In this document: positions 1-64,000 of the stretch, in pieces | Position numbering within the stretch: the stretch's first letter is position 1 | How the letters are laid out: each line of letters opens with the position of its first letter | From: Actinomycetes bacterium | GTDB lineage: Bacteria > Actinomycetota > Acidimicrobiia > Acidimicrobiales > Ilumatobacteraceae | Length of the DNA stretch: 64,000 bases | NCBI GenBank assembly: GCA_029782355.1 | Contig: JAKOUY010000002.1 | Location: 62,001-126,000 of the forward strand | Reading direction: 5' to 3' | Made by a program: the position numbers and the translations under genes | The notes under the pieces: generated by a model | Told to the model about the DNA's origin: nothing | Database searches by the model: none | Seen by the model: the letters and a program-made list of their open reading frames with translations, nothing else

Positions 1-63
1 GCCCGCCTGCCGTGGCACAAGCTGGAGCGCAGCGGCGACTTCTCGTCCGTCGGCGGCACCTGA
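1..63 (+). CDS. C-terminal end of a truncated plus-strand gene
   Basis: Reading from base 1 in frame 1 gives an open 20-codon tail ending in TGA at 61-63, with residues ending GDFSSVGGT. The codons have GC-rich third positions like the rest of the window, which supports a real gene whose body lies before the window. It is convergent with the minus-strand gene ending at 95. Too little is visible to name a family. Confidence 0.45.
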   Translation, partial: ARLPWHKLERSGDFSSVGGT

Positions 64-94
64 GGACCACGACCCACCCGCACGCGGGCCACGC

Positions 95-829
95 TCAGCC
101 GACGATCGCGTCGATCTCCCCGGGGACGATGCCGAGCCACTGCTGGGCCTCGTCGAGCGACATCGAGTGGCCGCCCGGCGCCGGCTTGACGGCCGATTCG
201 ACCAGCACCGCGGCCGGCCCGTAGGCGGCAGCGTCGAACACCTCGACCCCGAGGGCCCGGCAGTACCGCTCGAGCATGTCCGAGGTGAACCGCTCGCGCA
301 CCCGCCGAGCGGTGTAGGCCGCCGGCTCCTCGAAGCCCTGCTCGGTGCCGCTCTCCCCGAACTCCCACTTCGAGCCGGTGTAGGCCACGTACACGGTCCG
401 GACGTAGTTGAGGAAGTCGGTGCGCAGCGGCCCGAACAGGTTGAACTGCACCGATCCGTGGCGCATCGGCCGGCCGCCCCGCCCGGCAATGTGCGGCGTG
501 CAGGTGATGTCCAGCCCGGAGCACCCGAGCGCCTGGCTGAGATGGCCGATGGCGGTCTCGGCGTCGGTGCCGCGGATCCCGCAGTCGAAGTACGCCGTCC
601 ACCGGCCCGACGTCGCCACCAACAGCTCTCGCGGGCGGACGCCGCCCACCAGCGGCGGGAGGCGAGCCAGCAGGTGGGCCAGGTCGCCCTCCATCGGGTG
701 GCGGGCGATCGTGCCGTACAGGTCCCGGCGCCACGCGGCGAGGCCGTCGGCGGCGACGGCGAGGGGCACCTCGAGGAACCCGATCGTGCTGGTCGTCGGG
801 GCGAACCGTTCGCTGAGCAGTGAGCGCAT
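95..829 (-). CDS. Candidate immunity protein downstream of the Rhs toxin
   Basis: A 244-residue protein with no signal peptide or membrane segment, so probably cytoplasmic. I do not recognise a named domain. Visible features are a segment WTAYFDCGIRGTDA near residue 90 and an aromatic-rich stretch around residues 140-165. The ATG at 827-829 is preceded by an AGGAA ribosome binding site, and only 9 bases separate it from the stop of the large Rhs gene. A compact cytoplasmic protein directly after an Rhs toxin gene is the classical position of the cognate immunity gene. The immunity role is therefore inferred from position only. It could instead be an unrelated conserved protein carried in the same transcript. 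Confidence 0.6.
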   Translation of the reverse strand: MRSLLSERFAPTTSTIGFLEVPLAVAADGLAAWRRDLYGTIARHPMEGDLAHLLARLPPLVGGVRPRELLVATSGRWTAYFDCGIRGTDAETAIGHLSQALGCSGLDITCTPHIAGRGGRPMRHGSVQFNLFGPLRTDFLNYVRTVYVAYTGSKWEFGESGTEQGFEEPAAYTARRVRERFTSDMLERYCRALGVEVFDAAAYGPAAVLVESAVKPAPGGHSMSLDEAQQWLGIVPGEIDAIVG

Positions 830-838
830 TCGCCGTTC

Positions 839-3800
839 CTAGTTGACGGTGTGCAAGCGGACGTAACCATCCGGGTCGTTGTTCATCAGCCGGGTCTTGT
901 GGCCGGGACCGCGTGTCGACGAGGTGGTATCCCACTCCTCGTAGACCCGCACGTTGCCCTTGGTCGTGTACTGCAGGTCCGGGCGGTTGACGCCGACCCG
1001 TTCGCCGTTGATGTTGACCTGCTGCTGGTTGACGCGGAAGTCCCGGGCACCCTGGGCGCGCAGCTCGATGATCCGGTCCTGCATCGCCTGGTTCTGGGTC
1101 GGGCTGTTGCTGATCGGGCGACGGAGGCGCAACGGATCGGGCGCCTCGGGGTTGACGTTGACGTCACGCGGCACCCGGCCGAGGGCGTAGCGGGCGCGGG
1201 TGAACGCCTCGCCGCCGAGGTGGGCGGCCCCGCCGATGGCCGTGCTGACGGCGAGCTCGCCGAGGTCGACATGGCCGGTGGTGACGTACTGGAAGCCGGC
1301 GTCGGTGCTTCCCGCGGCCAGGGCCGACACCCCGGTGCGGGTGGCCAGGTTCGAGGCCACCCCGATCGCCTTGGCGCCGGTGGCGAAGGCTGCGCCGGCA
1401 CCCGCTCCGACCCCGCCGAGGACGCCCCCGATGGCCACCCCGCGCGGCGAGAACGTCCCGGTGGCCAGGCCGATCCCGGCCGACGAACCGGCACCGATGA
1501 GGATGCCCATGCCGATCCCGGCGCCGACCGGCCCGGTGGCCACGACCAGGGCGACCCCGACGGCGACCACGCCGACCATCGCCAGGGTGCCCCACGGATC
1601 CTCCTTGATGGACTCCCAGGCCTTCTCGAAGGTGCCCATCTCGTTCTGGCGGTTCCACGCCTGGTACTCGGCGTCGCTGAGCGGGCGCAGCCCGGTGGGG
1701 TCGAGGTAGTCGACCGGGTCGAGCCAGGCGAAGGTGTACGCCGAGGCGGCGCCGGCGGTGCCGGCCACGGTGGGCAGCGGGTCGGGCGAGAGCCACTGGG
1801 TGCTGGCGGCGTCGTAGGCCCGGGCGGGGAACAGGCCGAGCTCACCGGCGAACAGCCCACCCCGCCACGGTGACAGCTCGGCGGTGGGCGGGTCGAGCGG
1901 CCGACCCCACGGATCGCGCCGGGCGCGGTGCTCGGTGCGGCCGTGCGCGCCGACGCGCCACACCTCCCCGAGCGCGTCACGGTGGATCTCGACCGGCTCG
2001 ACGACCCCGCCCGGCGACTCGACGTCCCAGCCGGACAGCTGGCCGAGGTCGTCCCACCGGTAGCGCAGGGTCGAACCGTCCGGACGGTGCTCCTCGGCCC
2101 GCCGGCCGGCGAGGTCGTACTCGTAGCGGGTGACGCCGGCTCCGGTGGTCAGCGAACGGACGCGGCCGACCACGTCGTAGGCCAGGATGCGGATCCCGCT
2201 CGGACCACGCTCCTCGGCCAGGAGCCCGGTGACGTCGTCGTAGCGGTAGGTGGTGGTGCCGGAGCCGTCGACCACCTCGGCCAACCGGCCGGCGAGGTCG
2301 TAGCGGATCACCCGACCGGACCGATCGGCGACCACCCGCCCGGCGAGGTCGCGCTCGACCGGGACGGCGGAGCCGGCGTCGCCGGGATCGTCCGTGGCCC
2401 CGACCGATCGCCCGTCCACCAGCCGATCGAGCAGCAGGCCGTCGGGGTCGCGGACGTACTCGACCCGCCGCCCCACGCCGTCGACGGTTGCGATGATCCA
2501 GCCGTCGGCGTCGCGCTCGACGGTCACCGGGTCGGCGCCACCCAGGCGGGCCATCAGCAGGTCGTTGTCGTCCCACAGCAGCCCGACGGCGTCGCCGCCG
2601 GCGCGGGCACGGATCAACCGCCCGGCGGCGTCGTAGTCGTAGCCGACCAACTCCTGACCGGCGGCACCGGTGCGCCGGATCACCCGGTCGGCGTCGTCGA
2701 ACTCGGTGTCGAACCCGCGGCCGTCGGCGAAGCGGGTGGTGACGTTGCGCCCGGCGGCGTCGAACCCGAAGGTGGTGGTCACGCCACCGTCGGACTGCGC
2801 CGCCAGCCGGCCGACCCGGTCGTAGCGGTACTCGGCGCGCCGGCCGCCGGGGAACGACTCGGCCCGCAGGCGGCCACGGGCGTCACGCTGATAGGTGGTG
2901 GCCGCACCGGCACCGTCGACGCTGCCCGCCAGCAGCCCGCGGCGGTCCCAGCGCAGCTCGGTGGAGCCGTGCGCGTCCCCGAACCCGGCGATCGCCCCGT
3001 CCTCGCCGTAGCGGACCGACCACTCCCCCTGCGGCCCGGTCCCGCCGAGCGGGCCGTGCGGGCCCCAGCTCACCGAGCCGCGCTCGGCGCCGTCCAGCCA
3101 GCCGGTCACCCGGCCCTGCTCGTCGAGGGTCAGCGCCCGGCGAGCCCCACTGGGTGCCACCACGGCCACGCAGCGACCCGTTGCGTCGTACTCGTAGGAC
3201 TCGGTGCGCCCGGCCGGCGAGGTGCGCGCCGCCAGGCGCCCGCCCGGGGTGTAGCGCAGGGTCGCCCGCCCGCCGTCGGGACCCACCACCGCCACGGTCC
3301 GCCCGACCGCGTCGATCTCCTGGCTCCAGCGCCGCCCGTCGGGCAGGGTCACCGTGGCGGTCTCGCCGTTCGGGTGGTAGCTCCACCCGGTGGTGGCCCC
3401 CGTCGGATCGATGGAGGACACGGTCCGGCCGAGCACGTCGAGGGTCCGCCGCCAGGTGCGCCCCAGCGGATCGGTCACCGCCACCACCTGTCCCTCGGCA
3501 TCGTGCGTCTTGGTGATCCGTGACCCGTCGGGCAGGGTCAGGCCGACGAGCCGGTTGACCGCGTCGAAGTCCTGCTCGTGGCGCTCGCCGTCGGGCGACG
3601 TCACCCCGACCTGGTTGCCGCAGGTGTCGTAGGTGAAGCCGACCTGCGAGCCATCAGCGTCGGTGGTCGAAGCCAACCGACCGCGCTCGTCGAACTCGTT
3701 GCGCCACGACACCTCCCCCGGTTCGGCGCCCTCCAGCGGTCGGCCGGCGGCGCTGAACGAGTACCGGGCTCGCGCCCCGGCTCGCTCGGTGGCGGTGACC

Positions 3801-5482
3801 CGCCCGGCCGGATCCGTGACCAGCTCGGTGGACACGCCCGAGGCATCGGTGGTGCGGATCACGTAGCCGGCGGCGTCGTAGGCGAACGAGGCCAGCGCCC
3901 CGGCCGCACCACGAACGGCGACGAGCTGGCCGTCGGCGTCCCACTCGAAGGCGGTGCGGACCCCATCGGCGTCGACGGTCTCCACCACCCGATCGAGCTG
4001 GTCGACCGTCAGGCTGACCTCGGCCCCGTCCTGGGCGACGATGCGCACCGGTGTGCGTGACGAGCCGGTGTAGTGGTAGGCGATGGTGCCCCCGGCCCGA
4101 TCGGTCTCGGTCAGCAGGCGGCCGTCGCCGTCCCACGACCAGCTGGAGCGCCGACCGTCGGGATCGATCCGGGCGATCAGCCGCCCGGCCGGATCGTGGA
4201 CGAACCGGCTGGTGCGCCCGAGGCGATCGGTCGTGGAGACGCGCAACCCGTCGTCCCGGTAGGCCGAGTAGGCCCGCTGACCGAGGCCGTCGGTCATGAC
4301 CAGCAGGTTGCCGCGCCGGTCGTGGGTCATCGACACGGCCACGCCGTCGTCGCCGGTCACCGTGGTCGTGCCGTCGACGCCGTCGTGATAGGTGGTCAGC
4401 CGGCCGTGCACCGACCGCTGGGTGGCCACCCGGCCATCGGCGTCGTAGGTGTTCGCCACGAGCACCACCCCGTCCGCGTCGGTGATCGACGCCACGACCC
4501 CGCCGATGCTGCCGTAGGACATCGTTCCGGCGGGCGGGTGGGCCGCCAGCAGCGACCCGTCGCCGTCGTACACGTAGGTGGCCCGGCGACCGTCGGAGGA
4601 CTCGGCGGCGACCACCCGCCCGGCCTCGTCGTAGACGAAACCCACCCGCCGACCGGTGCACGGCACGGCCGTCGACCGGACGCGGCCGGCGGGGTCGCGC
4701 TCGACGACCAGCTCGACGACCCCGATCCGCACGCCGGTGAGCCAGCCGTCGGTGCCGTAGCGCCACTCGACGCCGCGGTGCCGTTCGGTGATCCGCCACC
4801 CATCGGCATCACGCCACAGCGTCGAGTGCGGCCGGCCGCTGATCGGCTGCGAGCCGCCCTCGGCGGGCACGGCGGCGGCCACCACGGCGCCGTCGTCGAG
4901 GGTGACGTGCACCTGGGCGTTGCGCACGGCGAGCCGGCAGTCGAGCAGCGAGGTCCAGCCGCGCCCGAACGCGCCGGGCCGCGCCGCGGCCAGCGAGTTG
5001 TAGGTGCGGGTGAGGGCGAGCACCGCCGACATGCCGGGGAAGGCCAGGTCGGTCTCCGAGTGGACGAAGTTGCGGTTGAACAGGCACACCGGGTCGTCGG
5101 CGAACCCGGAGGTGGGCGGCAGACCGTAGAACGCCGACGGCTCGACCACCACGACCGTGGGCGGGCCGTCGAGGCCGGCGCGCTGCAGCGCCCCGACGAT
5201 GGCCGCGCTGTCGATCGACACCGGCCCGTGACTGGCGTAGTGATCGGCCGTCAGCAACGTGTCGTGGATGACCTTGACCCAGGTCTCGTTCTCCACGCCG
5301 ACGTTGACGCACCACGAGCTGAGCGAACCGAGGGCGGGCACGTCGGACACGTAGTCGCAGCTCGACAGCATGGCGTTCTGGGCGTTGATCGCCAGATCGG
5401 TCTGGCTGCCGAGCGCGACGCGGCTCGCCGACGTGCCGACGTAGGTCTGGAGGTCCTCGGGCGTGGCGGAGACGAGACCCAT
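839..5482 (-). CDS. Rhs/YD-repeat polymorphic toxin with a nuclease-like C-terminal tail
   Basis: A 1547-residue Rhs protein. Residues 1 to about 110 form a non-repetitive leader; a DUF6531-like segment (NRNFVHSETDLAF) follows near residues 135-175. From about 230 to 1240 there are dozens of YD repeats of the type YDAAGRLI. The Rhs core ends with SPDPLPT and DPTGL near residue 1262, where polymorphic toxins switch to a variable tail. The tail has a Gly/Ala-rich hydrophobic stretch (about 1285-1365) and ends with RPDLQYT, then YEEWDTTSS, a D...ExD arrangement resembling a PD-(D/E)xK nuclease. This nuclease reading is inference. The repeats normally form a shell enclosing the toxin. Its ATG overlaps the stop of the upstream WXG-like gene by one base (TGATG), so the two are translationally coupled, and the candidate immunity gene follows 9 bases later. 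Confidence 0.9.
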   Translation of the reverse strand: MGLVSATPEDLQTYVGTSASRVALGSQTDLAINAQNAMLSSCDYVSDVPALGSLSSWCVNVGVENETWVKVIHDTLLTADHYASHGPVSIDSAAIVGALQRAGLDGPPTVVVVEPSAFYGLPPTSGFADDPVCLFNRNFVHSETDLAFPGMSAVLALTRTYNSLAAARPGAFGRGWTSLLDCRLAVRNAQVHVTLDDGAVVAAAVPAEGGSQPISGRPHSTLWRDADGWRITERHRGVEWRYGTDGWLTGVRIGVVELVVERDPAGRVRSTAVPCTGRRVGFVYDEAGRVVAAESSDGRRATYVYDGDGSLLAAHPPAGTMSYGSIGGVVASITDADGVVLVANTYDADGRVATQRSVHGRLTTYHDGVDGTTTVTGDDGVAVSMTHDRRGNLLVMTDGLGQRAYSAYRDDGLRVSTTDRLGRTSRFVHDPAGRLIARIDPDGRRSSWSWDGDGRLLTETDRAGGTIAYHYTGSSRTPVRIVAQDGAEVSLTVDQLDRVVETVDADGVRTAFEWDADGQLVAVRGAAGALASFAYDAAGYVIRTTDASGVSTELVTDPAGRVTATERAGARARYSFSAAGRPLEGAEPGEVSWRNEFDERGRLASTTDADGSQVGFTYDTCGNQVGVTSPDGERHEQDFDAVNRLVGLTLPDGSRITKTHDAEGQVVAVTDPLGRTWRRTLDVLGRTVSSIDPTGATTGWSYHPNGETATVTLPDGRRWSQEIDAVGRTVAVVGPDGGRATLRYTPGGRLAARTSPAGRTESYEYDATGRCVAVVAPSGARRALTLDEQGRVTGWLDGAERGSVSWGPHGPLGGTGPQGEWSVRYGEDGAIAGFGDAHGSTELRWDRRGLLAGSVDGAGAATTYQRDARGRLRAESFPGGRRAEYRYDRVGRLAAQSDGGVTTTFGFDAAGRNVTTRFADGRGFDTEFDDADRVIRRTGAAGQELVGYDYDAAGRLIRARAGGDAVGLLWDDNDLLMARLGGADPVTVERDADGWIIATVDGVGRRVEYVRDPDGLLLDRLVDGRSVGATDDPGDAGSAVPVERDLAGRVVADRSGRVIRYDLAGRLAEVVDGSGTTTYRYDDVTGLLAEERGPSGIRILAYDVVGRVRSLTTGAGVTRYEYDLAGRRAEEHRPDGSTLRYRWDDLGQLSGWDVESPGGVVEPVEIHRDALGEVWRVGAHGRTEHRARRDPWGRPLDPPTAELSPWRGGLFAGELGLFPARAYDAASTQWLSPDPLPTVAGTAGAASAYTFAWLDPVDYLDPTGLRPLSDAEYQAWNRQNEMGTFEKAWESIKEDPWGTLAMVGVVAVGVALVVATGPVGAGIGMGILIGAGSSAGIGLATGTFSPRGVAIGGVLGGVGAGAGAAFATGAKAIGVASNLATRTGVSALAAGSTDAGFQYVTTGHVDLGELAVSTAIGGAAHLGGEAFTRARYALGRVPRDVNVNPEAPDPLRLRRPISNSPTQNQAMQDRIIELRAQGARDFRVNQQQVNINGERVGVNRPDLQYTTKGNVRVYEEWDTTSSTRGPGHKTRLMNNDPDGYVRLHTVN

Positions 5483-5940
5483 CAGAACACCTGCGGCGTG
5501 TCGGTGGGGGCGAAGTTGGGCGGGCCGGGGACGGCCACGGTGCGCGCCGCCGGCACCTGCTCATCGGAGTCGTCGCCGACGAAGATGTCGCCGAAGCGCT
5601 CCAGCGCGCTGCGGCTGTCGCGAATCTCGGTCACCTTGCGGGCCCGCCGGCGACGGTTGTTCTCGTCCATCGCCTCCTTCCAGGCCCGGCCCCAGCCGCG
5701 AGCTCCGGCGCGGAGCTGGTCGGCGCTCTGGCGCAGGGCGCTGAGCTCGGCGGTCGAGCGGCGGTCGAACTGGCCGACCAGCTCACCACGCCAGTCCTTG
5801 GCGGCGGTGCCGGCGGCGGTCTCCCGGGCCCGGGCGGTGCTGTCGGTCAGGTCGGCCAGTTGCCACAACCGCCTGGCCAGGGCCAGCGAGCCGTCGAAGT
5901 CGAAACGGACATCGTTGAGACCGTGCATTCCCATACCCAC
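5482..5940 (-). CDS. WXG-like helical protein coupled to the Rhs toxin
   Basis: A 152-residue, mostly helical, charged protein. It has a W-R-G tripeptide (KDWRGELVGQF, about residues 48-58) between two predicted helices, the layout of WXG100/LXG-type substrates and partners of type VII secretion. The C-terminal 40 residues are Pro/Asp-rich and probably flexible. The ATG at 5938-5940 has a GGAG ribosome binding site about 7 bases upstream. Its TGA overlaps the ATG of the Rhs gene by one base. I infer a role as targeting partner or chaperone for export of the Rhs protein. The WRG motif alone is weak evidence, and no T7SS machinery (EccC, EccD, MycP) lies in the window. Confidence 0.6.
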   Translation of the reverse strand: MGMGMHGLNDVRFDFDGSLALARRLWQLADLTDSTARARETAAGTAAKDWRGELVGQFDRRSTAELSALRQSADQLRAGARGWGRAWKEAMDENNRRRRARKVTEIRDSRSALERFGDIFVGDDSDEQVPAARTVAVPGPPNFAPTDTPQVF

Positions 5941-6006
5941 ACTCCACGCTGCTCGAGGTGCTCGATGTGCTCGATGCCGCTTGCTGCGACGGGACTGCCC
6001 ACCACC

Positions 6007-7434
6007 CTACCGGTCGGCGCCCCCACCCGTGGTGGCTGCGGCCGGGGGCTCGGCGGGCGCCAGCCGCAGGCTCACCGAGGCGTCCAGGCCGGGGCCGTCG
6101 GTGCGGTTGCGGACCTCCGCCCGGCCTCCACTGGCCAGGGCCAACTGGTGGACGACGGCCAGGCCGATCCCCGAGCCGCGGTGCGCGGCGTCGGGTGCCC
6201 GCCAGAAGCGGTCGAAGGCCCGGCGCAGGTACTCCGGACGGATGCCCGGTCCACGGTCGAGGACGTGCAGCTCGGCGCGGTCCCCCCGCCGGCGGACGCG
6301 GACCTCGATCGTCCCACCCGCCGCCGAGACCGCCAGGGCGTTGTCCAGGTAGTTGTCGAGCATCTGCTCGACGGCGTTGGGCACGGCGAGCACGACGACG
6401 CCGGGCTCGATGTCGCCGGTCACGGCGATGCCCCGCTCCTCGCCGAGCGAGGCCCAGGTGTCCAACCGCTCGCCGACGACCTCGTCCAGCCCGACCTCCA
6501 CCACGGGCACGCTGGTGGCATCCGAGCGGGCCAGCAGCAACAGGCCGTCGACCAGCCGCTGCAACCGCTCGGTCTCGCCGATCGCCGCGTCGAGGCGATG
6601 ATCCCGCTCGGTGTCGTCGACCGATGCCGCCGCCTGCTCGAGCTGCAGGCGCAGCGCGGTGAGCGGGCTGCGCAGCTGGTGGGAGGCGTCACCGGCGAAG
6701 GATCGCTGCCGGGAGACCAGCTCGTCGATCCGCTCGGTCATCGTGTTGAAGCTGGCCGCCAGGGCGCGCACCTCCTTCGGCCCCGAGCGATCGTCGGCGC
6801 GCACCGTGAAGTCGCCGGCGGCCAGGATCTCCGTCCGCCGGCGGAGGCGGGCCAGGGGCATCGTCAGCTGGCTGGCCATCAGCAGCGCTGCGGCCAGGGC
6901 GGCGACCAGCGAGATGACGAAGACCAGCAGCAGACCGCGGACCAACCGGCCGACCCGGTCGTCGATGACCGATCGGGGGAAGGTGATCCGCAGCGCGCCG
7001 ACCGTGGTGGCCCCGTCGAGCACCGGCACGGCCACGTAGGCCAGGTCGGTCCCGGCAGTCTGCGACGGACGCGACCCCTCCGCTGGATGGCCGGCCAAGG
7101 CCGTGGTGATCTCCGGGCGGCTGGAGAAGTCCGTGCCCACGGCGGTGCCGTCCGACGAGGCCACCAGCCGGCCGGCGGCGTCGACCACGATCACTCGCCC
7201 GCCGGCGCGCCGGGCGTACAGCGAGATGGTCGACTCCACGTTGCCCACCGTCGCCCCCGGGTCGCCGCTGAGCACGGCCTCGGCGCTGCCGGCGAGGATG
7301 AAGGCATCTCGTTCCAGCGAAGCCACCACCCGGTCGTGCTCGGAGGCTCGCCAGTAGCGGGAGAGGGGCAGGTCCTGACCGAGCAGGACCAGGGTCAGCA
7401 CCCCGGCGATGGCGACGAACAGCCGCCACTTCAT
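6007..7434 (-). CDS. Membrane sensor histidine kinase
   Basis: A 475-residue two-component kinase. An N-terminal membrane segment (residues 3-20) and a second one (about 160-182) flank an extracytoplasmic sensor domain of about 130 residues containing RVIVVDAAGRLVASS, a PAS/CACHE-like strand pattern. A HAMP segment (about 185-235) is followed by the phospho-acceptor motif ASHQLRSPL near residue 250. The ATP-binding N-box (NYLDNAL), G1 (DRGPGI) and G2 (GSGIGLAV) are present. It ends with a short Ala/Pro tail. It lies 44 bases downstream of the response regulator gene and is surely its partner. The signal is unknown; the divergent flavin/electron-transfer genes suggest a redox or envelope cue. 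Confidence 0.93.
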   Translation of the reverse strand: MKWRLFVAIAGVLTLVLLGQDLPLSRYWRASEHDRVVASLERDAFILAGSAEAVLSGDPGATVGNVESTISLYARRAGGRVIVVDAAGRLVASSDGTAVGTDFSSRPEITTALAGHPAEGSRPSQTAGTDLAYVAVPVLDGATTVGALRITFPRSVIDDRVGRLVRGLLLVFVISLVAALAAALLMASQLTMPLARLRRRTEILAAGDFTVRADDRSGPKEVRALAASFNTMTERIDELVSRQRSFAGDASHQLRSPLTALRLQLEQAAASVDDTERDHRLDAAIGETERLQRLVDGLLLLARSDATSVPVVEVGLDEVVGERLDTWASLGEERGIAVTGDIEPGVVVLAVPNAVEQMLDNYLDNALAVSAAGGTIEVRVRRRGDRAELHVLDRGPGIRPEYLRRAFDRFWRAPDAAHRGSGIGLAVVHQLALASGGRAEVRNRTDGPGLDASVSLRLAPAEPPAAATTGGGADR

Positions 7435-7478
7435 CAGCCGGTCACCTCCACGGCGCGCCCGTCACCCGCCCAGCGCGC

Positions 7479-8159
7479 TCATGGCCGCGCTTCGAGCCGG
7501 AACCCGACGCCGCGCACCGCCTGGATCCACTCCGGGTCGCCGAGCTTCTTGCGCACCGAGGCGACGTGGGCGTCCACCGTCTTGGTGGGTCCGTACCAGT
7601 GGGCGTCCCAGACGTGCTCGAGGATCTCGGTGCGAGTGTGCACCGCCCCCGGGTCGGCCGCCAGGTAGGCGAGCAGATCGAACTCCTTGGCGGTCAGGGT
7701 CACCTCGCCCTCGCCGAGGCGCACCCGGCGGGTGCGCAGATCGATGACCAGCCGGCCGACCTGCAGCAGTCGTTCGGCGCCCGCCGGATCCCCCACCGCA
7801 CCCGACCCACCTGTTCGCCGGGCGACGGCGCGGATCCTGGCCACCAGCTCGCGCAGGCTGAACGGCTTGGTCACGTAGTCGTCGGCGCCGAGCTCGAGAC
7901 CGAGGACCCGATCGAACTCCTCGGCGCGAGCGGTGAGCATGATGATCGGCAGGCTGGAGCCCGAGGCCCGCAACCGGCGGCAGACCTCGGCGCCGTCGAG
8001 GTCCGGCAGCCCGAGGTCGAGGAGCACCAGGTCGTATCCGGTGGCCGTCAGCGCTGCCCCACCGGTCGGCACGGCGACGACGTCGAACCCGTGGGAGCGC
8101 AGGCCCTGCTCGAGGGTCGCGGCGATGGACGGGTCGTCTTCGACCAGCAGCAGACGCAC
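7479..8159 (-). CDS. OmpR/PhoB-family response regulator
   Basis: A 226-residue regulator. The receiver domain begins at the start codon (RLLLVEDDP) with the acidic pair Asp8/Asp9, phospho-acceptor Asp48 (LVLLDLGLP), a conserved Thr (MLTARAEE) and Lys (DDYVTKPFS). A winged-helix DNA-binding domain follows from about residue 130, with TAKEFDLLAYL and HVWDAHWYG, and ends VRGVGFRLEARP. The frame stays open far upstream, but the receiver fold starts exactly at the GTG at 8157-8159, so that is the start. It is transcribed first in a two-gene operon with the kinase and is divergent from the exported-protein genes starting at 8310. Evenly spaced GGAC repeats in the shared intergenic region may be its binding site. 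Confidence 0.93.
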   Translation of the reverse strand: MRLLLVEDDPSIAATLEQGLRSHGFDVVAVPTGGAALTATGYDLVLLDLGLPDLDGAEVCRRLRASGSSLPIIMLTARAEEFDRVLGLELGADDYVTKPFSLRELVARIRAVARRTGGSGAVGDPAGAERLLQVGRLVIDLRTRRVRLGEGEVTLTAKEFDLLAYLAADPGAVHTRTEILEHVWDAHWYGPTKTVDAHVASVRKKLGDPEWIQAVRGVGFRLEARP

Positions 8160-8208
8160 GTGGCGATTGTGGCACCGCCCGGCCCACGGCCGGCGGCCAC
8201 GACCAGGC

Positions 8209-8247
8209 TTGGACGAATCTTGGATCTCCTCGGACCATGCCCTGGAC
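8209..8247 (+). promoter_or_regulatory. Four GGA(C/T) direct repeats, possible response-regulator box
   Basis: In the 150-base region between the divergent regulator and exported-protein genes, GGAC/GGAT occurs at 8211, 8222, 8232 and 8244, that is, every 10 to 12 bases. The first two copies are TTGGAC and TTGGAT. PhoB/OmpR-type regulators bind direct repeats spaced by one helical turn, so this is a plausible site for the regulator encoded next door. The link is inference. Confidence 0.4.
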
Positions 8248-8309
8248 GAGTGGGTCGTACCGTGCCAGCTGCAACGGGCAGCCACCAGTCGGGCACGAAG
8301 GAGAACCGA

Positions 8310-9014
8310 GTGAACAGCAGACTGACCACGATCCTGACGCTGAGCGGCGTCCTGGTCGCCGGAACCGCTGCCGCGGCCGTCAACAGCAACATCCTGTCCA
8401 ACCGCAGCCCGCTGTCCACCCCGTCCGCGGCCGCTGGGGCCAGCACGGCGAGGTCGGCCAGCGCGTCGCGGCCGTCGGCGGGCACCACCGACGACGCCGC
8501 CACCGACGTCACCGAGGCCAGCGAGGCCACCGAGCCCAGCTCGACCGACGTCACCGAGGTCGACCCCACCGAACCGACGGATCCGCACGTCGAGCACGAG
8601 GTGACCTACGAGGTCGGCGACGCCGGCTCGATCCGCCTGCACAGCGACGGCGAGGAGCTCTCCATCGTCAGCGCCATGCCGGCACCCGGCTGGACGATCG
8701 CCTCGACCAGCGCCGAGGACGAGCGGATCACCGTGGTGCTCAACGCCCCGCTCGCCAGTGTGACCTTCACCGCCAGCATGGTGCACGGCGTGGTCGTCAC
8801 CTCCGTCGAGTCCACCCCACTGAGCCTGACCCCGAACGCCGAAGTCCCGTCCGGCGCCGACGGCTCCTCGTCGGGTGACGCGCCGTCCCCCTCGCCCAGC
8901 TCCTCCACGCCCACGGTCACCCGGCCGCGACGCACCACGCCGCGCACCACCGCCCACGTCGAGGATCACGAGGACGACCACGCCAGCGAGACGACCGAGT
9001 CCCATGACGACTGA
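8310..9014 (+). CDS. Exported acidic protein with a conserved beta-domain
   Basis: A 234-residue protein starting at GTG 8310, with AAGGAG at 8298-8303 as ribosome binding site. Residues 1-30 look like a signal peptide or anchor (LTTILTLSGVLVAGTAAAA). A Ser/Thr/Glu-rich linker follows, then a compact beta-rich domain at about 92-175 (YEVGDAGSIRLHSDGEE, then MPAPGW). The tail is Ser/Thr/Pro-rich and ends in a His/Asp/Glu cluster (VEDHEDDHASETTESHDD) that could bind metal. I recall the VGDAG...PGW pattern in other actinobacterial exported proteins, but no function is established. It is the first gene of a plus-strand cluster with ApbE and a ferric-reductase-like protein, and its stop overlaps the next start. 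Confidence 0.7.
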   Translation: MNSRLTTILTLSGVLVAGTAAAAVNSNILSNRSPLSTPSAAAGASTARSASASRPSAGTTDDAATDVTEASEATEPSSTDVTEVDPTEPTDPHVEHEVTYEVGDAGSIRLHSDGEELSIVSAMPAPGWTIASTSAEDERITVVLNAPLASVTFTASMVHGVVVTSVESTPLSLTPNAEVPSGADGSSSGDAPSPSPSSSTPTVTRPRRTTPRTTAHVEDHEDDHASETTESHDD

Positions 9015-9465
9015 CCCGACTCCGATGCGGCCGCGCTCCCGGCGCCAGGCCACGGTGACCAAGGCCGTGTCCGCCAGCCTGAGCACCTCGGTGGCCCTCG
9101 CCCTGGTGGCCGTGCTGGCCGATGCCGCCCAGTCGAAGACGCCGTCGGCGTCGGCCGTCCCGGTCCCGGCCACGGCACCGGCCGAGGTCGACCAGCCCGA
9201 CGACACCCAGCCGGCGCCGCTCACCCTCGGCGAGCTCACCGCCGGGTTGGAACCGCCCGAGATCATCCGCCTGGAGATCCCCGGCATTCCCACCGCCACC
9301 CCGGCGGCCGCACCCACCACCCGGGCCGCCACCAAGCCGGTGCGCAGCGCCCGCTCGTCCACCACCACCCGGCGCGCCGCCACGCCGAAGTCCACCCGGA
9401 CGCGGTCCCGCACCGCCCCGGCCCCCGCACCGGCACCGGCGCCCACCAAGCAGTCCGGACACTGA
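9004..9465 (+). CDS. Small exported Pro/Ala/Thr-rich protein
   Basis: A 153-residue protein whose ATG at 9004-9006 lies inside the end of the preceding gene (overlap of 11 bases). It has a basic N-terminus (RPRSRRQ), one hydrophobic segment at about residues 25-45, then a low-complexity region rich in Pro, Ala, Thr and Arg ending in Ala-Pro repeats. Probably anchored outside the membrane. No domain is recognised. The tight overlap with the exported protein before it and the 2-base gap to the ApbE gene argue that it is real. It contains no clear flavinylation motif. Confidence 0.55.
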   Translation: MTTDPTPMRPRSRRQATVTKAVSASLSTSVALALVAVLADAAQSKTPSASAVPVPATAPAEVDQPDDTQPAPLTLGELTAGLEPPEIIRLEIPGIPTATPAAAPTTRAATKPVRSARSSTTTRRAATPKSTRTRSRTAPAPAPAPAPTKQSGH

Positions 9466-9467
9466 CA

Positions 9468-10433
9468 ATGCCCACCACGCTGCACCGCGGCTCCTGGCGC
9501 GCCATGGGGTGCTCCGTCGTGGTCGAGATCGCCACGGCGGGTGGGCGGGCACTGGCCGGCCAGCTGCTCTCCGACGCCCGGCGGACGATCGCCCGGCTCG
9601 AGCAGCGCTGGAGCCGGTTCCGGGAGGACAGCGACATCTGCCGGTTGAACCGCGCCGGCGGGGTCCCGACCGAGGTCGACCCGGCGACGATCACCCTGCT
9701 GGAGGCCATGGTCGCCGGTGTCGCCGCCACGGCCGGGGCCTTCGACCCGACACTGCTGGCGCCGCTGGTCGGGTTGGGCTACCAGACCTCGTGGGAGGCC
9801 GGACGGACCGTCGACGTGGTGCCGCCCACCGCCCCGGTCCGGCGCGGCACGGTCGAGGGGATCGCCGTCCATCGCCGTGGCTCGGTGGTCCAGCTCCCAC
9901 CGGACACCACGCTGGACGCCGGCGGCATCGGCAAGGGTCTCGCCGCCGACCTCGCCGCCGACCGCCTCGTGCGCCACGGCGCGTCCACGGCGCTGGTCTC
10001 CATCGGCGGGGACCTCAAGATCGCCGGCCAACCGTTGCCCGCCGGTTGGCCGGTGAACATCGTCCACCCCACCCACGACGAGCCGATCGCCCAGGTCGCG
10101 ATCGGCTCGGGTGGGGTGGCGACCTCGGGCACCACCCTGCGGCGATGGACGACGACGGACGGCAGCGAACACCATCACCTGCTCGACCCGCTCACCACCC
10201 GCCCGGTTGCCGGTGGTCGTCGGGCCGTCATCCAGGCCACGGCCGTCGCCGGTACGGCCGCGTGGGCCGAGGTCTTCGCCACCATGCTGGTGGTCCGCGG
10301 TGAGCCGGCGCTGGCCGACCTCGAACGCCACGGCATCGGCGGCCTGGTGGTTCGTGGCGACGACGAGGTGCTGACCAACGACGCCTGGGCGACCTTCGCC
10401 GCCGGGCATCATCCGGCGCGGAGCGGGGCGTGA
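9468..10433 (+). CDS. apbE: FAD:protein FMN transferase (ApbE family)
   Basis: A 321-residue protein. ApbE transfers FMN from FAD to a Ser/Thr of an acceptor protein, using Mg2+. The N-terminal WRAMGCSVVVEI, the central LDAGGIGKGLAADLAADRL with its metal/FAD loop, and the C-terminal VATSGTTLRR followed by HHLLDPLTTRPV are all characteristic. Length is typical for a family member without a long leader. No lipobox is seen, so this copy may act in the cytoplasm or at the inner face. Its stop overlaps the GTG of the ferric-reductase-like gene by four bases (GTGA). The usual acceptor with an FMN-binding domain is not in this cluster, which is unusual. Confidence 0.9.
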   Translation: MPTTLHRGSWRAMGCSVVVEIATAGGRALAGQLLSDARRTIARLEQRWSRFREDSDICRLNRAGGVPTEVDPATITLLEAMVAGVAATAGAFDPTLLAPLVGLGYQTSWEAGRTVDVVPPTAPVRRGTVEGIAVHRRGSVVQLPPDTTLDAGGIGKGLAADLAADRLVRHGASTALVSIGGDLKIAGQPLPAGWPVNIVHPTHDEPIAQVAIGSGGVATSGTTLRRWTTTDGSEHHHLLDPLTTRPVAGGRRAVIQATAVAGTAAWAEVFATMLVVRGEPALADLERHGIGGLVVRGDDEVLTNDAWATFAAGHHPARSGA

Positions 10434-11092
10434 CCGCCACGCTGGCGGCGATCAGCCCGCAGTTCTGGTGGTTCGTGTCCCGGGCGACCGGGATGGTGGC
10501 CACCGCCGTGCTGGTCCTCAGCCTGTTCTGGGGCGTGCTGCTGGCCACCCGCGCCCTGCGGACCATCGACCGTCCGGCCTGGCTGCTGGCCGTGCACCGG
10601 TGGTTCAGCGCCCTGGCCTGCATCGGCATCGCCATCCATCTGCTGGCGCTGGTGGCCGACAACTACACCCACTTCGCCTGGAAGGAGATCCTGGTCCCCG
10701 GCGGCTCGTCGTGGAAGACCACGCCGGTGGCCCTCGGGGTCGTCGCCTTCTACCTGGTGCTCGCCGTCCAGCTGACCTCGCTGGTGATGCGCCGGCTGCC
10801 CCGGCGCCTGTGGCGAGCCGTCCACCTCACCAGCTACGCCGCCGTCTGGCTGGGCGTGGTCCACGGCTCCCTGGCCGGGACCGACGCCAGCAACCGGGTG
10901 TACCGGATCGTCGCCCTGGCGTTCATCGTCCTCGCCGTCGCCGCCGCCGTCGTGCGTGCGGTCATGGGGACGACGCGCAGCCAGCGGGCCGCCGCCTCCC
11001 GCTCGCCCGCCCGGGCTGGCGCGGACGGACCCGGTCGCACCGCCGCGGGCGGGGCGGCCGAGCGGCGCACTCCGGTGGCCTCCGGGCGGTGA
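10430..11092 (+). CDS. Ferric reductase-like transmembrane protein
   Basis: A 220-residue membrane protein with about five to six helices. Paired histidines suitable for heme ligation occur in HRWFSALACIGIAIH (helix 2-3) and in HLTSYAAVWLGVVH (helix 4-5). This is the ferric_reduct-like / MsrQ-like cytochrome fold that moves electrons across the membrane. The C-terminus is a basic, Ala/Arg-rich cytoplasmic tail. The GTG start overlaps the ApbE stop, so the two are coupled. Linkage of ApbE with a membrane heme protein suggests a flavin/heme electron-transfer route to the outside. The terminal acceptor is unknown. Confidence 0.8.
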   Translation: MTATLAAISPQFWWFVSRATGMVATAVLVLSLFWGVLLATRALRTIDRPAWLLAVHRWFSALACIGIAIHLLALVADNYTHFAWKEILVPGGSSWKTTPVALGVVAFYLVLAVQLTSLVMRRLPRRLWRAVHLTSYAAVWLGVVHGSLAGTDASNRVYRIVALAFIVLAVAAAVVRAVMGTTRSQRAAASRSPARAGADGPGRTAAGGAAERRTPVASGR

Positions 11093-11130
11093 CTGGTCGG
11101 TTCTCGGGCTGACCGGCCACAATGGCGGTC

Positions 11131-11676
11131 ATGTCGGTGGAGGCGATGCAGCGATTCACCGCCCTGCTGGCCCTGATCGCCGGCGGCGCGGCGGTGCTGC
11201 TGACCGTGCTGCGCGCCGTGCCGGCCGATCCCGTCCGCCGGGTGGTGGGCGCGGTGGGTCAGGTGCGCGTCTGGCTGGCCTGGGTCGTCGCCGCCTGTTG
11301 CGTCGCCGGAAGCTTGTACTTCAGCGAGCACGTCGGCTACGTGCCCTGCCGGCTGTGCTGGTACCAGCGGGTGGCGATGTTCCCGCTGGCCGTCGTCCTC
11401 CTGGTCGGGGCGCTGCGCCGTGACCGAGCCATCCGGTGGTCGGCCGTGCCGCTCGCGGCCATCGGGCTGGCCATCAGCTCCTGGCACCAGCTGGTCGAGT
11501 GGAACCCTCAGCTGGAGTCGTCGGCGTGCCGGCTCGACGTGCCCTGCAGCGTCCCGTACTTCCGTGCCTTCGGCTTCGTGTCGATGTCGTTGATGGCCCT
11601 GTGCGGGTTCGCCGCGATCATCGCCCTGCTGACCCTGTCCGATCCGTCCCCGCTGCCCGAGGAGCCCATCTCATGA
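11131..11676 (+). CDS. DsbB/BdbC-type disulfide oxidoreductase
   Basis: A 181-residue membrane protein with four to five helices. The quinone-proximal CRLC motif (VPCRLCWYQR) and the second cysteine pair in the loop SACRLDVPCS are the hallmarks of DsbB, which reoxidises a periplasmic thiol oxidase and passes electrons to quinone. An in-frame ATG at 11122 also exists, but it lies inside a CACAAT hexamer (11118-11123). The ATG at 11131 is 7 bases after that hexamer and fits the leaderless pattern of this window. Its TGA overlaps the ATG of the downstream CPHC protein (ATGA), so the pair is coupled. Confidence 0.88.
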   Translation: MSVEAMQRFTALLALIAGGAAVLLTVLRAVPADPVRRVVGAVGQVRVWLAWVVAACCVAGSLYFSEHVGYVPCRLCWYQRVAMFPLAVVLLVGALRRDRAIRWSAVPLAAIGLAISSWHQLVEWNPQLESSACRLDVPCSVPYFRAFGFVSMSLMALCGFAAIIALLTLSDPSPLPEEPIS

Positions 11677-12395
11677 ATCGCCGGCCGTCGTCCGCTGCCG
11701 CCCCGCCATCCCCCGCCCGCCGCGGCCGCAGCTGGTGGCTGTGGATCGGCCTGGCCGCCGTCGTCGCCGTGGCCGCCGTCGTCGCCGTTGTGCTGTCGGG
11801 CACGGACAGCACCCCCGCCCCCTCCACACAGCCGGCGACCTCGACGCCCGGGTCGGGGCCGGCCCGGCCGGCGGCAGCCGAGAACCAGGCGGTCGCCGTC
11901 ACCGGCACCGCCCTGGCCACGGTGGACTTCGACAAGCTGGCGTCGGTGTTCGACGACCCGGCCATCGGCAAGCCGGCGCCGAAGCTGGTCGGGGCGTCCT
12001 TCGACGGCTCCCCGATCGTCGTCGACCCGGCCAAGGGCCCGATGATGCTGGTGTTCCTGGCCCACTGGTGCCCGCACTGCAACCGGGAGATCCCCGTCCT
12101 CGAGCAGTGGAAGAGCGCCGGGCTGATGCCCGCCGGGCTGCAGGTCATCGGGGTGTCCACTGCCGTGGCCAGCGACCGGCCCAACTACCCACCCTCGAAG
12201 TGGATCCAGGACACGTCGTTCCCGTGGCCGGTGATGGCCGACAGCGCCAAGCAGGACGCCGCTGCGGCCTACGGGCTCCCCGGGTTCCCCTTCCTGGTGG
12301 TGGTCGGGCCCGACGGGCTGGTCAAGGTGCGCCACTCCGGGGAGATCTCCGCCGCCGACCTGACCGCCCTGCTGAACCGGGCACTGAGCGCCTGA
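11673..12395 (+). CDS. Membrane-anchored thioredoxin-like oxidase with CPHC centre
   Basis: A 240-residue protein. An N-terminal basic stretch is followed by one membrane segment (SWWLWIGLAAVVAVAAVVAVV, about residues 22-43), a Thr/Pro/Ala linker, then a TlpA/redoxin domain from about 85. The active site HWCPHCNREIP has the CPHC dipeptide typical of DsbA, an oxidising sequence. A cis-Pro loop is seen as LPGFPFLVVV. Coupling to the DsbB-like gene makes a DsbA/DsbB-style oxidative folding pair very likely, working on exported proteins. The overall fold resembles TlpA more than classical DsbA. Confidence 0.87.
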   Translation: MNRRPSSAAAPPSPARRGRSWWLWIGLAAVVAVAAVVAVVLSGTDSTPAPSTQPATSTPGSGPARPAAAENQAVAVTGTALATVDFDKLASVFDDPAIGKPAPKLVGASFDGSPIVVDPAKGPMMLVFLAHWCPHCNREIPVLEQWKSAGLMPAGLQVIGVSTAVASDRPNYPPSKWIQDTSFPWPVMADSAKQDAAAAYGLPGFPFLVVVGPDGLVKVRHSGEISAADLTALLNRALSA

Positions 12396-12402
12396 CGGCG
12401 GG

Positions 12403-13686
12403 TCAGGCCAGGGCTGCCGGCTCGGCGGCCGCGGCCACGGCGCGAGCCCGGCGCTGCTGGGCGATCACCGCGGCCACGACGGCCGCCGCCAGCACGGCGA
12501 CGACGCCCAGGGTGGTGGCCAGGTGTGGGCGGTGCGGCTCGCCGCCGGGATTGGCCAGGCCGATCCCCATGCTGCGGTTCTTGTCGTCCATCAACGCCGT
12601 GAGCCACAGGACCGCGCCGACGCTGACCCCACCCAGCGCCGCACCCAGTCCCCATCGGCGGGCATTGAGGAATCCGGACAGGCCGGCGAAGGCCAGCAGG
12701 GCCAGCATCGCCAGCTTGCACACCACCGAGGCCACCGGGGAGAAGTCGGTGGAGAAGTTGTCGGCGAACTTCTGGCCGTGCTGGGGGATCAGCGGGCCGA
12801 GCGCCATGCCCAGCGTGCCGACCACGCCGAGCAGCGTGGTGATCGGGTTCACCCGGGCCAAGCCGTCCTGCCCGGACCCCGGCAGGGCCAGCACGAACAG
12901 CAGCAGACCGAGCGCCCCGACCCCGGCGAGCAGGAAGAAGCCGACGTCGTAGGTCTTGGTGAACCGCTGGGCCTGCTGGGCGATCGCCGTCCGTTCCTGG
13001 AAGTCGAGGGTGGCGAGGATGAAGCTGATGTTCAGCACCGACCACCCCGCCGCGGCCAGGCCCAGGCCACCGGCCAGCCCGGTGCCGAAGCGCTTGTAGC
13101 CGGCTCCCAGCGCCGCCGCCACCACGGCGAGGACGGCGATCACGACCGCCACGGTGAGGTTGTTGCGCGAGATCTCGTTGAGCTTCACCGCCGGGCCGAC
13201 CCCGTCGGCCTTCCCGGCGAAGACCTTGACCGTGGTGGCGGCGACGGCGCCGGCGCCGAGCAGCACCGTGGCGACCGCCAACGGCGTCACCCGGCGGCCC
13301 TCGTCGACCACGTACTGGTGCGGGTAGGCGTAGGCGTACGGGTCGTAGACCACCGGCGACTGGGCGGTGGTCGGGGCGTTCTGCGCCGACCAGTGCTGGT
13401 CGTAGGGCTGCTGGGCGTAGTAGGCCTGCTGGGCCGGATACCCGCCCTGGCCGTAGTCCGGTTGGGCCGGGTACTGCGGCGGGGCGCCAGCGCTGGGCGC
13501 GGCGTACTCGGACGGCTGCTGCCAGGTGGGGGGCGCCATCGGCGACTGCTCGACCACCTGCCACTGACCGGAGTCCGCCGGCGGCGGCGACAGCTGGGTG
13601 GTGGCCGGGGCGGCGAGCGGGGTGCCGCACGATGCGCAGAACCGGTTCTCGGGCTGGACCGGGGCACCGCACACGGAACAGAACAC
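12403..13686 (-). CDS. Zinc-ribbon multi-pass membrane protein
   Basis: A 427-residue protein. The N-terminus is a double-CxxC zinc ribbon (FCSVCGAPV, then FCASCGTPL). A Gln/Tyr/Pro-rich region of about 110 residues follows, then roughly eight to nine hydrophobic segments up to residue 415. The start is taken as GTG at 13684-13686 because it sits just before FCSVCG and has GGGGGAG 5 bases upstream; an ATG 24 bases further upstream lacks this. Proteins of this zinc_ribbon-plus-membrane layout are common in actinobacteria and mostly unstudied. Convergent with the thioredoxin-like gene and divergent from gluQ. No function is assigned. Confidence 0.75.
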   Translation of the reverse strand: MFCSVCGAPVQPENRFCASCGTPLAAPATTQLSPPPADSGQWQVVEQSPMAPPTWQQPSEYAAPSAGAPPQYPAQPDYGQGGYPAQQAYYAQQPYDQHWSAQNAPTTAQSPVVYDPYAYAYPHQYVVDEGRRVTPLAVATVLLGAGAVAATTVKVFAGKADGVGPAVKLNEISRNNLTVAVVIAVLAVVAAALGAGYKRFGTGLAGGLGLAAAGWSVLNISFILATLDFQERTAIAQQAQRFTKTYDVGFFLLAGVGALGLLLFVLALPGSGQDGLARVNPITTLLGVVGTLGMALGPLIPQHGQKFADNFSTDFSPVASVVCKLAMLALLAFAGLSGFLNARRWGLGAALGGVSVGAVLWLTALMDDKNRSMGIGLANPGGEPHRPHLATTLGVVAVLAAAVVAAVIAQQRRARAVAAAAEPAALA

Positions 13687-13737
13687 GTCACTCCCCCATC
13701 TCGTCGACACCGGCTACGGGCGGAATACTAGGCGAGG

Positions 13738-14697
13738 GTGATCATGACCGGGACCTCGCCAGCGCATCCGTCGTTCGGGCGATTCGCCCCCTCGTCGACG
13801 GGTCCCCTGCATCTCGGCAACCTGCGCACGGCGCTGGCCTCGTGGCTCCTGGCCACCACCTCGGGCCGCAGCTGGCTGGTCCGGATGGAGGATCTCGATC
13901 GAGTGACGTCGTCGGCCGAGCGGGCGGCCCACCAGCTGGCCGACCTGGCCGCCCTCGGCCTGCATTCCGACCTGGCCGTCGTCGCCCAGTCGGCGCGGTT
14001 CGACCGCTATCGCGCCGCGATCGGCGAGCTCGACCGGCGCGGCCTGGTGTACGAGTGCTTCTGCACCCGAGCCGAGATCCGCCAGGCCGCCAGCGCCCCG
14101 CACGGCGCGCCGGCCCGCTATCCGGGAACGTGCCGCCGGCTCGACGCCGGCCAGCGGGCGGCGCGGCGTGCCGTCGGGCGCCCGGCCGCGCTGCGCCTGC
14201 GCGCCGGCTCCGACGCCGTGACGGTGTCCGATCGGCGGTGCGGCACCCTCCACGAGGTTCCCGACGACATCGTCCTGCAGCGCAACGACGGCGTGCCCGC
14301 CTACCACCTGGCGGTCGTCGTCGACGACGCCGAGCAGGGCGTGACCCAGGTGGTCCGCGGCGACGATCTGTGGCCGTCGACCCCCTCGCAGGTCCATCTG
14401 CAGGGGCTGCTCGGCCTGCCCACCCCGGAGTACGTGCACCTCCCCCTGGCGGTCGGCGCCGACGGCACCCGGCTGGCCAAGCGGCACGGATCCGTGACCC
14501 TCGGCGAGCTCGCCGACCACGGCTGGAGCGCCCGCCAGGTGCTCGCCATGCTGGCCCGCAGCCTGGGGATCGGCGCGGCCGGCGACGGCGAACGGACGGG
14601 CCCCGTCGAGCGGGCCGATCTGGTCGAGCTGGCGGCCCGCTTCGACCTCGACGCGGTCCCCGGCGGTCCGTGGGTCGTTCCCCGGGACGGGCGCTGA
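13738..14697 (+). CDS. gluQ: Glutamyl-Q tRNA(Asp) synthetase
   Basis: A 319-residue truncated GluRS paralogue that attaches glutamate to queuosine 34 of tRNA-Asp. The HIGH-like motif is in PSSTGPLHLGNLRTAL (about residue 20). A zinc site is formed by CFCTR with a distal Cys in YPGTCRRL. The KMSKS-equivalent appears as LAKRHGS (about residue 245). The anticodon-binding domain of full GluRS is absent, as expected. The GTG at 13738 lies 8 bases after AATACT and fits a leaderless start; an ATG two codons later (13744) is the alternative. Its presence predicts queuosine-modified tRNA. Confidence 0.87.
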   Translation: MIMTGTSPAHPSFGRFAPSSTGPLHLGNLRTALASWLLATTSGRSWLVRMEDLDRVTSSAERAAHQLADLAALGLHSDLAVVAQSARFDRYRAAIGELDRRGLVYECFCTRAEIRQAASAPHGAPARYPGTCRRLDAGQRAARRAVGRPAALRLRAGSDAVTVSDRRCGTLHEVPDDIVLQRNDGVPAYHLAVVVDDAEQGVTQVVRGDDLWPSTPSQVHLQGLLGLPTPEYVHLPLAVGADGTRLAKRHGSVTLGELADHGWSARQVLAMLARSLGIGAAGDGERTGPVERADLVELAARFDLDAVPGGPWVVPRDGR

Positions 14698-14717
14698 TCT
14701 CTGCCACCATCGTGGCG

Positions 14718-15308
14718 ATGACCACGCCCACCGACGACCTGACCCGCATCCTCGGCTACGTCGACGCCGCGGACCACGACGGTGACGAGCTCACCGAGCT
14801 GGCGGCCGACGTCTACACCACCCCGTTCTGGACCGCCCCGTTCTGTGCCACGGTGATCCGCGCCGCCGAGGCCACGGGCGCCTTCGCCGCCCACCCGGAC
14901 GATCCGGTCCCCGGCCACGAGGTCTCCCTGGCGGTGATCTCGCCGCGGCTGTTCGACGCCGTCCAGGACGACGTCGGTCGGCGGCTGTGGCCTCGGCTGC
15001 GCCGGGTGTGGCCCTACGTCGACTACCACGGCCTGCGTGATGCCTTCGTCATCACCTACCGTCCGGGTGGCCAGGACGCGCTGCGGATCCACCACGACGT
15101 CGCCCAGGTGTCGATCTCGATCCGGCTCAACGACGACTACACCGGGGCCGAGCTGGAGTTCCCCCGCCAGGGGGTCTCCAACGCCGGCGTGGCGGTGGGC
15201 CGAGCGCTGATCTGGCCGTCGCTGGTCACCCATCCGCACCGGTCGGCGCCGATCACCTCCGGGGTCAAGTACTCCTTGACGATCTGGTGCGAGGTGCCAA
15301 GCTTCTGA
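14718..15308 (+). CDS. 2-oxoglutarate/Fe(II)-dependent oxygenase
   Basis: A 196-residue protein with a prolyl-4-hydroxylase-like double-stranded beta-helix. The iron ligands are visible as HxD in LRIHHDVAQVSISIRLN and a distal His in SLVTHPHRSAPITSG, followed by KYSLTIW with a basic 2OG-anchoring position nearby (THPHRS). No signal peptide. ATG 14718 follows a weak CACCAT hexamer by 7 bases. It sits 20 bases after gluQ and may be cotranscribed. The substrate is unknown; hydroxylation of a protein or small molecule is possible. Confidence 0.8.
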   Translation: MTTPTDDLTRILGYVDAADHDGDELTELAADVYTTPFWTAPFCATVIRAAEATGAFAAHPDDPVPGHEVSLAVISPRLFDAVQDDVGRRLWPRLRRVWPYVDYHGLRDAFVITYRPGGQDALRIHHDVAQVSISIRLNDDYTGAELEFPRQGVSNAGVAVGRALIWPSLVTHPHRSAPITSGVKYSLTIWCEVPSF

Positions 15309-15321
15309 CACGCCCGCCCAG

Positions 15322-15384
15322 TAGCCTGTCGTGCTGCGTGCAACCCCCCTGCACGTCGGGCATTCCGGAGCGTCCTCTCGGACG
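15322..15384 (+). promoter_or_regulatory. Promoter -10 and structured 5' leader of the L,D-transpeptidase gene
   Basis: TAGCCT at 15322-15327 is a plausible -10, leaving a leader of about 90 bases. Within it CGTGCA (15337-15342) pairs with TGCACG (15350-15355) around a C-rich loop, and CGTCC (15371-15375) pairs with GGACG (15380-15384). Unlike most genes here, this one appears to have a real leader and a ribosome binding site. Confidence 0.35.
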
Positions 15385-15425
15385 TCCCCGGCGAGCAGCA
15401 GCACGCGACGCTGCAGAGAGGTCAG

Positions 15426-16286
15426 GTGACGGGTCAGGTGAGCGGTCAGGCGACACGGATCACCCGTCGAGGCATCGGCCTCGTCCTGGGCGCCGGCCTG
15501 GTGATGGTGGCGCCCGCCCTGGCCGTGGCCGCGCCGAGTGTCACCCCCGCGGGCGCCTCCGTCGGTGCCGCCCGCCCGGCCGCCGACTCGGCCAACGCCC
15601 CCGGTGACCTGCCCATCGCTCCGCTCCCGTCGCGCATCGAGACGGTGCCGAAGGTCGACACCCCGCTGCCCGCCATCGGGACCCGGTCCGGCGGCTTCAC
15701 CAAGGTCGTCCAGATGCGCCTGGCGCAGCTCGGGTTCTGGAACGACCTGAGCGGGCGCTACGACTTGTCCACCACCCAGGCCGTGCTGGCCTTCCAGAAG
15801 TACATGGGCCTGACCCGCACCGGCTCGGTCGATGCCGAGACGGCCAACTGGTTGACGACCTTCACCGAGCGGGCCCGCGGCGAATCCAACTACGGGGACC
15901 TGGTGGAGATCGATCTCGACCGCCAGCTGCTGTTCATCGTCAAGGACGGCCGAACGGTCTGGGTGTTCAACACCTCCACCGGCAGCGGCAAGCACTACAA
16001 GGCGACGAACAAGAACGACCCGACCAAGACCGAGGAGGGCGACGCCATCACCCCCAAGGGTCTGTTCCGGGTCGACCGCCAGCGCCCCGACGGCTGGTGG
16101 GACGGCGATCTCGGCAAGATCTACCGGCCGAAGTACTTCGTCGGTGGCATCGCCATCCACGGCATGACCAGCGTGCCCGGATACCCGGCGTCGCACGGCT
16201 GCGTCCGCCTGGCGATCCCGTCGATGGACTTCGTCTGGAGCCAGGACCTCGTGCCGCTCGGCACGCCGGTCTGGGTCCACGGCTGA
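15426..16286 (+). CDS. Exported L,D-transpeptidase with peptidoglycan-binding domain
   Basis: A 286-residue protein. An N-terminal signal-like segment (GIGLVLGAGLVMVAPALAVAA, residues about 15-36) precedes a PG_binding_1 domain (VVQMRLAQLGFWND through AVLAFQKYMGL, about 95-145). A YkuD catalytic domain occupies about 160-286, with HGMTSVPGYPASHGCVRL carrying the catalytic Cys and conserved His. It makes 3-3 cross-links in peptidoglycan or anchors proteins to it. The GTG start has AGAGG upstream. The 117-base leader holds a TAGCCT hexamer and two small hairpins. Confidence 0.92.
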   Translation: MTGQVSGQATRITRRGIGLVLGAGLVMVAPALAVAAPSVTPAGASVGAARPAADSANAPGDLPIAPLPSRIETVPKVDTPLPAIGTRSGGFTKVVQMRLAQLGFWNDLSGRYDLSTTQAVLAFQKYMGLTRTGSVDAETANWLTTFTERARGESNYGDLVEIDLDRQLLFIVKDGRTVWVFNTSTGSGKHYKATNKNDPTKTEEGDAITPKGLFRVDRQRPDGWWDGDLGKIYRPKYFVGGIAIHGMTSVPGYPASHGCVRLAIPSMDFVWSQDLVPLGTPVWVHG

Positions 16287-16302
16287 CGTCAGCCGGACGT
16301 CA
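16281..16302. terminator. Palindrome across the two convergent stop codons
   Basis: GGCTGACGTCAGCC (16281-16294) is a perfect 14-base palindrome. TGACGTC (16284-16290) also pairs with GACGTCA (16296-16302). The TGA codons of the L,D-transpeptidase gene (plus) and the Rieske-fusion gene (minus) lie in the arms. There is no T-tract, so a terminator role is possible but not proven. Confidence 0.4.
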
Positions 16303-17922
16303 CCCAGGCGTTTCCGACGTCGCCCTCGCCGCGTCGTCCTCCGCCGTCGCCCGGCGGACCTTCAGCTTGCGGTCGTGGGCGGTCAGGCACGCACCGGTCT
16401 CCAGGTCGAAGCGCCAGCCGTGCAGCGAGCACACCATCGTGCACGGACCCTCGAGCATGCCGAACACGGCCAGGTCGGCCTGGCGATGCGGGCAGGTCCG
16501 CTCGACGACGTAGTCGCCGAGGCGGATCTCCTCGTCGGCGATCCCGCCGCGATCCGGGTCGAGCTTGCGCTCGGCCTCGGCCTCGGTCCGGCGCATCCGC
16601 TCGGCGGACAGCGACTTGAAGAAGTTGTAGACGAACTCGTTGAACGCCCCGGCGCGCCAGGCGGTGAACCGGGCGGAGAGGAACAGCGAGTCGCTCCAGT
16701 CCACGGCCCGCTCGGCGGTGACCGTCTCCACCAGCCGGCGGTCGATCTTGAACCAGTAGCCGTGCGGCTCGCCGGCGAACTGGCGGACCTCCCCGGCCGG
16801 GAAGTCGATGACGATCGACAGCGGCTGCTCGTCGTCCAGGCAGTGGATCACGACGTTGTCCCCGACCGCCTGGCGCAGCGTCGGGGCCATCGCCAGGATC
16901 GGCTGCCACCAAGCTTGCAGGGTGGCCAGCAGGTCGGGGGTCGGCGCCTTCCACGAGGCCCGCTCGTCGGCCAGGTAGCCGGCCCAATCCCGCTGGTAGT
17001 CGGCCAGGTAGCGGGCCTTGTCGTCGAAGATCGCCCGGACCTCGGCGTCGGGACGCGGATGGGTGACGGCGAAGGCGTCGGCCGGCTGGCCGGTCTCGAA
17101 GGCGATCTCGGTCCCGGGGATGGCCAGGATGCCATGGCGACCGGCGGCCTCCAGCCGAGCGAGGAAGCTGCGCTGGTCGGGGAAGATGCTCAGCTCGTCG
17201 CCGGTGATGACGTTGAGGCCGAACAGGTCGGGATCGAGGAAGGCGGGCGGCCCGGCGCTGGGCACCACGGCCGTGGCGCCGATGGCCTCGACGTAGCGCA
17301 TCGCCCGGCTGAACTGGTGCTCGACCTTGTCGTCGACCAGCACCCGCTTGCGCTCCGGGGTCTCCTCGTAGACCATCGGGTACCAGATCGCCCCGCTGTA
17401 CTGCAGCCAGTGCAGGTCGACCGGGCCGTGGTCGCGCAGCGCCTGGAGGTTGGTGGTCCGACAGTCGTTCTGGTTGACCAGCCGGCCGGTGCCGTCACTG
17501 ACCACCATGGCCGAGTCGCCACCGGGGCCGTCGGTGATGCTGGTCTCGCAGTGGATGGCGACGGTCAGGTTCGGGCCGAGCGCCAGCTCCTCGCCGTCGG
17601 TGGTCCGCACCAGGTTGGTGAACCCCAGCGAGCGCAGCTTGCGCTCCTGCTCACGGGTCGGGTAGCCGGGCAGCAACACGGTGGTGTCCCGGCTCATGTG
17701 CTGGCGCAGCCACGGCTCGTCGAGGTGATCGGCGTGCAGGTGGGTGATGTACAGGTAGGTCGGGTTGCAGATCCGCTCCATCAGCTCCGGGCTGAGCTGG
17801 TCGTTGCGCGGGAACACGCACCAGCTGCCGCGGAACGCCGGGAGGAACCAGGGATCGCAGGCGATCGACCCGTCGACGGTGTCGATGAGGATCCCGGCGT
17901 GGCCGATCGAGGTGGCGCGCAT
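16300..17922 (-). CDS. Metallo-beta-lactamase-fold / Rieske [2Fe-2S] fusion protein
   Basis: A 540-residue protein. The N-terminal two thirds is an MBL-fold domain beginning at the first residue (MRATSIGHAGILID), with the metal-binding THLHADHLD near residue 60 and further His/Asp positions. The C-terminus carries a Rieske ligand set: CPHRQAD, then CSLHGWRFD about 20 residues later (C-x-H ... C-x-x-H), near residues 490-515. The combination recalls CMP-N-acetylneuraminate hydroxylase, which has these two domains in the opposite order. The ATG (17920-17922) is 8 bases after TACTCT on the minus strand, a leaderless arrangement. The substrate is unknown; a sugar-nucleotide or lipid hydroxylase is speculative. 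Confidence 0.85.
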   Translation of the reverse strand: MRATSIGHAGILIDTVDGSIACDPWFLPAFRGSWCVFPRNDQLSPELMERICNPTYLYITHLHADHLDEPWLRQHMSRDTTVLLPGYPTREQERKLRSLGFTNLVRTTDGEELALGPNLTVAIHCETSITDGPGGDSAMVVSDGTGRLVNQNDCRTTNLQALRDHGPVDLHWLQYSGAIWYPMVYEETPERKRVLVDDKVEHQFSRAMRYVEAIGATAVVPSAGPPAFLDPDLFGLNVITGDELSIFPDQRSFLARLEAAGRHGILAIPGTEIAFETGQPADAFAVTHPRPDAEVRAIFDDKARYLADYQRDWAGYLADERASWKAPTPDLLATLQAWWQPILAMAPTLRQAVGDNVVIHCLDDEQPLSIVIDFPAGEVRQFAGEPHGYWFKIDRRLVETVTAERAVDWSDSLFLSARFTAWRAGAFNEFVYNFFKSLSAERMRRTEAEAERKLDPDRGGIADEEIRLGDYVVERTCPHRQADLAVFGMLEGPCTMVCSLHGWRFDLETGACLTAHDRKLKVRRATAEDDAARATSETPG

Positions 17923-17930
17923 ACGCGCTC

Positions 17931-17936
17931 AGAGTA
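17931..17936 (-). promoter_or_regulatory. Leaderless -10 hexamer TACTCT
   Basis: TACTCT on the minus strand ends 8 bases before the ATG of the MBL/Rieske gene, so transcription would begin at or next to the start codon. Confidence 0.5.
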
Positions 17937-18028
17937 CCGATGCGCCTCTCGCCACGCCCGGGCAGGAAGTCCCGGGTGCCGGCCCCGGCCGTGTGACGTG
18001 TGGCTCGCCGCCGCCGGCGGCGGATCGA

Positions 18029-18568
18029 TCAGGCGACCGGCGGATCGGTGTACTGCTGGCCGGCGCGGCTGACGTGCTCGGTCCAGGCACTGCCGTCCCA
18101 GTAACGCAGCTCGAAGCGGCCGGCGGGATCGGCGTACCAACCGGCGGGCACCGACGGGGTGCTCGGCTGGGCGGGGGCCTGGGCCTGGGGCTGGTAGCCG
18201 CTGGAGGCCGGGGCCGTGCTCCCGTAGCTCGGCGATGCGCTGGCCGGGCTGGCGCTGGCCGGCGAGCCGGCGGAGCCGCCCCATCCGCCGGCGCTCGGAG
18301 CCGACGATGCGGCAGCGGGGTCCGCCGAGGACGACCCGCCCGAACCCCAGCTGCCGGCACCCGCCGAGTACCCCGCCGGATCGGCGGACGAGCTCGACGA
18401 GGTGGCCGGCGCCGACGACGAGCCGGACCCGCCGGCGCGGCTGAGGATGGCGCTGATCGATCCGCCGTGACCGGCGATGCCGACGACGTCCCACCCCTCG
18501 GCGGCCTTCTGGTTCAGCGAGTTGGCCAGCTCGGCGGCGTCGTGGGCGGTGATGCTCGTGTACTCCAT
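18029..18568 (-). CDS. DUF4177-like / DUF2510 two-domain protein
   Basis: A 179-residue protein. The first 35 residues (MEYTSITAHDAAELANSLNQ, then KAAEGWDVVGI) look like a DUF4177 module. A Ser/Ala/Gly-rich linker of about 90 residues follows, and the C-terminus is a DUF2510 motif (PAGWYADPAGRFELRYWDG, then SAWTEH). DUF2510 is common at the ends of actinobacterial membrane-associated proteins and has no known activity. The ATG at 18566-18568 is 8 bases after TACAGT, the leaderless spacing; the frame stays open 24 bases further upstream, but that would place the start before the promoter. 25 bases downstream begins the ABC operon tail. Confidence 0.7.
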   Translation of the reverse strand: MEYTSITAHDAAELANSLNQKAAEGWDVVGIAGHGGSISAILSRAGGSGSSSAPATSSSSSADPAGYSAGAGSWGSGGSSSADPAAASSAPSAGGWGGSAGSPASASPASASPSYGSTAPASSGYQPQAQAPAQPSTPSVPAGWYADPAGRFELRYWDGSAWTEHVSRAGQQYTDPPVA

Positions 18569-18576
18569 GGCGAGGC

Positions 18577-18582
18577 ACTGTA
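18577..18582 (-). promoter_or_regulatory. Leaderless -10 hexamer TACAGT
   Basis: TACAGT on the minus strand ends 8 bases before the ATG of the DUF4177/DUF2510 gene. Confidence 0.45.
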
Positions 18583-18593
18583 GTGCCCGCACC

Positions 18594-19289
18594 TCAGCCG
18601 TGTTTCACCAGCGCCTGGATGTCGGCGGTGCCCGGCGCGCCGTCGTAGACCACCGCCCCGTCGCGCAGGGCCACCAGGCGGTCGACCCGGTCGACGAAGG
18701 TCAGCTCGTGGGTGGCGACGAGTAGCGTGGCCCCGGCCGCCCCGGCCCGGTCGAGCAGGCCCATCAACGCCTGCTTGCCGGACTGGTCGAGGCCGACGAA
18801 GGGCTCGTCGACGAGCAGCACGCTGAACGGGCGGATCATCCCGATGGCGATGGCCGACTTCTGGCGCAGGCCGCGGCTGAAGGTGGTGGGCAGGTCGTCG
18901 GCACGGTGGGCCAGACCGAGGGTGTCCAGCAGGCGGGCGGCCGGCCGCTGCCACTCCTCCTCGCCGTGCAGCCGGGCGGCGTATTCGAGGTGCTCGTTGA
19001 CCGACAGGTCGTCGTAGAACGTCGGGCTGTCGCTCAGCCAGCTCAACATCCGCCGGGCCTCGGTGGAGCCGGCCGGGTGACCGAACACCCGGGCGGAGCC
19101 GCCGCTGGGCTCCAGCAGCCCGGCGAGCATCTTCATCAGGGTGGTCTTGCCGCTGCCGTTGTGCCCGACCACGGCGACGCGCTGGCCGGCCGGCACGGCG
19201 AGGGTCAACGGCTCCAGGGCCGGGCGGTCGCCGTAGGTCTTCGACAGCTCGGTGGTGGTGATGGCGTGGGTGGCGGCGGTCTCGGTCAC
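18594..19289 (-). CDS. ABC transporter ATP-binding protein
   Basis: A 231-residue ATPase. Walker A is GHNGSGKTT (about residue 42), the signature region is TFSRGLRQKSAIAIGM, Walker B is VLLVDEPFVGLD, and the switch His is in VATHELTF. The signature is RGLRQK, as in many exporter-type (ABC-2) ATPases, rather than LSGGQ. GTG at 19287-19289 overlaps the stop of the permease gene by four bases. It is the last gene of a five-gene overlapping operon with larB, larC, a rhodanese and the permease. The exported or imported substrate is unknown. Confidence 0.9.
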   Translation of the reverse strand: MTETAATHAITTTELSKTYGDRPALEPLTLAVPAGQRVAVVGHNGSGKTTLMKMLAGLLEPSGGSARVFGHPAGSTEARRMLSWLSDSPTFYDDLSVNEHLEYAARLHGEEEWQRPAARLLDTLGLAHRADDLPTTFSRGLRQKSAIAIGMIRPFSVLLVDEPFVGLDQSGKQALMGLLDRAGAAGATLLVATHELTFVDRVDRLVALRDGAVVYDGAPGTADIQALVKHG

Positions 19290-20920
19290 GTGGGGCCTCC
19301 GGACAGCGGACGATTGGGGTTGTAGTTCTTGCCCTCGGCCATGAACTGGCGGAAGCGGGCCTTCATCTGGTCGCGGTGACGAACCCACAGCACCGTGCAC
19401 CCGACCACCAGCAGGCTGCCGGCGGTGGCTCGCAGGGTGGCGCCGATCAGGCTGGTCCGGTGGACCACCGCCGAGCGGACGAACAGGCTGGTGACCACAC
19501 CGATGAGGCTGACGGCCACCGGCCACAGCAACCGCAGCGTGGTGGTGAAGCCGGCCATCTCCGGGGGGATGAACGCCTGCTGGCTCTGGGCGGAGAACGG
19601 GTCGGGGGCGTCGCGCACGATGCTGATGACCCCACCGCACGCCCCGGCCAGCGTCACCGGGACGGCCAGGATGGCCACCGGCACCAGCAGGTCGGAACGG
19701 TGCACCACGGCCAGGGCTGCGGCGCCGCCAACCAGGGCGGCGGGCACCAGCACCAGCAACGGCGCCACCAGATGGCGGGACATCAGCGAGCCGCGGGCCA
19801 CCGGGAAGCTGTCGGTGTAGTTCGGTTGGTCGACCTCCTGGGAGAGCGGCTCGTTGGCCTCCAACCCGAGCAGGAACCCGCCGAGCGCACCGACGATCAC
19901 CAGGGCGGTGGCGCCCCGCCCGGCCGCCGCCAGCGACGCGCCCGTCGCCGCGGCGATGGCGGCGATGCGCACCAGGCGGGTGACGGGCAGGCGCAGCAGG
20001 CCACGGACCCCACGGCGGACGACCTCGTCGCCCGATCCGTGGAAGCCCAGGCGAACCCACGGCCGGGCCCGGCTGTGCTCCTGGTTGAGCTGGCGGCGCA
20101 GCAGGATCACGGTGCGCAGATCCTGCATGGTCACGGCGAAGCGCAGCTGGGCGACCAGACTGCTGCGCCGGGCGAGGGCCTCCAGGGAGGTCCGCCCGAC
20201 GGCCAGCAGGCCGGCGACGGAGAGCGCCACGGCCACGGCGACGGCCACCAGGTCGACGGGGTGCTGGCGCCAGCCCCACAGTCCGAGGCTGCCGGCCGTG
20301 CCGAGCGGGCCGGGCAGGTGCCACACCGCCGCGCCGACCTGCCAACCGAGCAGGGCCAGCCCGGCGGCGGTCGCCAGCGGGCGAGCGAGGCGGCCGGCGT
20401 GGGCACAGGTGGCCGCGCCGAACCAGGCCAGGGCGATGGTGGCGCCGAACAGCGCTCCGCCGGCGGCCCAGGCAACCGCCGAGCCGGGCAGGCGGCGCCC
20501 GGCGAGCTGCCCGGCGATGGCCCCGCCGGCCACGCTCATCGACAGGGCGCTGCGCAGCCGCTGGATCGCCGGGCGGCGCAGGGCCAGGCGGCGGTCCACG
20601 GGGGCCAGCATCACCATCGACACGTCGGCCGCCTCCAGCGCCAGCGGACCGCCCTGGGCCCCGCTGCGCAGCCCCATGAGCACCGCCAGGGCGGCGACCA
20701 CGCCGAGCCAGGCCGGGCCGTGGGCGGCGATCGACGACGCCGTCGACGCCCCGACGGGCGTGTTGCCCACCGCGCTGCTGGCCCACAGCACGCCACCGCC
20801 ACCGAACAGGCCCATCAGGTACACCCGGTACGCCGAGTCGAACCACTCGATGTCGCCCAGCCGGCGGCGCTGACGGGTCCGGCGCAGGTCGGCCAGGGCG
20901 GCGTGCTCGATCGATGGCAT
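19286..20920 (-). CDS. ABC transporter permease, multi-pass
   Basis: A 544-residue membrane protein with roughly 12 hydrophobic segments. It begins MPSIEHAALADLRRTRQR with a cytoplasmic basic stretch; the first helix starts near residue 30. It resembles the large actinobacterial ABC-2-like permeases (possibly the DUF6297 group, by memory). A frame open upstream to 21328 is a shadow over the rhodanese gene; the ATG at 20918-20920 lies 2 bases after the rhodanese stop. Its own stop overlaps the ATPase start. Nothing in the sequence shows the substrate, though a metal or cofactor related to the lar genes would fit the operon. Confidence 0.82.
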   Translation of the reverse strand: MPSIEHAALADLRRTRQRRRLGDIEWFDSAYRVYLMGLFGGGGVLWASSAVGNTPVGASTASSIAAHGPAWLGVVAALAVLMGLRSGAQGGPLALEAADVSMVMLAPVDRRLALRRPAIQRLRSALSMSVAGGAIAGQLAGRRLPGSAVAWAAGGALFGATIALAWFGAATCAHAGRLARPLATAAGLALLGWQVGAAVWHLPGPLGTAGSLGLWGWRQHPVDLVAVAVAVALSVAGLLAVGRTSLEALARRSSLVAQLRFAVTMQDLRTVILLRRQLNQEHSRARPWVRLGFHGSGDEVVRRGVRGLLRLPVTRLVRIAAIAAATGASLAAAGRGATALVIVGALGGFLLGLEANEPLSQEVDQPNYTDSFPVARGSLMSRHLVAPLLVLVPAALVGGAAALAVVHRSDLLVPVAILAVPVTLAGACGGVISIVRDAPDPFSAQSQQAFIPPEMAGFTTTLRLLWPVAVSLIGVVTSLFVRSAVVHRTSLIGATLRATAGSLLVVGCTVLWVRHRDQMKARFRQFMAEGKNYNPNRPLSGGPT

Positions 20921-20922
20921 GG

Positions 20923-21798
20923 TCAGGCCCCCAGCTCGGCAGGTCGGTCGGGGTCGGCGGCATAGCCCGACCAGCTGGCCACGAACAGCCGGGCCGGCGG
21001 GAGCCCGAGGTGCTCCATGGCGATCAGTTGCAGGCAGGCGCTGACCCCGGACCCGCAGTAGGCGATGGCGGCGTGGGCGTCGGCGGGGGCGGTGACGCCA
21101 CGCCCGGCGAAGTGCTCGGCCAGATCGGCGGCGGGGCGCAACGCACCGTCGTCGCCCACCAACTCGGCGGAGGCCGAGCTGCGCGCCCCGGGGATGTGTC
21201 CGAGTCGCTGGTCGATCGACACCACCGTGCCGGCGTGACGCTCCGCCGAGCGGGCGTCGAGCACGGCGACACCGTGCGCCGCGGCCTGCACGGTCTCGTC
21301 GACCGTGGCCAAGCGCTCGGCTGGCCACGGTCGGGGCGTGAACGGGGTGGCGGGTGGGTCAACGGCGGGCGCGGCGCGGTCACCCGTCTCCAGCCGGCCG
21401 GCCCAGGTGGTGATGCCGCCGTCGAGCAGCGCGGCATCGACGCCGAGCCAGCGCAACATGACCACCAGCCGTCCGGCCGTCAGCCCGCCGCTGTCGTCGT
21501 AGGCCAGCACGACGCTGTCGTCGCCGATGCCCAACCGGGACATCGCCGCGGCGAAGGCGGCCGGGTCGGGCAGCGGGTGGCGGCCCTCCACCGCCGGGCG
21601 CCCCACGGCCGAGAGATCGGTGTCGACGTCGGCGAACACCGCCCCGGGCAGGTGACCGCCGACGTAGGCCTGTCGGCCGGAGCGGCCGTCGAGGTACCAG
21701 CGCACGTCGACCACCCGCCGCGGACGCGCCCGGGCGTGGGCCCCCCACCAGCCGCCGAGCTCGGCCTCGGTCGTGGCCCGGGCCAGGATGGGGATCAC
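20923..21798 (-). CDS. Thiosulfate/3-mercaptopyruvate sulfurtransferase (tandem rhodanese)
   Basis: A 291-residue protein with two rhodanese domains. The N-terminal inactive domain has VVDVRWYLDGR and AYVGGHLPGAVFADVDTDLS. The C-terminal catalytic domain has VLDARSAERHAG, GHIPGARS and the active-site loop YCGSGVSACLQ with the persulfide cysteine near residue 238. Length matches SseA-type enzymes. GTG at 21796-21798 overlaps the larC stop (GTGA), and the gene sits between the lar genes and the ABC pair. It could supply sulfane sulfur for the nickel-pincer cofactor, but that is inference from position. Confidence 0.9.
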   Translation of the reverse strand: MIPILARATTEAELGGWWGAHARARPRRVVDVRWYLDGRSGRQAYVGGHLPGAVFADVDTDLSAVGRPAVEGRHPLPDPAAFAAAMSRLGIGDDSVVLAYDDSGGLTAGRLVVMLRWLGVDAALLDGGITTWAGRLETGDRAAPAVDPPATPFTPRPWPAERLATVDETVQAAAHGVAVLDARSAERHAGTVVSIDQRLGHIPGARSSASAELVGDDGALRPAADLAEHFAGRGVTAPADAHAAIAYCGSGVSACLQLIAMEHLGLPPARLFVASWSGYAADPDRPAELGA

Positions 21799-23089
21799 CG
21801 CTCGACCTGCGGGGTATCGCTCGGCTCGCCGGTCTCGGCCGGCTGGGCCAGCTGCTCGGCCCGGCGGAGGACCTCGCGCACCGGCAGGCCGAGGTGCTCG
21901 GCCGCCACGGCCGCGTCGTCGAACTCGGCCTTGGTCCGCCCGGCGGCCCGCTTGATCCGCACGGCATGGCCGCCCACCATCACCGAGCCGTCCTCCCGGC
22001 GGCGCGGCCAGCGGCGCAGCGTCGTGGCCCGCAGCCCCAGCGTGCCGGTCTCGCTCACCAACACCTCGCCGACCGTGGCCGAGACGGCCGGGTCGCACAG
22101 GGCATGGATCGTGTGCGCCGGGCGGCCCTTCTTCATCACGATCGGGGTGGCCCAGGCGTCGTGTGCGCCGGCCGCCAGCAGGCGGGCGATGGCATGGGCG
22201 ACGACCTCGCCGGTGAGGTCATCGACGTTGGCCTCGAGCAGGACGACCGGCTGACCCGGATCCGGTGTGCTGGCCGGCTCGGCGACCGCCTCGCCCACCA
22301 CCACCTGGACGACGTTCGGGCGCCCGGCGATGTCCGCCGTGCCGGCGCCGTAGCCCACCGAGGTGACCGTCATCGCCGGCATCGGCCCGAAGTCGTCGGC
22401 GAGCGCGGCCATCAACGCCACCCCGGTGGGGGTGGCCAGCTCCCGGCCGTCGGCGATGCCGCGCACGGGGGCGTGGCGCCGGGCCAGCAGCTCGGCCACG
22501 GCGGGTGCCGGGTTGGGCAGCTCGCCGTGGGCGGCCCGCACGGTGCCGGTGCCGACGGTGATCGCGCTGCACACCAGCCGCTCCACCCCGAGCGACTCCA
22601 GCGCGGCGCAGCTGCCGACGATGTCGACGATGGCGTCGAGCCCGCCGACCTCGTGGAACTCGACCTCGTCGGCCGGCACGCCGTGCATCCGGCCCTCGAC
22701 CTCGGCCAGGACGGCGAAGGTCCGCTGGGCCCGGCGGCGGACCCGCTCGTCGAGCTCGGCGGCGTCGAGCAGGGCCCGGATGACGCGGTACGGCCGATGG
22801 ACCGGGTGCGCGTGCTGGTCGTGCTCGTGGTCATCGTCGTGGTCGTGATGGTCGTGGTCGTCGTGATGGCCGTGGTCGTCGACGGCGACCACGGCTCGGG
22901 TGGCGGCGATGCCGCAGCGCTGGGTGCGCTCGAAGCTGACGGCGAAGCCATCGACGCCCAGCCCGCCGAGCGCTCGGGCGACGTCGTCCGGGTCGGCGCC
23001 GGCGTCGACCAGCGCGCCCAGCGTCATGTCCCCGGCCGTGCCGGCGAAGCAGTGGAACCACGCCGTGGTGGCCCGGCGAGTCGGCGCAG

Positions 23090-23093
<4 letters not shown>
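21795..23093 (-). CDS. larC: Nickel-pincer cofactor nickel insertase LarC
   Basis: A 432-residue CTP-dependent nickel insertase that completes the nickel-pincer nucleotide used by lactate racemase and relatives. Recognisable segments are WFHCFAGTAGDMTLGALVDAG at the N-terminus, MHGVPADEVEFHEVGGLDAIVDI, HGELPNPAPAVAELL and EANVDDLTGEVV, all typical of LarC. A His/Asp-rich loop (about residues 60-85) is a probable nickel-binding region. In Lactobacillus larC is read through a frameshift; here it is one open frame. The GTG start at 23091-23093 overlaps the larB stop, and the stop overlaps the rhodanese start. Confidence 0.93.
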
Positions 23094-23827
<734 letters not shown>

Positions 23828-23887
23828 GCCCGACAGTGTGCCGCACCGGCCGGGGAACTCACCCGGGTCCGGACCGGGCCGGATCGC

Positions 23888-23893
23888 TAGCGT
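23888..23893 (+). promoter_or_regulatory. Leaderless -10 hexamer TAGCGT of pheA
   Basis: TAGCGT ends 7 bases before the GTG at 23901, placing transcription start on the first codon. Confidence 0.5.
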
Positions 23894-23900
23894 GGATCCG

Positions 23901-24878
23901 GTGTCCGGCCAGATGGAGTCCTACGAACCGCCGTCCGCGTCCCCCAGCGGGGCCAGCGTCGGGTTCCTCGGGCCGCGCGGCACGTTCACCGAGGAAGCCC
24001 TCGACCGGGTCGAGGAGGTGGCCGCTCACCGCCGGGTGCTGTACCGGACGATGCCCGACGTGCTCGACGCCGTCGAGCAGGGTGAGGTCGACTGCGGCTT
24101 CGTGGCCATCGAGAACTCCATCGAGGGCACGGTCAACCTGACCCAGGACGAGCTGGCCTTCAACCACGACCTGCTGATCCAGCGCGAGGTCGTCCTGGAC
24201 ATCGAGCACTGCCTGCTGGCCCGCCCCGGCACGGCCCTGGCCGACGTGCGCGTCGTGGTGTCGATCCCGGTGGCTGCCGCCCAGTGCCACGCCTTCCTGC
24301 GCCGGGCCACGCCAGCCGCCGAGCTGCATGCGGCCAACAGCACCGCCGAGGGGGCCCGGCTGGTCAGCGAGAGCGAGCCGTCGGCCGGGTGGGCGGCCGT
24401 CGCCCCACGAGCCTCGGCGGCGCTCTACGGCCTGGACATCCTCGCTGCCGACATCGCCGACCATCCGGGCAACCAGACCCGCTTCGTCCTCGTCGCCCGC
24501 CAGGGCATCCCGGCGCCGACCGGGCACGACCGCACCTCGCTGGTGGTGTTCCAGCGGGCCGACGCGCCGGGCAGCCTGATCTCGATCCTCCAGGAGTTCG
24601 CCGCCCGGCGGATCAACCTGTCCAACCTGCTGTCCCGGCCCACCAAGGCGGGCGGCCTCGGCGACTACTGCTTCGTGCTCTACGCCGACGGGCACATTGC
24701 CGACGACGTGCTGGCCGACGCGGTCCGCGCCCTGCGGGCCAAGCAGGGTGGGGTCAAGTTCCTCGGCTCGTACCCGGTCGACGCCCCCGCCGCCGACTCC
24801 CCCGACGAGCACGCCGACGCCCGCTGGCGCGAGGCCGACGCCTGGGTCCACTCCCTGCGCGCCGCGATCACTCGCTAG
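23901..24878 (+). CDS. pheA: Prephenate dehydratase
   Basis: A 325-residue enzyme converting prephenate to phenylpyruvate for phenylalanine synthesis. The catalytic domain starts VGFLGPRGTFTEEAL and contains CGFVAIENSIEGTVN and ADHPGNQTRFVLV with the Thr-Arg-Phe catalytic motif. A C-terminal ACT domain (SLVVFQRADAPGSLISILQ, then INLSNLLSRPT) binds phenylalanine for feedback control. GTG 23901 is 8 bases after TAGCGT and fits leaderless transcription; GTG 23892 or ATG 23913 are alternatives. Divergent from larB. Confidence 0.93.
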   Translation: MSGQMESYEPPSASPSGASVGFLGPRGTFTEEALDRVEEVAAHRRVLYRTMPDVLDAVEQGEVDCGFVAIENSIEGTVNLTQDELAFNHDLLIQREVVLDIEHCLLARPGTALADVRVVVSIPVAAAQCHAFLRRATPAAELHAANSTAEGARLVSESEPSAGWAAVAPRASAALYGLDILAADIADHPGNQTRFVLVARQGIPAPTGHDRTSLVVFQRADAPGSLISILQEFAARRINLSNLLSRPTKAGGLGDYCFVLYADGHIADDVLADAVRALRAKQGGVKFLGSYPVDAPAADSPDEHADARWREADAWVHSLRAAITR

Positions 24879-24904
24879 CCCGCACGCGCCGGGCGGGAAA
24901 CCGG

Positions 24905-26170
24905 TCAGCCGCGGCCGCCGCCGGGGGCCATGGCGACGGCGCCGGGGTTGCCGTCGGGGCGGAACGCCGGGTCGTACTTGCGCAGCTCGCGGCGGGCGAT
25001 GGTCATCTTGTGGACCTCGTCAGGGCCGTCGGCCAGGCGCAGGGTGCGGACGTGGGCGTAGGCCAGGGCCAGCGGCCAGTCGTCGCACAGGCCGCCGGCG
25101 CCGTGGACCTGCATGGCCCGGTCGATGATCCGCAGGGCCACGTTCGGGGCGGCGACCTTGATGGCGCTGATCTCCACCGCGGCCGCCTTGTTGCCCACCG
25201 TGTCCATCATCCACGCCGTCTTCAGCGTCAGCAGGCGGACCATCTCCAGGTCGATCCGGGCTTCGGCGATCCAGTCCATGATGTTGGCCCGCTCGGCCAC
25301 CCGGCGGCCGAAGGTGGTCCGGGTCAAGGCACGCTTACACAGCAGCTCCAGGGCCCGCTCGGCGGCGCCGATGGTGCGCATGCAGTGGTGGATCCGGCCC
25401 GGCCCGAGGCGGGCCTGGCTGATGGCGAAGCCGTCGCCCTCGTTGGCGATCAGGTTGCTGGCGGGGACGCGCACGTCCTCGAAGGTCATCTCCACGTGGC
25501 CTTCGGCATCCTGGTATCCGAACACCGGAAGGGCCCGGCGGATGGTCACGCCGGGTGTCCCCGCCGGCACCAGGATCTGGCTCTGCTGACGGTGTGGCGA
25601 GGCGCCTGGGTCGGTCTTGCCCATGACGATGAACACGCCGAGGTGCGGGTGCATGGCCCCGCTGATCCACCACTTGCGCCCGTTGAGCACGTAGTCGTCG
25701 CCGTCTCGGCGGATCGACAGCTGGATGTTGGTGGCGTCGCTGGAGGCCACGTCCGGCTCGGTCATGGCGAATGCCGAGCGGATCTCGCCGTCGAGCAGCG
25801 GACGCAGCCAGCGCTCCCGCTGCTCGACACTGCCGAACATCGAGAGCACCTCCATGTTCCCGGTGTCCGGTGCCGAGCAGTTGCACGCCTCGCTGGCGAA
25901 GCGGACCCGCCCGAGGATCTCGGCCAGCGGGGCGTACTCGGCGTTGGACAGGCCCGGGCCACCCTCGGCGTGCGGGTGGAACATGTTCCACAGGCCGCGG
26001 CGGCGGGCCTCGGCCTTCAGTTCGTCCATCACCGCCGGGTAGTGGTGCGGGTTGCCGGAGGCCTGGATCTCGGCCTCGTAACGCTCCTCGTTGGGGTAGA
26101 TCCACTCGTCCATGAAGGCGAGCAGGTTGCTGCGGAACTCCTCGCAGCGGGCGGTGTAGGCGAACTCCAT
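24905..26170 (-). CDS. Acyl-CoA dehydrogenase (ACAD10/11-like group)
   Basis: A 421-residue flavoenzyme for the first step of fatty acyl-CoA beta-oxidation. FAD-binding segments [17 protein letters not shown] and [10 protein letters not shown], the central [12 protein letters not shown] and the C-terminal [17 protein letters not shown] and [15 protein letters not shown] are typical. ADGPDEVH is seen in the ACAD10/11-like group that acts on unusual or hydroxylated acyl chains, so a standard chain-length substrate should not be assumed. It ends in a Gly-rich tail. The ATG is 6 bases after TAGCGT on the minus strand. Confidence 0.92.
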
Positions 26171-26176
26171 GTCCAG

Positions 26177-26182
26177 ACGCTA
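26177..26182 (-). promoter_or_regulatory. Leaderless -10 hexamer TAGCGT of the acyl-CoA dehydrogenase gene
   Basis: TAGCGT on the minus strand ends 6 bases before the ATG at 26168-26170. Confidence 0.5.
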
Positions 26183-26217
26183 CTGCGGGGTGGTGGCGCG
26201 GCCCGAGGGCGCCGGAG

Positions 26218-27288
26218 TCAGTGCTTCGGTCGTGGGCGGCGCACGCCGCGGCGGTCCATGGCCCGCTCCTGGACGCGCTGCTCGGCTTCCAGCGCGGCCT
26301 CCTCGGCGACGAGGCGCTTCATGCTGTCCAGCCGGGCCGGGTCGAGGGTTCCACCGGCCACGGCGCCGCGCACCGCGCAGTCCGGCTCGTCGTCGTGCTT
26401 GCAGTCGCGGAACCGGCAGTGGTCCATCAGCTCGAAGATGTCCCGGAAGGCCCGCTCGATGCCGTGGCCGCTGCTCCACAGGCTGACGGCGCGCACCCCG
26501 GGCGTGTCGATCAGCCAGCCGCCGCCCGGCAGGGCCACCAGCTCGGCGGCGGTGGTGGTGTGCCGGCCGCGCTGGTCGCCGAAGCGGACGTCCTCGGTGT
26601 GCCGCGCGTGGCGGCCGACGAGGGCGTTGATCAGGGTGCTCTTGCCCACCCCGCTGGCCCCGAGCAGGGCGATGGTCGAGCCACCGGCGGCGTAGGCGTG
26701 GAGCTCGTCGACGCCGGCACCGCTCACCCCGCTGGCCACGTGGACCGGCACCCCGACGGCCACGGCGGCCAGCGCGGCGACGGTGCGCCGCGGGTCGTCG
26801 GAGAGGTCGGCCTTGGACAGCACGACGACCGGGCGGGCCCCGCTGTCGAAGGCCAGCACCAGCTCGCGCTCCAGGCGGCGCTGGTTCGGCGGGGTCGTCA
26901 GGGTGTGCACCAGCATGACCACGTCGATGTTGGCGGCGATGGTGTGGGCCTCGGCCCGGTCGCCCTCGAAGGAGGCCCGGCGGACGAAGGCGCTGGAGCG
27001 GGCCAGCACGGCGTCGATCCGCTGGACGTCGGCGTCGGGGACCACCCAGTCGCCCACGGCGACGTCGGCGCCGATGTTGCGGACCCGCACCTCTGCGGCG
27101 GGATCCACGGCCGGGGCGCCGGTGGGGGCGTCGGCGCGGCGACCGGCGGCGGCCGAGTACCACAGCGTCGACCAGCCGCGGTCGATGCGCGCCAGGCGGG
27201 CCGGAGCGCGCTCGGCGAGGTCGCCGCCGAGGGCATCGAGGGCGGCCTGGAACCCGGGCGTCCAGCCGAGGTCGACGTCGCCGGTCAC
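26218..27288 (-). CDS. rsgA: Ribosome small-subunit-dependent GTPase A
   Basis: A 356-residue circularly permuted GTPase that helps late 30S maturation. An OB-like N-terminal domain (VGDWVVPD near residue 80) precedes the G-domain with order G4-G5-G1-G3: SKADL, then ASGVSGAGVDEL, GASGVGKSTLINALVG and DTPGVRAV. The C-terminal zinc knuckle is CRFRDCKHDDEPDC. GTG at 27286-27288 is 6 bases after TACCGT; the longer open frame to 27486 would overrun the divergent topA promoter and gene. It ends with a basic tail. Confidence 0.93.
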   Translation of the reverse strand: MTGDVDLGWTPGFQAALDALGGDLAERAPARLARIDRGWSTLWYSAAAGRRADAPTGAPAVDPAAEVRVRNIGADVAVGDWVVPDADVQRIDAVLARSSAFVRRASFEGDRAEAHTIAANIDVVMLVHTLTTPPNQRRLERELVLAFDSGARPVVVLSKADLSDDPRRTVAALAAVAVGVPVHVASGVSGAGVDELHAYAAGGSTIALLGASGVGKSTLINALVGRHARHTEDVRFGDQRGRHTTTAAELVALPGGGWLIDTPGVRAVSLWSSGHGIERAFRDIFELMDHCRFRDCKHDDEPDCAVRGAVAGGTLDPARLDSMKRLVAEEAALEAEQRVQERAMDRRGVRRPRPKH

Positions 27289-27294
27289 CCGGTC

Positions 27295-27300
27295 ACGGTA
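27295..27300 (-). promoter_or_regulatory. Leaderless -10 hexamer TACCGT of rsgA
   Basis: TACCGT on the minus strand ends 6 bases before the GTG of rsgA. Confidence 0.5.
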
Positions 27301-27390
27301 CTTCGCCCGGCCCGGCCGGCGAGCGGCCGATCGGCTGCTGGCGCGGATCAAGGTCGAGGGCCGCCGCCCCGCCGATCCGCCGGCCCTGCC

Positions 27391-27420
27391 TTGACAAGCG
27401 CTCACCCGGTGGTTTAGCAA
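27391..27420 (+). promoter_or_regulatory. Promoter of topA: TTGACA with TAGCAA
   Basis: A perfect -35 TTGACA (27391-27396) is followed 18 bases later by TAGCAA (27415-27420), and the ATG of topA starts 8 bases after that. Transcription would begin within about two bases of the ATG. This is the clearest complete promoter in the window. Confidence 0.65.
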
Positions 27421-27428
27421 ACCCGGCA

Positions 27429-30185
27429 ATGTCGCCCGCCCCTGCCCGCGCCTCGTCGCGGCCGCTCGTGATCGTCGAGTCGCCACCGAAGGCCCAGACC
27501 ATCGCCAAGTTCCTCGGGCCGGGCTTCGACGTGCGCGCCTCGGTGGGCCACGTCGCCGACCTGCCGTCCAAGGGCCTGTCGATCGACGTCGACAACGGCT
27601 TCAAGCCGACCTACGAGCTCACCGAGCGGGGCCGCAAGGTGGTCACGGAGTTGCGCGCCCTGGTCAAGCAGGCCAGCGAGCTGTACCTGGCGACGGACGA
27701 GGACCGCGAGGGGGAGGCGATCAGCTGGCACCTGCTCGAGTACCTCAGGCCGAAGATCCCGGTGAAGCGGATGGTGTTCCACGAGATCACCAAGTCGGCC
27801 ATCGACGCCGCCCTGGCCAACCCGCGGGGCATCGACTACGGCTTGGTCGACGCGGCCGAGACTCGCCGGGTGCTCGACCGGCTGTACGGCTACGAGGTCT
27901 CGCCGGTGCTGTGGCGGCGGGTCAATCGCGGCCTGTCCGCCGGGCGGGTGCAGAGCCCGGCGGTGCGCCTGATCGTCGAGCGCGAGCGGGAGCGGATCGC
28001 CTTCGTCGCCGCGGCCTACTGGGACATCGAGCTCCAGTCGGACACCGCACCGAGCTTCGCCGCCACCCTGGTGTCGCTCGACGGCGCCCGGGTGGCCACC
28101 GGGAAGGACTTCGCCAACGACGGCGCCCTCAAGCGCCCGACCGGTGGACCGCCGCCGGTGGTGGTCGACGAGGCCACGGCTCGCCGATTGGTCGAGGCGC
28201 TGACGCCCGGCGGGCGGGCCGCCGGAGTCACCGTGCGCAGCGTCGACGACAAGCCGTACCGCAGCTCCCCCAAGCCGCCGTTCATGACCAGCACCTTGCA
28301 GCAGGAGGGCGGCCGCAAGCTGCGGCTGAGCAGCTCGCAGGTGATGCGCCTGGCCCAGGGGCTGTACGAGCGCGGCTTCATCACCTACATGCGCACCGAC
28401 ACCGTGGTGCTGAGCGCCGAGGCCCTCGGTGCGGTGCGCGACGAGATCCGCCGCAGCTACGGCGCCAACTTCCTGTCGCCGGCACCGCGCCAGTACACGA
28501 GCAAGTCGAAGAACGCCCAGGAAGCCCACGAGGCGATCCGCCCGACCACCCCGCTGCGCTCGCCGGAGCGGGTGGCCGGCGAGCTGAACGGCCAGGAGTT
28601 GGCGCTGTACCGGATGATCTGGCAGCGCACCCTGGCCTCGCAGATGGCCGACGCCGCCGGCACCACCGTCAGCATCCGCCTGGGGACCACGGCGCACACC
28701 GAGTCCGGCGGCCACGATGTCGAGTTCGCCGCCAGCGGCACGACGATCACCTTCCCCGGGTATCGCCAGGTCTACGTCGAGTCGGTCGACGAGACCACCG
28801 AGGGCTCCGCCGACGACCTCACCCAGGGCGTCCCGCGTGACTCGCTCGGCGCCCTGCTGCCGCCCCTGACGGTGGGCGAGAACGTGCCGGTCGACTCGTA
28901 CACGGCCGACGGCCACTCCACCGCCCCGCCCGCTCGCTACACCGAGGCCTCGCTGGTCAAGCGACTGGAGGAGCTGGGCATCGGCCGGCCGTCGACGTGG
29001 GCCTCGATCATCCAGACCGTCCAGGATCGTGGCTACGTGTGGAAGAAGGGCCAGGCACTGGTGCCGACGTGGACCGCCTTCGCCGTGGTCGGCCTGCTCG
29101 AGAAGCACTTCGACGACCTCGTCGACTACGCCTTCACGGCGCGCATCGAGGAGGATCTCGACGCCATCGCCCGCAACGAACGCCAGAAGCAGGACTGGCT
29201 GGCCGAGTTCTACTTCGGATCGGGCGGGGGATCCGAGGCGCTGGACGTGGCCGACGAGGGCATGCCCGGCCTGAAGCGCCTGGTCGAGGAGAACCTCGAC
29301 GGCATCGACGCCGCCGAGATCAACACCTTCCCCATCGGGGCCGACGCCAACGGGCGGGAGATCGTCGTCAAACCGGGCAAGTACGGCCCGTACGTCAAGC
29401 GTGGCGAGGACACCGCCAGCGTCCCCGACGACCTGGCCCCCGACGAGCTCACCGTCGAGGTGGCCACCGCGCTGCTGGCCGCGCCGAAGAGCGACGAGCC
29501 GATCGGCGAGCTCGACGGGTACCCGGTGTACGCCAAGAACGGGCGCTTCGGACCCTACGTGCAGTGGGGATCACCCGACCGCCTGCCGCCCGGCCACACC
29601 AAGCCGAAGATGGCCAGCCTGTTCAAGACGATGGTCCTCGAACGGCTGACGCTCGAGGAGGCCGAGGAGCTGCTGACCCTGCCGCGGACCCTCGGTACCG
29701 ATCCGGCCGACGGGGAGGCGATCGTGGCCAACAACGGGCGCTACGGACCGTACGTGCAGAAGGGCAAGGACTTCCGCTCCCTGGAGCGCGAGGAGCAGCT
29801 GCTGACGATCACCCTCGATCAGGCCCTGGCCATCCTCGCCCAGCCGAAGGTCTACCGCCGTGGCGGGGCCCGCTCGATGGCCGCCAGCGGTCCGCTGCGC
29901 GAGTTCGGCACCGATCCGGTCAGCGGCAAGCCGGTGACCGCCAAGGACGGCCGCTTCGGCGTGTACGTCACCGACGGGGTGACCAACGCCTCGCTGTCCA
30001 AGGGCGACCGGGTCGAGGCGATGACACCGGAGCGGGCCTACGAGCTGCTGGCCATCCGCCGGGAGACCGCCGGCGAGCGCCCGGCGAAGCAGGCCGGGTC
30101 GAAGCGGTCTCCGGTGAAGAAGGCGGCGGCATCGAAGACGACGGCGAAGAAGCCGGCCAAGAAGCCGGCGGCGAAGCGGCGCTGA
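27429..30185 (+). CDS. topA: DNA topoisomerase I
   Basis: A 918-residue type IA topoisomerase that relaxes negative supercoils. The Toprim domain starts at about residue 14 (LVIVESPPKAQTIAKFLG), with the acidic motif TDEDREGEAISWH near residue 87. The catalytic tyrosine is Tyr320 in GFITYMRTDT. Beyond about residue 600 there are four actinobacterial C-terminal repeats of the GRFGPYV type (GKYGPYVKRG, GRFGPYVQWG, GRYGPYVQKG, GRFGVYVTDG) in place of zinc fingers. A Lys/Ala-rich tail of about 40 residues ends the protein and probably contacts DNA. The stop is one base before the PfkB kinase gene. Confidence 0.97.
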   Translation: MSPAPARASSRPLVIVESPPKAQTIAKFLGPGFDVRASVGHVADLPSKGLSIDVDNGFKPTYELTERGRKVVTELRALVKQASELYLATDEDREGEAISWHLLEYLRPKIPVKRMVFHEITKSAIDAALANPRGIDYGLVDAAETRRVLDRLYGYEVSPVLWRRVNRGLSAGRVQSPAVRLIVERERERIAFVAAAYWDIELQSDTAPSFAATLVSLDGARVATGKDFANDGALKRPTGGPPPVVVDEATARRLVEALTPGGRAAGVTVRSVDDKPYRSSPKPPFMTSTLQQEGGRKLRLSSSQVMRLAQGLYERGFITYMRTDTVVLSAEALGAVRDEIRRSYGANFLSPAPRQYTSKSKNAQEAHEAIRPTTPLRSPERVAGELNGQELALYRMIWQRTLASQMADAAGTTVSIRLGTTAHTESGGHDVEFAASGTTITFPGYRQVYVESVDETTEGSADDLTQGVPRDSLGALLPPLTVGENVPVDSYTADGHSTAPPARYTEASLVKRLEELGIGRPSTWASIIQTVQDRGYVWKKGQALVPTWTAFAVVGLLEKHFDDLVDYAFTARIEEDLDAIARNERQKQDWLAEFYFGSGGGSEALDVADEGMPGLKRLVEENLDGIDAAEINTFPIGADANGREIVVKPGKYGPYVKRGEDTASVPDDLAPDELTVEVATALLAAPKSDEPIGELDGYPVYAKNGRFGPYVQWGSPDRLPPGHTKPKMASLFKTMVLERLTLEEAEELLTLPRTLGTDPADGEAIVANNGRYGPYVQKGKDFRSLEREEQLLTITLDQALAILAQPKVYRRGGARSMAASGPLREFGTDPVSGKPVTAKDGRFGVYVTDGVTNASLSKGDRVEAMTPERAYELLAIRRETAGERPAKQAGSKRSPVKKAAASKTTAKKPAKKPAAKRR

Positions 30186-30186
30186 G

Positions 30187-31137
30187 GTGTCCGCCCACCC
30201 GGGCCAGCGCGGTCCGCTGTGCGTGATCGGCGACTTCGCCTGGGACGTGCTGATCCGCACCAACACCGAGCTGCAGCGCGGTGGGGACACCTTCGGCGAG
30301 GTCATGCTGACACCCGGCGGCAGCGCAGCCAACGTCGCCGTCTGGGCGGCCCGCGCCGGGCAGACCACCCACTTCATCGGCAAGGTCGGCCGCGATCGCT
30401 TCGGACAGCTGGCCGCCGAGGACCTCGAGCGTGAGCGGGTCGACGCCCACCTCGTCGAGACCGACGCCCACCTGACCGGCTCGGTGGCCGTGTTCGTCGA
30501 CCACACCGGCGAGCGCTCGATGGTGTCGGGGCACGGTGCCGACTTCTACCTGCTGCCCTCGGAGCTGCCACTGGCGCTGCTCCGCCAGGCCGGCCACCTG
30601 CACCTCACCGCCTGGTCGTTCTTCGTCGACCCACCCCGGGCGGCGGCGCGCCGGGCGGCGCGCCTGGTGGGCGAGGCCGGCGGGACGCTGTCGTTCGACC
30701 CCGGCTCGTTCCAGATGATCGACGAGATGGGCGTGTCCCACTTCCTCGAGGTCACCCAGGACCTCGGGATCGACATCTTCCTGCCGAACAAGGAGGAGGG
30801 CAGCATCCTCACCGGCGGGCTGGACGACCCACCGGCCATCGCCGCCGCTCTGGCCGAGCTGTACCCCGGAGCGTTGATCATGCTGAAGCTCGATGCCGAC
30901 GGCGCCCTGGTGTGGCAGGACGGGCACGGCACGGCGATCCCTGCCGGCACCAACAACCTGGTCGACGCCACCGGCGCCGGCGACTCGTTCGCCGGCGGGT
31001 TCCTGGCCCGCTACCTGGCCGGCGGCGACGCCGTGGCCGCGGCCCGCTTCGCCACGCGGATCTCGGCGTGGGTGATCGAGCACCTCGGTGCCAGGCCGGC
31101 CCCCGACGCCCGGCTGCGGGCCACGTTGCGCGGCTGA
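30187..31137 (+). CDS. PfkB-family carbohydrate/nucleoside kinase
   Basis: A 316-residue ribokinase-like enzyme. The N-terminal GDFAWDVLIRT and GGSAANVAVWAARAG bind the substrate hydroxyls. The C-terminal signature is VDATGAGDSFAGGFLARYL with the catalytic Asp. The GTG start is one base after the topA stop, so it is probably translated from the topA message. The sugar or nucleoside substrate cannot be told from sequence; ribokinase, adenosine kinase and sugar-acid kinases are possible. Confidence 0.88.
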   Translation: MSAHPGQRGPLCVIGDFAWDVLIRTNTELQRGGDTFGEVMLTPGGSAANVAVWAARAGQTTHFIGKVGRDRFGQLAAEDLERERVDAHLVETDAHLTGSVAVFVDHTGERSMVSGHGADFYLLPSELPLALLRQAGHLHLTAWSFFVDPPRAAARRAARLVGEAGGTLSFDPGSFQMIDEMGVSHFLEVTQDLGIDIFLPNKEEGSILTGGLDDPPAIAAALAELYPGALIMLKLDADGALVWQDGHGTAIPAGTNNLVDATGAGDSFAGGFLARYLAGGDAVAAARFATRISAWVIEHLGARPAPDARLRATLRG

Positions 31138-31150
31138 CCGTCGGGCCGGC

Positions 31151-31684
31151 CTACCAGCGCCAGCGCGTCGCCCGGGCGGCGAACTCGTCGGGCCGCTCGA
31201 TCACCCCGAAGGCGCGGCGCGGCGTCACCTCGAACAGGGCGTTGGCCCGCAGGAAGGCATCCATCGAGGCGTGCTCCTGCTCGTCGGGCCAGTACTTGGC
31301 GAGATAGGCGCCGACGACTGCGTCCACGGCGCCGAGCGCGCCGGGGTCGGCCGCATCGACCCGCCGGGCGAGGCCCTCGACCGACACGCATTCGACGGTG
31401 TCGTCGACGGCGACCACGCACTGCGGGTTGGCCGCCAGGTTGGCCACCTTGCGGGCCGTGGGGGCGCAGGAGAACCAGAACCGGTCGGCCGGGTCGGCCG
31501 TTCCCGCCGGCATCCACACTCCCCACACCGGCATCGCATGGGGGCGGCCGGCGGCCGAGGCGGTGACGACCCAGTAGTTGCGATTGGGGACCAGGCGGGC
31601 CTCGGCCCAGGCCCATGGCAGCGCCCCGTCCACGTCGGCGGGAACCCCGTAGTCGGCCATCGCCGGTCGCTCGACCCGCGGCAT
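31151..31684 (-). CDS. Pyridoxamine 5'-phosphate oxidase-like flavin/F420 protein
   Basis: A 177-residue split-barrel protein of the PPOX superfamily. MPVWGVWMPAG, FWFSCAPTARKVANLAANPQ and VVAVDDTVECVSVEG follow the strand order of FMN- or F420-binding PPOX proteins, which reduce or bind small quinones, biliverdin or nitro compounds. The ATG at 31682-31684 is 7 bases after TACCGT; a longer frame to 31732 runs past that promoter. Given two other F420-type enzymes nearby, F420 is a reasonable cofactor guess. Confidence 0.8.
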   Translation of the reverse strand: MPRVERPAMADYGVPADVDGALPWAWAEARLVPNRNYWVVTASAAGRPHAMPVWGVWMPAGTADPADRFWFSCAPTARKVANLAANPQCVVAVDDTVECVSVEGLARRVDAADPGALGAVDAVVGAYLAKYWPDEQEHASMDAFLRANALFEVTPRRAFGVIERPDEFAARATRWRW

Positions 31685-31691
31685 GCGCCGG

Positions 31692-31697
31692 ACGGTA
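31692..31697 (-). promoter_or_regulatory. Leaderless -10 hexamer TACCGT of the PPOX gene
   Basis: TACCGT on the minus strand ends 7 bases before the ATG at 31682-31684. Confidence 0.5.
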
Positions 31698-31812
31698 GCA
31701 GCCGAACACGGAACGCCGGTCACCCGGTTCACGCGCCGCCCAGGCCTTGGCGCGCACCGACTCGGTGACGTCGGGCTGGTCGACGATCAGCTGTTGAACC
31801 GACCCCGGCCGG

Positions 31813-32721
31813 TCAGCCCGGCGCCAGGGCGGCGAGCGCCCCGGTGTCCGGGCGACCCGGGGTGTCCGGCTGGATGGCCTGGACGCAGACGTGGTCGGCA
31901 CCGGCCGCATGGTGGGCGCCGATCCGCCGGCGCAGGGCGTCGGGCGAGCCCCAGGCCACCAGGGCATCGAGGAAGGCCGGATCACCGCCGTCGATCTGGG
32001 CGTCGGTGAACCCGAGACGCAGCCAGTTGTTGCGATAGTTCGGGAAGTTGAGATACATCGCCAGCGCGGCCCGGATGGTTCGGTGGGCGGCGTCGCGGTC
32101 CTCGGTCAGGACGACCTTCTGCTCGACGCACACCAGCTTGTCCTGCCCCAGCAGCCGGCGGGCCTCGGCGGTGTGCTCGGGCGTGGTCCAGTACGGATGG
32201 ATCCCGTCGGCCAGCTCGCCGGCGAGGGCGATCATCTTCGGACCGAGCGCGGCTAGCACCACCGGCACCGGCTCGGACGGCGGCGGGGCGAAGCTCATCG
32301 ATTCGGCGTAGGCCCCGAGGTAGGCGCGCATCGTGGCCAGCGGCCGCTCGTACGGCAGATGGCGGATGCCCGACACCAGCGGGGCGTGGCTGACGCCCAG
32401 GCCGAGCACGAAGCGGTTTCCGGTCTGCTCGGCCAGCGTGAGCGCACCTTGGCGCATCACCCCGGGATGGCGATGATGGATGTTGGCGATGCCCGTGGCC
32501 ACGACCAGCCCGCCGACGGCGTCGGCCAGGTGGCCGAGGTGGACCAGCGGGTCGCGGCCCAGGGTCTCCGGATGCCACAGCGTGGTGTACCCCCACGCCC
32601 GCACCTGGCGGGCGAACTGGCCGGCGTCGGCCACGGCCATGCCATCGGTGCTGGCCCACACGCCGAGCGGTCCGAGGCGGGCGCGCCACGCCGCCAATCC
32701 GGCCGGGTCGAGCGTGCTCAC
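31813..32721 (-). CDS. LLM-class F420-dependent oxidoreductase
   Basis: A 302-residue luciferase-like TIM-barrel enzyme, close in pattern to the TIGR03620 group. Visible are RLGPLGVWASTDGM at the N-terminus, GYTTLWHPETLGRDPL, TGIANIHHRHPGVMRQGALTL and RFVLGLGVSHAPLV, all usual in F420-dependent members. The GTG at 32719-32721 has GGAGGT 8 bases upstream, inside the end of the preceding gene, and only 4 bases separate the two genes. It is therefore the last gene of plsC / CxxU protein / LLM. The substrate is unknown. Confidence 0.9.
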   Translation of the reverse strand: MSTLDPAGLAAWRARLGPLGVWASTDGMAVADAGQFARQVRAWGYTTLWHPETLGRDPLVHLGHLADAVGGLVVATGIANIHHRHPGVMRQGALTLAEQTGNRFVLGLGVSHAPLVSGIRHLPYERPLATMRAYLGAYAESMSFAPPPSEPVPVVLAALGPKMIALAGELADGIHPYWTTPEHTAEARRLLGQDKLVCVEQKVVLTEDRDAAHRTIRAALAMYLNFPNYRNNWLRLGFTDAQIDGGDPAFLDALVAWGSPDALRRRIGAHHAAGADHVCVQAIQPDTPGRPDTGALAALAPG

Positions 32722-32725
32722 CGGA

Positions 32726-33220
32726 TCACACCTCCAACGGGCAGCTCGACTCGACCTGCATCACCTGCATCACCCGGCCGAGGCCCAGCCAGCTGGCGAT
32801 CGAGTAGGTGGCGTCGAGGATCTGGCCGTCGCTCAACCCACCGTGGCGCAGCCGGTCGATCAACGCCTGGTCGATGTTTAGGTGGTCGATGCAGAACTGC
32901 TCGGCGTACTGGATGGCCGCCCGCTCCAGGTCGGAGTAGCCGGGGTACGTGGCCCACGCCTCGACGTTGGCGTAGTCCGCCTCGGTCAGTCCGTGCTGGT
33001 CCAACTGGCCAGCTCGGGCGTTCGTTCATATGACGCACTGATTGATCCGGGCGACGCGCATCCGCATCAGCTCGCGCAGCCGGACCGGCAGATCGGCCTG
33101 GTCGTACACCGCCTTGCTGAACGTGCCGGCGGCACGAGCCACCGCCGGCGACAGGCGTCCGAGGCGACGGTAGTTGTCGCCCTCGCCGTCAGGGATGTCC
33201 AGGCGTGGCTGCAGATCCAT
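32726..33220 (-). CDS. Carboxymuconolactone decarboxylase/AhpD-like selenoprotein with CxxU motif (in-frame TGA read as Sec)
   Basis: Read through one TGA (33026-33028), the frame gives a complete 164-residue protein. The first 64 residues end RVARINQCVI; the TGA is codon 65; the continuation TNARAGQLDQHGLTEADY is in the same frame and completes the helical fold (YPGYSDLERAAIQYAEQF, then the C-terminus). In homologues this position is the second Cys of a CxxC redox pair, so the product has Cys62-x-x-Sec65. A bacterial SECIS-like stem-loop lies just downstream (32991-33017). The family acts as thiol peroxidase or disulfide reductase. The ATG is at 33218-33220; a GTG one codon upstream (33223) is 6 bases after TACAGT and may be the true leaderless start. 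It overlaps the end of plsC by 32 bases. The alternative is a nonsense-mutated pseudogene; the exact position of the TGA and the hairpin argue against that. Confidence 0.82.
32991..33017 (-). promoter_or_regulatory. Candidate bacterial SECIS element
   Basis: Counting from the base after TGA, bases 13-17 (GCUGG) pair with 27-31 (CCAGC), bases 18-19 (CC) with 24-25 (GG), with A26 bulged. The apical loop is AGUU (bases 20-23). An outer stem of CCG (9-11) with CGG (33-35) is separated by an A-A mismatch. The loop is 19 bases after UGA and has G as its second base; both match the bacterial SECIS model (loop 16-37 nt from UGA, G in the first two loop positions). Confidence 0.7.
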
Positions 33221-34097
33221 CACCGCCGGACTGTACCGGGGGCCGAACCTCGCCGGCTGCCTGGGCGCGCATTGCCGCCAGCTCCGTGGCGATGCGCTGG
33301 TGCACCTGATCGCGCAACGCGCCGAACTCGCGCATCTCCCGGTCGGCCGTCTCGATCGGTTCGAGGACCCGGACCTCGGCATTGCTGACCCCGAAGCGCC
33401 AGTCGCCCTTGACCAGCGCGGTGTCCGCCCCGTTGACCACCAGTGGCAGGATCGGGGTGCCGGTCTCGATGGCCAGTCGGAACGCTCCGTTCTTGAACGG
33501 CTGCAGCTCGCCGGTCCGGCTGCGGGTGCCCTCCGGGAAGATCATCACGCTGACCCGCTTGGACAGCCGGTCGCGCATCTCGTCCATGGCCTGCTTGGCA
33601 CTGTCCCGCTCGCCGCGGACGATCTTGATGTCGCCGGCCATGCGCATCATCCACCCGATGAGCGGATAGCGGAAGAAGGCGTCCTTGGACAGCCACTTCA
33701 TCTCCCACGGCAGATGCGAGATCAGCAGGATGTCGACGAAGCTCTGGTGGTTGGACACGACGATGTACGGCCGCCGCGGGTCGGTGATCCGCACGCCGGA
33801 GGTGTGGAAGCGCCACAGTGGGTTGAGCCGCTGATGGACCACGGTGAGCTTGCGGAACAGGTAGCCGGCAGCGTACCGGCCCCGGTCGAACGGGGCGGTC
33901 ACCAGCCACACGGCGCCGACCAGCGGGACCCAGATGACGATCACCACCCCGAGCACCAGCCAGGCCCACACGGACAGCACGGTGCGCATCACCGCGTTGC
34001 CGAGGATCCGCCGGCGGATGGCCAGCCGGCGAGCGAGCCTCGGGCGGGTCACGGCCGGCGACGGGTCGGACGAAGGCGCAGGCGCGGGCGATGCCAT
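33189..34097 (-). CDS. plsC: 1-acyl-sn-glycerol-3-phosphate acyltransferase
   Basis: A 302-residue membrane-associated acyltransferase that makes phosphatidic acid from lysophosphatidic acid. After a basic N-terminus there is a hydrophobic anchor (about residues 40-70). Motif I is NHQSFVDILL (NHxxxxD), motif III is FPEGTRSRTGEL, and the proline motif is TPILPLVV. The tail after about residue 280 is variable and overlaps the start of the CxxU gene. ATG at 34095-34097 follows a weak CACGAT hexamer by 6 bases and is divergent from cdd. Confidence 0.92.
   Translation of the reverse strand: MASPAPAPSSDPSPAVTRPRLARRLAIRRRILGNAVMRTVLSVWAWLVLGVVIVIWVPLVGAVWLVTAPFDRGRYAAGYLFRKLTVVHQRLNPLWRFHTSGVRITDPRRPYIVVSNHQSFVDILLISHLPWEMKWLSKDAFFRYPLIGWMMRMAGDIKIVRGERDSAKQAMDEMRDRLSKRVSVMIFPEGTRSRTGELQPFKNGAFRLAIETGTPILPLVVNGADTALVKGDWRFGVSNAEVRVLEPIETADREMREFGALRDQVHQRIATELAAMRAQAAGEVRPPVQSGGDGSAATPGHP
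33230..33235 (-). promoter_or_regulatory. Leaderless -10 hexamer TACAGT of the selenoprotein gene
   Basis: TACAGT on the minus strand lies 6 bases before a GTG (33221-33223) and 9 before the ATG of the CxxU gene, within the 3' end of plsC. It could drive the CxxU and LLM genes separately from plsC. Confidence 0.4.
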
Positions 34098-34170
34098 CGC
34101 GCCATCGTGGCACGGCCCGCCCGAGCCGCTGCGGTCGACCCTGCCGCGGCCGGCGCCGCGGGACACGGCC

Positions 34171-34176
34171 TAACCT
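34171..34176 (+). promoter_or_regulatory. Leaderless -10 hexamer TAACCT of cdd
   Basis: TAACCT ends 7 bases before the ATG at 34184. Confidence 0.5.
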
Positions 34177-34183
34177 GCCGCCC

Positions 34184-34672
34184 ATGACCGTTCCTGCCCC
34201 TCGGCCGGCCAGCGATCCCGGCAGCGACCCGGCAGGCCCACCCGTCGATCCCGTCGTCGGAGCTCGGGTCCCCGAGCTGTTCGCTGCCGCCGAGGCGGCT
34301 CGAGCCAACGCCCACGTGCCCTACAGCCACTTCCCGGTGGGCGCCGCGGTCCTGACCGGCGCGGGGATGATCTACGCCGGGGCCAACGTGGAGAACGCCG
34401 CCTACCCGCAGGGTTGGTGTGCGGAAGCCTCGGCGATCGCCGCGATGGTGTCGGCCGGTGAGCGGCGGATCGAGGCCGTCCTGACCATCGCCGACGGCGA
34501 CGAGGTGCCCACCTGCTGCGGGGGCTGCCGCCAGAAGATCCGCGAGTTCGCCGACCCGTCGACGCCCATCCTGGCCTGCGGTCCACACGGTCTGCGGGTC
34601 ACCTTCAGCCTCGCCGAGCTCCTCCCGCACTCGTTCGGTCCGTCCAACCTCGGCGTCGGTGAACCGACGTGA
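34184..34672 (+). CDS. cdd: Cytidine deaminase
   Basis: A 162-residue homotetrameric-type cytidine deaminase of pyrimidine salvage. After a Pro/Asp-rich N-terminal extension of about 25 residues, the core shows VPYSHFPVGAAVLT, NVENAAYPQGWCAEASAI with the first zinc Cys and catalytic Glu, and TCCGGCRQKIREF with the other zinc cysteines. The usual PCGxCRQ is present as CCGGCRQ, a Cys in place of Pro. The extension is longer than in typical Cdd. Confidence 0.93.
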   Translation: MTVPAPRPASDPGSDPAGPPVDPVVGARVPELFAAAEAARANAHVPYSHFPVGAAVLTGAGMIYAGANVENAAYPQGWCAEASAIAAMVSAGERRIEAVLTIADGDEVPTCCGGCRQKIREFADPSTPILACGPHGLRVTFSLAELLPHSFGPSNLGVGEPT

Positions 34673-34683
34673 CCGGGAGGGCG

Positions 34684-34689
34684 TACTGT
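34684..34689 (+). promoter_or_regulatory. Possible -10 TACTGT of the cupredoxin gene
   Basis: TACTGT lies 62 bases before the ATG at 34752, giving a leader of about 55 bases that ends in a GGAGGG ribosome binding site (34740-34745). This exported lipoprotein gene thus has a conventional leader. Confidence 0.35.
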
Positions 34690-34751
34690 TCGCCAACCAG
34701 CGACGTCACCACCGTGGCCCGCTGCGTTCACGTCCGACTGGAGGGCACTCG

Positions 34752-35267
34752 ATGACACCGCACACCCACCCCGGCGCCGCCCGGTCCACCCGCAGGCACC
34801 GCCGCAGCCTGGCGGCGATCGCCGGCCTGATGGCCAGCGCCGGATTGCTCGTCGCCTGCGGCAGCGACGACAAGAAGACGTCGTCCACCACGACCTCGGC
34901 CCCGGCGAAGACGTCCACGGCCTCGACGGCCGCGGGGTCGGAGACCGACGGCTACGGCACGCCTGGCGGGACCGCGGCCGGCGCCGCCGGGACCACCGCG
35001 GGCGCTGGTGGGGCCTCGTCGGGCGGCGCCTCGGCCAGCATCAGCGGCTTCGCCTTCCACCTGCCGGCCTCGGTCGCCCCCGGTGCCACGGTGACGATCA
35101 CCAACGACGACGGCGCCACGCACACCTTCACGGCGAACGACGGCAGCTTCGACGTCACCATCTCCGGCCGCAAGTCGGGCACCATCACCGCCCCGGCCAA
35201 GCCCGGGACCTACCAGCTGCACTGCAACATCCACAGCGCGATGTCCGCCGACCTGGTGGTCAAGTAG
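34752..35267 (+). CDS. Cupredoxin-domain lipoprotein
   Basis: A 171-residue exported protein. A signal peptide ends in the lipobox LLVACGSDD (Cys about residue 36), followed by a Thr/Ser/Gly/Ala-rich linker. The C-terminal 80 residues form a plastocyanin-like domain: GATHTFTANDG supplies the first His and YQLHCNIHSAM the Cys, His and Met ligands of a type 1 copper site. It is probably a surface electron carrier or copper-binding protein. The ribosome binding site GGAGGG precedes the ATG. Confidence 0.85.
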   Translation: MTPHTHPGAARSTRRHRRSLAAIAGLMASAGLLVACGSDDKKTSSTTTSAPAKTSTASTAAGSETDGYGTPGGTAAGAAGTTAGAGGASSGGASASISGFAFHLPASVAPGATVTITNDDGATHTFTANDGSFDVTISGRKSGTITAPAKPGTYQLHCNIHSAMSADLVVK

Positions 35268-35285
35268 CGCGCCGCTCGAACCCTG

Positions 35286-35318
35286 GCTCGAGGGCCGGTC
35301 GGGGGCCGGTCCTCGAGC
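35286..35318 (+). terminator. Hairpin after the cupredoxin gene
   Basis: GCTCGAGG (35286-35293) pairs with CCTCGAGC (35311-35318) around a 17-base G-rich loop, 18 bases after the stop. No T-tract follows, as is usual in this window. It ends 5 bases before the -10 of the next gene. Confidence 0.45.
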
Positions 35319-35323
35319 GCAAC

Positions 35324-35329
35324 TAGCGT
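35324..35329 (+). promoter_or_regulatory. Leaderless -10 hexamer TAGCGT of the aminotransferase gene
   Basis: TAGCGT ends 6 bases before the GTG at 35336. Confidence 0.5.
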
Positions 35330-35335
35330 GACGCC

Positions 35336-36532
35336 GTGCCGAGCTCGTCCCCACCAACGCCTGTGCTCCGGGCGCCATACCTGACCGCCAAGTTGCAGGG
35401 CTTCGGCACGACGATCTTCGCCGAGATGAGCGCCCTGGCCGGGGCCACCGAGAGCATCAACCTCGGGCAGGGATTTCCGGACACCGACGGGCCACGCGAG
35501 GTGCTCGACGCGGCCATCGCGGCGATCAACGACGGCGCCAACCAGTACCCGCCCGGCACCGGCGTGGCCGTGCTGCGCCATGCCGTCGCTCACCATCAGC
35601 AGCGGTTCTACGGGCTGGTCTACGACCCGGACCGCGAGGTGCTGATCACCGCCGGGGCCACCGAGGCCCTGGCCGGGGCGCTGCTCGGCCTGCTCGACAC
35701 CGGCGACGAGGTGGTCCTGTTCGAGCCGATGTACGACAGCTACCAGGCATGCATCGCCCTCGCTGGCGCGGTGGCGAGGCCGGTGACCCTCCGGCCACCC
35801 GACTACCGCCCGGACATCGACGCGTTGCGCGCCGCGATCACCCCGAAGACCAAGGTCCTGCTGATCAACTCGCCGCACAACCCCACCGGGATGGTGCTCG
35901 ACGCCGAGGACCGCCAGGCCATCGCCGACCTGGTCCTCGAGTTCGAGCTGATCGTCATCTGCGACGAGGTCTACGAGCACCTGACCTTCGACGACGCACG
36001 CCACGTGCCGCTGGCGACGCTGTTCGCGATGCGCGAGCGAACCCTGGTGATCTCGAGCGGGGGCAAGACCTTCAACACCACCGGCTGGAAGATCGGGTGG
36101 ATCTGCGGGCCGGCCGAGCTGGTCGCCGCAGCGCGGACCGCCAAGCAATTCCTGACCTACGTCAACGGCGGGCCGTTCCAACCGGCGATCGCCGTCGGCC
36201 TGGAGCTCGGCGACGACTACTTCACCGCGATGGCCGCCGATCTGCAGGCCAAGCGCGACCGGTTGGTCCCCGGGCTGGAAGCCGCCGGGCTGACCGTGTA
36301 CCCCAGCCGCGGCACCTACTTCGTGACCGCCGACATCCGCGGGGTGCGCCCCGACGGTGACGGGATGGCGTACTGCCGTGAGCTGCCCCACTCCCACGGG
36401 GTGGTGGCGATCCCCAACGAGGTCTTCTACGCCAACAAGCCCGAGGGTCGGCACCTGGTCCGCTTCGCCTTCTGCAAGCGGCCCGAGGTGCTGGACGAGG
36501 CGGTCGCCCGACTCACCGGCCGGGCCCGCTGA
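35336..36532 (+). CDS. Class I/II PLP-dependent aminotransferase (DapC/MtnE/KAT-like)
   Basis: A 398-residue aminotransferase. It shows INLGQGFPDTDGP, NQYPPGTGVAVLR, SPHNPTGMVLD, ICDEVYEHL and the PLP lysine in SSGGKTFNTTGWKIGW; the final substrate Arg is in RFAFCKR. The pattern fits the group holding succinyl-diaminopimelate aminotransferase DapC, methionine aminotransferase MtnE and kynurenine/glutamine transaminase. It is convergent, 7 bases apart, with an omega-amidase-like gene. That pairing favours a glutamine-using transaminase whose keto-glutaramate product the amidase removes, but DapC remains possible. Confidence 0.9.
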   Translation: MPSSSPPTPVLRAPYLTAKLQGFGTTIFAEMSALAGATESINLGQGFPDTDGPREVLDAAIAAINDGANQYPPGTGVAVLRHAVAHHQQRFYGLVYDPDREVLITAGATEALAGALLGLLDTGDEVVLFEPMYDSYQACIALAGAVARPVTLRPPDYRPDIDALRAAITPKTKVLLINSPHNPTGMVLDAEDRQAIADLVLEFELIVICDEVYEHLTFDDARHVPLATLFAMRERTLVISSGGKTFNTTGWKIGWICGPAELVAAARTAKQFLTYVNGGPFQPAIAVGLELGDDYFTAMAADLQAKRDRLVPGLEAAGLTVYPSRGTYFVTADIRGVRPDGDGMAYCRELPHSHGVVAIPNEVFYANKPEGRHLVRFAFCKRPEVLDEAVARLTGRAR

Positions 36533-36539
36533 CCGGCGG

Positions 36540-37340
36540 TCAGGCCCGGGCGATCCGCCGGCGATCGGGGAGGAACCGGAACCGGTCGCGGACCTCGGCC
36601 ACTCGCCGTGGCTCGACGTCGGCGAAGAGGATCGTCTCGCCCTGCGAACCACCGGCCAGGACCTCGCCGAGCGGGTCGACGATCCGACTGTCGCCCACGT
36701 AGGTCAGCCCGGCCGGCGTGGTGCCCACCCGGTTGCAGCCGACGACGTAGGCCTGGTTCTCGATCGCCCGGGCAACGAGGAGCGACTGCCAGTGGGTCCG
36801 GCGCGACTCCGGCCAGTTGGCCGGCACGAGGTACAGATCCGTGTCCAGGGCGAGATCCCAGAAGCAGTCGGCGAACCGCAGGTCGTAGCAGACGAACAAC
36901 GACACCCGCACCGCCCCGCCGGCCGCCGGGATCTCCACGGTGCGCAGCGCATCCCCGGCGCGGAAGGAGCGGTGCTCGTCGCTGAAGGTGAACGGGTGGG
37001 TCTTGTGATAGCGGTGCACGGTGCCGTCCGGGCCGGCGAGGACGAAGCTGTTGGCCGGGCGGGGATCGGCCGGATCGCTGCCCGCCGGGACCTCCGGGCA
37101 CGACCCGCCGACCCACACGCCGTGGGTTCGTGCCTCGTCGGCGAGGAACTGCGACGACGGCCCGCCCTCCGGCTCGGCGAGATCGGGGGCGTCGACGGCG
37201 AAGCCGGTGGAGAAGGTCTCGCTGAGCAGCACCAGCTCGGCCCCACCGGCCGCGGCGGCCGCCACCATCGGCGCCAACCGGGCGAAGTTGGCCTGGCGAT
37301 CGACCCAGACGATGTCGTGCTGGACGGCGGCGATGCGCAT
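36540..37340 (-). CDS. Carbon-nitrogen hydrolase, probable omega-amidase
   Basis: A 266-residue nitrilase-superfamily enzyme. The catalytic triad is visible as Glu in LVLLSETFSTGF, Lys in HRYHKTHPFTF and Cys in LFVCYDLRFAD; the ending VGDSRIVDPLGEVLA is typical. Its order and motifs resemble Nit2/YafV omega-amidases, which hydrolyse alpha-ketoglutaramate. It adjoins an aminotransferase gene that could generate this substrate. The ATG is 6 bases after TACGAT on the minus strand. Confidence 0.88.
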   Translation of the reverse strand: MRIAAVQHDIVWVDRQANFARLAPMVAAAAAGGAELVLLSETFSTGFAVDAPDLAEPEGGPSSQFLADEARTHGVWVGGSCPEVPAGSDPADPRPANSFVLAGPDGTVHRYHKTHPFTFSDEHRSFRAGDALRTVEIPAAGGAVRVSLFVCYDLRFADCFWDLALDTDLYLVPANWPESRRTHWQSLLVARAIENQAYVVGCNRVGTTPAGLTYVGDSRIVDPLGEVLAGGSQGETILFADVEPRRVAEVRDRFRFLPDRRRIARA

Positions 37341-37346
37341 CGGCCC

Positions 37347-37352
37347 ATCGTA
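37347..37352 (-). promoter_or_regulatory. Leaderless -10 hexamer TACGAT of the amidase gene
   Basis: TACGAT on the minus strand ends 6 bases before the ATG at 37338-37340. Confidence 0.5.
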
Positions 37353-37420
37353 GGGGCGCGGCGGACGGCGGGCCGCGGCCGGGAACGCCGGATCGCCCGC
37401 CACTGACGGGAGGCCCGCCA

Positions 37421-37436
37421 TCACCCGTTCGGGTGA
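37421..37436. promoter_or_regulatory. Perfect 16-base palindrome-like element
   Basis: TCACCCG-TT-CGGGTGA has two perfect 7-base arms around TT. It sits in the 170-base region between the divergent amidase and AI-2E transporter genes. The position suits an operator for a dimeric regulator. The rest of this intergenic region shows nothing else I can name. Confidence 0.4.
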
Positions 37437-37510
37437 CTTGCCGGCGCGCCGGGCATCGTCCTCGCCCCGGACGCGCCGCTCGGGCCGTGCCGTGAGCGAG
37501 GATATGGCCC

Positions 37511-39676
37511 GTGCCACCCGCCGATCCCGTGCCACCCGAGGACCCGACCGCCACGGCGACCACCAGTCGCGTCCCCATCCGGCCGATCGTCCTGGTGGCG
37601 GTCGCCATCGGGGCCGGCGTGGCCCTGGCCACCGTGTCGTCGCGGATCACCGACATCGTCGGGCTGTGCGTCTTCGCCGTCGTGCTCACCTGGCTGACCC
37701 GGCCGGTCTACAACGGCATCGCCCGCCGCCTCGGCGCCGGTGCCGCCGTGGCCCTCACCACCCTGCTGATCTTCGCCGTGGCCGGCGCCTTCCTCGGCCT
37801 GCTGATGTCCGACCTGACGACGAGCACCGATCACCTGGCGGCGTCGATCCGCCGGGCGTTGCAGGGCGGTCCGACGGACACCACCACCTTCGACCGGGTG
37901 GTCCGCTCGCTCCGGCTCGGCGACAGCATCGCCAACTGGCTCTCCAACGTGCCCGGCGACTTCGTCTTCGGCATCAACGGGCAAGCCGCGGTGGGCGAGC
38001 GGGTCGTCGACCTCACCGTGATCGTCATCCTCGGCGCCTTCCTCCATGCCAGCGCCGGAGCGATCACCTCCGGGTTCGTCCGTCTGTGGCCCCGGTCCGA
38101 CCGCGAGCCGGTGTGGGCCCTGCTGAACGACGTCGACCGGCGGGCCGGCAGCTATCTGCGCCGGGTCGCGGCCGAGGCGCTGATGTGGACCGCCGTCCTG
38201 GCGCTGGTCGGCGTGGCCCTCGGCCTGCCGGCCCCGGTGCTGCTGGCGGCGTGGGTCGGCTTCTGGATGGTCATCCCGGCCCTCGGTTGGGCGGTCGGTC
38301 TGGTCCCGCTGATCCTGGTGGCGATCAGCCTCCCGGCATGGAAGGCAGTCGTGATGATCGCCGCCGGCGCGGGCGTGATGCTCGCCGCGGTCCTCCTGCG
38401 CCGGCGCACCACCCGCGCCCTGCGCCCCGGCGTCGGGGTGACGATGCTGTCGCTCGCCGTCGGCGTGGCCTACAGCGGCTCGGGATCCGCGGTGTTGATG
38501 TACGCCCTCGGCATCGTCGCCGTGGCCGTGCTGACTTCGTCCCACCGGGACCAGGTGAGCCTGCCGATGCCGGCCTACACCGAGGACACCGCCTACCGCT
38601 GGGGACCCCTGGTCATCCCCAAGGGGTTCCCCGGGGTGGTGATGATGGCCGTGACCGTGATGGTCACGGTGATCTGCTGGTCGATCATCGGACGCTCCGG
38701 GCTGATCATCGTCTGGCTGTCGCTGGCGATCCTGTTCGCCGTGGCCATCGACCGACCGGTCGACTGGGTCGAGCGCCGGCTGCCCATCGGTCGGCGGTGG
38801 GCGATCACCGCGACGTTCGCGGCCATCGCCGGGGTGTTCACGGCCATCGCCATCTCCGTGGTGCACCAGGGTCCGGTCTCGGCGGCCAAGGCGGTGCAGA
38901 ACCTGCCCTCCGTGGTCCACCGTCTGGAGCGGGCCCCGCTCATCGGCGGATGGTTGCACGACCACCGTGCCGGCGAGGTGGTCACCCGGGAGCTGCAACG
39001 ACTGCCCTCGCGCATCTCTCGGAGCCGGGGGTCGCTCAACTGGGTGCCGTCGGTCGGCTCGCAGTTGGTCGACGTGCTGTGGGTGCTGCTGCTGACCGTC
39101 GCCCTGGTGCTCGACGGCGGGCGGATCATGGCCGCCATCGGCCGGCGGGTCCCGGCCACCCACCGCCGCCAGTTCACCCGGGTGACCACCGTCAGCCACC
39201 GGGCATTGGCCGGCTACGCCGCCGGATCGATGCTGATCTGTGGCATCAACGGCGTGGTCGTGCTGGTCCTGGCGCTGGTGTTGCAGATCGGCCTGGCGCC
39301 GGTGCTGGCCCTGTGGGCGTTCCTGTGGGACTTCGTGCCGCAGGTGGGCGGGTTCATCGGCGGCGTCCCGCTGTGCCTGCTGGCGCTGGTGGCCGGACCC
39401 GTGCCGTTCGTCATCGCCACCGTGGTGTACATCCTCTACCAGCTGTTCGAGACCAACATCCTCTACCCGGCGATCATCGGCGAGGTCATCGACATCCCGG
39501 CATGGGCGGCGATGGTCGCCGCACTGGTCGGGGCCGCCGCCGGGGGCGTGGTCGGTGCCGTGGTGATCACCCCGCTGGTCGGCGTGATCCGCCTGCTGTA
39601 CGTCGAGCTGCGCCGGCGGGACTTCCCTGGCCGGGAGGTGCAGGTGGAGCGTCCCCCGGCCGCGGCCACCACCTAG
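37511..39676 (+). CDS. Double-length AI-2E/PerM-family membrane protein
   Basis: A 721-residue protein, about twice the usual 350. Both halves look like AI-2E family exporters: about residues 20-350 and about 365-705 each hold 7 to 8 hydrophobic segments. Each half has an extracytoplasmic helical middle (SDLTTSTDHLAASIRRALQG and SAAKAVQNLPSVVHRLERAP). The second half keeps the family ending FLWDFVPQVGGFIGG and ETNILYPAIIGEVIDIP; the first half has the shorter AWVGFWMVIPALGWAVG. I read it as an internal duplication or fusion, giving a covalent dimer. The exported substrate is unknown. GTG 37511 follows a weak GAGGAT hexamer by 7 bases. Confidence 0.8.
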   Translation: MPPADPVPPEDPTATATTSRVPIRPIVLVAVAIGAGVALATVSSRITDIVGLCVFAVVLTWLTRPVYNGIARRLGAGAAVALTTLLIFAVAGAFLGLLMSDLTTSTDHLAASIRRALQGGPTDTTTFDRVVRSLRLGDSIANWLSNVPGDFVFGINGQAAVGERVVDLTVIVILGAFLHASAGAITSGFVRLWPRSDREPVWALLNDVDRRAGSYLRRVAAEALMWTAVLALVGVALGLPAPVLLAAWVGFWMVIPALGWAVGLVPLILVAISLPAWKAVVMIAAGAGVMLAAVLLRRRTTRALRPGVGVTMLSLAVGVAYSGSGSAVLMYALGIVAVAVLTSSHRDQVSLPMPAYTEDTAYRWGPLVIPKGFPGVVMMAVTVMVTVICWSIIGRSGLIIVWLSLAILFAVAIDRPVDWVERRLPIGRRWAITATFAAIAGVFTAIAISVVHQGPVSAAKAVQNLPSVVHRLERAPLIGGWLHDHRAGEVVTRELQRLPSRISRSRGSLNWVPSVGSQLVDVLWVLLLTVALVLDGGRIMAAIGRRVPATHRRQFTRVTTVSHRALAGYAAGSMLICGINGVVVLVLALVLQIGLAPVLALWAFLWDFVPQVGGFIGGVPLCLLALVAGPVPFVIATVVYILYQLFETNILYPAIIGEVIDIPAWAAMVAALVGAAAGGVVGAVVITPLVGVIRLLYVELRRRDFPGREVQVERPPAAATT

Positions 39677-39707
39677 CTGTGCGGTCGGGCCCGATCGCTC
39701 GCCGCGC

Positions 39708-40250
39708 TCACCGGGCTCCGAGGGCGCGGACCAGCAGGCTGACGGTCTTGGCCCCGCCGTCGGTGTCCTGCTGGCCGACCTCGACGAAGCCCAGACCGGC
39801 GTGCAGGCGCAGCGAGGACTCGTTGCGCGGCCGCAGGTTGACCTCGCAGCACAGCTCGGGGAACCGTCCGGTCAGGGCGGTGAACACCTCGCCGTACATC
39901 GCCGTGGCGATCCCCAGCCGTCGGGCCGCCGGGGCGACGGCGATGCGGTCGAGGTAGGCGAACGCCTGCCGGCCGCCATCACGGCGCCGGAACCACTGGT
40001 AGTTCAGGCTGGCGTAGTCCTCGCCCGGTCCGTAGACCAGGCAGAAGCCGGCCACGCCCGGCGACCTGCCGTCCCCGGCGGGCAGACCGGACGGGGTCAC
40101 CACGGCCACCAGGGCCACCACGGCCAGGCCGTGCAGTCGGGCGATGCCGTCCCGATCGAGGGCGTTGACGCCCGGGGTGTTCGAGTTGTTCATCTCGAGC
40201 ACCTCGTCGAGATCGTCGGGCACCATCGGGCGGATCGTGAAGGCCGGCAC
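39708..40250 (-). CDS. GNAT-family N-acetyltransferase
   Basis: A 180-residue GNAT. The acetyl-CoA loop is seen in RIAVAPAARRLGIATAMYGEV (Arg/Gln-x-x-Gly-x-Gly/Ala variant as RRLGIA). The N-terminus VPAFTIRPMVPDDLDEVLEMN is typical. The C-terminal HAGLGFVEVGQQ is the usual last strand region. GTG at 40248-40250 is 7 bases after TAGCCT; the frame open to 40955 overlaps msrA and is not coding. Substrate unknown. Confidence 0.87.
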   Translation of the reverse strand: MPAFTIRPMVPDDLDEVLEMNNSNTPGVNALDRDGIARLHGLAVVALVAVVTPSGLPAGDGRSPGVAGFCLVYGPGEDYASLNYQWFRRRDGGRQAFAYLDRIAVAPAARRLGIATAMYGEVFTALTGRFPELCCEVNLRPRNESSLRLHAGLGFVEVGQQDTDGGAKTVSLLVRALGAR

Positions 40251-40257
40251 CCGCCGC

Positions 40258-40263
40258 AGGCTA
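40258..40263 (-). promoter_or_regulatory. Leaderless -10 hexamer TAGCCT of the GNAT gene
   Basis: TAGCCT on the minus strand ends 7 bases before the GTG at 40248-40250. Confidence 0.5.
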
Positions 40264-40309
40264 CGGCGCGACGCCCGGTGCCGCCCTCCCGCGGTCGACC
40301 GCGCTGCAG

Positions 40310-40315
40310 TAACGT
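40310..40315 (+). promoter_or_regulatory. Leaderless -10 hexamer TAACGT of msrA
   Basis: TAACGT ends 7 bases before the ATG at 40323. It is divergent from the GNAT promoter about 50 bases away. Confidence 0.5.
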
Positions 40316-40322
40316 CCGGGGA

Positions 40323-40988
40323 ATGGCATCGTCCGGTGCGTCGTGGTGGTCGTCTCGAGCCGGCCGGGAGGCCGAGTTGGTCGGCGCGGCCGACGCCCTT
40401 CCCGGCCGCGCCGAACGGATGCCGGTGCCCGCCAACCACCTGGTCCACGGGCGACCGCTGGTCGGTCCGTGGCCGGACGGGCACGAGGCCGTGGTCCTCG
40501 GCATGGGCTGCTTCTGGGGCGGTGAGGAGCTGTTCTGGTCGATGCCCGGCGTGTACACCACCGCGGTCGGGTACGCCGGGGGGCACACCCCGAACCCGAC
40601 CTACGAGGAGACCTGCACCGGCCGGACCGGCCACGCCGAGGTCGTCCTGGTGGTCTACGACCCGCAGGTGACCACCCTCGACCGCCTGCTGAACACGTTC
40701 TGGGAGCATCACGACCCGACCCAGGGGTTCCGCCAGGGCAACGACCTCGGCTCGCAGTACCGGTCGGCGATCCTGACCACCACGGATCCCCAGGCGACGA
40801 CCGCCGAGGCGTCCCGGCAGCGCTACCAGCGCGCCCTCGATGACGCCGGCTACGGGCCGATCACCACGGAGATCACCCCGCTGATCGCCTTCTACTACGC
40901 CGAGCCGTACCACCAGCAGTACCTGATCACCCACCCGCACGGCTATCGCTGCCATGCCGCGACCGGGGTGATGGTCCCGCCTGCGTGA
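40323..40988 (+). CDS. msrA: Peptide methionine (S)-S-oxide reductase MsrA
   Basis: A 221-residue repair enzyme reducing methionine-S-sulfoxide. The catalytic motif is VVLGMGCFWGGEELF near residue 63. EETCTGRTGHAEVVLVVYDP, FWEHHDPTQGFRQGNDLGSQYRS and YHQQYLITHPHGYRC, which holds a possible resolving Cys, are all present. The N-terminal extension of about 50 residues is usual for actinobacterial MsrA. Leaderless start. Confidence 0.95.
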   Translation: MASSGASWWSSRAGREAELVGAADALPGRAERMPVPANHLVHGRPLVGPWPDGHEAVVLGMGCFWGGEELFWSMPGVYTTAVGYAGGHTPNPTYEETCTGRTGHAEVVLVVYDPQVTTLDRLLNTFWEHHDPTQGFRQGNDLGSQYRSAILTTTDPQATTAEASRQRYQRALDDAGYGPITTEITPLIAFYYAEPYHQQYLITHPHGYRCHAATGVMVPPA

Positions 40989-41025
40989 CCGGCGGAGCGG
41001 GTGCGCGGGCGGTTACCGCGCGGTT

Positions 41026-41100
41026 TAGGATGACTCGTCGCGGGGAAGCCCGTTTCCCCACCCACGATGCGTCGGAGACGCATCTCGCAAGGAGGACCCA
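41026..41100 (+). promoter_or_regulatory. Structured 5' leader of the small charged protein gene
   Basis: TAGGAT (41026-41031) is a possible -10. The transcript would then form two hairpins: GGGGAA (41042-41047) with TTCCCC (41054-41059), and GATGCGTC (41066-41073) with GACGCATC (41077-41084), the latter a perfect 8-bp stem with a GGA loop. They are followed by a very strong AAGGAGG ribosome binding site (41089-41095). The layout suggests high or controlled translation. Confidence 0.5.
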
Positions 41101-41104
41101 CACG

Positions 41105-41413
41105 ATGGGATTCATGGACAAGGCCAAGGAACTCGGCGAGAAGCTGGAGGAGAAGGTCAAGGACATCCTGCCCGACAGCATCGAAGAGAAGCTGGGCATG
41201 GGCAAGGACAAGGCCGAAGAGGCTGCCGAGTCCGCCAGCGACGCCGCCAGCTCGGCAGCCAGCTCGGCCAGCGACGCGGTCGATCAGGCCAAGGACGCGG
41301 CCGGCAACGCCTTCGACTCCCTGCGGCAGAAGGCCAGCGACGCCATCCCCGATGACATCGAGAACAAGATCGAGGACATGATCCCCGGCGACAGCGACGG
41401 CGACGGCCACTGA
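41105..41413 (+). CDS. Small highly charged amphipathic-helix protein
   Basis: A 102-residue protein rich in Lys, Glu, Asp, Ala and Ser, with few aromatic residues and no Cys. It begins MGFMDKAKELGEKLEEKVKD and has Ala/Ser/Asp repeats of the ASDAASSAASSA type in the middle, predicting long amphipathic helices. The pattern resembles small stress or antitoxin-like (MT0933-type) and LEA-like proteins of actinobacteria. No partner toxin gene is adjacent. The near-consensus ribosome binding site and structured leader suggest an abundant product. Function unknown. Confidence 0.75.
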   Translation: MGFMDKAKELGEKLEEKVKDILPDSIEEKLGMGKDKAEEAAESASDAASSAASSASDAVDQAKDAAGNAFDSLRQKASDAIPDDIENKIEDMIPGDSDGDGH

Positions 41414-41428
41414 GCCACGCCCGACTCG

Positions 41429-41446
41429 GCTGATCCCCCGATCAGC
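41429..41446. terminator. First hairpin between convergent genes
   Basis: GCTGATC (41429-41435) pairs perfectly with GATCAGC (41440-41446) around CCCC, 16 bases after the small-protein stop. No T-tract. Confidence 0.55.
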
Positions 41447-41455
41447 GGATCACCT

Positions 41456-41494
41456 CACCGCCCGGTGCCCGGCTCGTGCCGGCGCCGGGCGGTG
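41456..41494. terminator. Second, larger hairpin between convergent genes
   Basis: CACCGCCCGG (41456-41465) pairs with CCGGGCGGTG (41485-41494). An inner CCGGC/GCCGG stem with a TCGT loop sits inside. It lies just beyond the stop of the CoA-transferase gene at 41519 (minus) and could end transcription from both sides. Confidence 0.6.
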
Positions 41495-41518
41495 TCGCGT
41501 CCGGGCGCTGGTGGCCCG

Positions 41519-42703
41519 TCAGCGGGCGGGTCGGCTGGGGAGACCCCAGCCATCGGCGCGGACCAGGTCGCCGTCGGCGTCGAGGGCCCTCCCGCTCCAC
41601 GACGACTCCGGCGGGCGGGCCGGTGTCCGGCTCAGCTTGGCGAGCGGGCCCTGCATGACCGTCCCGTCGACGGCCACGATGGCCTGGCGCTCGCGGTAGT
41701 GCGGGTCGGCGGCGATGTCGGCCATGGTCATCACCGGACCGACCGCGGCCTCGGCCCGCTCGAAGGCGGCGATCACCTCCGGCCGGCTGCGCGTCGCGCA
41801 CCACTCGGCCAGGATCGCCTCGATCTCCAGGCGGTGCTCGACGCGGGCGGCGAAGCTGGCAAAGCGCGCGTCGCCCCCGACGCCGAGCAGCTCCATCAGC
41901 CGGGCGGCGACGGAGTCGCTGGAGGCCGAGACTCCCACCCACAGCCCGTCGGCGCACTGATACGTGCCGCGCGGCACGCTGTAGGGCAGGCCGGCGCCCA
42001 TCCGCTGCTGCATCTCACCGGTGGCGCCGTACAGGGTGACCAGCGGGCTCATGATCTGCAGCAGGCTCTCGATCAGCGTGACGTCGACCACCTGGCCCTC
42101 CCCGACGACGCGAGCGTGGTGCAGGGCGGTCATCGTGGCGAAGGCCGCGGCGAGCCCGGTGACCTCGTCGGTGAGCGCGATCGGCGGCAGCAGCGGCGGA
42201 CCGTCGGGCGTGCCGGTGATGGCCGCCAGCCCGCTCATCGACTCGGCGATGGTGGCGAAGCCGGGCCGCTGGCGGTACGGGCCGGTCTGTCCGAACCCGG
42301 TGACCCGGGTGACGACCAGCCGCGGATTCCGCGCCAGGAGCGTCTCGGGACCGACGCCGAGGCGTTCCAGCGTGCCCGGGCGGAAGTTCTCCACCAGCAC
42401 GTCGGCCTCGCCCGCCAGGTCGAGCAGGACTGCCCGGTCGGCGGGCTCGGTCAGGTCGAGAGCGACGGTCCACTTGTTGCGGTTGACCAGCTTCCACCAC
42501 AGCCCGGTCCCGTCCGACGGGTCTCGCCAGGCCATGTTGCGCAGGCTGTCTCCGATTCCCGGCCGCTCGACCTTGATGCACGTGGCCCCGAAGTCGGCCA
42601 GGTAGCGAGCGCAGTTCGGGCCGGCGATGACCGTCGCCAGGTCGAGGACCCGGACGTCGGCTAGCGGACCGGATGGTGTCGGGTCGTGGGCCGGGTCGGG
42701 CAT
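41519..42703 (-). CDS. CaiB/BaiF-family (class III) CoA-transferase
   Basis: A 394-residue enzyme of the formyl-CoA transferase fold. N-terminal PLADVRVLDLATVIAGP, FGATCIKVERPGIGD, VENFRPGTLERLGVGPE and TGFGQTGPY are family landmarks. The later ITGTPDGPPLLPP contains the position of the catalytic Asp in this family (from memory of formyl-CoA transferase). It moves CoA between carboxylic acids, or racemises alpha-methylacyl-CoA in some members; the substrate is unknown. The ATG is 3 bases after the stop of the DinB-like gene, so they are cotranscribed. Confidence 0.88.
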   Translation of the reverse strand: MPDPAHDPTPSGPLADVRVLDLATVIAGPNCARYLADFGATCIKVERPGIGDSLRNMAWRDPSDGTGLWWKLVNRNKWTVALDLTEPADRAVLLDLAGEADVLVENFRPGTLERLGVGPETLLARNPRLVVTRVTGFGQTGPYRQRPGFATIAESMSGLAAITGTPDGPPLLPPIALTDEVTGLAAAFATMTALHHARVVGEGQVVDVTLIESLLQIMSPLVTLYGATGEMQQRMGAGLPYSVPRGTYQCADGLWVGVSASSDSVAARLMELLGVGGDARFASFAARVEHRLEIEAILAEWCATRSRPEVIAAFERAEAAVGPVMTMADIAADPHYRERQAIVAVDGTVMQGPLAKLSRTPARPPESSWSGRALDADGDLVRADGWGLPSRPAR

Positions 42704-42706
42704 CGC

Positions 42707-43333
42707 TCAGCCGAGGACGTTGTACCCGGCGGGCAACGTGGCGCGCCCGGTGAGCACCAGGGACAGCTGGACCGGTGACGCCAACCGGTGGACGACGTCC
42801 AGCACCGCCTCGGCCACGACCGGGTGCATGACCACCGGTTGGCGCAGACCGAGTTGCAGGTCGGCGGTGTGCAGGGCCAGCTCGACGACCCGGGTGGCCA
42901 GGTACTGGACGAACGGCAGCGTGCCCACCGCGCTGGTGACCAGGTCGTCGTCGGCGGTGGAGCCCACCAGGGCCACCACCTGCGGGATGGCCAGGTCGAG
43001 CTCGCCCAGCGGATCGGTCAGGGCCCGACCGGCCTCTCGGCCGCGGCCGGCGACGGCCTGGTGGATGCCCGGGTCGGCCATGGCCGTCTGGTAGTACTCG
43101 ACCGCGTCCGCCAGCACCCGGTCGACCCGGTCGCCGGACGGGGCGGCATCGAGATACCTCGGGATCAGCGTGATCGCTCGCATGGCGTGGGCGGTGAGTT
43201 CCCGCACCGTCCAGCTGCCGCACCCGCTCGGTCGATCCCACTGGTCCGCCGCGATCGAGGCGACCACCTGGCGGAAGGTGTCGGCGGCGGCGGCGAAGGC
43301 GTCGCGCACCGCGCTGGAGTCGAGGGTCAGCAC
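42707..43333 (-). CDS. DinB-like protein (maleylpyruvate isomerase/mycothiol-transferase type)
   Basis: A 208-residue four-helix protein. GCGSWTVRELTAHAMRAIT and VVELALHTADLQLGL carry the His residues that bind the divalent metal in the TIGR03083/03086-type actinobacterial group, many of which use mycothiol. The GTG start lies 8 bases after the RDD gene stop and its own stop is 3 bases before the CoA-transferase start. Thiol transfer is a family inference, not shown here. Confidence 0.8.
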   Translation of the reverse strand: MLTLDSSAVRDAFAAAADTFRQVVASIAADQWDRPSGCGSWTVRELTAHAMRAITLIPRYLDAAPSGDRVDRVLADAVEYYQTAMADPGIHQAVAGRGREAGRALTDPLGELDLAIPQVVALVGSTADDDLVTSAVGTLPFVQYLATRVVELALHTADLQLGLRQPVVMHPVVAEAVLDVVHRLASPVQLSLVLTGRATLPAGYNVLG

Positions 43334-43341
43334 GCCGCCGG

Positions 43342-43998
43342 CTACACCTGGACGACGTGGGAGTTGGTCACCTTGTCATGCCAGGTCTGCTTGGCCGGGT
43401 CCCACAGCATCCACAGGTAGCCGAGGAAGCAGACCGAGCCGGAGATGAACTGGCGGAACAGCCAGCGCCCGAAGGCCCGGCCCATGCCGATGGGCTGGCC
43501 GGACCGGAGGTCGAGGACGCGGATGTTCATCGTCCGCTGCCCCGGCGTCTGCGCGCGGGCCGTCCAGCGGACGTAGCAGTAGACAGCGAGCACGTAGCCG
43601 ATGACCGCCAGGGCGATGGCCGCGACCAGCGGACCGACCTGCAGCGCCCCGTCCGGGCAGTGGATCTTGTTGCTGGAGTCCTCGAAGCAGTTCTCCAGGG
43701 CCTTGCGCAACAGGAAGAAGGCGGCCACGCCGAACGGGGCGATGATCAGCAGGTTGACCACACCGTCGATGAGCGCGGCGACCAGCCGCTGCCCGAACGA
43801 AGCCGGTGTCAACGACCCGGTGCCGTACGGCTGGTACCCGGTCGGGTAGGCCGGCGGGCCGGTGTACCCGGGCGTGGCGCCGTAGCCCGGTGCGGGAGCC
43901 GGGGCGGACGACGGCGGAGTCGGGTAGCTCGGCCAGCCGGCGTCGTTGGGCGGACCTGGCGGCGGCGGGCTGGACGGAGGCGGCGGCAAGGAGCTCAC
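43342..43998 (-). CDS. RDD-family membrane protein
   Basis: A 218-residue protein. A Pro/Tyr/Gly-rich cytoplasmic N-terminus of about 70 residues (PGYGATPGYTGPPAYP) is followed by the RDD domain: FGQRLVAALIDGVVNLLI, a helix pair, then RTMNIRVLDLRSGQPIG and WDPAKQTWHDKVTNSHVVQV. RDD proteins are poorly understood; some act in ion transport. GTG at 43996-43998 is 6 bases after TACGCT; the frame open to 44412 overlaps the carboxylase genes. Confidence 0.87.
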   Translation of the reverse strand: MSSLPPPPSSPPPPGPPNDAGWPSYPTPPSSAPAPAPGYGATPGYTGPPAYPTGYQPYGTGSLTPASFGQRLVAALIDGVVNLLIIAPFGVAAFFLLRKALENCFEDSSNKIHCPDGALQVGPLVAAIALAVIGYVLAVYCYVRWTARAQTPGQRTMNIRVLDLRSGQPIGMGRAFGRWLFRQFISGSVCFLGYLWMLWDPAKQTWHDKVTNSHVVQV

Positions 43999-44004
43999 GG
44001 CCGG

Positions 44005-44010
44005 AGCGTA
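44005..44010 (-). promoter_or_regulatory. Leaderless -10 hexamer TACGCT of the RDD gene
   Basis: TACGCT on the minus strand ends 6 bases before the GTG at 43996-43998, and would serve RDD, DinB-like and CoA-transferase genes. Confidence 0.5.
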
Positions 44011-44087
44011 CCCCGGCACGGCCGCCACGCCGAGCAACCCACTGCCGCGCCCGACTGCCGCCCGGGGCGTCCGCCGGCCCCGGGCGA

Positions 44088-44291
44088 TCAGCGATACGGA
44101 CGGTCGCGGCGGGTGGGCAGCGGGCGGGACCACCACCGGCCGCTGAACCGCCACGAGCTGCTGCGCGCCCGACGGGCATCCGCGCCGGCGGCCTGGCGGG
44201 GCCACAGGGCACCGTGGCCCTCGAGGGCGGCGACGATGGCGACGGCTTCGTCCTCGGTCGGGTCCGGGGTGATCTGCGGGCCGGGGCTCAC
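44088..44291 (-). CDS. Acyl-CoA carboxylase epsilon subunit
   Basis: A 67-residue protein starting at GTG 44289-44291, which overlaps the stop of the carboxylase beta gene by four bases. The segment PTEDEAVAIVAALEGHG followed by a linker and WRFSGRWWSR is the pattern of the small epsilon subunits that stabilise actinobacterial acyl-CoA carboxylases (AccE). Size, overlap and context all agree. Confidence 0.8.
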   Translation of the reverse strand: MSPGPQITPDPTEDEAVAIVAALEGHGALWPRQAAGADARRARSSSWRFSGRWWSRPLPTRRDRPYR

Positions 44292-45865
44292 AGCGGCATG
44301 TTGCCGTGCTTGCGGCGCGGCAGCTCCTCGCGCTTGGTGCGCAGCATGCGCAGGCCGGCGACCACCTTCTGGCGGGTCTCGGCCGGGTCGATGACGTCAT
44401 CGACGTAGCCACGCTCGGCTGCGGCGTACGGGTTGGCGTACTTCTCGGTGTAGTCGGCCACCAGCTCGGCCCGCCGGGCGATGGGATCGGCGGCCTGCTG
44501 CAGCTCTCGCCGGTAGACGATCTCCACCGCTCCCTGCGGTCCCATCACGGCCAGCTCGGCCGTCGGCCAGGCGTAGGACAGGTCCGAGCCGATCGACTTG
44601 GAGTCCATGACCACGTACGCCCCGCCGTAGGCCTTGCGGGTGATGATCTGGATGCGTGGCACGGTGGCCTCGCAATAGGCGTAGAGCAGCTTGGCGCCGT
44701 GACGGATGATCCCGCCGTACTCCTGGTCGACCCCGGGCAGGAACCCGGGCACGTCGACGAAGGTCAGGAGCGGGATGTTGAACGCATCGCAGGTGCGCAC
44801 GAAGCGGGCGGCCTTCTCTGCCGACTCGATGTCCAGCACCCCGGCCAGCATCAGTGGCTGGTTGCCGACCACGCCCACCGGTTGCCCCTCGACCCGGCTG
44901 AACCCGCAGACGATGCTGCGCGCCCAGTGGGGGAAGTACTCGAAGAACTCGCCGTCGTCGACGACCGCGCTGATGACCTTCTTCATGTCGTAGGGCTGGT
45001 TGGGGCTGGCCGGCATGATGTCGCGCAGCTCCGGGCACAACCGGTCGGGGTCGTCGCCGCCGTCGACCACCGGGGGTTCCTCGAGGTTGTTCGCCGGCAG
45101 GAAGCCGAGCAGGAAGCGGACGTCGTCGAGACAGGCCTTCTCGTCGGCGGCGACGAAGGTGGCCACGCCCGACTTGCTGGCGTGGCTCATCGCCCCGCCG
45201 AGCTCCTCCAGGGTGACCTCCTCACCCGTCACCGTCTTCACCACGTCCGGCCCGGTGATGAACATGTGGCTGGACTCGCGGACCATGAAGATGAAATCGG
45301 TCATCGCCGGGCTGTACACGGCCCCGCCGGCGCAGGGTCCGAGGATCACGCTGATCTGCGGGACCACCCCGCTGGACAGCACGTTGCGGTAGAAGATCCC
45401 GCCGTAGCTGGCCAGCGACACCACGCCCTCCTGGATCCGGGCGCCGGCACCGTCGTTCAGCCCGACGACGGGGGCACCGACCTTCAGCGCCAGGTCCATC
45501 AGCTTGTGGATCTTCTCGGCGAAGACCTCGCCGAGGGCCCCGCCGAACACGGTGAAGTCCTGGCTGAAGACGAACACCTTGCGGCCGTCGACGGTTCCCC
45601 AGCCGGTGATGACGCCGTCGGTGTACGGCCGCTCCTCCAGACCGGCGGCGGTGGCCCGGTGGCGGGCCAGCAGATCAAGCTCGTGGAAGCTGTCCGGGTC
45701 GAGGAAGTACTCGATCCGCTCCCGTGCCAGCATCTTGCCCTTCTCGTGCTGGCGTTCCACGGCACGCGGGGATCCGGCGCGGTGGGCCTGCTCACGCCGC
45801 TGGCGGAGGTCGTCGAGCTTGGACTCCATCGGGTTGGCCGTTGCGTTGGCCGGGGAACTGCTCAT
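44288..45865 (-). CDS. Acyl-CoA (propionyl-CoA type) carboxylase beta subunit
   Basis: A 525-residue carboxyltransferase that moves CO2 from biotin to acetyl- or propionyl-CoA, giving malonyl- or methylmalonyl-CoA. The crotonase-fold halves show FSQDFTVFGGALGEVFAEKI, GLNDGAGARIQEGV and FILGPCAGG-type oxyanion segments (SVILGPCAGGAVYSPA), then FVDVPGFLPGVDQEYGG and KAYGGAYVVMDSK. The ATG at 45863-45865 is 8 bases after TACCCT; the frame open to 45922 passes this promoter. The biotin-carrying alpha subunit is not in the window. Confidence 0.94.
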   Translation of the reverse strand: MSSSPANATANPMESKLDDLRQRREQAHRAGSPRAVERQHEKGKMLARERIEYFLDPDSFHELDLLARHRATAAGLEERPYTDGVITGWGTVDGRKVFVFSQDFTVFGGALGEVFAEKIHKLMDLALKVGAPVVGLNDGAGARIQEGVVSLASYGGIFYRNVLSSGVVPQISVILGPCAGGAVYSPAMTDFIFMVRESSHMFITGPDVVKTVTGEEVTLEELGGAMSHASKSGVATFVAADEKACLDDVRFLLGFLPANNLEEPPVVDGGDDPDRLCPELRDIMPASPNQPYDMKKVISAVVDDGEFFEYFPHWARSIVCGFSRVEGQPVGVVGNQPLMLAGVLDIESAEKAARFVRTCDAFNIPLLTFVDVPGFLPGVDQEYGGIIRHGAKLLYAYCEATVPRIQIITRKAYGGAYVVMDSKSIGSDLSYAWPTAELAVMGPQGAVEIVYRRELQQAADPIARRAELVADYTEKYANPYAAAERGYVDDVIDPAETRQKVVAGLRMLRTKREELPRRKHGNMPL

Positions 45866-45873
45866 CGAGATCG

Positions 45874-45879
45874 AGGGTA
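45874..45879 (-). promoter_or_regulatory. Leaderless -10 hexamer TACCCT of the carboxylase beta gene
   Basis: TACCCT on the minus strand ends 8 bases before the ATG at 45863-45865. Confidence 0.5.
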
Positions 45880-45932
45880 GTTCACCGGACCGCTGGGCCC
45901 GGAGGCCGCTGACGCACCGCACCCCGGGCGCG

Positions 45933-45967
45933 CCACGGCCCGGGTCGGGATCCGACCCGGGCCGTGG
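45933..45967 (-). terminator. 16-bp perfect hairpin after the SIMPL gene
   Basis: Bases 45933-45948 pair without mismatch with 45952-45967 around a 3-base loop. It lies 42 bases beyond the stop of the SIMPL gene and before the carboxylase promoter, as expected for a terminator. There is no T-tract. Confidence 0.65.
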
Positions 45968-46009
45968 GATGACGAGTCGATCTGGCTCGATCGGGCTCGA
46001 TCCGGGCGA

Positions 46010-46813
46010 TCAGCCGATCAGGAACTGGACCGTGACGTTGACCGTGAGATCCTGGGTCCCGGCCTGCACGGGCACGGAGGCGGCTGCGCCGGCCGTCGAG
46101 TCCATCGCCTGGCGCTCCAGCACGAGCGGCTGGGGCATGCTGAGGCCGACCTCGGTGATCTGGATGACCTCGCCCACCTTCACGCCAGCGGCGGCGGCGA
46201 ACTCGCCGGCCCGCTTCTGGGCGTTGGCGATGGCCGCGGTCCGGGCCTGGCCGAGCACCGCTTCCTGGTCCTGGACCCCGAAGGCGATGCCGCTGATCGT
46301 CACGTTGTCACCCGCCGCCGTGGCGGCCGAATCGATGATCGACCCGGCCTTGTCCAGTGCCTTGATCTTCACGGTGACGCTGTTCGACGCGGTGAACCCG
46401 CTGACCCGGCTGCTGTTGTCGTAGTTCGGCCAGACGTTGAGCCCGGACGTGGCGATGTCGTCCTCGGCCACGCCGGCCGACTTCAGCGCGGCGATCAGCG
46501 CAGCGGTCTTCTCGTTGACGATGCGCAGCGCCTCGCCGGCGCGCAGGTCGGTGGCCTGGGCGCCCATCGTGACCGTGGCCATGTCCGGCTTGACGGTGAC
46601 CTTGCCCTCACCGCTGACGGTGATCGTCCGGGCGCTGACGACGCCGCCGGTTCCCGGGACGGCGTTCGGGGGCGTCGGAGCCGTGTGCGGCGCGGGGTGG
46701 CCGCCGGCCGCCACGGCAGTGGTGGCCACCACGGTGCCGGCCAGGATCGATCCGCCGAGCAGGGCCAGACCGACGGTCCGGCGGCGACGAGTGGAGGTTG
46801 ACGGGGTGGGCAT
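46010..46813 (-). CDS. Exported SIMPL/DUF541 (BP26/OMP28-like) protein
   Basis: A 267-residue protein. The signal segment GLALLGGSILAGTVVATTAVAAGG (about residues 13-36) precedes the SIMPL domain: TITVSGEGKVTVKPDMATV, LRIVNEKTAALIAALKSAGV, DIATSGLNVWPNYD and KRAGEFAAAAGVKVGEV. Members form ring-like oligomers in the envelope and have no fixed function. ATG at 46811-46813 has AGGAG at a good distance; an ORF extending to 46918 would run through a large palindrome and lacks this. Confidence 0.9.
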   Translation of the reverse strand: MPTPSTSTRRRRTVGLALLGGSILAGTVVATTAVAAGGHPAPHTAPTPPNAVPGTGGVVSARTITVSGEGKVTVKPDMATVTMGAQATDLRAGEALRIVNEKTAALIAALKSAGVAEDDIATSGLNVWPNYDNSSRVSGFTASNSVTVKIKALDKAGSIIDSAATAAGDNVTISGIAFGVQDQEAVLGQARTAAIANAQKRAGEFAAAAGVKVGEVIQITEVGLSMPQPLVLERQAMDSTAGAAASVPVQAGTQDLTVNVTVQFLIG

Positions 46814-46880
46814 GGGTGCTCCTTGTTGGGCAGGTTCACGAGGTGACGAGCATTGGACGCTGCCGGCCCGGCCGTTGGTT

Positions 46881-46935
46881 CCACAGCTGATCACCGAGTG
46901 TCGACGCCATGCCGACATTCGCTGATCAGCTGTGG
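46881..46935. repeat. 55-base imperfect inverted repeat between divergent genes
   Basis: The outer 13 bases (46881-46893 and 46923-46935) are perfectly complementary. After one mismatch, another 9 positions pair with one G-T. It lies between the divergent SIMPL and MFS genes, 38 bases upstream of the MFS -10 hexamer. The position fits an operator or a DNA-structure element better than a terminator. Confidence 0.6.
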
Positions 46936-46972
46936 TGATGGGGGGCGGGAAGGGACTAGGTGAACTGGGCAG

Positions 46973-46978
46973 TATCGT
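46973..46978 (+). promoter_or_regulatory. Leaderless -10 hexamer TATCGT of the MFS gene
   Basis: TATCGT ends 8 bases before the ATG at 46987. Confidence 0.5.
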
Positions 46979-46986
46979 AATTCCCG

Positions 46987-48237
46987 ATGTCTGCCAGCAC
47001 CGCCGAGGCCGAGCGCCGGCGGGTGTTCAGCTCGTTGCAGCATCGCAACTTCCGGCTGTTCTTCGGCGGCCAGCTGATCTCCCAGACCGGGACGTGGCTG
47101 ACGATGATCGCCCAGACCCTGCTGGTGCTGCGGCTGTCGAACAAGAGCGGGCTGGCCGTGGGCATCCTCGCCGCCTGCCAGTTCGGGCCGGTCCTGCTGC
47201 TCGGGGCGTGGGCGGGCGCGGTGGCCGACCGGGCCGACAAGCGCACCCTGCTGTTCGGGATCCAGGTCGGGGCGATGCTCCAGTCGGTGGCACTGGCGGC
47301 ACTGGTCTTCGCTCATGCGGCCACCGTGCCGAGAGTCGCCGCCCTCGCCGCGGTCCAGGGCGTGTTGACCGCCTTCGACAACCCGTGCCGGCGGGCCTTC
47401 GTGGTCGAGATGGTCCCCCCGGCCGACGTGGCCAACGCCGTCAGCTTGAACAGCGCGCTGATGACCGGCTCGCGGGTGGTCGGCCCTGCGGCGGCCGGCG
47501 CGCTGGTCGTCCGCTTCGGGTTCGGCTGGTGCTTCCTGATCGACGCCATCAGCTACCTGGCCGTGCTGTGGGGATTGTGGCGGATGCGCCCGGCCGAACT
47601 GTTCTCCGCCCGGCGAACGGCACGGGCCAAGGGGCAGGTGATCGACGGGTTGCGCTACATGCGCGACAACCCGAGGCTGTTCGTGCCACTGGTGATGATG
47701 GCCATCGTCGGCACGCTGGCGTTCAACTTCTCCGTCACGGTGCCGCTGCTGGTGACCAAGGACCTGCATCGCAGCGAGGGCACGTTCACCCTGCTGTTCT
47801 CGGCGATCAGCGTCGGGTCGGTGGCCGGCGCGCTGTGGACCGCCCGGCGCAGCCGGGTCACCGATGCCCAGCTGGTGCTCGCCAGCGCGGCCTTCGGCGT
47901 GGCGATGCTGGGCGCCGCGGCGGTGCCGGGGATCGGCGGCGCCTTCGCCCTGGCAGTGCCCATCGGGCTCAGCTCGATCACCTTCATGACCAGCTCGACC
48001 GCGATGGTCCAGCTGGACGCCAGCCCGGAGTACCGCGGCCGGGTGCTGGCCGTGCAGTCGATGGTCTTCCTCGGCAGCACCCCGATCGGCGGCCCGCTCA
48101 TCGGTTGGCTGTGCGATCGGTTCGGGCCGCGCTTCGGCATCGCCGTCGGGGGTGTGTCCTGCCTGGTGGCCGCGGCGTACGGGATGCGCGCCCTCCAGCC
48201 CGGTGCACCCGCCGGTGAACCGGCCGTGGCCAGCTGA
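46987..48237 (+). CDS. MFS transporter of the EntS/MFS_3 type
   Basis: A 416-residue transporter with 12 predicted helices. Typical segments are SSLQHRNFRLFFGGQLISQTGTWL (read in parts), GAWAGAVADRADKRTLL (motif A-like loop) and AFVVEMVPPADVANAVSLNS. The MFS_3 group exports siderophores, drugs or macrolides. It has a leaderless start and a large inverted repeat just upstream that could hold a repressor site. The substrate is unknown. Confidence 0.9.
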   Translation: MSASTAEAERRRVFSSLQHRNFRLFFGGQLISQTGTWLTMIAQTLLVLRLSNKSGLAVGILAACQFGPVLLLGAWAGAVADRADKRTLLFGIQVGAMLQSVALAALVFAHAATVPRVAALAAVQGVLTAFDNPCRRAFVVEMVPPADVANAVSLNSALMTGSRVVGPAAAGALVVRFGFGWCFLIDAISYLAVLWGLWRMRPAELFSARRTARAKGQVIDGLRYMRDNPRLFVPLVMMAIVGTLAFNFSVTVPLLVTKDLHRSEGTFTLLFSAISVGSVAGALWTARRSRVTDAQLVLASAAFGVAMLGAAAVPGIGGAFALAVPIGLSSITFMTSSTAMVQLDASPEYRGRVLAVQSMVFLGSTPIGGPLIGWLCDRFGPRFGIAVGGVSCLVAAAYGMRALQPGAPAGEPAVAS

Positions 48238-48265
48238 CCGGCGAGCCGAGTGGCAAGCTGAGCGG

Positions 48266-49402
48266 ATGGCCGGCCTGGCACTGCGCCCACCGATCGCCCC
48301 GATGCTGGCCAAGCTGGCCACCGAGATCCCCGACGGTGAGGGCTGGCTGTACGAGCCGAAGTGGGACGGCTTCCGCTGCCTGGTGTTCCGCGACGGCGAG
48401 TCGATCGAGCTGGCCAGTCGCAACGAACGACCGTTCACCCGCTACTTCCCCGAGCTGATCGAGCCACTGCGCGCCGCGCTCGCGCCGCAGTGCGTGGTCG
48501 ACGGCGAGATCGTCGTGCCGGCCACGGGTGATCGGGTCGGGCGGGGCCTCGACTTCGACGCCCTGCAGCAGCGCATCCATCCCGCCGAGTCGCGGGTCCG
48601 CCGGCTGGCGGCCGAGACGCCGGCCAGCTTCGTGGCGTTCGACCTGCTGGCCGAGGGGGACGAGGTGCTGCTCGACCGGCCGCTAGCCGAGCGCCGGGCG
48701 CGGCTGGACTCGGCCCTGGCGCGGGTGCCACCCGACGGTCCGCGCTCGGCCGTCTACCGCTGCCCGGCGACGACCGACGCGACGGTTGCCCGCCGATGGT
48801 TCACCGAGTTCGAGGGCGCCGGGCTGGACGGCATCGTCGCCAAGCGGCTGACCGATCCGTACACCCCGGACAAGCGCACCCTGGTCAAGGTCAAGCACAC
48901 CCGCACGGCCGACTGCGTCGTGGCCGGCTACCGCATCCACAAGGACGGCAACGGGGTCGGTTCGCTGCTGCTCGGGCTGTACGACGGCGATGGCGTGTTG
49001 CACCACGTGGGTGTGGTGGCCTCCTTCACCGTCCAGCGGCGAGCCGACCTGTTGGCCGAGCTGGCCGAGCTGGTCATCGATCTCGACGGTCCGGATGCCG
49101 CCGGCGCGCTGGCCGCCCACCCATGGGGTGGATGGGCCGAGGAGGTTCGCCGCGCCGCGGCGGGCGGGCAGCGGATGCCCGGCGGGTTCAGCCGCTGGAA
49201 CACCGGCAAGGACCTGTCGTGGATCCCGCTGCGCATCGAGCGCGTCGCCGAGGTGACCTTCGGTCAGCTGCAGGAGGGTCGCTTCCGCCACGGGTCGACG
49301 TTCCTCCGGTGGCGGCCGGACCGCGAGCCCCGGTCGTGCACCTACGACCAGCTCGAGGTGGCCCATCCGGTGGCCTTCCAGGATGTCGTCGGTCGCGCCT
49401 GA
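48266..49402 (+). CDS. ATP-dependent DNA ligase (LigC-like)
   Basis: A 378-residue ligase with an adenylation domain and an OB-fold. The nucleotidyl lysine is in EPKWDGFRCLVF (about residue 34). Other motifs are ASRNERPFTRY, VVDGEIVVP, FVAFDLL and DGIVAKRLTDPYTPDKRTLVKVKH. The length and absence of polymerase/nuclease domains match LigC of mycobacteria rather than LigD. It may act in alternative end joining or repair. The ATG is 6 bases after CAAGCT, a weaker version of the leaderless hexamer. No ku gene is in the window. Confidence 0.9.
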   Translation: MAGLALRPPIAPMLAKLATEIPDGEGWLYEPKWDGFRCLVFRDGESIELASRNERPFTRYFPELIEPLRAALAPQCVVDGEIVVPATGDRVGRGLDFDALQQRIHPAESRVRRLAAETPASFVAFDLLAEGDEVLLDRPLAERRARLDSALARVPPDGPRSAVYRCPATTDATVARRWFTEFEGAGLDGIVAKRLTDPYTPDKRTLVKVKHTRTADCVVAGYRIHKDGNGVGSLLLGLYDGDGVLHHVGVVASFTVQRRADLLAELAELVIDLDGPDAAGALAAHPWGGWAEEVRRAAAGGQRMPGGFSRWNTGKDLSWIPLRIERVAEVTFGQLQEGRFRHGSTFLRWRPDREPRSCTYDQLEVAHPVAFQDVVGRA

Positions 49403-49417
49403 CGGGTGCCGCCCACC

Positions 49418-49423
49418 TACAGT
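49418..49423 (+). promoter_or_regulatory. Leaderless -10 hexamer TACAGT of the Ddn-like gene
   Basis: TACAGT ends 6 bases before the ATG at 49430, within 30 bases of the ligase stop. Confidence 0.5.
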
Positions 49424-49429
49424 GATCCG

Positions 49430-49924
49430 ATGCCCATCAGCCTGAACAGCGCCGTCGGCCGGGCGGTCACCAAGATGGCCGGCAGCGCCCCGTTCCTGCG
49501 GGTGGCGCCGTGGTTCGTCCCCCATCTCGACCGGGTCCTGCACCGCCTGACCGGAGGCCGGGTGGTGATGAGCTCGGCGATGGTGCCCAGCCTGGTCCTG
49601 ACCTGCACGGGCGCCAAGTCCGGCCAGCCGCGGGTCATCCCGCTGGCCTGCCTGCCCGACGACGACGGGTCGTTCCTGGTCGTCGGCAGCAACTTCGGCC
49701 GCCCCGACCACCCGGCGTGGACCGCCAACCTGCTGGCCCACCCGGCGGCCACGGCGTCCTTCCGCGGCCGAGCGTTCCCGGTGACGGCACGCCTGCTGGA
49801 CGCCGAGGAGACGGCCGCGGTGTGGCCGCGGTTGCTCGCCGTGTGGCCGAACTACGACGCCTACCGGGCCCACGCCGGCGGCCGCCCGCTCCGTGTCTTC
49901 CGCCTGAGCCCCACGCCTCGATGA
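49430..49924 (+). CDS. Deazaflavin (F420)-dependent nitroreductase family protein
   Basis: A 164-residue split-barrel protein of the Ddn/FGR family. The segments LVLTCTGAKSGQPRVIPL and FLVVGSNFGRPDHPAWTANL, then LAHPAATASFRGRAFPV, are the usual family core that binds F420. These proteins reduce quinones or nitro compounds. The stop overlaps the kynureninase ATG (ATGA), so the two are coupled. The N-terminus is amphipathic and may contact the membrane. Confidence 0.88.
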   Translation: MPISLNSAVGRAVTKMAGSAPFLRVAPWFVPHLDRVLHRLTGGRVVMSSAMVPSLVLTCTGAKSGQPRVIPLACLPDDDGSFLVVGSNFGRPDHPAWTANLLAHPAATASFRGRAFPVTARLLDAEETAAVWPRLLAVWPNYDAYRAHAGGRPLRVFRLSPTPR

Positions 49925-51102
49925 GCGCCGCCGGCCTCGCCGAGGCACGGGCGCTCGACGCTGCGGATCCCCTGGCACGGTTCCGTGACCAGTTCGTCAT
50001 CGCCGATCAGACGGTGGCGTACCTCGACGGCAACTCGCTGGGGCGGGCCCCGAAGCGCACGGTCGCCCGCTTGCAGCACGTCGTCCATCACGAGTGGGCC
50101 GGACGGCTGATCCACAGCTGGACCGACGCCCGGACGGACTGGGTCGGCCTGCCCGTTCGGGTCGGTGACCGGCTGGCGCCGCTGATCGGTGCGGCGCCGG
50201 GCGAGGTGGTGGTGCACGACTCCACGACGGTCGACCTCTATCAGCTGGTCCACGCCGCGCTCGACCTGCGCGCCGGGCGGCAGGTCATCGCCGTCGACGC
50301 GGGTGAGTTCCCGACGGACCGGTACGTCATCGACGGGATCGCGGCGCGCACCGGTCACGAGGTGCGCGAGGGCTTCGACGACCTCGACGACGTCGCCGTG
50401 GCCGTGCGCTCGGTCGTCGACTACCGCTCCGCTGCCCGGGTCGACGTGCGCGCCGAGACGGCTCGCGCCCGGGATGCCGGGGCGCTGGTGATCTGGGATC
50501 TGTCCCACGCCGTCGGCTCGATCGAGCTCGACCTGCACGCCGCCGGCGCCCAACTGGCCGTCGGATGCACCTACAAGTACCTCAACGGCGGGCCGGGCTC
50601 GCCGGCGTTCACCTACGTCGCCGCCGACCTGCAGGCGTCGCTCCCTCAGCCGATCTGGGGCTGGTTCGCCCAGCGCCGGCAGTTCCGCATGGACACCGGG
50701 TTCGACCCGCACCCGGACATCCGCCGCGTCCTGCTGGGCACCCCCGCCGTGCTGTCCCTGTCGGCGGCCGACGAAGGCATCGCCCTGGTGGCCGAGGCGG
50801 GGATGGCCGCCATCGCCGCCAAGGGTTCGGCGCTCACCGGCTTCGCCCTGCGCCTGTGCGACCAGTACGGCCTGCACTCCTCGACCCCGAGCGACCCGGC
50901 CCGGCGCGGCGCCCACGTCGCCGTGCACCATCCGCGGGCCGCCGAGCTGGTTCCCGCGTTGGCCGAGCGCGGCGTGGTCACCGACCTGCGCATGCCCGAC
51001 ATCGTCCGCGTCGGGTGCTCGGCGCTGACGACGCGCTTCGTCGACGTGTGGCGCTGCCTGGACGTTCTCGCCGAGCTGACTGCGTCGTCCGGCGATGCCT
51101 GA
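49921..51102 (+). CDS. kynU: Kynureninase
   Basis: A 393-residue PLP enzyme cleaving kynurenine to anthranilate and alanine. VAYLDGNSLGRAPKRTV, WVGLPVRVGDRLAPLIGAAP, VIWDLSHAVGSIELDLHAAG and the PLP lysine in GCTYKYLNGGPGSPAF are diagnostic. It is coupled to the Ddn-like gene before it and overlaps the SDR gene after it by 8 bases. Other kynurenine-pathway genes (kynA, kynB) are not in the window. Confidence 0.94.
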   Translation: MSAAGLAEARALDAADPLARFRDQFVIADQTVAYLDGNSLGRAPKRTVARLQHVVHHEWAGRLIHSWTDARTDWVGLPVRVGDRLAPLIGAAPGEVVVHDSTTVDLYQLVHAALDLRAGRQVIAVDAGEFPTDRYVIDGIAARTGHEVREGFDDLDDVAVAVRSVVDYRSAARVDVRAETARARDAGALVIWDLSHAVGSIELDLHAAGAQLAVGCTYKYLNGGPGSPAFTYVAADLQASLPQPIWGWFAQRRQFRMDTGFDPHPDIRRVLLGTPAVLSLSAADEGIALVAEAGMAAIAAKGSALTGFALRLCDQYGLHSSTPSDPARRGAHVAVHHPRAAELVPALAERGVVTDLRMPDIVRVGCSALTTRFVDVWRCLDVLAELTASSGDA

Positions 51103-51886
51103 CGCCCGGTTGACCAAGCTGTCCCGGTCGATCGCCGGTCACACGGCCATCGTCACCGGCGCCGCCGCGGGAATCGGGCGGGCGACCGCGCACCTGCTGG
51201 CCGACGAAGGTTGCCGGGTCGTCGTTGCCGACCGCGAGCCAGGCGTCGAGCGGGTGGCGGAGGAGATCGGTCAGGTCCACGGCGCCGACCGGGCCATCGC
51301 CGTGGTCGCCGACATCGCCAGCCCCGGGTCACCCGCCGACCTCGTCGACGCCGCCGTCCGGGGAACCGGCCGCCTCGACATCGTGGTCAACAACGCCGGC
51401 ATCGGCCTCCCGACCGCCCTCACCCAGCCCGAGGCCGACTACGCCACAGGCTGGGAGCGAACGGTGGCCGTCAACCTCACCGCCCCCGCCCGGTTGGTGC
51501 GTGCCGCAGCCGTCCACCTGGCTCGCAGCCCCGCCGGTCGGGTGGTCAACGTGGCATCGTCCGAATCGGCGCTGGCGACCGCGGGGATCAGCGCCTACTC
51601 GGCCACCAAGGCCGGCCTGACCGGGATGACACGAAGCCTGGCCGTCGAGCTCGGCCCGCAGGGAACCACCGTCAACTGCATCTGCCCCGGCCCGATCGAC
51701 ACGGCGATGACCGCGCACATCCCCGCCGCCGACAAGGCCACCTACGCCCGCCGGCGCACCGCGCTGCGCCGCTACGGAACGCCCGAGGAGATCGCCCAGA
51801 TGATCGTCAGCCTGTGCCTCCCGGCGGCCGCCTTCACCACGGGTGCGACGCTGTTCGTCGATGGCGGCCTGACCATCCGCGGCTGA
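51095..51886 (+). CDS. Short-chain dehydrogenase/reductase
   Basis: A 263-residue SDR. The NAD(P)-binding motif is VTGAAAGIGRATA, the NNAG motif is present (IVVNNAGIGLP), and the catalytic Tyr/Lys are in YSATKAGLTGMT with Ser nearby (VNVASSES). The C-terminus has the usual TGATLFVDGG. An acid residue after the second strand (VADREPG) suggests NAD preference. It overlaps kynU by 8 bases. The substrate is unknown. Confidence 0.9.
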   Translation: MPDARLTKLSRSIAGHTAIVTGAAAGIGRATAHLLADEGCRVVVADREPGVERVAEEIGQVHGADRAIAVVADIASPGSPADLVDAAVRGTGRLDIVVNNAGIGLPTALTQPEADYATGWERTVAVNLTAPARLVRAAAVHLARSPAGRVVNVASSESALATAGISAYSATKAGLTGMTRSLAVELGPQGTTVNCICPGPIDTAMTAHIPAADKATYARRRTALRRYGTPEEIAQMIVSLCLPAAAFTTGATLFVDGGLTIRG

Positions 51887-51968
51887 GGTCGGTGCCCCGA
51901 CGTCGCCGCAGCCGGAGAACCTCGCCGGGCCAGTGATCCGGATCCGGGGCCGGCACGTAGGTCTGCCC

Positions 51969-52904
51969 ATGACCACGACTCGCGCCCGTCTCCTCGTTCT
52001 CGGCCTGGTTTCCCTGGCCACTGCCTCGCTGGCCGTCTCCGACGTCGGCGCCACGGGGAGGGTCACGTCCACCCCGCCGAGCACCCCGGCACCGCCGGCG
52101 GGCGGGCCGGTGACCCTGTCGGTCGGCTCCACCACACTCGGCGACGTCGTCGTCGACGGCACGCGCATGACGCTCTACGTGTTCACACCCGACCGCGCCG
52201 CCACGAGCACCTGCACCGGTGACTGCCTGAAGGCCTGGCCGGCGTTGGCCGGACCGGCCGCCGGGGCCAACGGCGTCGACTCGGCGGACCTCGGCACGAT
52301 CACCCGCCCGGACGACCAGTCCAAGCAGGTCACCTTCTACGGCTGGCCGATGTACACGTTCGCCGGCGACCAGGCTCCGGGCGACACCGCCGGGCAGGGC
52401 AAGGGCGGGAAGTGGTTCCTCGTCGACGGGCGCGGCATGCTGGTGACCGCCACCGAGCCACCGGCCACGCCGTCCACGGCCGCCGGGTCCGCCCCGATGA
52501 CCGCGTCGACCGAGGCGGCCGGGTCCGCTGGGACCTCCGCCGGCTCGGCCCCGGCCACGGTCAGCACGGTGCAGTTGGCCTCGACGCCGTTCGGCACGGT
52601 GGCCGTCGACGGCAACGGCCGCAGCCTGTACGCCTTCGTCCCCGACCTGCCGGCCACCAGCGTGTGCGTCGACAAGTGTGCCGCGGCGTGGCCTCCGCTG
52701 GTCGGCCAGCCTTCGGCCGGCGCCGGGATCGATCCCACGCTGGTCGGCACGATCATCCGTCCCGACGGGTCGACGCAGGTCACCTATCGCGGCTGGCCGC
52801 TGTACACCTTTGAGGGCGATGCCGCTGCCGGTGACGTCACCGGTCAGGGTGTCGGCGGCAAGTGGTACGTGCTCGACCCGAGTGGCGAGATGATCTCCGG
52901 CTGA
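51969..52904 (+). CDS. Secreted repeat protein (COG4315/PF03640, two copies)
   Basis: A 311-residue exported protein. After a signal peptide (RLLVLGLVSLATASLAVSDVGA) there are two copies of a roughly 100-residue domain. Copy one holds TLYVFTPDRAATSTCTGDCLKAWP, copy two SLYAFVPDLPATSVCVDKCAAAWP (residues shown in part), each followed by TFYGWPMYTFAGD or TYRGWPLYTFEGD. A Ser/Thr/Ala linker separates them. This family (Yx(FWY)xxD motif) occurs in many exported actinobacterial proteins with no known role; the Cys pair probably forms a disulfide. Convergent with the anti-sigma gene. Confidence 0.85.
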   Translation: MTTTRARLLVLGLVSLATASLAVSDVGATGRVTSTPPSTPAPPAGGPVTLSVGSTTLGDVVVDGTRMTLYVFTPDRAATSTCTGDCLKAWPALAGPAAGANGVDSADLGTITRPDDQSKQVTFYGWPMYTFAGDQAPGDTAGQGKGGKWFLVDGRGMLVTATEPPATPSTAAGSAPMTASTEAAGSAGTSAGSAPATVSTVQLASTPFGTVAVDGNGRSLYAFVPDLPATSVCVDKCAAAWPPLVGQPSAGAGIDPTLVGTIIRPDGSTQVTYRGWPLYTFEGDAAAGDVTGQGVGGKWYVLDPSGEMISG

Positions 52905-52914
52905 GCTCGTCGTT

Positions 52915-52957
52915 CACCGCCGCCGCCGAGCGCGCCCGTCGCTCGGCGGCGGCGGTG
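52915..52957. terminator. 18-bp perfect hairpin between convergent genes
   Basis: Bases 52915-52932 pair perfectly with 52940-52957 around a 7-base loop, midway between the secreted repeat gene and the anti-sigma gene. It can serve both strands. No T-tract. Confidence 0.7.
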
Positions 52958-52969
52958 TCGCGTTCGGGG

Positions 52970-53632
52970 TCAGTGGAACGTGGCTGCCGCCCAGGTGGCG
53001 CCGCTGGGGGCGATCAGCTCGATCGAGCGCGGATCGGATGTGGTCGGAAGGGTGACCGTCCAAGGCGTCGTCGTGCCGGGTGACCAGCTGCCCAGCTCGA
53101 CGGTGGTGCCGTCAGCCAGCCGGGTCCGGCACGAGTACCACGGGGCGGGCGCACCGGGCAGGACGTCGATCGACACGGTGGTCCGCCCCTCGCTGGACCG
53201 GAACGCTGCCGACCCGACGGTCCGGGCCGTCTTGGTCCGCAGATCGGCCGTCTGCGACCGGGCGGCCGTGGTCGGGCCGGCCGACCACTGCGGCTCGAGG
53301 CGATGCGGCGCGAGCGTGGCGACCGCGACTCCACCACCCACCGCCAGCACGGCGGCAACCGAGGCGGCGCGTCCCCAGCGCACGGCGCGTCCGGCGGGGA
53401 GCGCGGCGGTTGGCGGTGGGTCGAGCCGGCCCAGGACCCGATCGACGAATCCGGCAGGCGGATCGACCGGTGGGGTGATCGTCAGCACGTCGTCGGCGCC
53501 CGCCACCAGCTGGCGGAGCAACTCCGCGCAGCTCGGGCAGGAGTCGACGTGCTCGAGCACCGCCGACTGGCGGTCGGCTGCCAGATGGCCGAGGGCCAGA
53601 TCGACGAGGTCGCCCTCGGGATGATCGGTCAT
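52970..53632 (-). CDS. Anti-sigma factor (zinc-binding, membrane-anchored)
   Basis: A 220-residue protein. The N-terminal zf-HC2/ZAS motif HVDSCPSCAELLRQL (H-x3-C-x2-C) lies near residue 30 and binds the sigma factor. A single membrane segment (ASVAAVLAVGGGVAVATLA, about residues 87-105) separates it from an exported C-terminal domain of about 100 residues of beta type. ATG at 53630-53632 overlaps the sigma stop (ATGA), so the pair is coupled. The signal sensed is unknown. Confidence 0.85.
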   Translation of the reverse strand: MTDHPEGDLVDLALGHLAADRQSAVLEHVDSCPSCAELLRQLVAGADDVLTITPPVDPPAGFVDRVLGRLDPPPTAALPAGRAVRWGRAASVAAVLAVGGGVAVATLAPHRLEPQWSAGPTTAARSQTADLRTKTARTVGSAAFRSSEGRTTVSIDVLPGAPAPWYSCRTRLADGTTVELGSWSPGTTTPWTVTLPTTSDPRSIELIAPSGATWAAATFH

Positions 53633-54222
53633 CGTTCGGTGTCCTCCGTCCATGACGCCAGGTCGGTCCGCAGCCGGCGCAACCCCAGGCGAATCCGGCC
53701 CTTCACGGTGCCGAGCGCCAACCCGTCACGCTCGGCGATCTCCTCCCCGGTGCAGCCGCCGAGGACGGCGAGCACCACCGCCCGGGCCTGCTCGATCGGC
53801 AGGGCGCGCAACCGCTCCAGCACCGCGGCGGCGTCGGCGTTGGTGATCGCCGCGTCGGCGGTCCGGTCGCCGGCCAAGCCGTCACCTCGCATCGTTGCGT
53901 CGACCAGCCGGCCGAGGCGCTCGTCGTCCACCGGGTACAGGCGGCGGGCGCGCACGGCATCGATGGCGGCGTTGCGGGTGATGGTCAGCAACCAGTTGGC
54001 CACCGAGCCGCGGCGCCCGTCGTAGGTCGACGCCGCAGCCCACGCACGGGTGAAGGCCACTTGGGCGATGTCGTCCGCCAGCGAGCGTTGCCCGGTCACG
54101 TGGACCGCCAGGCCGAAGACCCGTCGCTCGAACCGGCGGACGAACGCGGCCGCGGCGTCGCCGTCGCGCATGGCCATGCCGGCGACCAGTGCATCGTCGG
54201 AGACCGAGTCGAGGCGCGCCAC
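53629..54222 (-). CDS. ECF-type sigma-70 family RNA polymerase sigma factor
   Basis: A protein of about 197 residues with region 2 (ADDIAQVAFTRAWAAASTYD, then WLLTITRNAAIDAVR) and region 4 (CTGEEIAERDGLALGTVKG, RIRLGLRRLR). Region 4 resembles the SigK/SigL-like group that pairs with ZAS anti-sigma factors. The start is uncertain: GTG at 54220-54222 is chosen because homologues start just before SDDALVAGMAMRDGDAAAAF; an open frame continues to 54327. It is followed by its anti-sigma factor. Confidence 0.87.
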   Translation of the reverse strand: MARLDSVSDDALVAGMAMRDGDAAAAFVRRFERRVFGLAVHVTGQRSLADDIAQVAFTRAWAAASTYDGRRGSVANWLLTITRNAAIDAVRARRLYPVDDERLGRLVDATMRGDGLAGDRTADAAITNADAAAVLERLRALPIEQARAVVLAVLGGCTGEEIAERDGLALGTVKGRIRLGLRRLRTDLASWTEDTER

Positions 54223-54311
54223 ACCCACAGCGTGGTGTACGGGCCAGTCGTCGTGCTGGATCACTCCCAACCGTCGGCGGAGCGGCCTCCGGCTCACCGC
54301 AGCACCGCCGG

Positions 54312-54317
54312 TACGCT
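54312..54317 (+). promoter_or_regulatory. -10 hexamer TACGCT of the tRNA gene
   Basis: TACGCT ends 11 bases before the first base of tRNA-Lys, giving a leader of about 5 bases. Confidence 0.4.
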
Positions 54318-54328
54318 TGCCGGTCACC

Positions 54329-54400
54329 GCCCCTCTAGCTCAATGGCAGAGCAGTGGACTTTTAATCCATTGGTTCAGGGTTCGAGCCCCTGGGGGGGCA
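54329..54400 (+). tRNA. tRNA-Lys (anticodon TTT)
   Basis: A 72-base cloverleaf: acceptor 5' GCCCCTC pairs with GGGGGGC near the 3' end, with one G-T; the D-arm contains AGCTCAATGGCAGAGC, the anticodon loop CTTTTAA reads TTT, and the T-arm has GGTTCGAGCCCC. The discriminator base is A and CCA is not encoded. It lies between the sigma gene and kdpE. Confidence 0.96.
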
Positions 54401-54440
54401 CCGGACAGGGCACGACGCGACGGCGATCATGTGCTGGCGC

Positions 54441-55121
54441 TCAGCCGCCGTGGTCGAAGCGGAACCCGACGCCGGCGTCGGTGATGAAGTATCTCGGCCG
54501 GGAAGGATCCGGTTCGAGCTTTCGGCGGATGTTGGCCATGTGAACTCTGAGCAAGCCCGAGTCCGCCTCCACGGTCGGGCCCCAGAGATGGGCGGCCATC
54601 TGCCGGTAGGTGACCAAGCGACCGGCCTGGGTGCACAGATGGGCGACGATGGAGAACTCGGTGGGGGTCAGGCGCACCTCGTCTTCACCGGCCACCACGC
54701 GGTGTCCGGCGATGTCGACGCGGAAATGGGCGGTGTCGATGGCGGCGGGCGTGGCCACGCCGCGCCGGCGGCGGAGCACGGCATTGATGCGCGCGACCAA
54801 CTCGCCCATGCCGAACGGCTTGGTGACGTAGTCGTCGGCGCCGGCGTCCAGCGCACGCACCTTGGAGCGCTCGTCGCCGCGGGCGGTGAGCACGATGACC
54901 GGCACTTCCGTCCAACCGCGCAGGCCCTCCAGCACCGTCAGGCCGTCGATGCCGGGCAGGCCGACGTCGAGCAACACCAGCTCGGGATGCTCGGCCGCTA
55001 CGGCAGTCAGCGCAGCCTCGCCACTGGTGGCCTCGACGGTCTCGAACCCGCGTACCGCCAGGTTCAGTGTCAACGCTCGGCGGATGGCCCGATCGTCATC
55101 GACCACCAGGATCAGTGTCAT
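54441..55121 (-). CDS. kdpE: Potassium-responsive response regulator KdpE
   Basis: A 226-residue OmpR-family regulator of the kdp operon. Receiver: ILVVDDDRAIRRAL, phospho-acceptor Asp52 in LVLLDVGLPGIDG, and DDYVTKPFGMGELVARI. The winged-helix DNA-binding domain has LTPTEFSIVAHLCTQAG and VTYRQMAAHLWGP. ATG overlaps the kdpD stop (ATGA). It is the last gene of the kdp cluster. Confidence 0.95.
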   Translation of the reverse strand: MTLILVVDDDRAIRRALTLNLAVRGFETVEATSGEAALTAVAAEHPELVLLDVGLPGIDGLTVLEGLRGWTEVPVIVLTARGDERSKVRALDAGADDYVTKPFGMGELVARINAVLRRRRGVATPAAIDTAHFRVDIAGHRVVAGEDEVRLTPTEFSIVAHLCTQAGRLVTYRQMAAHLWGPTVEADSGLLRVHMANIRRKLEPDPSRPRYFITDAGVGFRFDHGG

Positions 55122-57628
55122 ACCGGCATCGCCTCCGGCGCCGGCAGGATCATCGTGACCGTCAGCCCGCCGCCCGGCGTGTCACCGAGGACCAGCTGGC
55201 CGTTCATGGCCGTGATGAACCCCTGGCTGATCGACAGACCGAGGCCGACACCCGTGCTGCCCGGCGCATCCCCGAGCCGTTGGAAGGGTGCGACCACGCG
55301 CCCGCGGTCCGCCGGGTCGATGCCCGGCCCGTGGTCGCTCACCCGCAGCGCGACCCGTTCGTCGGCCAGCGACGACGACACGCTGACCGGCGTCCCCGCC
55401 GGGGCATAGCGGATGGCGTTGGCCGCGAGGTTGGCGACACAACGTTCCAAGAGCGCCGGATCCGCCCACACCACGTCGGCCTGGCGGTCCAGGCGCACCT
55501 CCACCGCGCCGGCAACAGGGCCGAGGCTGTCGATCGCCCGGCGGACCACTTCGGCCAGATCGACGGTTTCCAGGTGCACCGCCAACGCTCCGATCTGCAG
55601 CCGGCTGGCGTCGAGCAAGTTCTCCACCAGTCGGTTTAGCCGATCGGCTTCCTCGTCGACGGTGGTCAGCGCTTCGTGGAGTTGCTCGGAGGAAAACTGC
55701 ACGCCGGGCTCGAGCACGCCGGACACCATGGCCTTGATCGACGCCAGCGGCGTACGCAAGTCGTGGGACACGGCGCGCAGCAGTCCCGTGCGAACGGCAT
55801 CGACCTCGGCCAGCTCGGCCGCGCTGCGGGCCTGCTCGGCGAGGTTCCGGCTGTCCAGGGCGACACCCAGCTGCCCGGCGAATGTGGCCAGCAGGGCATG
55901 GGAACGCGGCGGGGGTGCCACGCCGAAGGTTTCCATCGTCACGGCCACCCCGGACGCGGTGACCGCCTGCGTGGTGAAGCTCGGCACCTCACCCAATTCG
56001 CCGACCTCGGCCACCACGGCCGGCGGCGCGCCGGTCAGCGAGGCTTCGCGCCGCAGGCGCACGCCGTCGACGCCCACCGTGGCGCGCACGTGGTCCAGCA
56101 ACGCGGGGATCGGATCGGGCTCGGCGGCCAAGCTGGTTGCCGAACGAGCCAGTGCCTCGGCTTCCAGGCGCGAGCGGCGCGCGTCGGCCGAGCGGCGGAT
56201 GACCACGTCCACCAGCAGCCCGACCGCCACGCCGACCACGACGAATACCGACAGCGCGACCACGTTCTCGGGATGGGCGATGGTCAACGTGCCGTACGGG
56301 GGGACGAAGAACCAGTTGGTGACCAGCGAGCTGGCCACCGCGGCCAGCACGGCGATCAACGTGCCGCCCACGGCCGCGACACCGATCACCAGGCACAGCT
56401 GGATGAGCAACAGCGTCGACAGGTTGGCTTGGCCGCGTAGGGGCATGAGCGCCCCGGTCAGCAACGGCAAGCCGACCACCAGGAGCAGCAACGCCCCCGA
56501 CATCCGCCTCCGATCGACACCGAACGTCGGGCGGATGGACGCTCCGTGCACCGTGTCCCGCTCCGACGCGATCACGTGGACGTCGATGTCACCCAGCAAT
56601 CGGGTCACTCGCGCCACCGTCGAACCGCGCATCAGCTCGGCCCAGCGTGACGGCCGCGACGAGCCCAGCACCACCTGGGTGGCCTTCTCCCGGCGGGCGA
56701 AACGTGCCAGCGTTTCGGCAGGATCGTCGCCCACCGCCTCGTAGCAGCGTCCACCCAACTCGGTCACCAACCGCCGCTGGCGCTCGAGCGCGGAATCGTC
56801 CCGCGCGGCCAGACCGTCGTCGGCGACGACGTGGACGCCGATCAGCTCACCACGGTTGCGCGCCGCCAGGCGTGCCGCCCGCCGCACGACCCGCTCGTCG
56901 TTGGCCATACCCGAGAGCGCTACGACGATGCGCTCGCGGGTCTCCCACGTGTCGGCGATGCCGTGCGTGACCAGATAGCCGGCCAGCGACTCCTCGACCC
57001 GGTCGGCCAGCCACAGCAGGGCCAGCTCGCGCAACGCGCCGAGGTTGCCGGGGCGGAAGTAGTTGGTCAGCGCGGCGTCGACCTTCTCGGCCGGATAGAT
57101 GTTGCCGTGCGCCATCCGCTTGCGGAGCGCTTCGGGCGACATGTCCACCAGCTCGATCTGATCGGCGCGCCGGACCATGGCATCGGGCACCGTCTCGCGC
57201 TGCTGCACACCGGTGATGCGGTACACGACGTCGTTGAGCGACTCGAGGTGCTGGATGTTGACCGTGGAGATGACGTCGATGCCGGCGTCCAGCAACGCTT
57301 CGACGTCCTGCCAGCGCTTCTCGTAGGTGCTGCCCGGGGCGTTGGTGTGGGCGTACTCGTCGACCAGCACGACTTTGGGCTGGCGGCGCAGGATGGCATC
57401 GAGATCCATCTCCTGCAACGTCGCACCGCGATACTGCACGGTGCGACGCGTGACCACCTCCAACTCGCCGATCTGCGCTGCGGTCTGCGACCGACCGTGG
57501 GTCTCGACGATGCCCACCACGACGTCAGCACCACGCGACCGCCGGCGGGCACCCTCGGACAACATGGCGTAGGTCTTGCCGACGCCCGGTGCGGCGCCGA
57601 GGTAGATACGCAGGCTGCCGCGTGCCAT
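55118..57628 (-). CDS. kdpD: Osmosensitive potassium sensor kinase KdpD
   Basis: An 836-residue kinase with the full KdpD layout. The N-terminal KdpD domain holds a Walker A (GAAPGVGKTYAML, about residue 13) and Walker B-like VVLVDEYAHTNAPG. A universal-stress-like domain follows (about 225-365; VALSGMANDERVVRRAARLA). Four membrane helices of DUF4118 occupy about 385-485. A GAF-like region precedes the HisKA motif VSHDLRTPLASIKAMV (about residue 620) and the ATPase domain (NLAANAIRYA, DHGPGIDP, GVGLGLSIS). It senses K+ and c-di-AMP or osmotic cues in known systems. Overlaps kdpE. Confidence 0.97.
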   Translation of the reverse strand: MARGSLRIYLGAAPGVGKTYAMLSEGARRRSRGADVVVGIVETHGRSQTAAQIGELEVVTRRTVQYRGATLQEMDLDAILRRQPKVVLVDEYAHTNAPGSTYEKRWQDVEALLDAGIDVISTVNIQHLESLNDVVYRITGVQQRETVPDAMVRRADQIELVDMSPEALRKRMAHGNIYPAEKVDAALTNYFRPGNLGALRELALLWLADRVEESLAGYLVTHGIADTWETRERIVVALSGMANDERVVRRAARLAARNRGELIGVHVVADDGLAARDDSALERQRRLVTELGGRCYEAVGDDPAETLARFARREKATQVVLGSSRPSRWAELMRGSTVARVTRLLGDIDVHVIASERDTVHGASIRPTFGVDRRRMSGALLLLVVGLPLLTGALMPLRGQANLSTLLLIQLCLVIGVAAVGGTLIAVLAAVASSLVTNWFFVPPYGTLTIAHPENVVALSVFVVVGVAVGLLVDVVIRRSADARRSRLEAEALARSATSLAAEPDPIPALLDHVRATVGVDGVRLRREASLTGAPPAVVAEVGELGEVPSFTTQAVTASGVAVTMETFGVAPPPRSHALLATFAGQLGVALDSRNLAEQARSAAELAEVDAVRTGLLRAVSHDLRTPLASIKAMVSGVLEPGVQFSSEQLHEALTTVDEEADRLNRLVENLLDASRLQIGALAVHLETVDLAEVVRRAIDSLGPVAGAVEVRLDRQADVVWADPALLERCVANLAANAIRYAPAGTPVSVSSSLADERVALRVSDHGPGIDPADRGRVVAPFQRLGDAPGSTGVGLGLSISQGFITAMNGQLVLGDTPGGGLTVTMILPAPEAMPV

Positions 57629-57646
57629 CGCGTCAGTCTCCCAGAG

Positions 57647-58237
57647 TCACTGGTTCGACCTGAGTGCGTCGAGGGCCAGGTTGAGCCGCAGCACGTTGAC
57701 GCCCGGCTCGCCGAGGACCCCGAGCATCCGCCCGTCGACGTGGTGAGCGATCAGCGCCATGACCTGGTCGACGGGCAGTCCCCGCGCCGTCGCGACGCGA
57801 CCAGCCTGGAGTCGGGCGTTAGCGACGGAGATGTGCGGGTCGAGGCCGGAACCCGAGGCGGTGACGGCGTCCACGGGCACCAGCTGGGTGGCCGGCAATC
57901 CGTTCTCGGCGCGGTACGCGGTCACCCGTTGGCGGACGGCAGCCGCCAGTTCGTCACTGGTCGGACCGAGGTTCGACGCCCCGCTGACCTGCGCGATGGG
58001 CGTATCGGTCAGGGCCGACGGGCGGCCATGGAAGTAGCCCGGTGCAGTGAACGTCTGACCAAGCAACTCGCTGCCCACCAGCGCCCCGTTGCGCCGGACG
58101 AGTGATCCATTGGCCCGGTAGTGGAAGGCCGTCTGACCGATGGCGGTGACCACGAGGGGGTAGACCACACCGCAGATCGCGGTCAGTGCCACGAACACCA
58201 GCAGAGCGGGTCGCAGTTGGCGGACGAAGGCACGCAT
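57647..58237 (-). CDS. kdpC: Potassium-transporting ATPase subunit KdpC
   Basis: A 196-residue single-pass membrane protein. One N-terminal helix ([21 protein letters not shown]) is followed by the extracytoplasmic domain with [40 protein letters not shown] and [11 protein letters not shown]. It stabilises the KdpFABC complex. ATG at 58235-58237 has GGAG upstream; the open frame to 58285 overlaps kdpB. Confidence 0.95.
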
Positions 58238-58250
58238 CAGATCGCTCCGT

Positions 58251-60359
58251 TCACTTGATGCCCAGGGCGCTGAGCGCCAGGTCAATCAACTTGATGCCCA
58301 CGAACGGCGTGATCACGCCGCCGACCCCGTAGATCAGCAGGTTGCGGCGCAGCACTGAGGCGGCCGACTCGGCCCGGAACTTCACCCCGCGCAGGGCGAG
58401 CGGCACCAGCGCAACGATGACCAGCGCATTGAAGATGACCGCGCTGAGGATGGCCGAACGCGGGCTGCCCAGCTGCATCACGTTGAGAGCAGCGAGCTGC
58501 GGCAACGCCACGGCGAACATGGCCGGGATGATGGCGAAGTACTTGGCCAGGTCGTTGGCGATCGAGAACGTGGTCAGCGAACCGCGAGTCATCAACAGCT
58601 GCTTGCCGACCTCGACGATCTCGATCAGCTTGGTTGGGTTGCTGTCGAGGTCGATCATGTTCCCCGCCTCCTTCGCCGCCTGCGTGCCGGTGTTCATGGC
58701 CACGCCGACATCGGCCTGAGCCAGCGCCGGGGCGTCGTTGGTGCCGTCCCCGGTCATGGCCACCAGGTTGCCGCCGGCCTGCTCGCGCTTGATCAGCGCC
58801 ATCTTGTCCTCTGGCGTCGCCTCGGCCAGGAAGTCGTCGACACCGGCTTCGGCGGCGATCGCAGCGGCCGTGAGCGGGTTGTCGCCGGTGATCATCACCG
58901 TGCGGATGCCCATGGTGCGAAGGTGGTCGAAGCGCTCACGCATGCCCAGCTTCACCGTGTCCTTCAAGCGGATCACGCCGAGGGCCCGCCACGCCTCGCC
59001 GGGCACCCGGTCGATGACCACCAGCGGCGTCGCGCCGTCCTTGGACACCTCCTCGACGATCGGCGCCAGCTCGCGCGGGACGTGGGCGCCCTGCGCCTCG
59101 AGGAAGCGGCGCACCGAGTCGGCCGCGCCCTTGCGCACCTGTCGACCGGTTGCGAAATCCATCCCGGACATGCGCGTCTGGGCGGTGAACGGCACCAGCT
59201 CGGCGCCGTCGGCGCACGGCGCGGCCAACCCGAACCCCTGCAGGGCCAGCTCCACGATGGACCGGCCCTCGGGCGTTTCGTCCGCCAGGGATGACGCCAG
59301 CGCCGCTTCGGCCACCTGGCCGGGGTTCACCGCATGGACGCCGATGAATTCGGCCGCCTGGCGCGAGCCGTAGGTGATGGTGCCGGTCTTGTCCAACAGC
59401 AACGTGGTGACGTCGCCGGCGGCCTCAACCGCTCGACCGGACATGGCCAGCACGTTGCGCTGCACCAGGCGGTCCATGCCGGCGATGCCGATGGACGACA
59501 GCAGCCCGCCGATGGTGGTGGGGATCAGGCACACCAGCAGGGCGACCAGCACGATGATGTTCTGCGGCGCGCCCGACATGGTGGCGAAGGGCTGGAGCGT
59601 TGCCACCGCCAGCAGGAAGACGATCGTCAGACCGGCCAGCAGGATCGAGAGGGCGATCTCGTTCGGCGTCTTCTGCCGGTTGGCGCCTTCGACCAGAGCG
59701 ATCATCCGGTCGAGGAACGTCTCTCCCGGCTTGGCCGAGATCCGCACGACGATCTCGTCGCTCAGCACTCGGGTGCCACCGGTGACGGCCGAACGATCGC
59801 CACCGGATTCGCGTACCACCGGCGCCGACTCGCCCGTGATGGCAGACTCGTCCACCGTGGCAATGCCCTCGACGATGTCGCCGTCGCCGGGGATCACCTC
59901 GCCGGCCGCGACCACACACCGGTCGCCCACAGCCAGTGCCGACGACGGCGTCTCGACGATCGAGCCGTCGGCCTGGCGCACCCGGGCCACCGTGTCGGCA
60001 CGGGTCTTGCGCAAGGTGTCGGCCTGAGCCTTGCCTCGCCCCTCGGCCACCGCCTCGGCAAGGTTGGCGAACAGCACGGTGAACCACAGCCAGCCGGCGA
60101 CGAGCCCACCGAACAGGTTCTCCTGCAACGTTCCGTGGCGCAGGTGGCGCAGGAACAGCACCGTGGTGAGCGCCGAGCCGACCTCGACGATGAACATCAC
60201 CGGGTTGCGCACCATCTGGCGCGGGTCGAGCTTGCGCACCGAGCCGGCCACCGCGCTGCGCAGCACGTCACGGTCGAACAGCGTCGAGGTGGCCGGCGCC
60301 TTGGTACGCACCTTCGGCGGCCGTTCGGCGCTCCCGGGAAACGCGGTGGTCGTGGACAT
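58251..60359 (-). CDS. kdpB: Potassium-transporting ATPase subunit KdpB (P-type ATPase)
   Basis: A 702-residue P-type ATPase that powers high-affinity K+ uptake. The phosphorylated Asp is in [16 protein letters not shown] (about residue 320), preceded by the TGES-type loop [34 protein letters not shown] closes the P-domain. Seven membrane segments are expected. A short N-terminus rich in Thr/Pro precedes the first helix. It is in order kdpF-kdpA-kdpB-kdpC with gaps of 14 and 13 bases. Confidence 0.97.
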
Positions 60360-60373
60360 TGGGAGCCTCGCTG

Positions 60374-62098
60374 TCAGAGCTTGAGGTGTTCGAGGATGGG
60401 ACCCAGCGCCAGGGCCGGGAAGAACGTCAGGCCCGCCACGATGACCGCCACACCTGCCAGCAGGCCGGCGAACAGCGCAGTATTGGTGGGCATGGTCCCG
60501 GCGGTCACCGGCACCTTCGGCTTGGCGGCCAGCGAGCCGCCGATGGCCAACGCGGGCACGATGGTGAAGAACCGGCCGATCAGCATGGCCACGCCCTGGG
60601 TGGACATGTACCACGTGGTCGCCGTGTTCTGCCCGCCGAACGCCGAACCGTTGTTGTTGGCCGCCGAGGCGTAGTTGTAGAGCACCTCGGACAACCCGTG
60701 TGGCCCGGCCTGATAGGTGTGCGCCGAGCGCAGCACCACGGCCGTGGCGGCGAAGCCGAGCAGGGCCAGCGGCATGGCCAGGATGTACAGGGTCAGCAGC
60801 TTCATCTCCGCCGCCTGGATCCTCTTGCCGAGGTATTCGGGTGTTCGGCCCACCATCAGCCCGGCGATGAACACCGCCAGGAGGGCGTAGATCAGCAGCC
60901 CCATCAGACCGACGCCCACCCCACCCGGCGAGATCTCGCCGAACATCATGTGGACCATCGGCGCCAGCCCGCCGAGCGGTGTCATCGAGTCGTGGGCGCA
61001 GTTCACCGCGCCGGTCGAGGTACCGGTGGTCGGCCCGGCGAACAGCCCGCAACCGGCCGCGCCGATACGCACCTCCTTGCCCTCCAGGTTGCCGCCCGAC
61101 TGCTGGATCGACATCGACTGGTCGACGCCCAGCGCATTCAGCCGTGGGTTGCCGGACTGTTCGGCGAAGCTGGCCAGCGAGGTGATCAGCACGAGGATGC
61201 CGGCCATGACCAGCGCCAGCACCTTGGCCTGTCGGCGATCACCGACCAACCGCCCGAACGCACCCACCATGGCAAACGGGATCAGCAGCAGCGCCCAGAT
61301 CTCCAGCAGGTTGGTCAGCGGGTTGGGGTTCTCGAACGGATGCGCTGAGTTGGCGTTGTAGAAGCCGCCACCGTTGGTTCCCAGCATCTTCGGCGCCTCC
61401 TGGCTGGCCACGGGCCCGCCAGGAATGTGCTGGGTGGTCGACGCACCGGAGTCGAGCGTGGCCACCACCCGGTCGCCGCGCAGGTTCTGGACGACGCCCT
61501 GCGATACCAGCACCACGGAGAACACCAGGCACAACGGCAGCAGGACGCGAACCACGGTGCGCACCAAGTCGACCCAGAAGTTGCCGAGCTGGTTGGTCCC
61601 GGCACGGACCACGCCGCGGATCAGGGCGACGGCCACCGCCATCCCAGCGGCCGCGGACACCACGTTTTGCACTGCCAGGCCGAGCATCTGGATCAGATGG
61701 CTTGCGGAGACCTCACCGGCGTACCACTGCCAGTTGGTGTTCGTCACGAAGCTGATCGCCGTGTTGAACGCCCCCGCCGGCGACATCGACGGACGATGGC
61801 CGGGGTTTCCCGGCAGCGAGCCCTGCAGGCGGACCAGCAGGTACAGCCCGAGGACGGACACCATGGAGAAGGCCAGCATCGACGCGGCATACGCCGTCCA
61901 GCGCTGCTCACGCCGCGGGTCGATCCGCATCGTTCGATAAACCAGCCGCTCGACGGGTCCGAAGACCCGCTCGCCAGGGGCACGGTCGACACCGTGGCGG
62001 GCACCGTACACCGCGGCCAGGTAGTTGCCGAGCGGGGGAACGGTGATGAACAGGGCGAGCGCCAGCGCACCTGCTTGAAGGATGGCTTGCCAGCTCAT
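60374..62098 (-). CDS. kdpA: Potassium-transporting ATPase subunit KdpA
   Basis: A 574-residue K+ channel-like subunit with ten membrane segments and four selectivity-filter loops, including [19 protein letters not shown] and [21 protein letters not shown]-terminus [16 protein letters not shown] is typical. The ATG overlaps the kdpF stop by one base (TGATG). Confidence 0.97.
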
Positions 62099-62217
62099 CA
62101 GAACCGCTCAGGCCAGATGAGGACGGCGACCAGGTACAGGATCGCCACCACGGCGAGGGCTAGGCCGATCCAGTTGTCGGCGGTCGAGGCAGTGATGGCG
62201 GTCGAGACAGCGATCAT
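62098..62217 (-). CDS. kdpF: Potassium-transporting ATPase small subunit KdpF
   Basis: A 39-residue single-helix protein, ending [20 protein letters not shown]. The final PERF is characteristic of KdpF, which stabilises the Kdp complex with lipid. ATG at 62215-62217 overlaps the stop of the next small gene, and its TGA overlaps the kdpA ATG by one base. Confidence 0.9.
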
Positions 62218-62387
62218 GACTGGCCGCCCACGGACACCCGGCGAGCGACGTCCGACTCGTCGCCCGCCACGGACCCCACCGAGACGTCCACGGAGTCGCG
62301 CTCGACGATGCGCTCGCACCAGCTCAGATAGGCGGCGGTGAGGACGAAGAACCCGACGAGGGCGACGATCGCCAGGAGATCACCCAC
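62214..62387 (-). CDS. 57-residue single-helix membrane protein, first gene of the kdp operon
   Basis: A frame from GTG 62385-62387 to TGA 62214-62216 encodes 57 residues: one membrane helix (LLAIVALVGFFVLTAAYLSW), then the charged CERIVERDS and a Ser/Val/Gly/Asp tail. GGGAG lies 8 bases upstream of the GTG. The TGA overlaps the kdpF ATG (ATGA). Similar small proteins precede kdpF in other actinobacteria as I recall, but have no named function. It is likely an accessory subunit or regulator of the Kdp pump. Confidence 0.72.
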   Translation of the reverse strand: MGDLLAIVALVGFFVLTAAYLSWCERIVERDSVDVSVGSVAGDESDVARRVSVGGQS

Positions 62388-62450
62388 GGCCGACGCTCCC
62401 GACGTAACGACAGCGGCCGACTCGCCCGCCCGTGCCCCAACGACGACGAA

Positions 62451-62473
62451 ACGTGTTCACGTGATCCGTTATA
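62451..62473 (-). promoter_or_regulatory. kdp promoter region with TATAAC and an inverted repeat
   Basis: On the minus strand TATAAC (62468-62473) is the best -10 upstream of the kdp genes. ACGTG-TT-CACGT (62451-62462), a 5-base inverted repeat, lies just downstream of the predicted start site and could be an operator, perhaps for KdpE. No clear -35 is seen. The remaining part of the 186-base gap to the permease gene (62388-62573) shows no gene and no recognisable c-di-AMP riboswitch. Confidence 0.45.
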
Positions 62474-62573
62474 CGCCCGGCACGCCCCGCAAGACCTCCA
62501 GTTGCCGGACTCTTCACGGGACGACCGAGCATCTTGACGGCTCCTTCACGTGTCGGCCGCCAGCCGCAGGCAA

Positions 62574-64000
62574 TCAGTGCATCGGTGCGGTGGGTTCGGG
62601 TGGCGTGGCGATGAGGGTGATCGCCGGGTTCAGCATGGCTCGCCGACCGTGGTGCCGGCCGGCCACACCGGTGACGGCCATCACCGTGCCGAGGCGGACA
62701 CCGCCCACCTCGCGGCGGCCGAGGAACAGCACGTCGATGCTGCCGGTCTCGTCGGCCAGGGAGCACTCCAGTGCCGGGTTGCCGGCCCACGGCTGGACGC
62801 GCATCGCTCGGACCTTGCCGGCCACGGTGACCCGCTGGCGCATCGGCATGGTGGCGATCTGGACTCGTTCAGCCGGGAGTCGGGACGTGTCGAGACTGGC
62901 CGAGCGCAGCCCGGGGCGCGGCGCGGTGACCGTGACGGCAGCGCCCGGCGAAGCGTCCCCGGTCGGTGCGCTCGGTGTGAACGAGCCGAGGTGGTACGGG
63001 ATGACCATCACGTTGCAGTGCGGCACGGACCCGAGCGCGGCGGCGATCGACGACGACGAGCGATCGTGCAACAGGCGGTGCCAGCGCTTGACGTACTCCC
63101 GGCGAGGGATGATCACGGTCGCCTCCGTGGCCCCGTCATCGACCACGTCGGACACCAGCTCGAGCGCGCCGCGGGCGACGCGCCGGTCGGGGCACTCGAT
63201 GATCTCGAGCGGGAAGCGGGACAGACCGAGTTGCGTCCACTCGGTGGTCAGCTCGCGGGTCTTCCACGGGTCGAGGTCGAAGTGCACCGCACGCAGATCG
63301 TCGGGCGTCAGCGTGCGGGCGTACTGCATCGCCCGGGCGACGGCGGCGTCGAGCTGGTCGACCAGGACCAGCACGGTGTGGCTGCGCAGCGTCGGCACGG
63401 CCGCCAGGGCCGCCGCGTTGGCGTGCAACTCGGTGGCCTCGGTCTCGTAGGCCTTGTTCAGGCGCATCAGCCCGAACACGAAGATCGGCACCAGCAGCAC
63501 GATCACCCAGGCACCCTCCATGAACTTCATCGAGGCGATGATCGCCAGCACGACGAAGGAGAGGATCGCACCGATGGCGTTGATCACCAGACCTCGGCGC
63601 CACTGGGGCTCCCGGTGGGTGATGTGGTGCTTGGCCATCCCGGCCTGGGAGAGCGTGAAGCTGGTGAACACCCCCACGGCGTACAGCGGGATCAGCCGCC
63701 CGACCGACCCGCCGGTGGCCAGCAGGGTGACGATGCCGGCCCCCGCCAGGAAGATGATCCCGTTGGAGAACACCAGCCGGTGGCCACGGACCTGGAGCTG
63801 GCGGGGCATGAAGTTGTCGCCGGCATGGAACGAGGCCAACCGGGGGAAGTCGGCAAAGCTGGTGTTGGCCGCCAGGACGAGGATCATCATCGTCCCGGCC
63901 TGCAACAGGAGGAACAGCAGGTGGCCGACGGGGCTGGTCCCGTAGACCAGCTTGGCCACCTGCGAGATGACCGAGGGGACCTCGTCCCGGTACGGCACGG
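62574..64000 (-). CDS. KimA-like APC-superfamily potassium permease with C-terminal OB-fold, truncated
   Basis: The last 475 or so residues of a permease whose start lies beyond the window. ANTSFADFPRLASFHAGDNF, MPRQLQVRGHRLVFSNGII and IPLYAVGVFTSFTLSQAGMAKH are very like KimA/YdaO, a proton-coupled K+ importer of the APC superfamily. After about seven helices comes a cytoplasmic region (VLVLVDQLDAAVARAMQYA, VTVIIPRREY-like) and, at the end, an OB-fold-like domain (TVAGKVRAMRVQPW, then ECSLADETGSIDVLFLG). In mycobacteria a similar OB-fold is a separate gene near trk genes. The neighbouring kdp operon supports a potassium role. Confidence 0.82.
   Translation of the reverse strand, partial: VPYRDEVPSVISQVAKLVYGTSPVGHLLFLLLQAGTMMILVLAANTSFADFPRLASFHAGDNFMPRQLQVRGHRLVFSNGIIFLAGAGIVTLLATGGSVGRLIPLYAVGVFTSFTLSQAGMAKHHITHREPQWRRGLVINAIGAILSFVVLAIIASMKFMEGAWVIVLLVPIFVFGLMRLNKAYETEATELHANAAALAAVPTLRSHTVLVLVDQLDAAVARAMQYARTLTPDDLRAVHFDLDPWKTRELTTEWTQLGLSRFPLEIIECPDRRVARGALELVSDVVDDGATEATVIIPRREYVKRWHRLLHDRSSSSIAAALGSVPHCNVMVIPYHLGSFTPSAPTGDASPGAAVTVTAPRPGLRSASLDTSRLPAERVQIATMPMRQRVTVAGKVRAMRVQPWAGNPALECSLADETGSIDVLFLGRREVGGVRLGTVMAVTGVAGRHHGRRAMLNPAITLIATPPEPTAPMH

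Follow-up and report, generated by a model that had tools for sequence, protein, structure and literature searches.

The minus strand of the window (the whole 64,000-nucleotide stretch analysed here) carries, from 33220 to 32726, an AhpD/CMD-like gene interrupted by a single in-frame TGA. The initial annotation had proposed this gene as a probable selenoprotein but did not give its strand. The gene lies in a run of genes on the same strand, and the features of the locus are as follows.

33189..34166, minus strand: plsC-like acyltransferase, upstream neighbour (PF01553, E=1e-31), overlapping the start of the AhpD-like gene by 32 bases.
32726..33220, minus strand: predicted AhpD/CMD-like selenoprotein gene of 164 codons, with ATG at 33220 and TGA stop at 32726-32728 (CMD PF02627, E=8e-13; AF2 model pLDDT 92).
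33035..33037, minus strand: codon 62, encoding Cys62, the putative CxxU partner of Sec65 (invariant in 86/86 homologous loci).
33026..33028, minus strand: in-frame TGA at codon 65, predicted from its TGA/Cys homologues to be read as selenocysteine (C62-V-I-U65).
32995..33013, minus strand: predicted bacterial SECIS hairpin, GCUGGCC-AGUU-GG(A)CCAGC (from folding, presence in 52/52 TGA against 0/34 Cys homologues, and covariation).
31813..32721, minus strand: F420-dependent LLM-class oxidoreductase, downstream neighbour (TIGR03620, 273 bits against a cut-off of 219.8).
31151..31732, minus strand: PPOX-class F420-dependent oxidoreductase-like gene, third in the same-strand run (TIGR03618, E=2e-14, below cut-off).

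When TGA is translated as U, the minus-strand reading from 33220 to 32726 runs MDLQPRLDIP...RINQCVI-U65-TNARAG...SSCPLEV and then meets the terminal TGA, giving a joined product of 164 residues. The earlier description of two half-genes in one frame with exactly one TGA between them agrees with this structure: codon 65 is the only internal TGA among the 164 codons, the first half ends in NQCVI and the second begins TNARAGQ. The second half was also said to have no nearby ATG or GTG start, and the only alternative found is a TTG at 33004, 8 codons past the TGA. This TTG would be needed if the locus held two genes, or if translation terminated deliberately at codon 65 to leave a short first-half protein and a second half restarting downstream. 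However, the Cys-containing homologues are single continuous proteins of similar length and the predicted fold spans both halves, and we regard such an arrangement as extremely improbable. The joined protein matches the CMD family PF02627 with 48.6 bits, above the gathering cut-off of 23, and its AF2 model (pTM 0.88) adopts an all-helical AhpD fold across both halves. The best PDB matches, 2gmy, 2ijc and 6k40, are all AhpD-like. The claim that read-through would place a CxxU motif within a complete AhpD-type fold is consistent with this confident prediction, as the joined protein possesses both the AhpD/CMD fold and the motif.

The six frames of the window contain 1207 TGA codons, of which 383 are flanked by at least 30 open codons on each side; when they are ranked by how protein-like the codon usage is to either side, the TGA at codon 65 comes second. 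The three remaining top-ranking TGA-bridged frames (49400+, 42709- and 57649-) were rejected as selenoproteins: each is a normal boundary between two genes, with an ATG no more than about 10 codons past the TGA. The rank of codon 65, and the presence of a TGA at this position in dozens of further genomes, uphold the view that a TGA at the redox residue did not arise by chance decay. Elsewhere in the host genome, no internal stop was found in its two other CMD genes, which lie at G000:C7:439026-439265 (L120) and G000:C1:80406-80639 (L121), nor in five molybdopterin-domain matches. Another thiol-redox gene was seen among the translated open reading frames of the window, encoding an MsrA-like protein with a GCFWGG motif at 40200-40988 on the plus strand.

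The host genome (3.79 Mb in 40 contigs, 98% complete) encodes the machinery for selenocysteine incorporation. The initial annotation had suggested a search for selA, selB, selD and tRNA-Sec(UCA), and all four were found above curated cut-offs: tRNA-Sec with anticodon TCA at 65.6 bits (cut-off 47), selA at 369 bits (267.9), selB at 284.7 bits (242.25) and selD at 329 bits (125). The selB gene is located directly downstream of selA, and the pair shares a contig with the window, which it precedes by about 55 kb. In the family, the presence of selA did not distinguish Sec-form from Cys-form genomes, as selA occurs in 167 of the 222 genomes, Cys-form genomes included.

A search of these 222 genomes of the family returned 30 close homologues, the window's own counted, of which 25 have TGA at codon 65 and five have Cys. 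When order and phylum searches were added, the set grew to 86 homologous loci, in which codon 65 is TGA in 52 and TGC or TGT in 34, with no other codon and with conserved flanks. Homologues with Cys at residue 65 had been named beforehand as support for selenocysteine, and these 34 loci provide them beside the 52 TGA forms. The closest relatives are TGA-bearing and 46-48% identical over residues 5-164. Among 80 loci in named genomes, 31 carry TGA and 49 Cys; some of these genomes are shared with the 86-locus set, and the counts are not additive. The named loci were obtained by scanning with the alignment; a scan with the single protein gave none. Most named TGA loci belong to Acidimicrobiales or Acidimicrobiia, and others to further actinobacterial assemblies, including Candidatus Microthrix, while the Cys loci come from Mycobacterium, Solimonas and some actinobacterial assemblies. 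In the tree, parsimony places seven Sec/Cys changes, at least five of which are forced by well-supported branches; the bootstrap of this tree had yet to converge completely, and the window's row sits on a long branch.

A few records stand apart by their taxonomic titles. A metagenome-assembled genome titled Myxococcota (L128, JAPYTP010000001.1) has a TGA form that shares 45% identity with the window's protein and carries its own SECIS-like hairpin, which may reflect either horizontal transfer or a misbinned contig. Two metagenome-assembled genome records with this AhpD-like gene are titled Bifidobacterium breve (L146 and L190), titles that look wrong.

This distribution bears on two other origins of the TGA. 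A misreading of TGC, TGT or TGG as TGA in the host genome is conceivable in a 40-contig assembly, where one base could be wrong; nevertheless, the identical TGA recurs in assemblies made independently, among them a single-contig genome (L048/L131), and the window's gene has its own SECIS hairpin, leaving a sequencing or assembly error with hardly any probability. The gene could also be a pseudogene whose Cys codon decayed to a stop, as TGC or TGT becomes TGA by a single-base change and premature stops are common in decay. Against this, 52 loci spanning many genera have the TGA at this single codon and a frame that is otherwise open, so that the decayed frames in close relatives that were proposed as a refutation of selenocysteine are not seen. 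The hairpin described below is, moreover, retained by the TGA forms only and shows SECIS covariation, and we count the pseudogene reading as already refuted and almost certainly wrong.

The predicted SECIS hairpin is positioned inside the coding sequence, just 3' of the UGA, with its apical loop at 33006-33003 and a conserved G at 33005. At fixed alignment positions, all 52 TGA genes retain 6-8 of the 8 pairs in the stem and have G at one invariant position of the loop, whereas the 34 Cys genes retain only 0-5 of the 8 pairs and lack the hairpin. In six of the eight stem pairs, both partners have changed. Covariation scores 0.446, compared with 0.213 for shuffles, with none of 500 shuffles as high, and the score falls to 0.153 or less if the partner strand is displaced. 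The hairpin is not explained by the protein sequence, since Cys forms such as L018 (RAASAMAQG) keep a nearly identical peptide and have lost the hairpin. The window's own hairpin has a bulge, differs from those of its relatives at 2 of 8 positions and exceeds 98% of synonymous recodings in stability (the other 2% are as stable); considered alone, this hairpin is unusual only to a moderate degree, and the case is carried by the comparative evidence. A TGA form at another locus (L199, match start 225) has the hairpin CCCGC-AGUU-GCGGG in a shifted register with the AGUU loop kept, which suggests that the stem register can move.

The gene structure, the Sec/Cys exchange, the SECIS element and the decoding machinery were thus each established computationally, and these sequence comparisons indicate that the gene is, with near certainty, a genuine selenoprotein gene in which UGA65 specifies selenocysteine. 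In the mechanism we propose, UGA65 would be decoded as selenocysteine by the host SelA, SelB, SelD and tRNA-Sec, directed by the SECIS hairpin within the coding sequence 3' of the UGA.

The residue pattern partly departs from that of classical AhpD. Across the 86 loci, E50, N60, C62 and R69 are invariant and position 65 is U or C; H113 is invariant in the 52 Sec forms, and about 60% of the loci retain C160, near the C-terminus. The His found four residues past the second Cys or Sec in classical AhpD (E...CxxC-x3-H) is not present, Arg69 standing in its place. The AhpD-like proteins PA0269 and Atu0492 (2o4d, 2ijc, 7xw1, 2gmy) share the fold and the CxxC position, but have Cys where the window's protein has Sec, and PA0269 has the His where the window's protein has Arg. 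Mycobacterial CMD proteins (among L147-L206), with the motif N-D-C-V-A-C-S-[DG]-F-R, are about 40% identical and share both the motif position and the Arg; unlike the window's gene, they have Cys and no SECIS hairpin. The protein reaches no NCBIfam model at its own cut-off. The best NCBIfam match is TIGR01926, peroxidase-related enzyme (E=3.8e-13, residues 27-156), at 49.6 bits, under the curated cut-off of 81.8. The YciW-related (seleno)protein model NF053654 matches all 53 alignment members (best member E 2.6e-20), although the window's protein scores 47 bits, under the curated cut-off of 310.

From fold and family we infer what the protein catalyses, with which residues and on which substrate; it is probably a peroxidase like AhpD, or a dithiol-type reductase, that works through Cys62 and Sec65. 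The Cys62-x-x-Sec65 pair would form a selenenyl-sulfide redox centre, in which one member (probably Sec65, as selenolate) would attack the substrate and the other (Cys62) resolve, while Glu50, Arg69 and His113 may tune the site or relay protons. It is possible, if somewhat improbable, that the selenoprotein is not a peroxidase and performs another thiol or selenol reaction on the AhpD fold, such as dehalogenation or disulfide reduction. The replacement of the AhpD His by an invariant Arg points this way, as do the AhpD-fold debrominase Bmp8 among the PDB matches and the loci of several relatives, which lie close to genes resembling those for P450, SDR, enoyl-CoA hydratase or ABC transporters and not to peroxiredoxins (assigned by eye from sequence); the closest-matching families, however, are annotated as peroxidase-related.

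The neighbourhood was rejected as a guide to function. The plsC-like, AhpD-like and LLM-class genes all run in one direction, the LLM-class gene starting 4 bases past the AhpD-like stop, and the initial annotation had treated the plsC and F420 luciferase-like neighbours as distinctive. This did not hold: tblastn searches of up to 5 kb on each side of the homologue in 20 relatives found neither plsC, the LLM or PPOX genes nor further window genes beside it; the only matches were weak ones, at paralogue level, to other genes of the window. When the relatives' neighbours were clustered, scattered groups were obtained, the largest being ABC-transporter-like with 8 loci (named by eye, not by HMM). 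As the plsC and F420 enzymes were not seen in the 20 relatives, the neighbourhood defines no system and supports no functional link, and it is probably incidental.

AhpD-like selenoproteins with a CxxU motif have been published since 2005, and the window's gene is not a new kind. The Sargasso Sea survey reported 27 AhpD-like CxxU sequences (PMC1088965), the GOS survey 299 AhpD-like 1 and 70 AhpD-like 2 sequences (PMC2398784), and a 2026 review lists AhpD-like selenoproteins under TIGR01926 and PF02627 (PMC13188914). AhpD-like 1 corresponds to COG2128 and AhpD-like 2, or CMD, to pfam02627, both with the CxxU motif (PMC1088965, PMC2398784). The initial annotation was therefore right that such proteins are known from metagenomes, but its C-x-x-U form is not new (PMC1088965, PMC2398784, PMC13188914). 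Membership of the CMD/AhpD family, Sec in the second redox position of CxxU, a SECIS element just downstream and common Cys homologues are all shared with the published proteins; the difference is that no NCBIfam model reaches the window's branch at cut-off. What is modestly new is this branch, order-wide in Acidimicrobiales, beyond every NCBIfam cut-off and with Arg for the usual AhpD His, although it may already be among the published metagenomic sequences. No literature descriptions of selenoproteins in Acidimicrobiia or Ilumatobacter were found. A speculative and rather unlikely extension is that these proteins are a selenoenzyme branch of the AhpD fold in their own right (CxxU-x3-R), so far uncurated and characteristic of Acidimicrobiales, in which Arg in place of His would mark a chemistry different from classical alkyl hydroperoxide reduction, perhaps linked to lipid or xenobiotic catabolism.

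Where annotation treats TGA only as a stop, the gene would look truncated or broken, and in many actinobacterial genomes the enzyme would consequently be overlooked or cut in half. The Sec/Cys exchanges, at least five in number and accompanied by gain or loss of the hairpin, would form a clean natural series in which to study the contribution of selenium, and the Cys form in cultured mycobacteria would offer an accessible comparison.

Follow-up and report, generated by a model that had tools for sequence, protein, structure and literature searches.

The window analysed here is a stretch of 64,000 nucleotides (C4:62001-126000) from a 3.79-Mb genome that is 98% complete and assembled in 40 contigs. 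An open reading frame on its minus strand (62574-63998) is real and is still open at the window end; the contig extends beyond the window, and the complete permease gene encodes 799 amino acids from a GTG start codon. The sequence-only reading, which had called for the sequence past position 64000, proposed a KimA-like potassium permease fused to an OB-fold, and the complete gene contains both the KimA body and the OB tail. The features of the locus are the following, where kdpA to kdpE are ORFs with homologues in the kdp clusters of relatives.

54441..55121, minus strand: kdpE, first copy
55118..57628, minus strand: kdpD, first copy, with an intact Walker A motif (ORF and translation)
57647..58285, minus strand: kdpC
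58251..60362, minus strand: kdpB (start approximate)
60374..62098, minus strand: kdpA
62098..62217, minus strand: kdpF (Pfam KdpF, E 4e-6; start placed at an internal Met); 356 bp separate it from the permease stop
62574..64973, minus strand: whole permease gene (L007:6575-8974), including contig sequence beyond the window, with its stop at 62574
62574..64000, minus strand: C-terminal part (about residues 325-799) of the KimA-type permease with OB tail (ORF, KimA match, Pfam AA_permease_2 E 4.9e-24)
62607..62867, minus strand: OB-fold domain, about residues 703-789 (Pfam, AlphaFold2 model, fold comparison, alignment)
62868..62987, minus strand: poorly conserved linker, about residues 663-702 (alignment; pLDDT 45-75 over most of the linker)
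62988..63398, minus strand: KimA cytosolic (PPAT/Usp-like) domain, about residues 526-662 (model compared with 8b70/8b71, Z 17.5)

The names kdpA, kdpB, kdpC, kdpD and kdpE at 54441-62098 are presumed assignments. On a single strand, the gene order is second kdpD-kdpE, permease-OB, and then kdpFABC-kdpD-kdpE downstream, in agreement with the earlier description of a permease that adjoins kdp and forms a potassium block with it. The second kdpD and kdpE, upstream of the permease, meet at a TGATG junction, and this kdpE ends about 67 bp before the permease. Because the permease gene lies directly behind this kdpDE pair, its expression may be under KdpDE control.

Two further genes were observed upstream. 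In the second KdpD (L007:9731-12280, minus strand, just past the window end), Thr replaces the Lys of Walker A (GAGTT) and the kinase His box is kept; the Thr differs from the other KdpD-type ORFs listed at loci of the same permease clade. Upstream of the potassium block, at the contig edge, L007:12317-13417 (minus strand) encodes an SdrD/DUF11-type protein with a membrane-anchor-like C-terminus, which we take to have a role at the cell surface.

Residues 42-662 of the permease align to Bacillus subtilis KimA (KUP/APC superfamily; 6s3k, 8b70, 8b71) over nearly its full length (phmmer E 1.4e-114; next match E 0.006), with the same cytosolic fold and the same K+ site, and the model of residues 500-799 aligns to the KimA cytosolic domain in both 8b70 and 8b71. 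According to the accessible portion of the KimA study, K+ is coordinated by Asp36, Tyr43, Thr230, and Tyr377 (PMC10284832). The equivalent residues in the 799-aa protein are D73, Y80, T278, and Y431; all four are kept, and 22 of the 23 fused proteins in the alignment have the identical set, the remaining one having Ser for Thr. The phmmer match over both KimA domains, together with the K+ site, bears out the identification of the permease body as KimA-like. Transport of amino acids is disfavoured, since the protein retains every one of the four KimA residues that coordinate K+. From the alignment, we infer that the 799-aa protein is a KimA-type K+/H+ symporter, which would transport K+. Whereas B. 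subtilis KimA ends at the cytosolic domain, a linker and an OB-fold follow here, and relatives of the protein are linked to TrkA genes.

The AlphaFold2 model, which spans residues 500-799, has a mean pLDDT of 88.5 and reaches about 95 in the tail, where it forms the strands of an OB beta barrel. In the full protein, residues 715-786 match the OB-fold family PF01336 at E 2e-4, below the Pfam curated cut-off; a scan restricted to the last 110 residues improves the match to E 7e-6, just below the cut-off (26.3 bits vs. 27). Fold comparison aligned the tail model to archaeal RPA OB domains (Z 13.0, rmsd 2.2, 90 residues) and to OB domains of AspRS/AsnRS (Z about 11), PolC (11.1), and RecG (10.8). 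The domain search, the model, and the fold comparison thus agree that the tail is an OB-fold. The fold is the same as in archaeal RPA and AspRS/AsnRS; however, here it is carried on a membrane transporter and has its own conserved motif, with conserved residues at R712, G719, D741, G744, F750, GRR 752-754, G758, G762, G769, and NP 782-783.

A KimA-type match was identified in 89 of 148 genomes of the order. We placed 113 distinct permeases, from which duplicate rows and partial permeases had been removed beforehand, in a quick tree with quick support values and a midpoint root. The clade of the fused gene comprises 69 rows: 53 are fused, 15 have the OB domain as the next gene downstream, and 1 is cut by a contig end, such that OB is present in all 68 judgeable rows. 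The fork separating this clade from the nearest permeases with tandem domains has a support of 88. Since the permease-OB architecture is seen in dozens of genomes from different families, an assembly error or chance fusion is rejected, and the fusion is confirmed. In 10 of the 15 split forms, OB has a start codon positioned between -1 and +4 relative to the stop of the permease; in L019, L020, L021, and L024, a candidate start lies 14-38 bases upstream of the stop, and in L018 the scanned stretch contains no start codon. As the split form is common to related genomes and has a start codon at the stop in 10 of 15 cases, a frameshift artefact is unlikely as a rule.

The KimA2 side of the tree, which includes the paralogue described below, has no attached OB domain except at L050. 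That locus (L050:982-7022) encodes two tandem KimA-OB fusions, one from each KimA clade, and the pair points to an independent second fusion. A few fusions occur outside the order (f89: G239, G506, G513). L109, from a family outside the order, is the sole such fusion placed in the tree; its branch is long and its OB domain has no GRR motif, and therefore the motif is not essential everywhere. Another extended architecture, KimA with two tandem cytosolic domains, was observed in other Actinomycetota families (L092, L093, L095, L097-L099, L101-L103, L107, L108, L111, and L112).

At 28 of 43 loci of the fused gene's clade, the flanking DNA covered by the analysis contains kdp or trkA genes. By overlapping counts, kdpABC occurs at 7 of the 43 loci, KdpD/KdpE at 20, and TrkA at 9. 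The other 15 loci show neither kdp nor trkA, and 7 of these span under 9 kb of DNA.

The sequence-only reading likened the tail to an OB-fold protein that mycobacteria encode separately near trk genes, and a gene of this kind was found in this genome, beside a second KimA gene and two TrkA genes.

C19:5254-7122: KimA2, the sole other KimA of this genome, with no tail and 44% identity to the fused KimA

KimA2, the two single-domain TrkA (RCK) genes TrkA1 and TrkA2, and OB form a tight string of genes in the same orientation, in which TGATG overlaps join TrkA1 to TrkA2 and TrkA2 to OB. The free OB protein encoded downstream of TrkA2 is 115 amino acids long and has 39% identity to the tail (E 2.8e-12). 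Fused (n=58), adjacent (n=16), and free (n=7, one a fragment) OB sequences have common key positions, namely R712, G719, P728, L735, E736, D741, G744, GRR 752-754, G758, G762, G769, and N782-P783. Based on these sequence comparisons, the fused tail and the free OB protein of the KimA2-TrkA string are assigned to the same OB subfamily. Upstream of the string, on the same strand, lies a gene (G000:C19:7196-8848, L008) for a membrane protein that we presume to be TerC-like.

The arrangement resembles the Mycobacterium tuberculosis locus of CeoB/CeoC, Rv2690c, and Rv2694c, which, like the KimA2 string, would encode a KimA-type permease and a small OB protein along with two TrkA proteins; the difference is that the second KimA here carries a fused OB domain and adjoins kdp. 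We take Rv2690c to be KimA-like and Rv2694c to be the OB protein, and the wider M. tuberculosis gene order is likewise presumed. In the accessible portions of the M. tuberculosis potassium papers, Trk consists of CeoB and CeoC, two TrkA proteins, and no membrane subunit is named. In the accessible portion of a transposon study, ceoB and its neighbour Rv2690c are reported to have the same phenotype (PMC12216072).

A search for TrkH/KtrB (PF02386) returned 0 candidates in this genome, and 63 of the 148 genomes of the order were positive. KimA and TrkH nearly exclude each other within the order: 9 genomes have both, 80 have KimA only, 54 have TrkH only, and 5 have neither (Fisher p 7e-25, a value that is overstated, like the co-occurrence p-values generally, by counting related genomes as independent, although the pattern spans many families). 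A TrkA2-type gene is present in 72 of the 148 genomes; all 72 have KimA, and 9 have TrkH. Among the matches listed, 58 of 73 TrkA2-type copies are within 3 kb of KimA, and 28 of these 58 neighbouring KimA matches are longer than 2.2 kb, the size expected with an OB domain.

RCK proteins are regulators of TrkH/KtrB. The likeness of the present genes to Trk/Ktr systems (TrkH or KtrB with RCK) lies in their RCK (TrkA-type) regulators for K+ uptake; however, this genome has no TrkH/KtrB-family gene, and the membrane part would be KimA. On balance, we lean towards the view that KimA replaces TrkH as the K+-conducting part and is regulated from the cytosol by the TrkA pair and the OB domain. Under this proposal, the KimA symporter would stand in TrkH's place in these actinobacteria, and the TrkA pair would contact KimA from the cytosolic side. 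The OB domain would serve as an adaptor or as a ligand sensor, acting on the swapped cytosolic domains of KimA and thereby gating transport, and candidate partners for it are a ligand, RCK proteins, or these KimA domains. In known systems, RCK proteins are nucleotide binders. Fusion would lock the OB domain 1:1 to the permease, and a regulatory role, as suggested in the sequence-only reading, is the likeliest meaning of the fusion. Several observations count against the proposal: 17 of 89 KimA genomes have no TrkA2 match at E 1e-20; 15 of 73 TrkA copies, among the matches listed, have no KimA on their own contig; the TrkA pair adjoins the paralogue KimA2 and not the fused gene at the window locus; and 9 genomes carry KimA and TrkH together.

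A broader form of the proposal is that TrkA pairs of the CeoB/CeoC type are RCK regulators of KimA symporters and not Trk remnants, that a dedicated OB-fold protein or domain makes up the third part, and that KimA-RCK-OB is a distinct class of regulated K+ importer that replaced TrkH, with the OB domain fused in the present protein. We advance this form tentatively, as a claim that falls somewhat short of probable.

The OB domain might instead sense a ligand directly, binding some other small molecule (a nucleotide, for example), and not act as a dock for TrkA or the permease. The conserved charged residues R712, E736, D741, R753, and R754 are consistent with such a sensor, as is the presence of OB at loci with no trkA nearby; however, none of the results indicates a ligand, and the closest folds are nucleic-acid-binding OB domains, so we regard this alternative as unlikely, although it deserves serious attention. 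A passive role for the tail, as a stabilising or dimerising extension with no regulatory effect, would suit the long and variable linker. It is improbable given that OB accompanies the permease in 68 of 68 judgeable clade rows, as a fused domain or as a neighbouring gene, and that a separate free OB form has the same motif.

The sequence-only reading had suggested that the tail might sense c-di-AMP. According to the accessible portion of the KimA study, B. subtilis KimA is inhibited by c-di-AMP and is regulated through its own cytosolic domain, which holds the c-di-AMP pocket (PMC10284832). The inhibition lends the suggestion some initial appeal; however, the domain that holds the known pocket is also present in the 799-aa protein, separate from the tail. 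Of the five pocket positions mapped, the equivalents of Arg337, His579, and Ser582 are kept, whereas Asn580 is replaced by Asp and Gln581 by Arg. Using PF02457, we found 0 matches to the diadenylate cyclase (DAC) domain in this 98%-complete genome, with controls positive in 11 of 14 cases. Across the order, 101 of 148 genomes contain the domain, as do 11 of the 16 family members examined; in this genome, G578, and G531, the fusion occurs and PF02457 gave no match. Among the matches listed, at least 39 genomes of the order carry a near-full-length fusion, defined as a match that begins close to the N-terminus and extends at least to residue 780 (fragments, e.g., that of G063, are excluded); DAC is present in 31 of these 39 and absent in 8.

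DAC is commoner in genomes with KimA (74 of 89) than in those without (27 of 59), which could be read in favour of a c-di-AMP sensor. This association fits regulation of KimA through its cytosolic domain in other species; it does not argue for the OB tail as the site of the ligand. Among the matches listed, no OB structure near the tail is titled as a c-di-AMP receptor, an outcome that leaves room for one. Given the location of the known pocket and the fused genomes that lack DAC, this one among them, the suggestion is not supported, and a c-di-AMP sensor in the tail is very improbable.

Binding of RNA or DNA at the membrane is a very improbable role for the OB domain; the nearest folds (RPA, AspRS/AsnRS, PolC, and RecG OB domains) speak for it, but the linked genes are potassium genes and only positions 750 and 785 are aromatic in >90% of the fused set, with Ile at 785 in this protein.

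The KimA-OB fusion is common within its own bacterial group and is apparently undescribed in the literature searched; that search, confined mostly to papers outside subscription and to their accessible portions, returned no paper recognisable as dealing with a KimA-OB fusion or with KimA in the role of partner to a TrkA pair. The genomes of the order suggest a mix of KimA and RCK with an OB-fold part that was not found in this literature. Such importers, together with two TrkA proteins and an OB domain, may substitute for TrkH, which is lacking in many of these bacteria. If KimA-like permeases are the membrane subunit left unnamed in the M. tuberculosis papers, a gap in the understanding of K+ uptake by actinobacteria can be put to a direct test.
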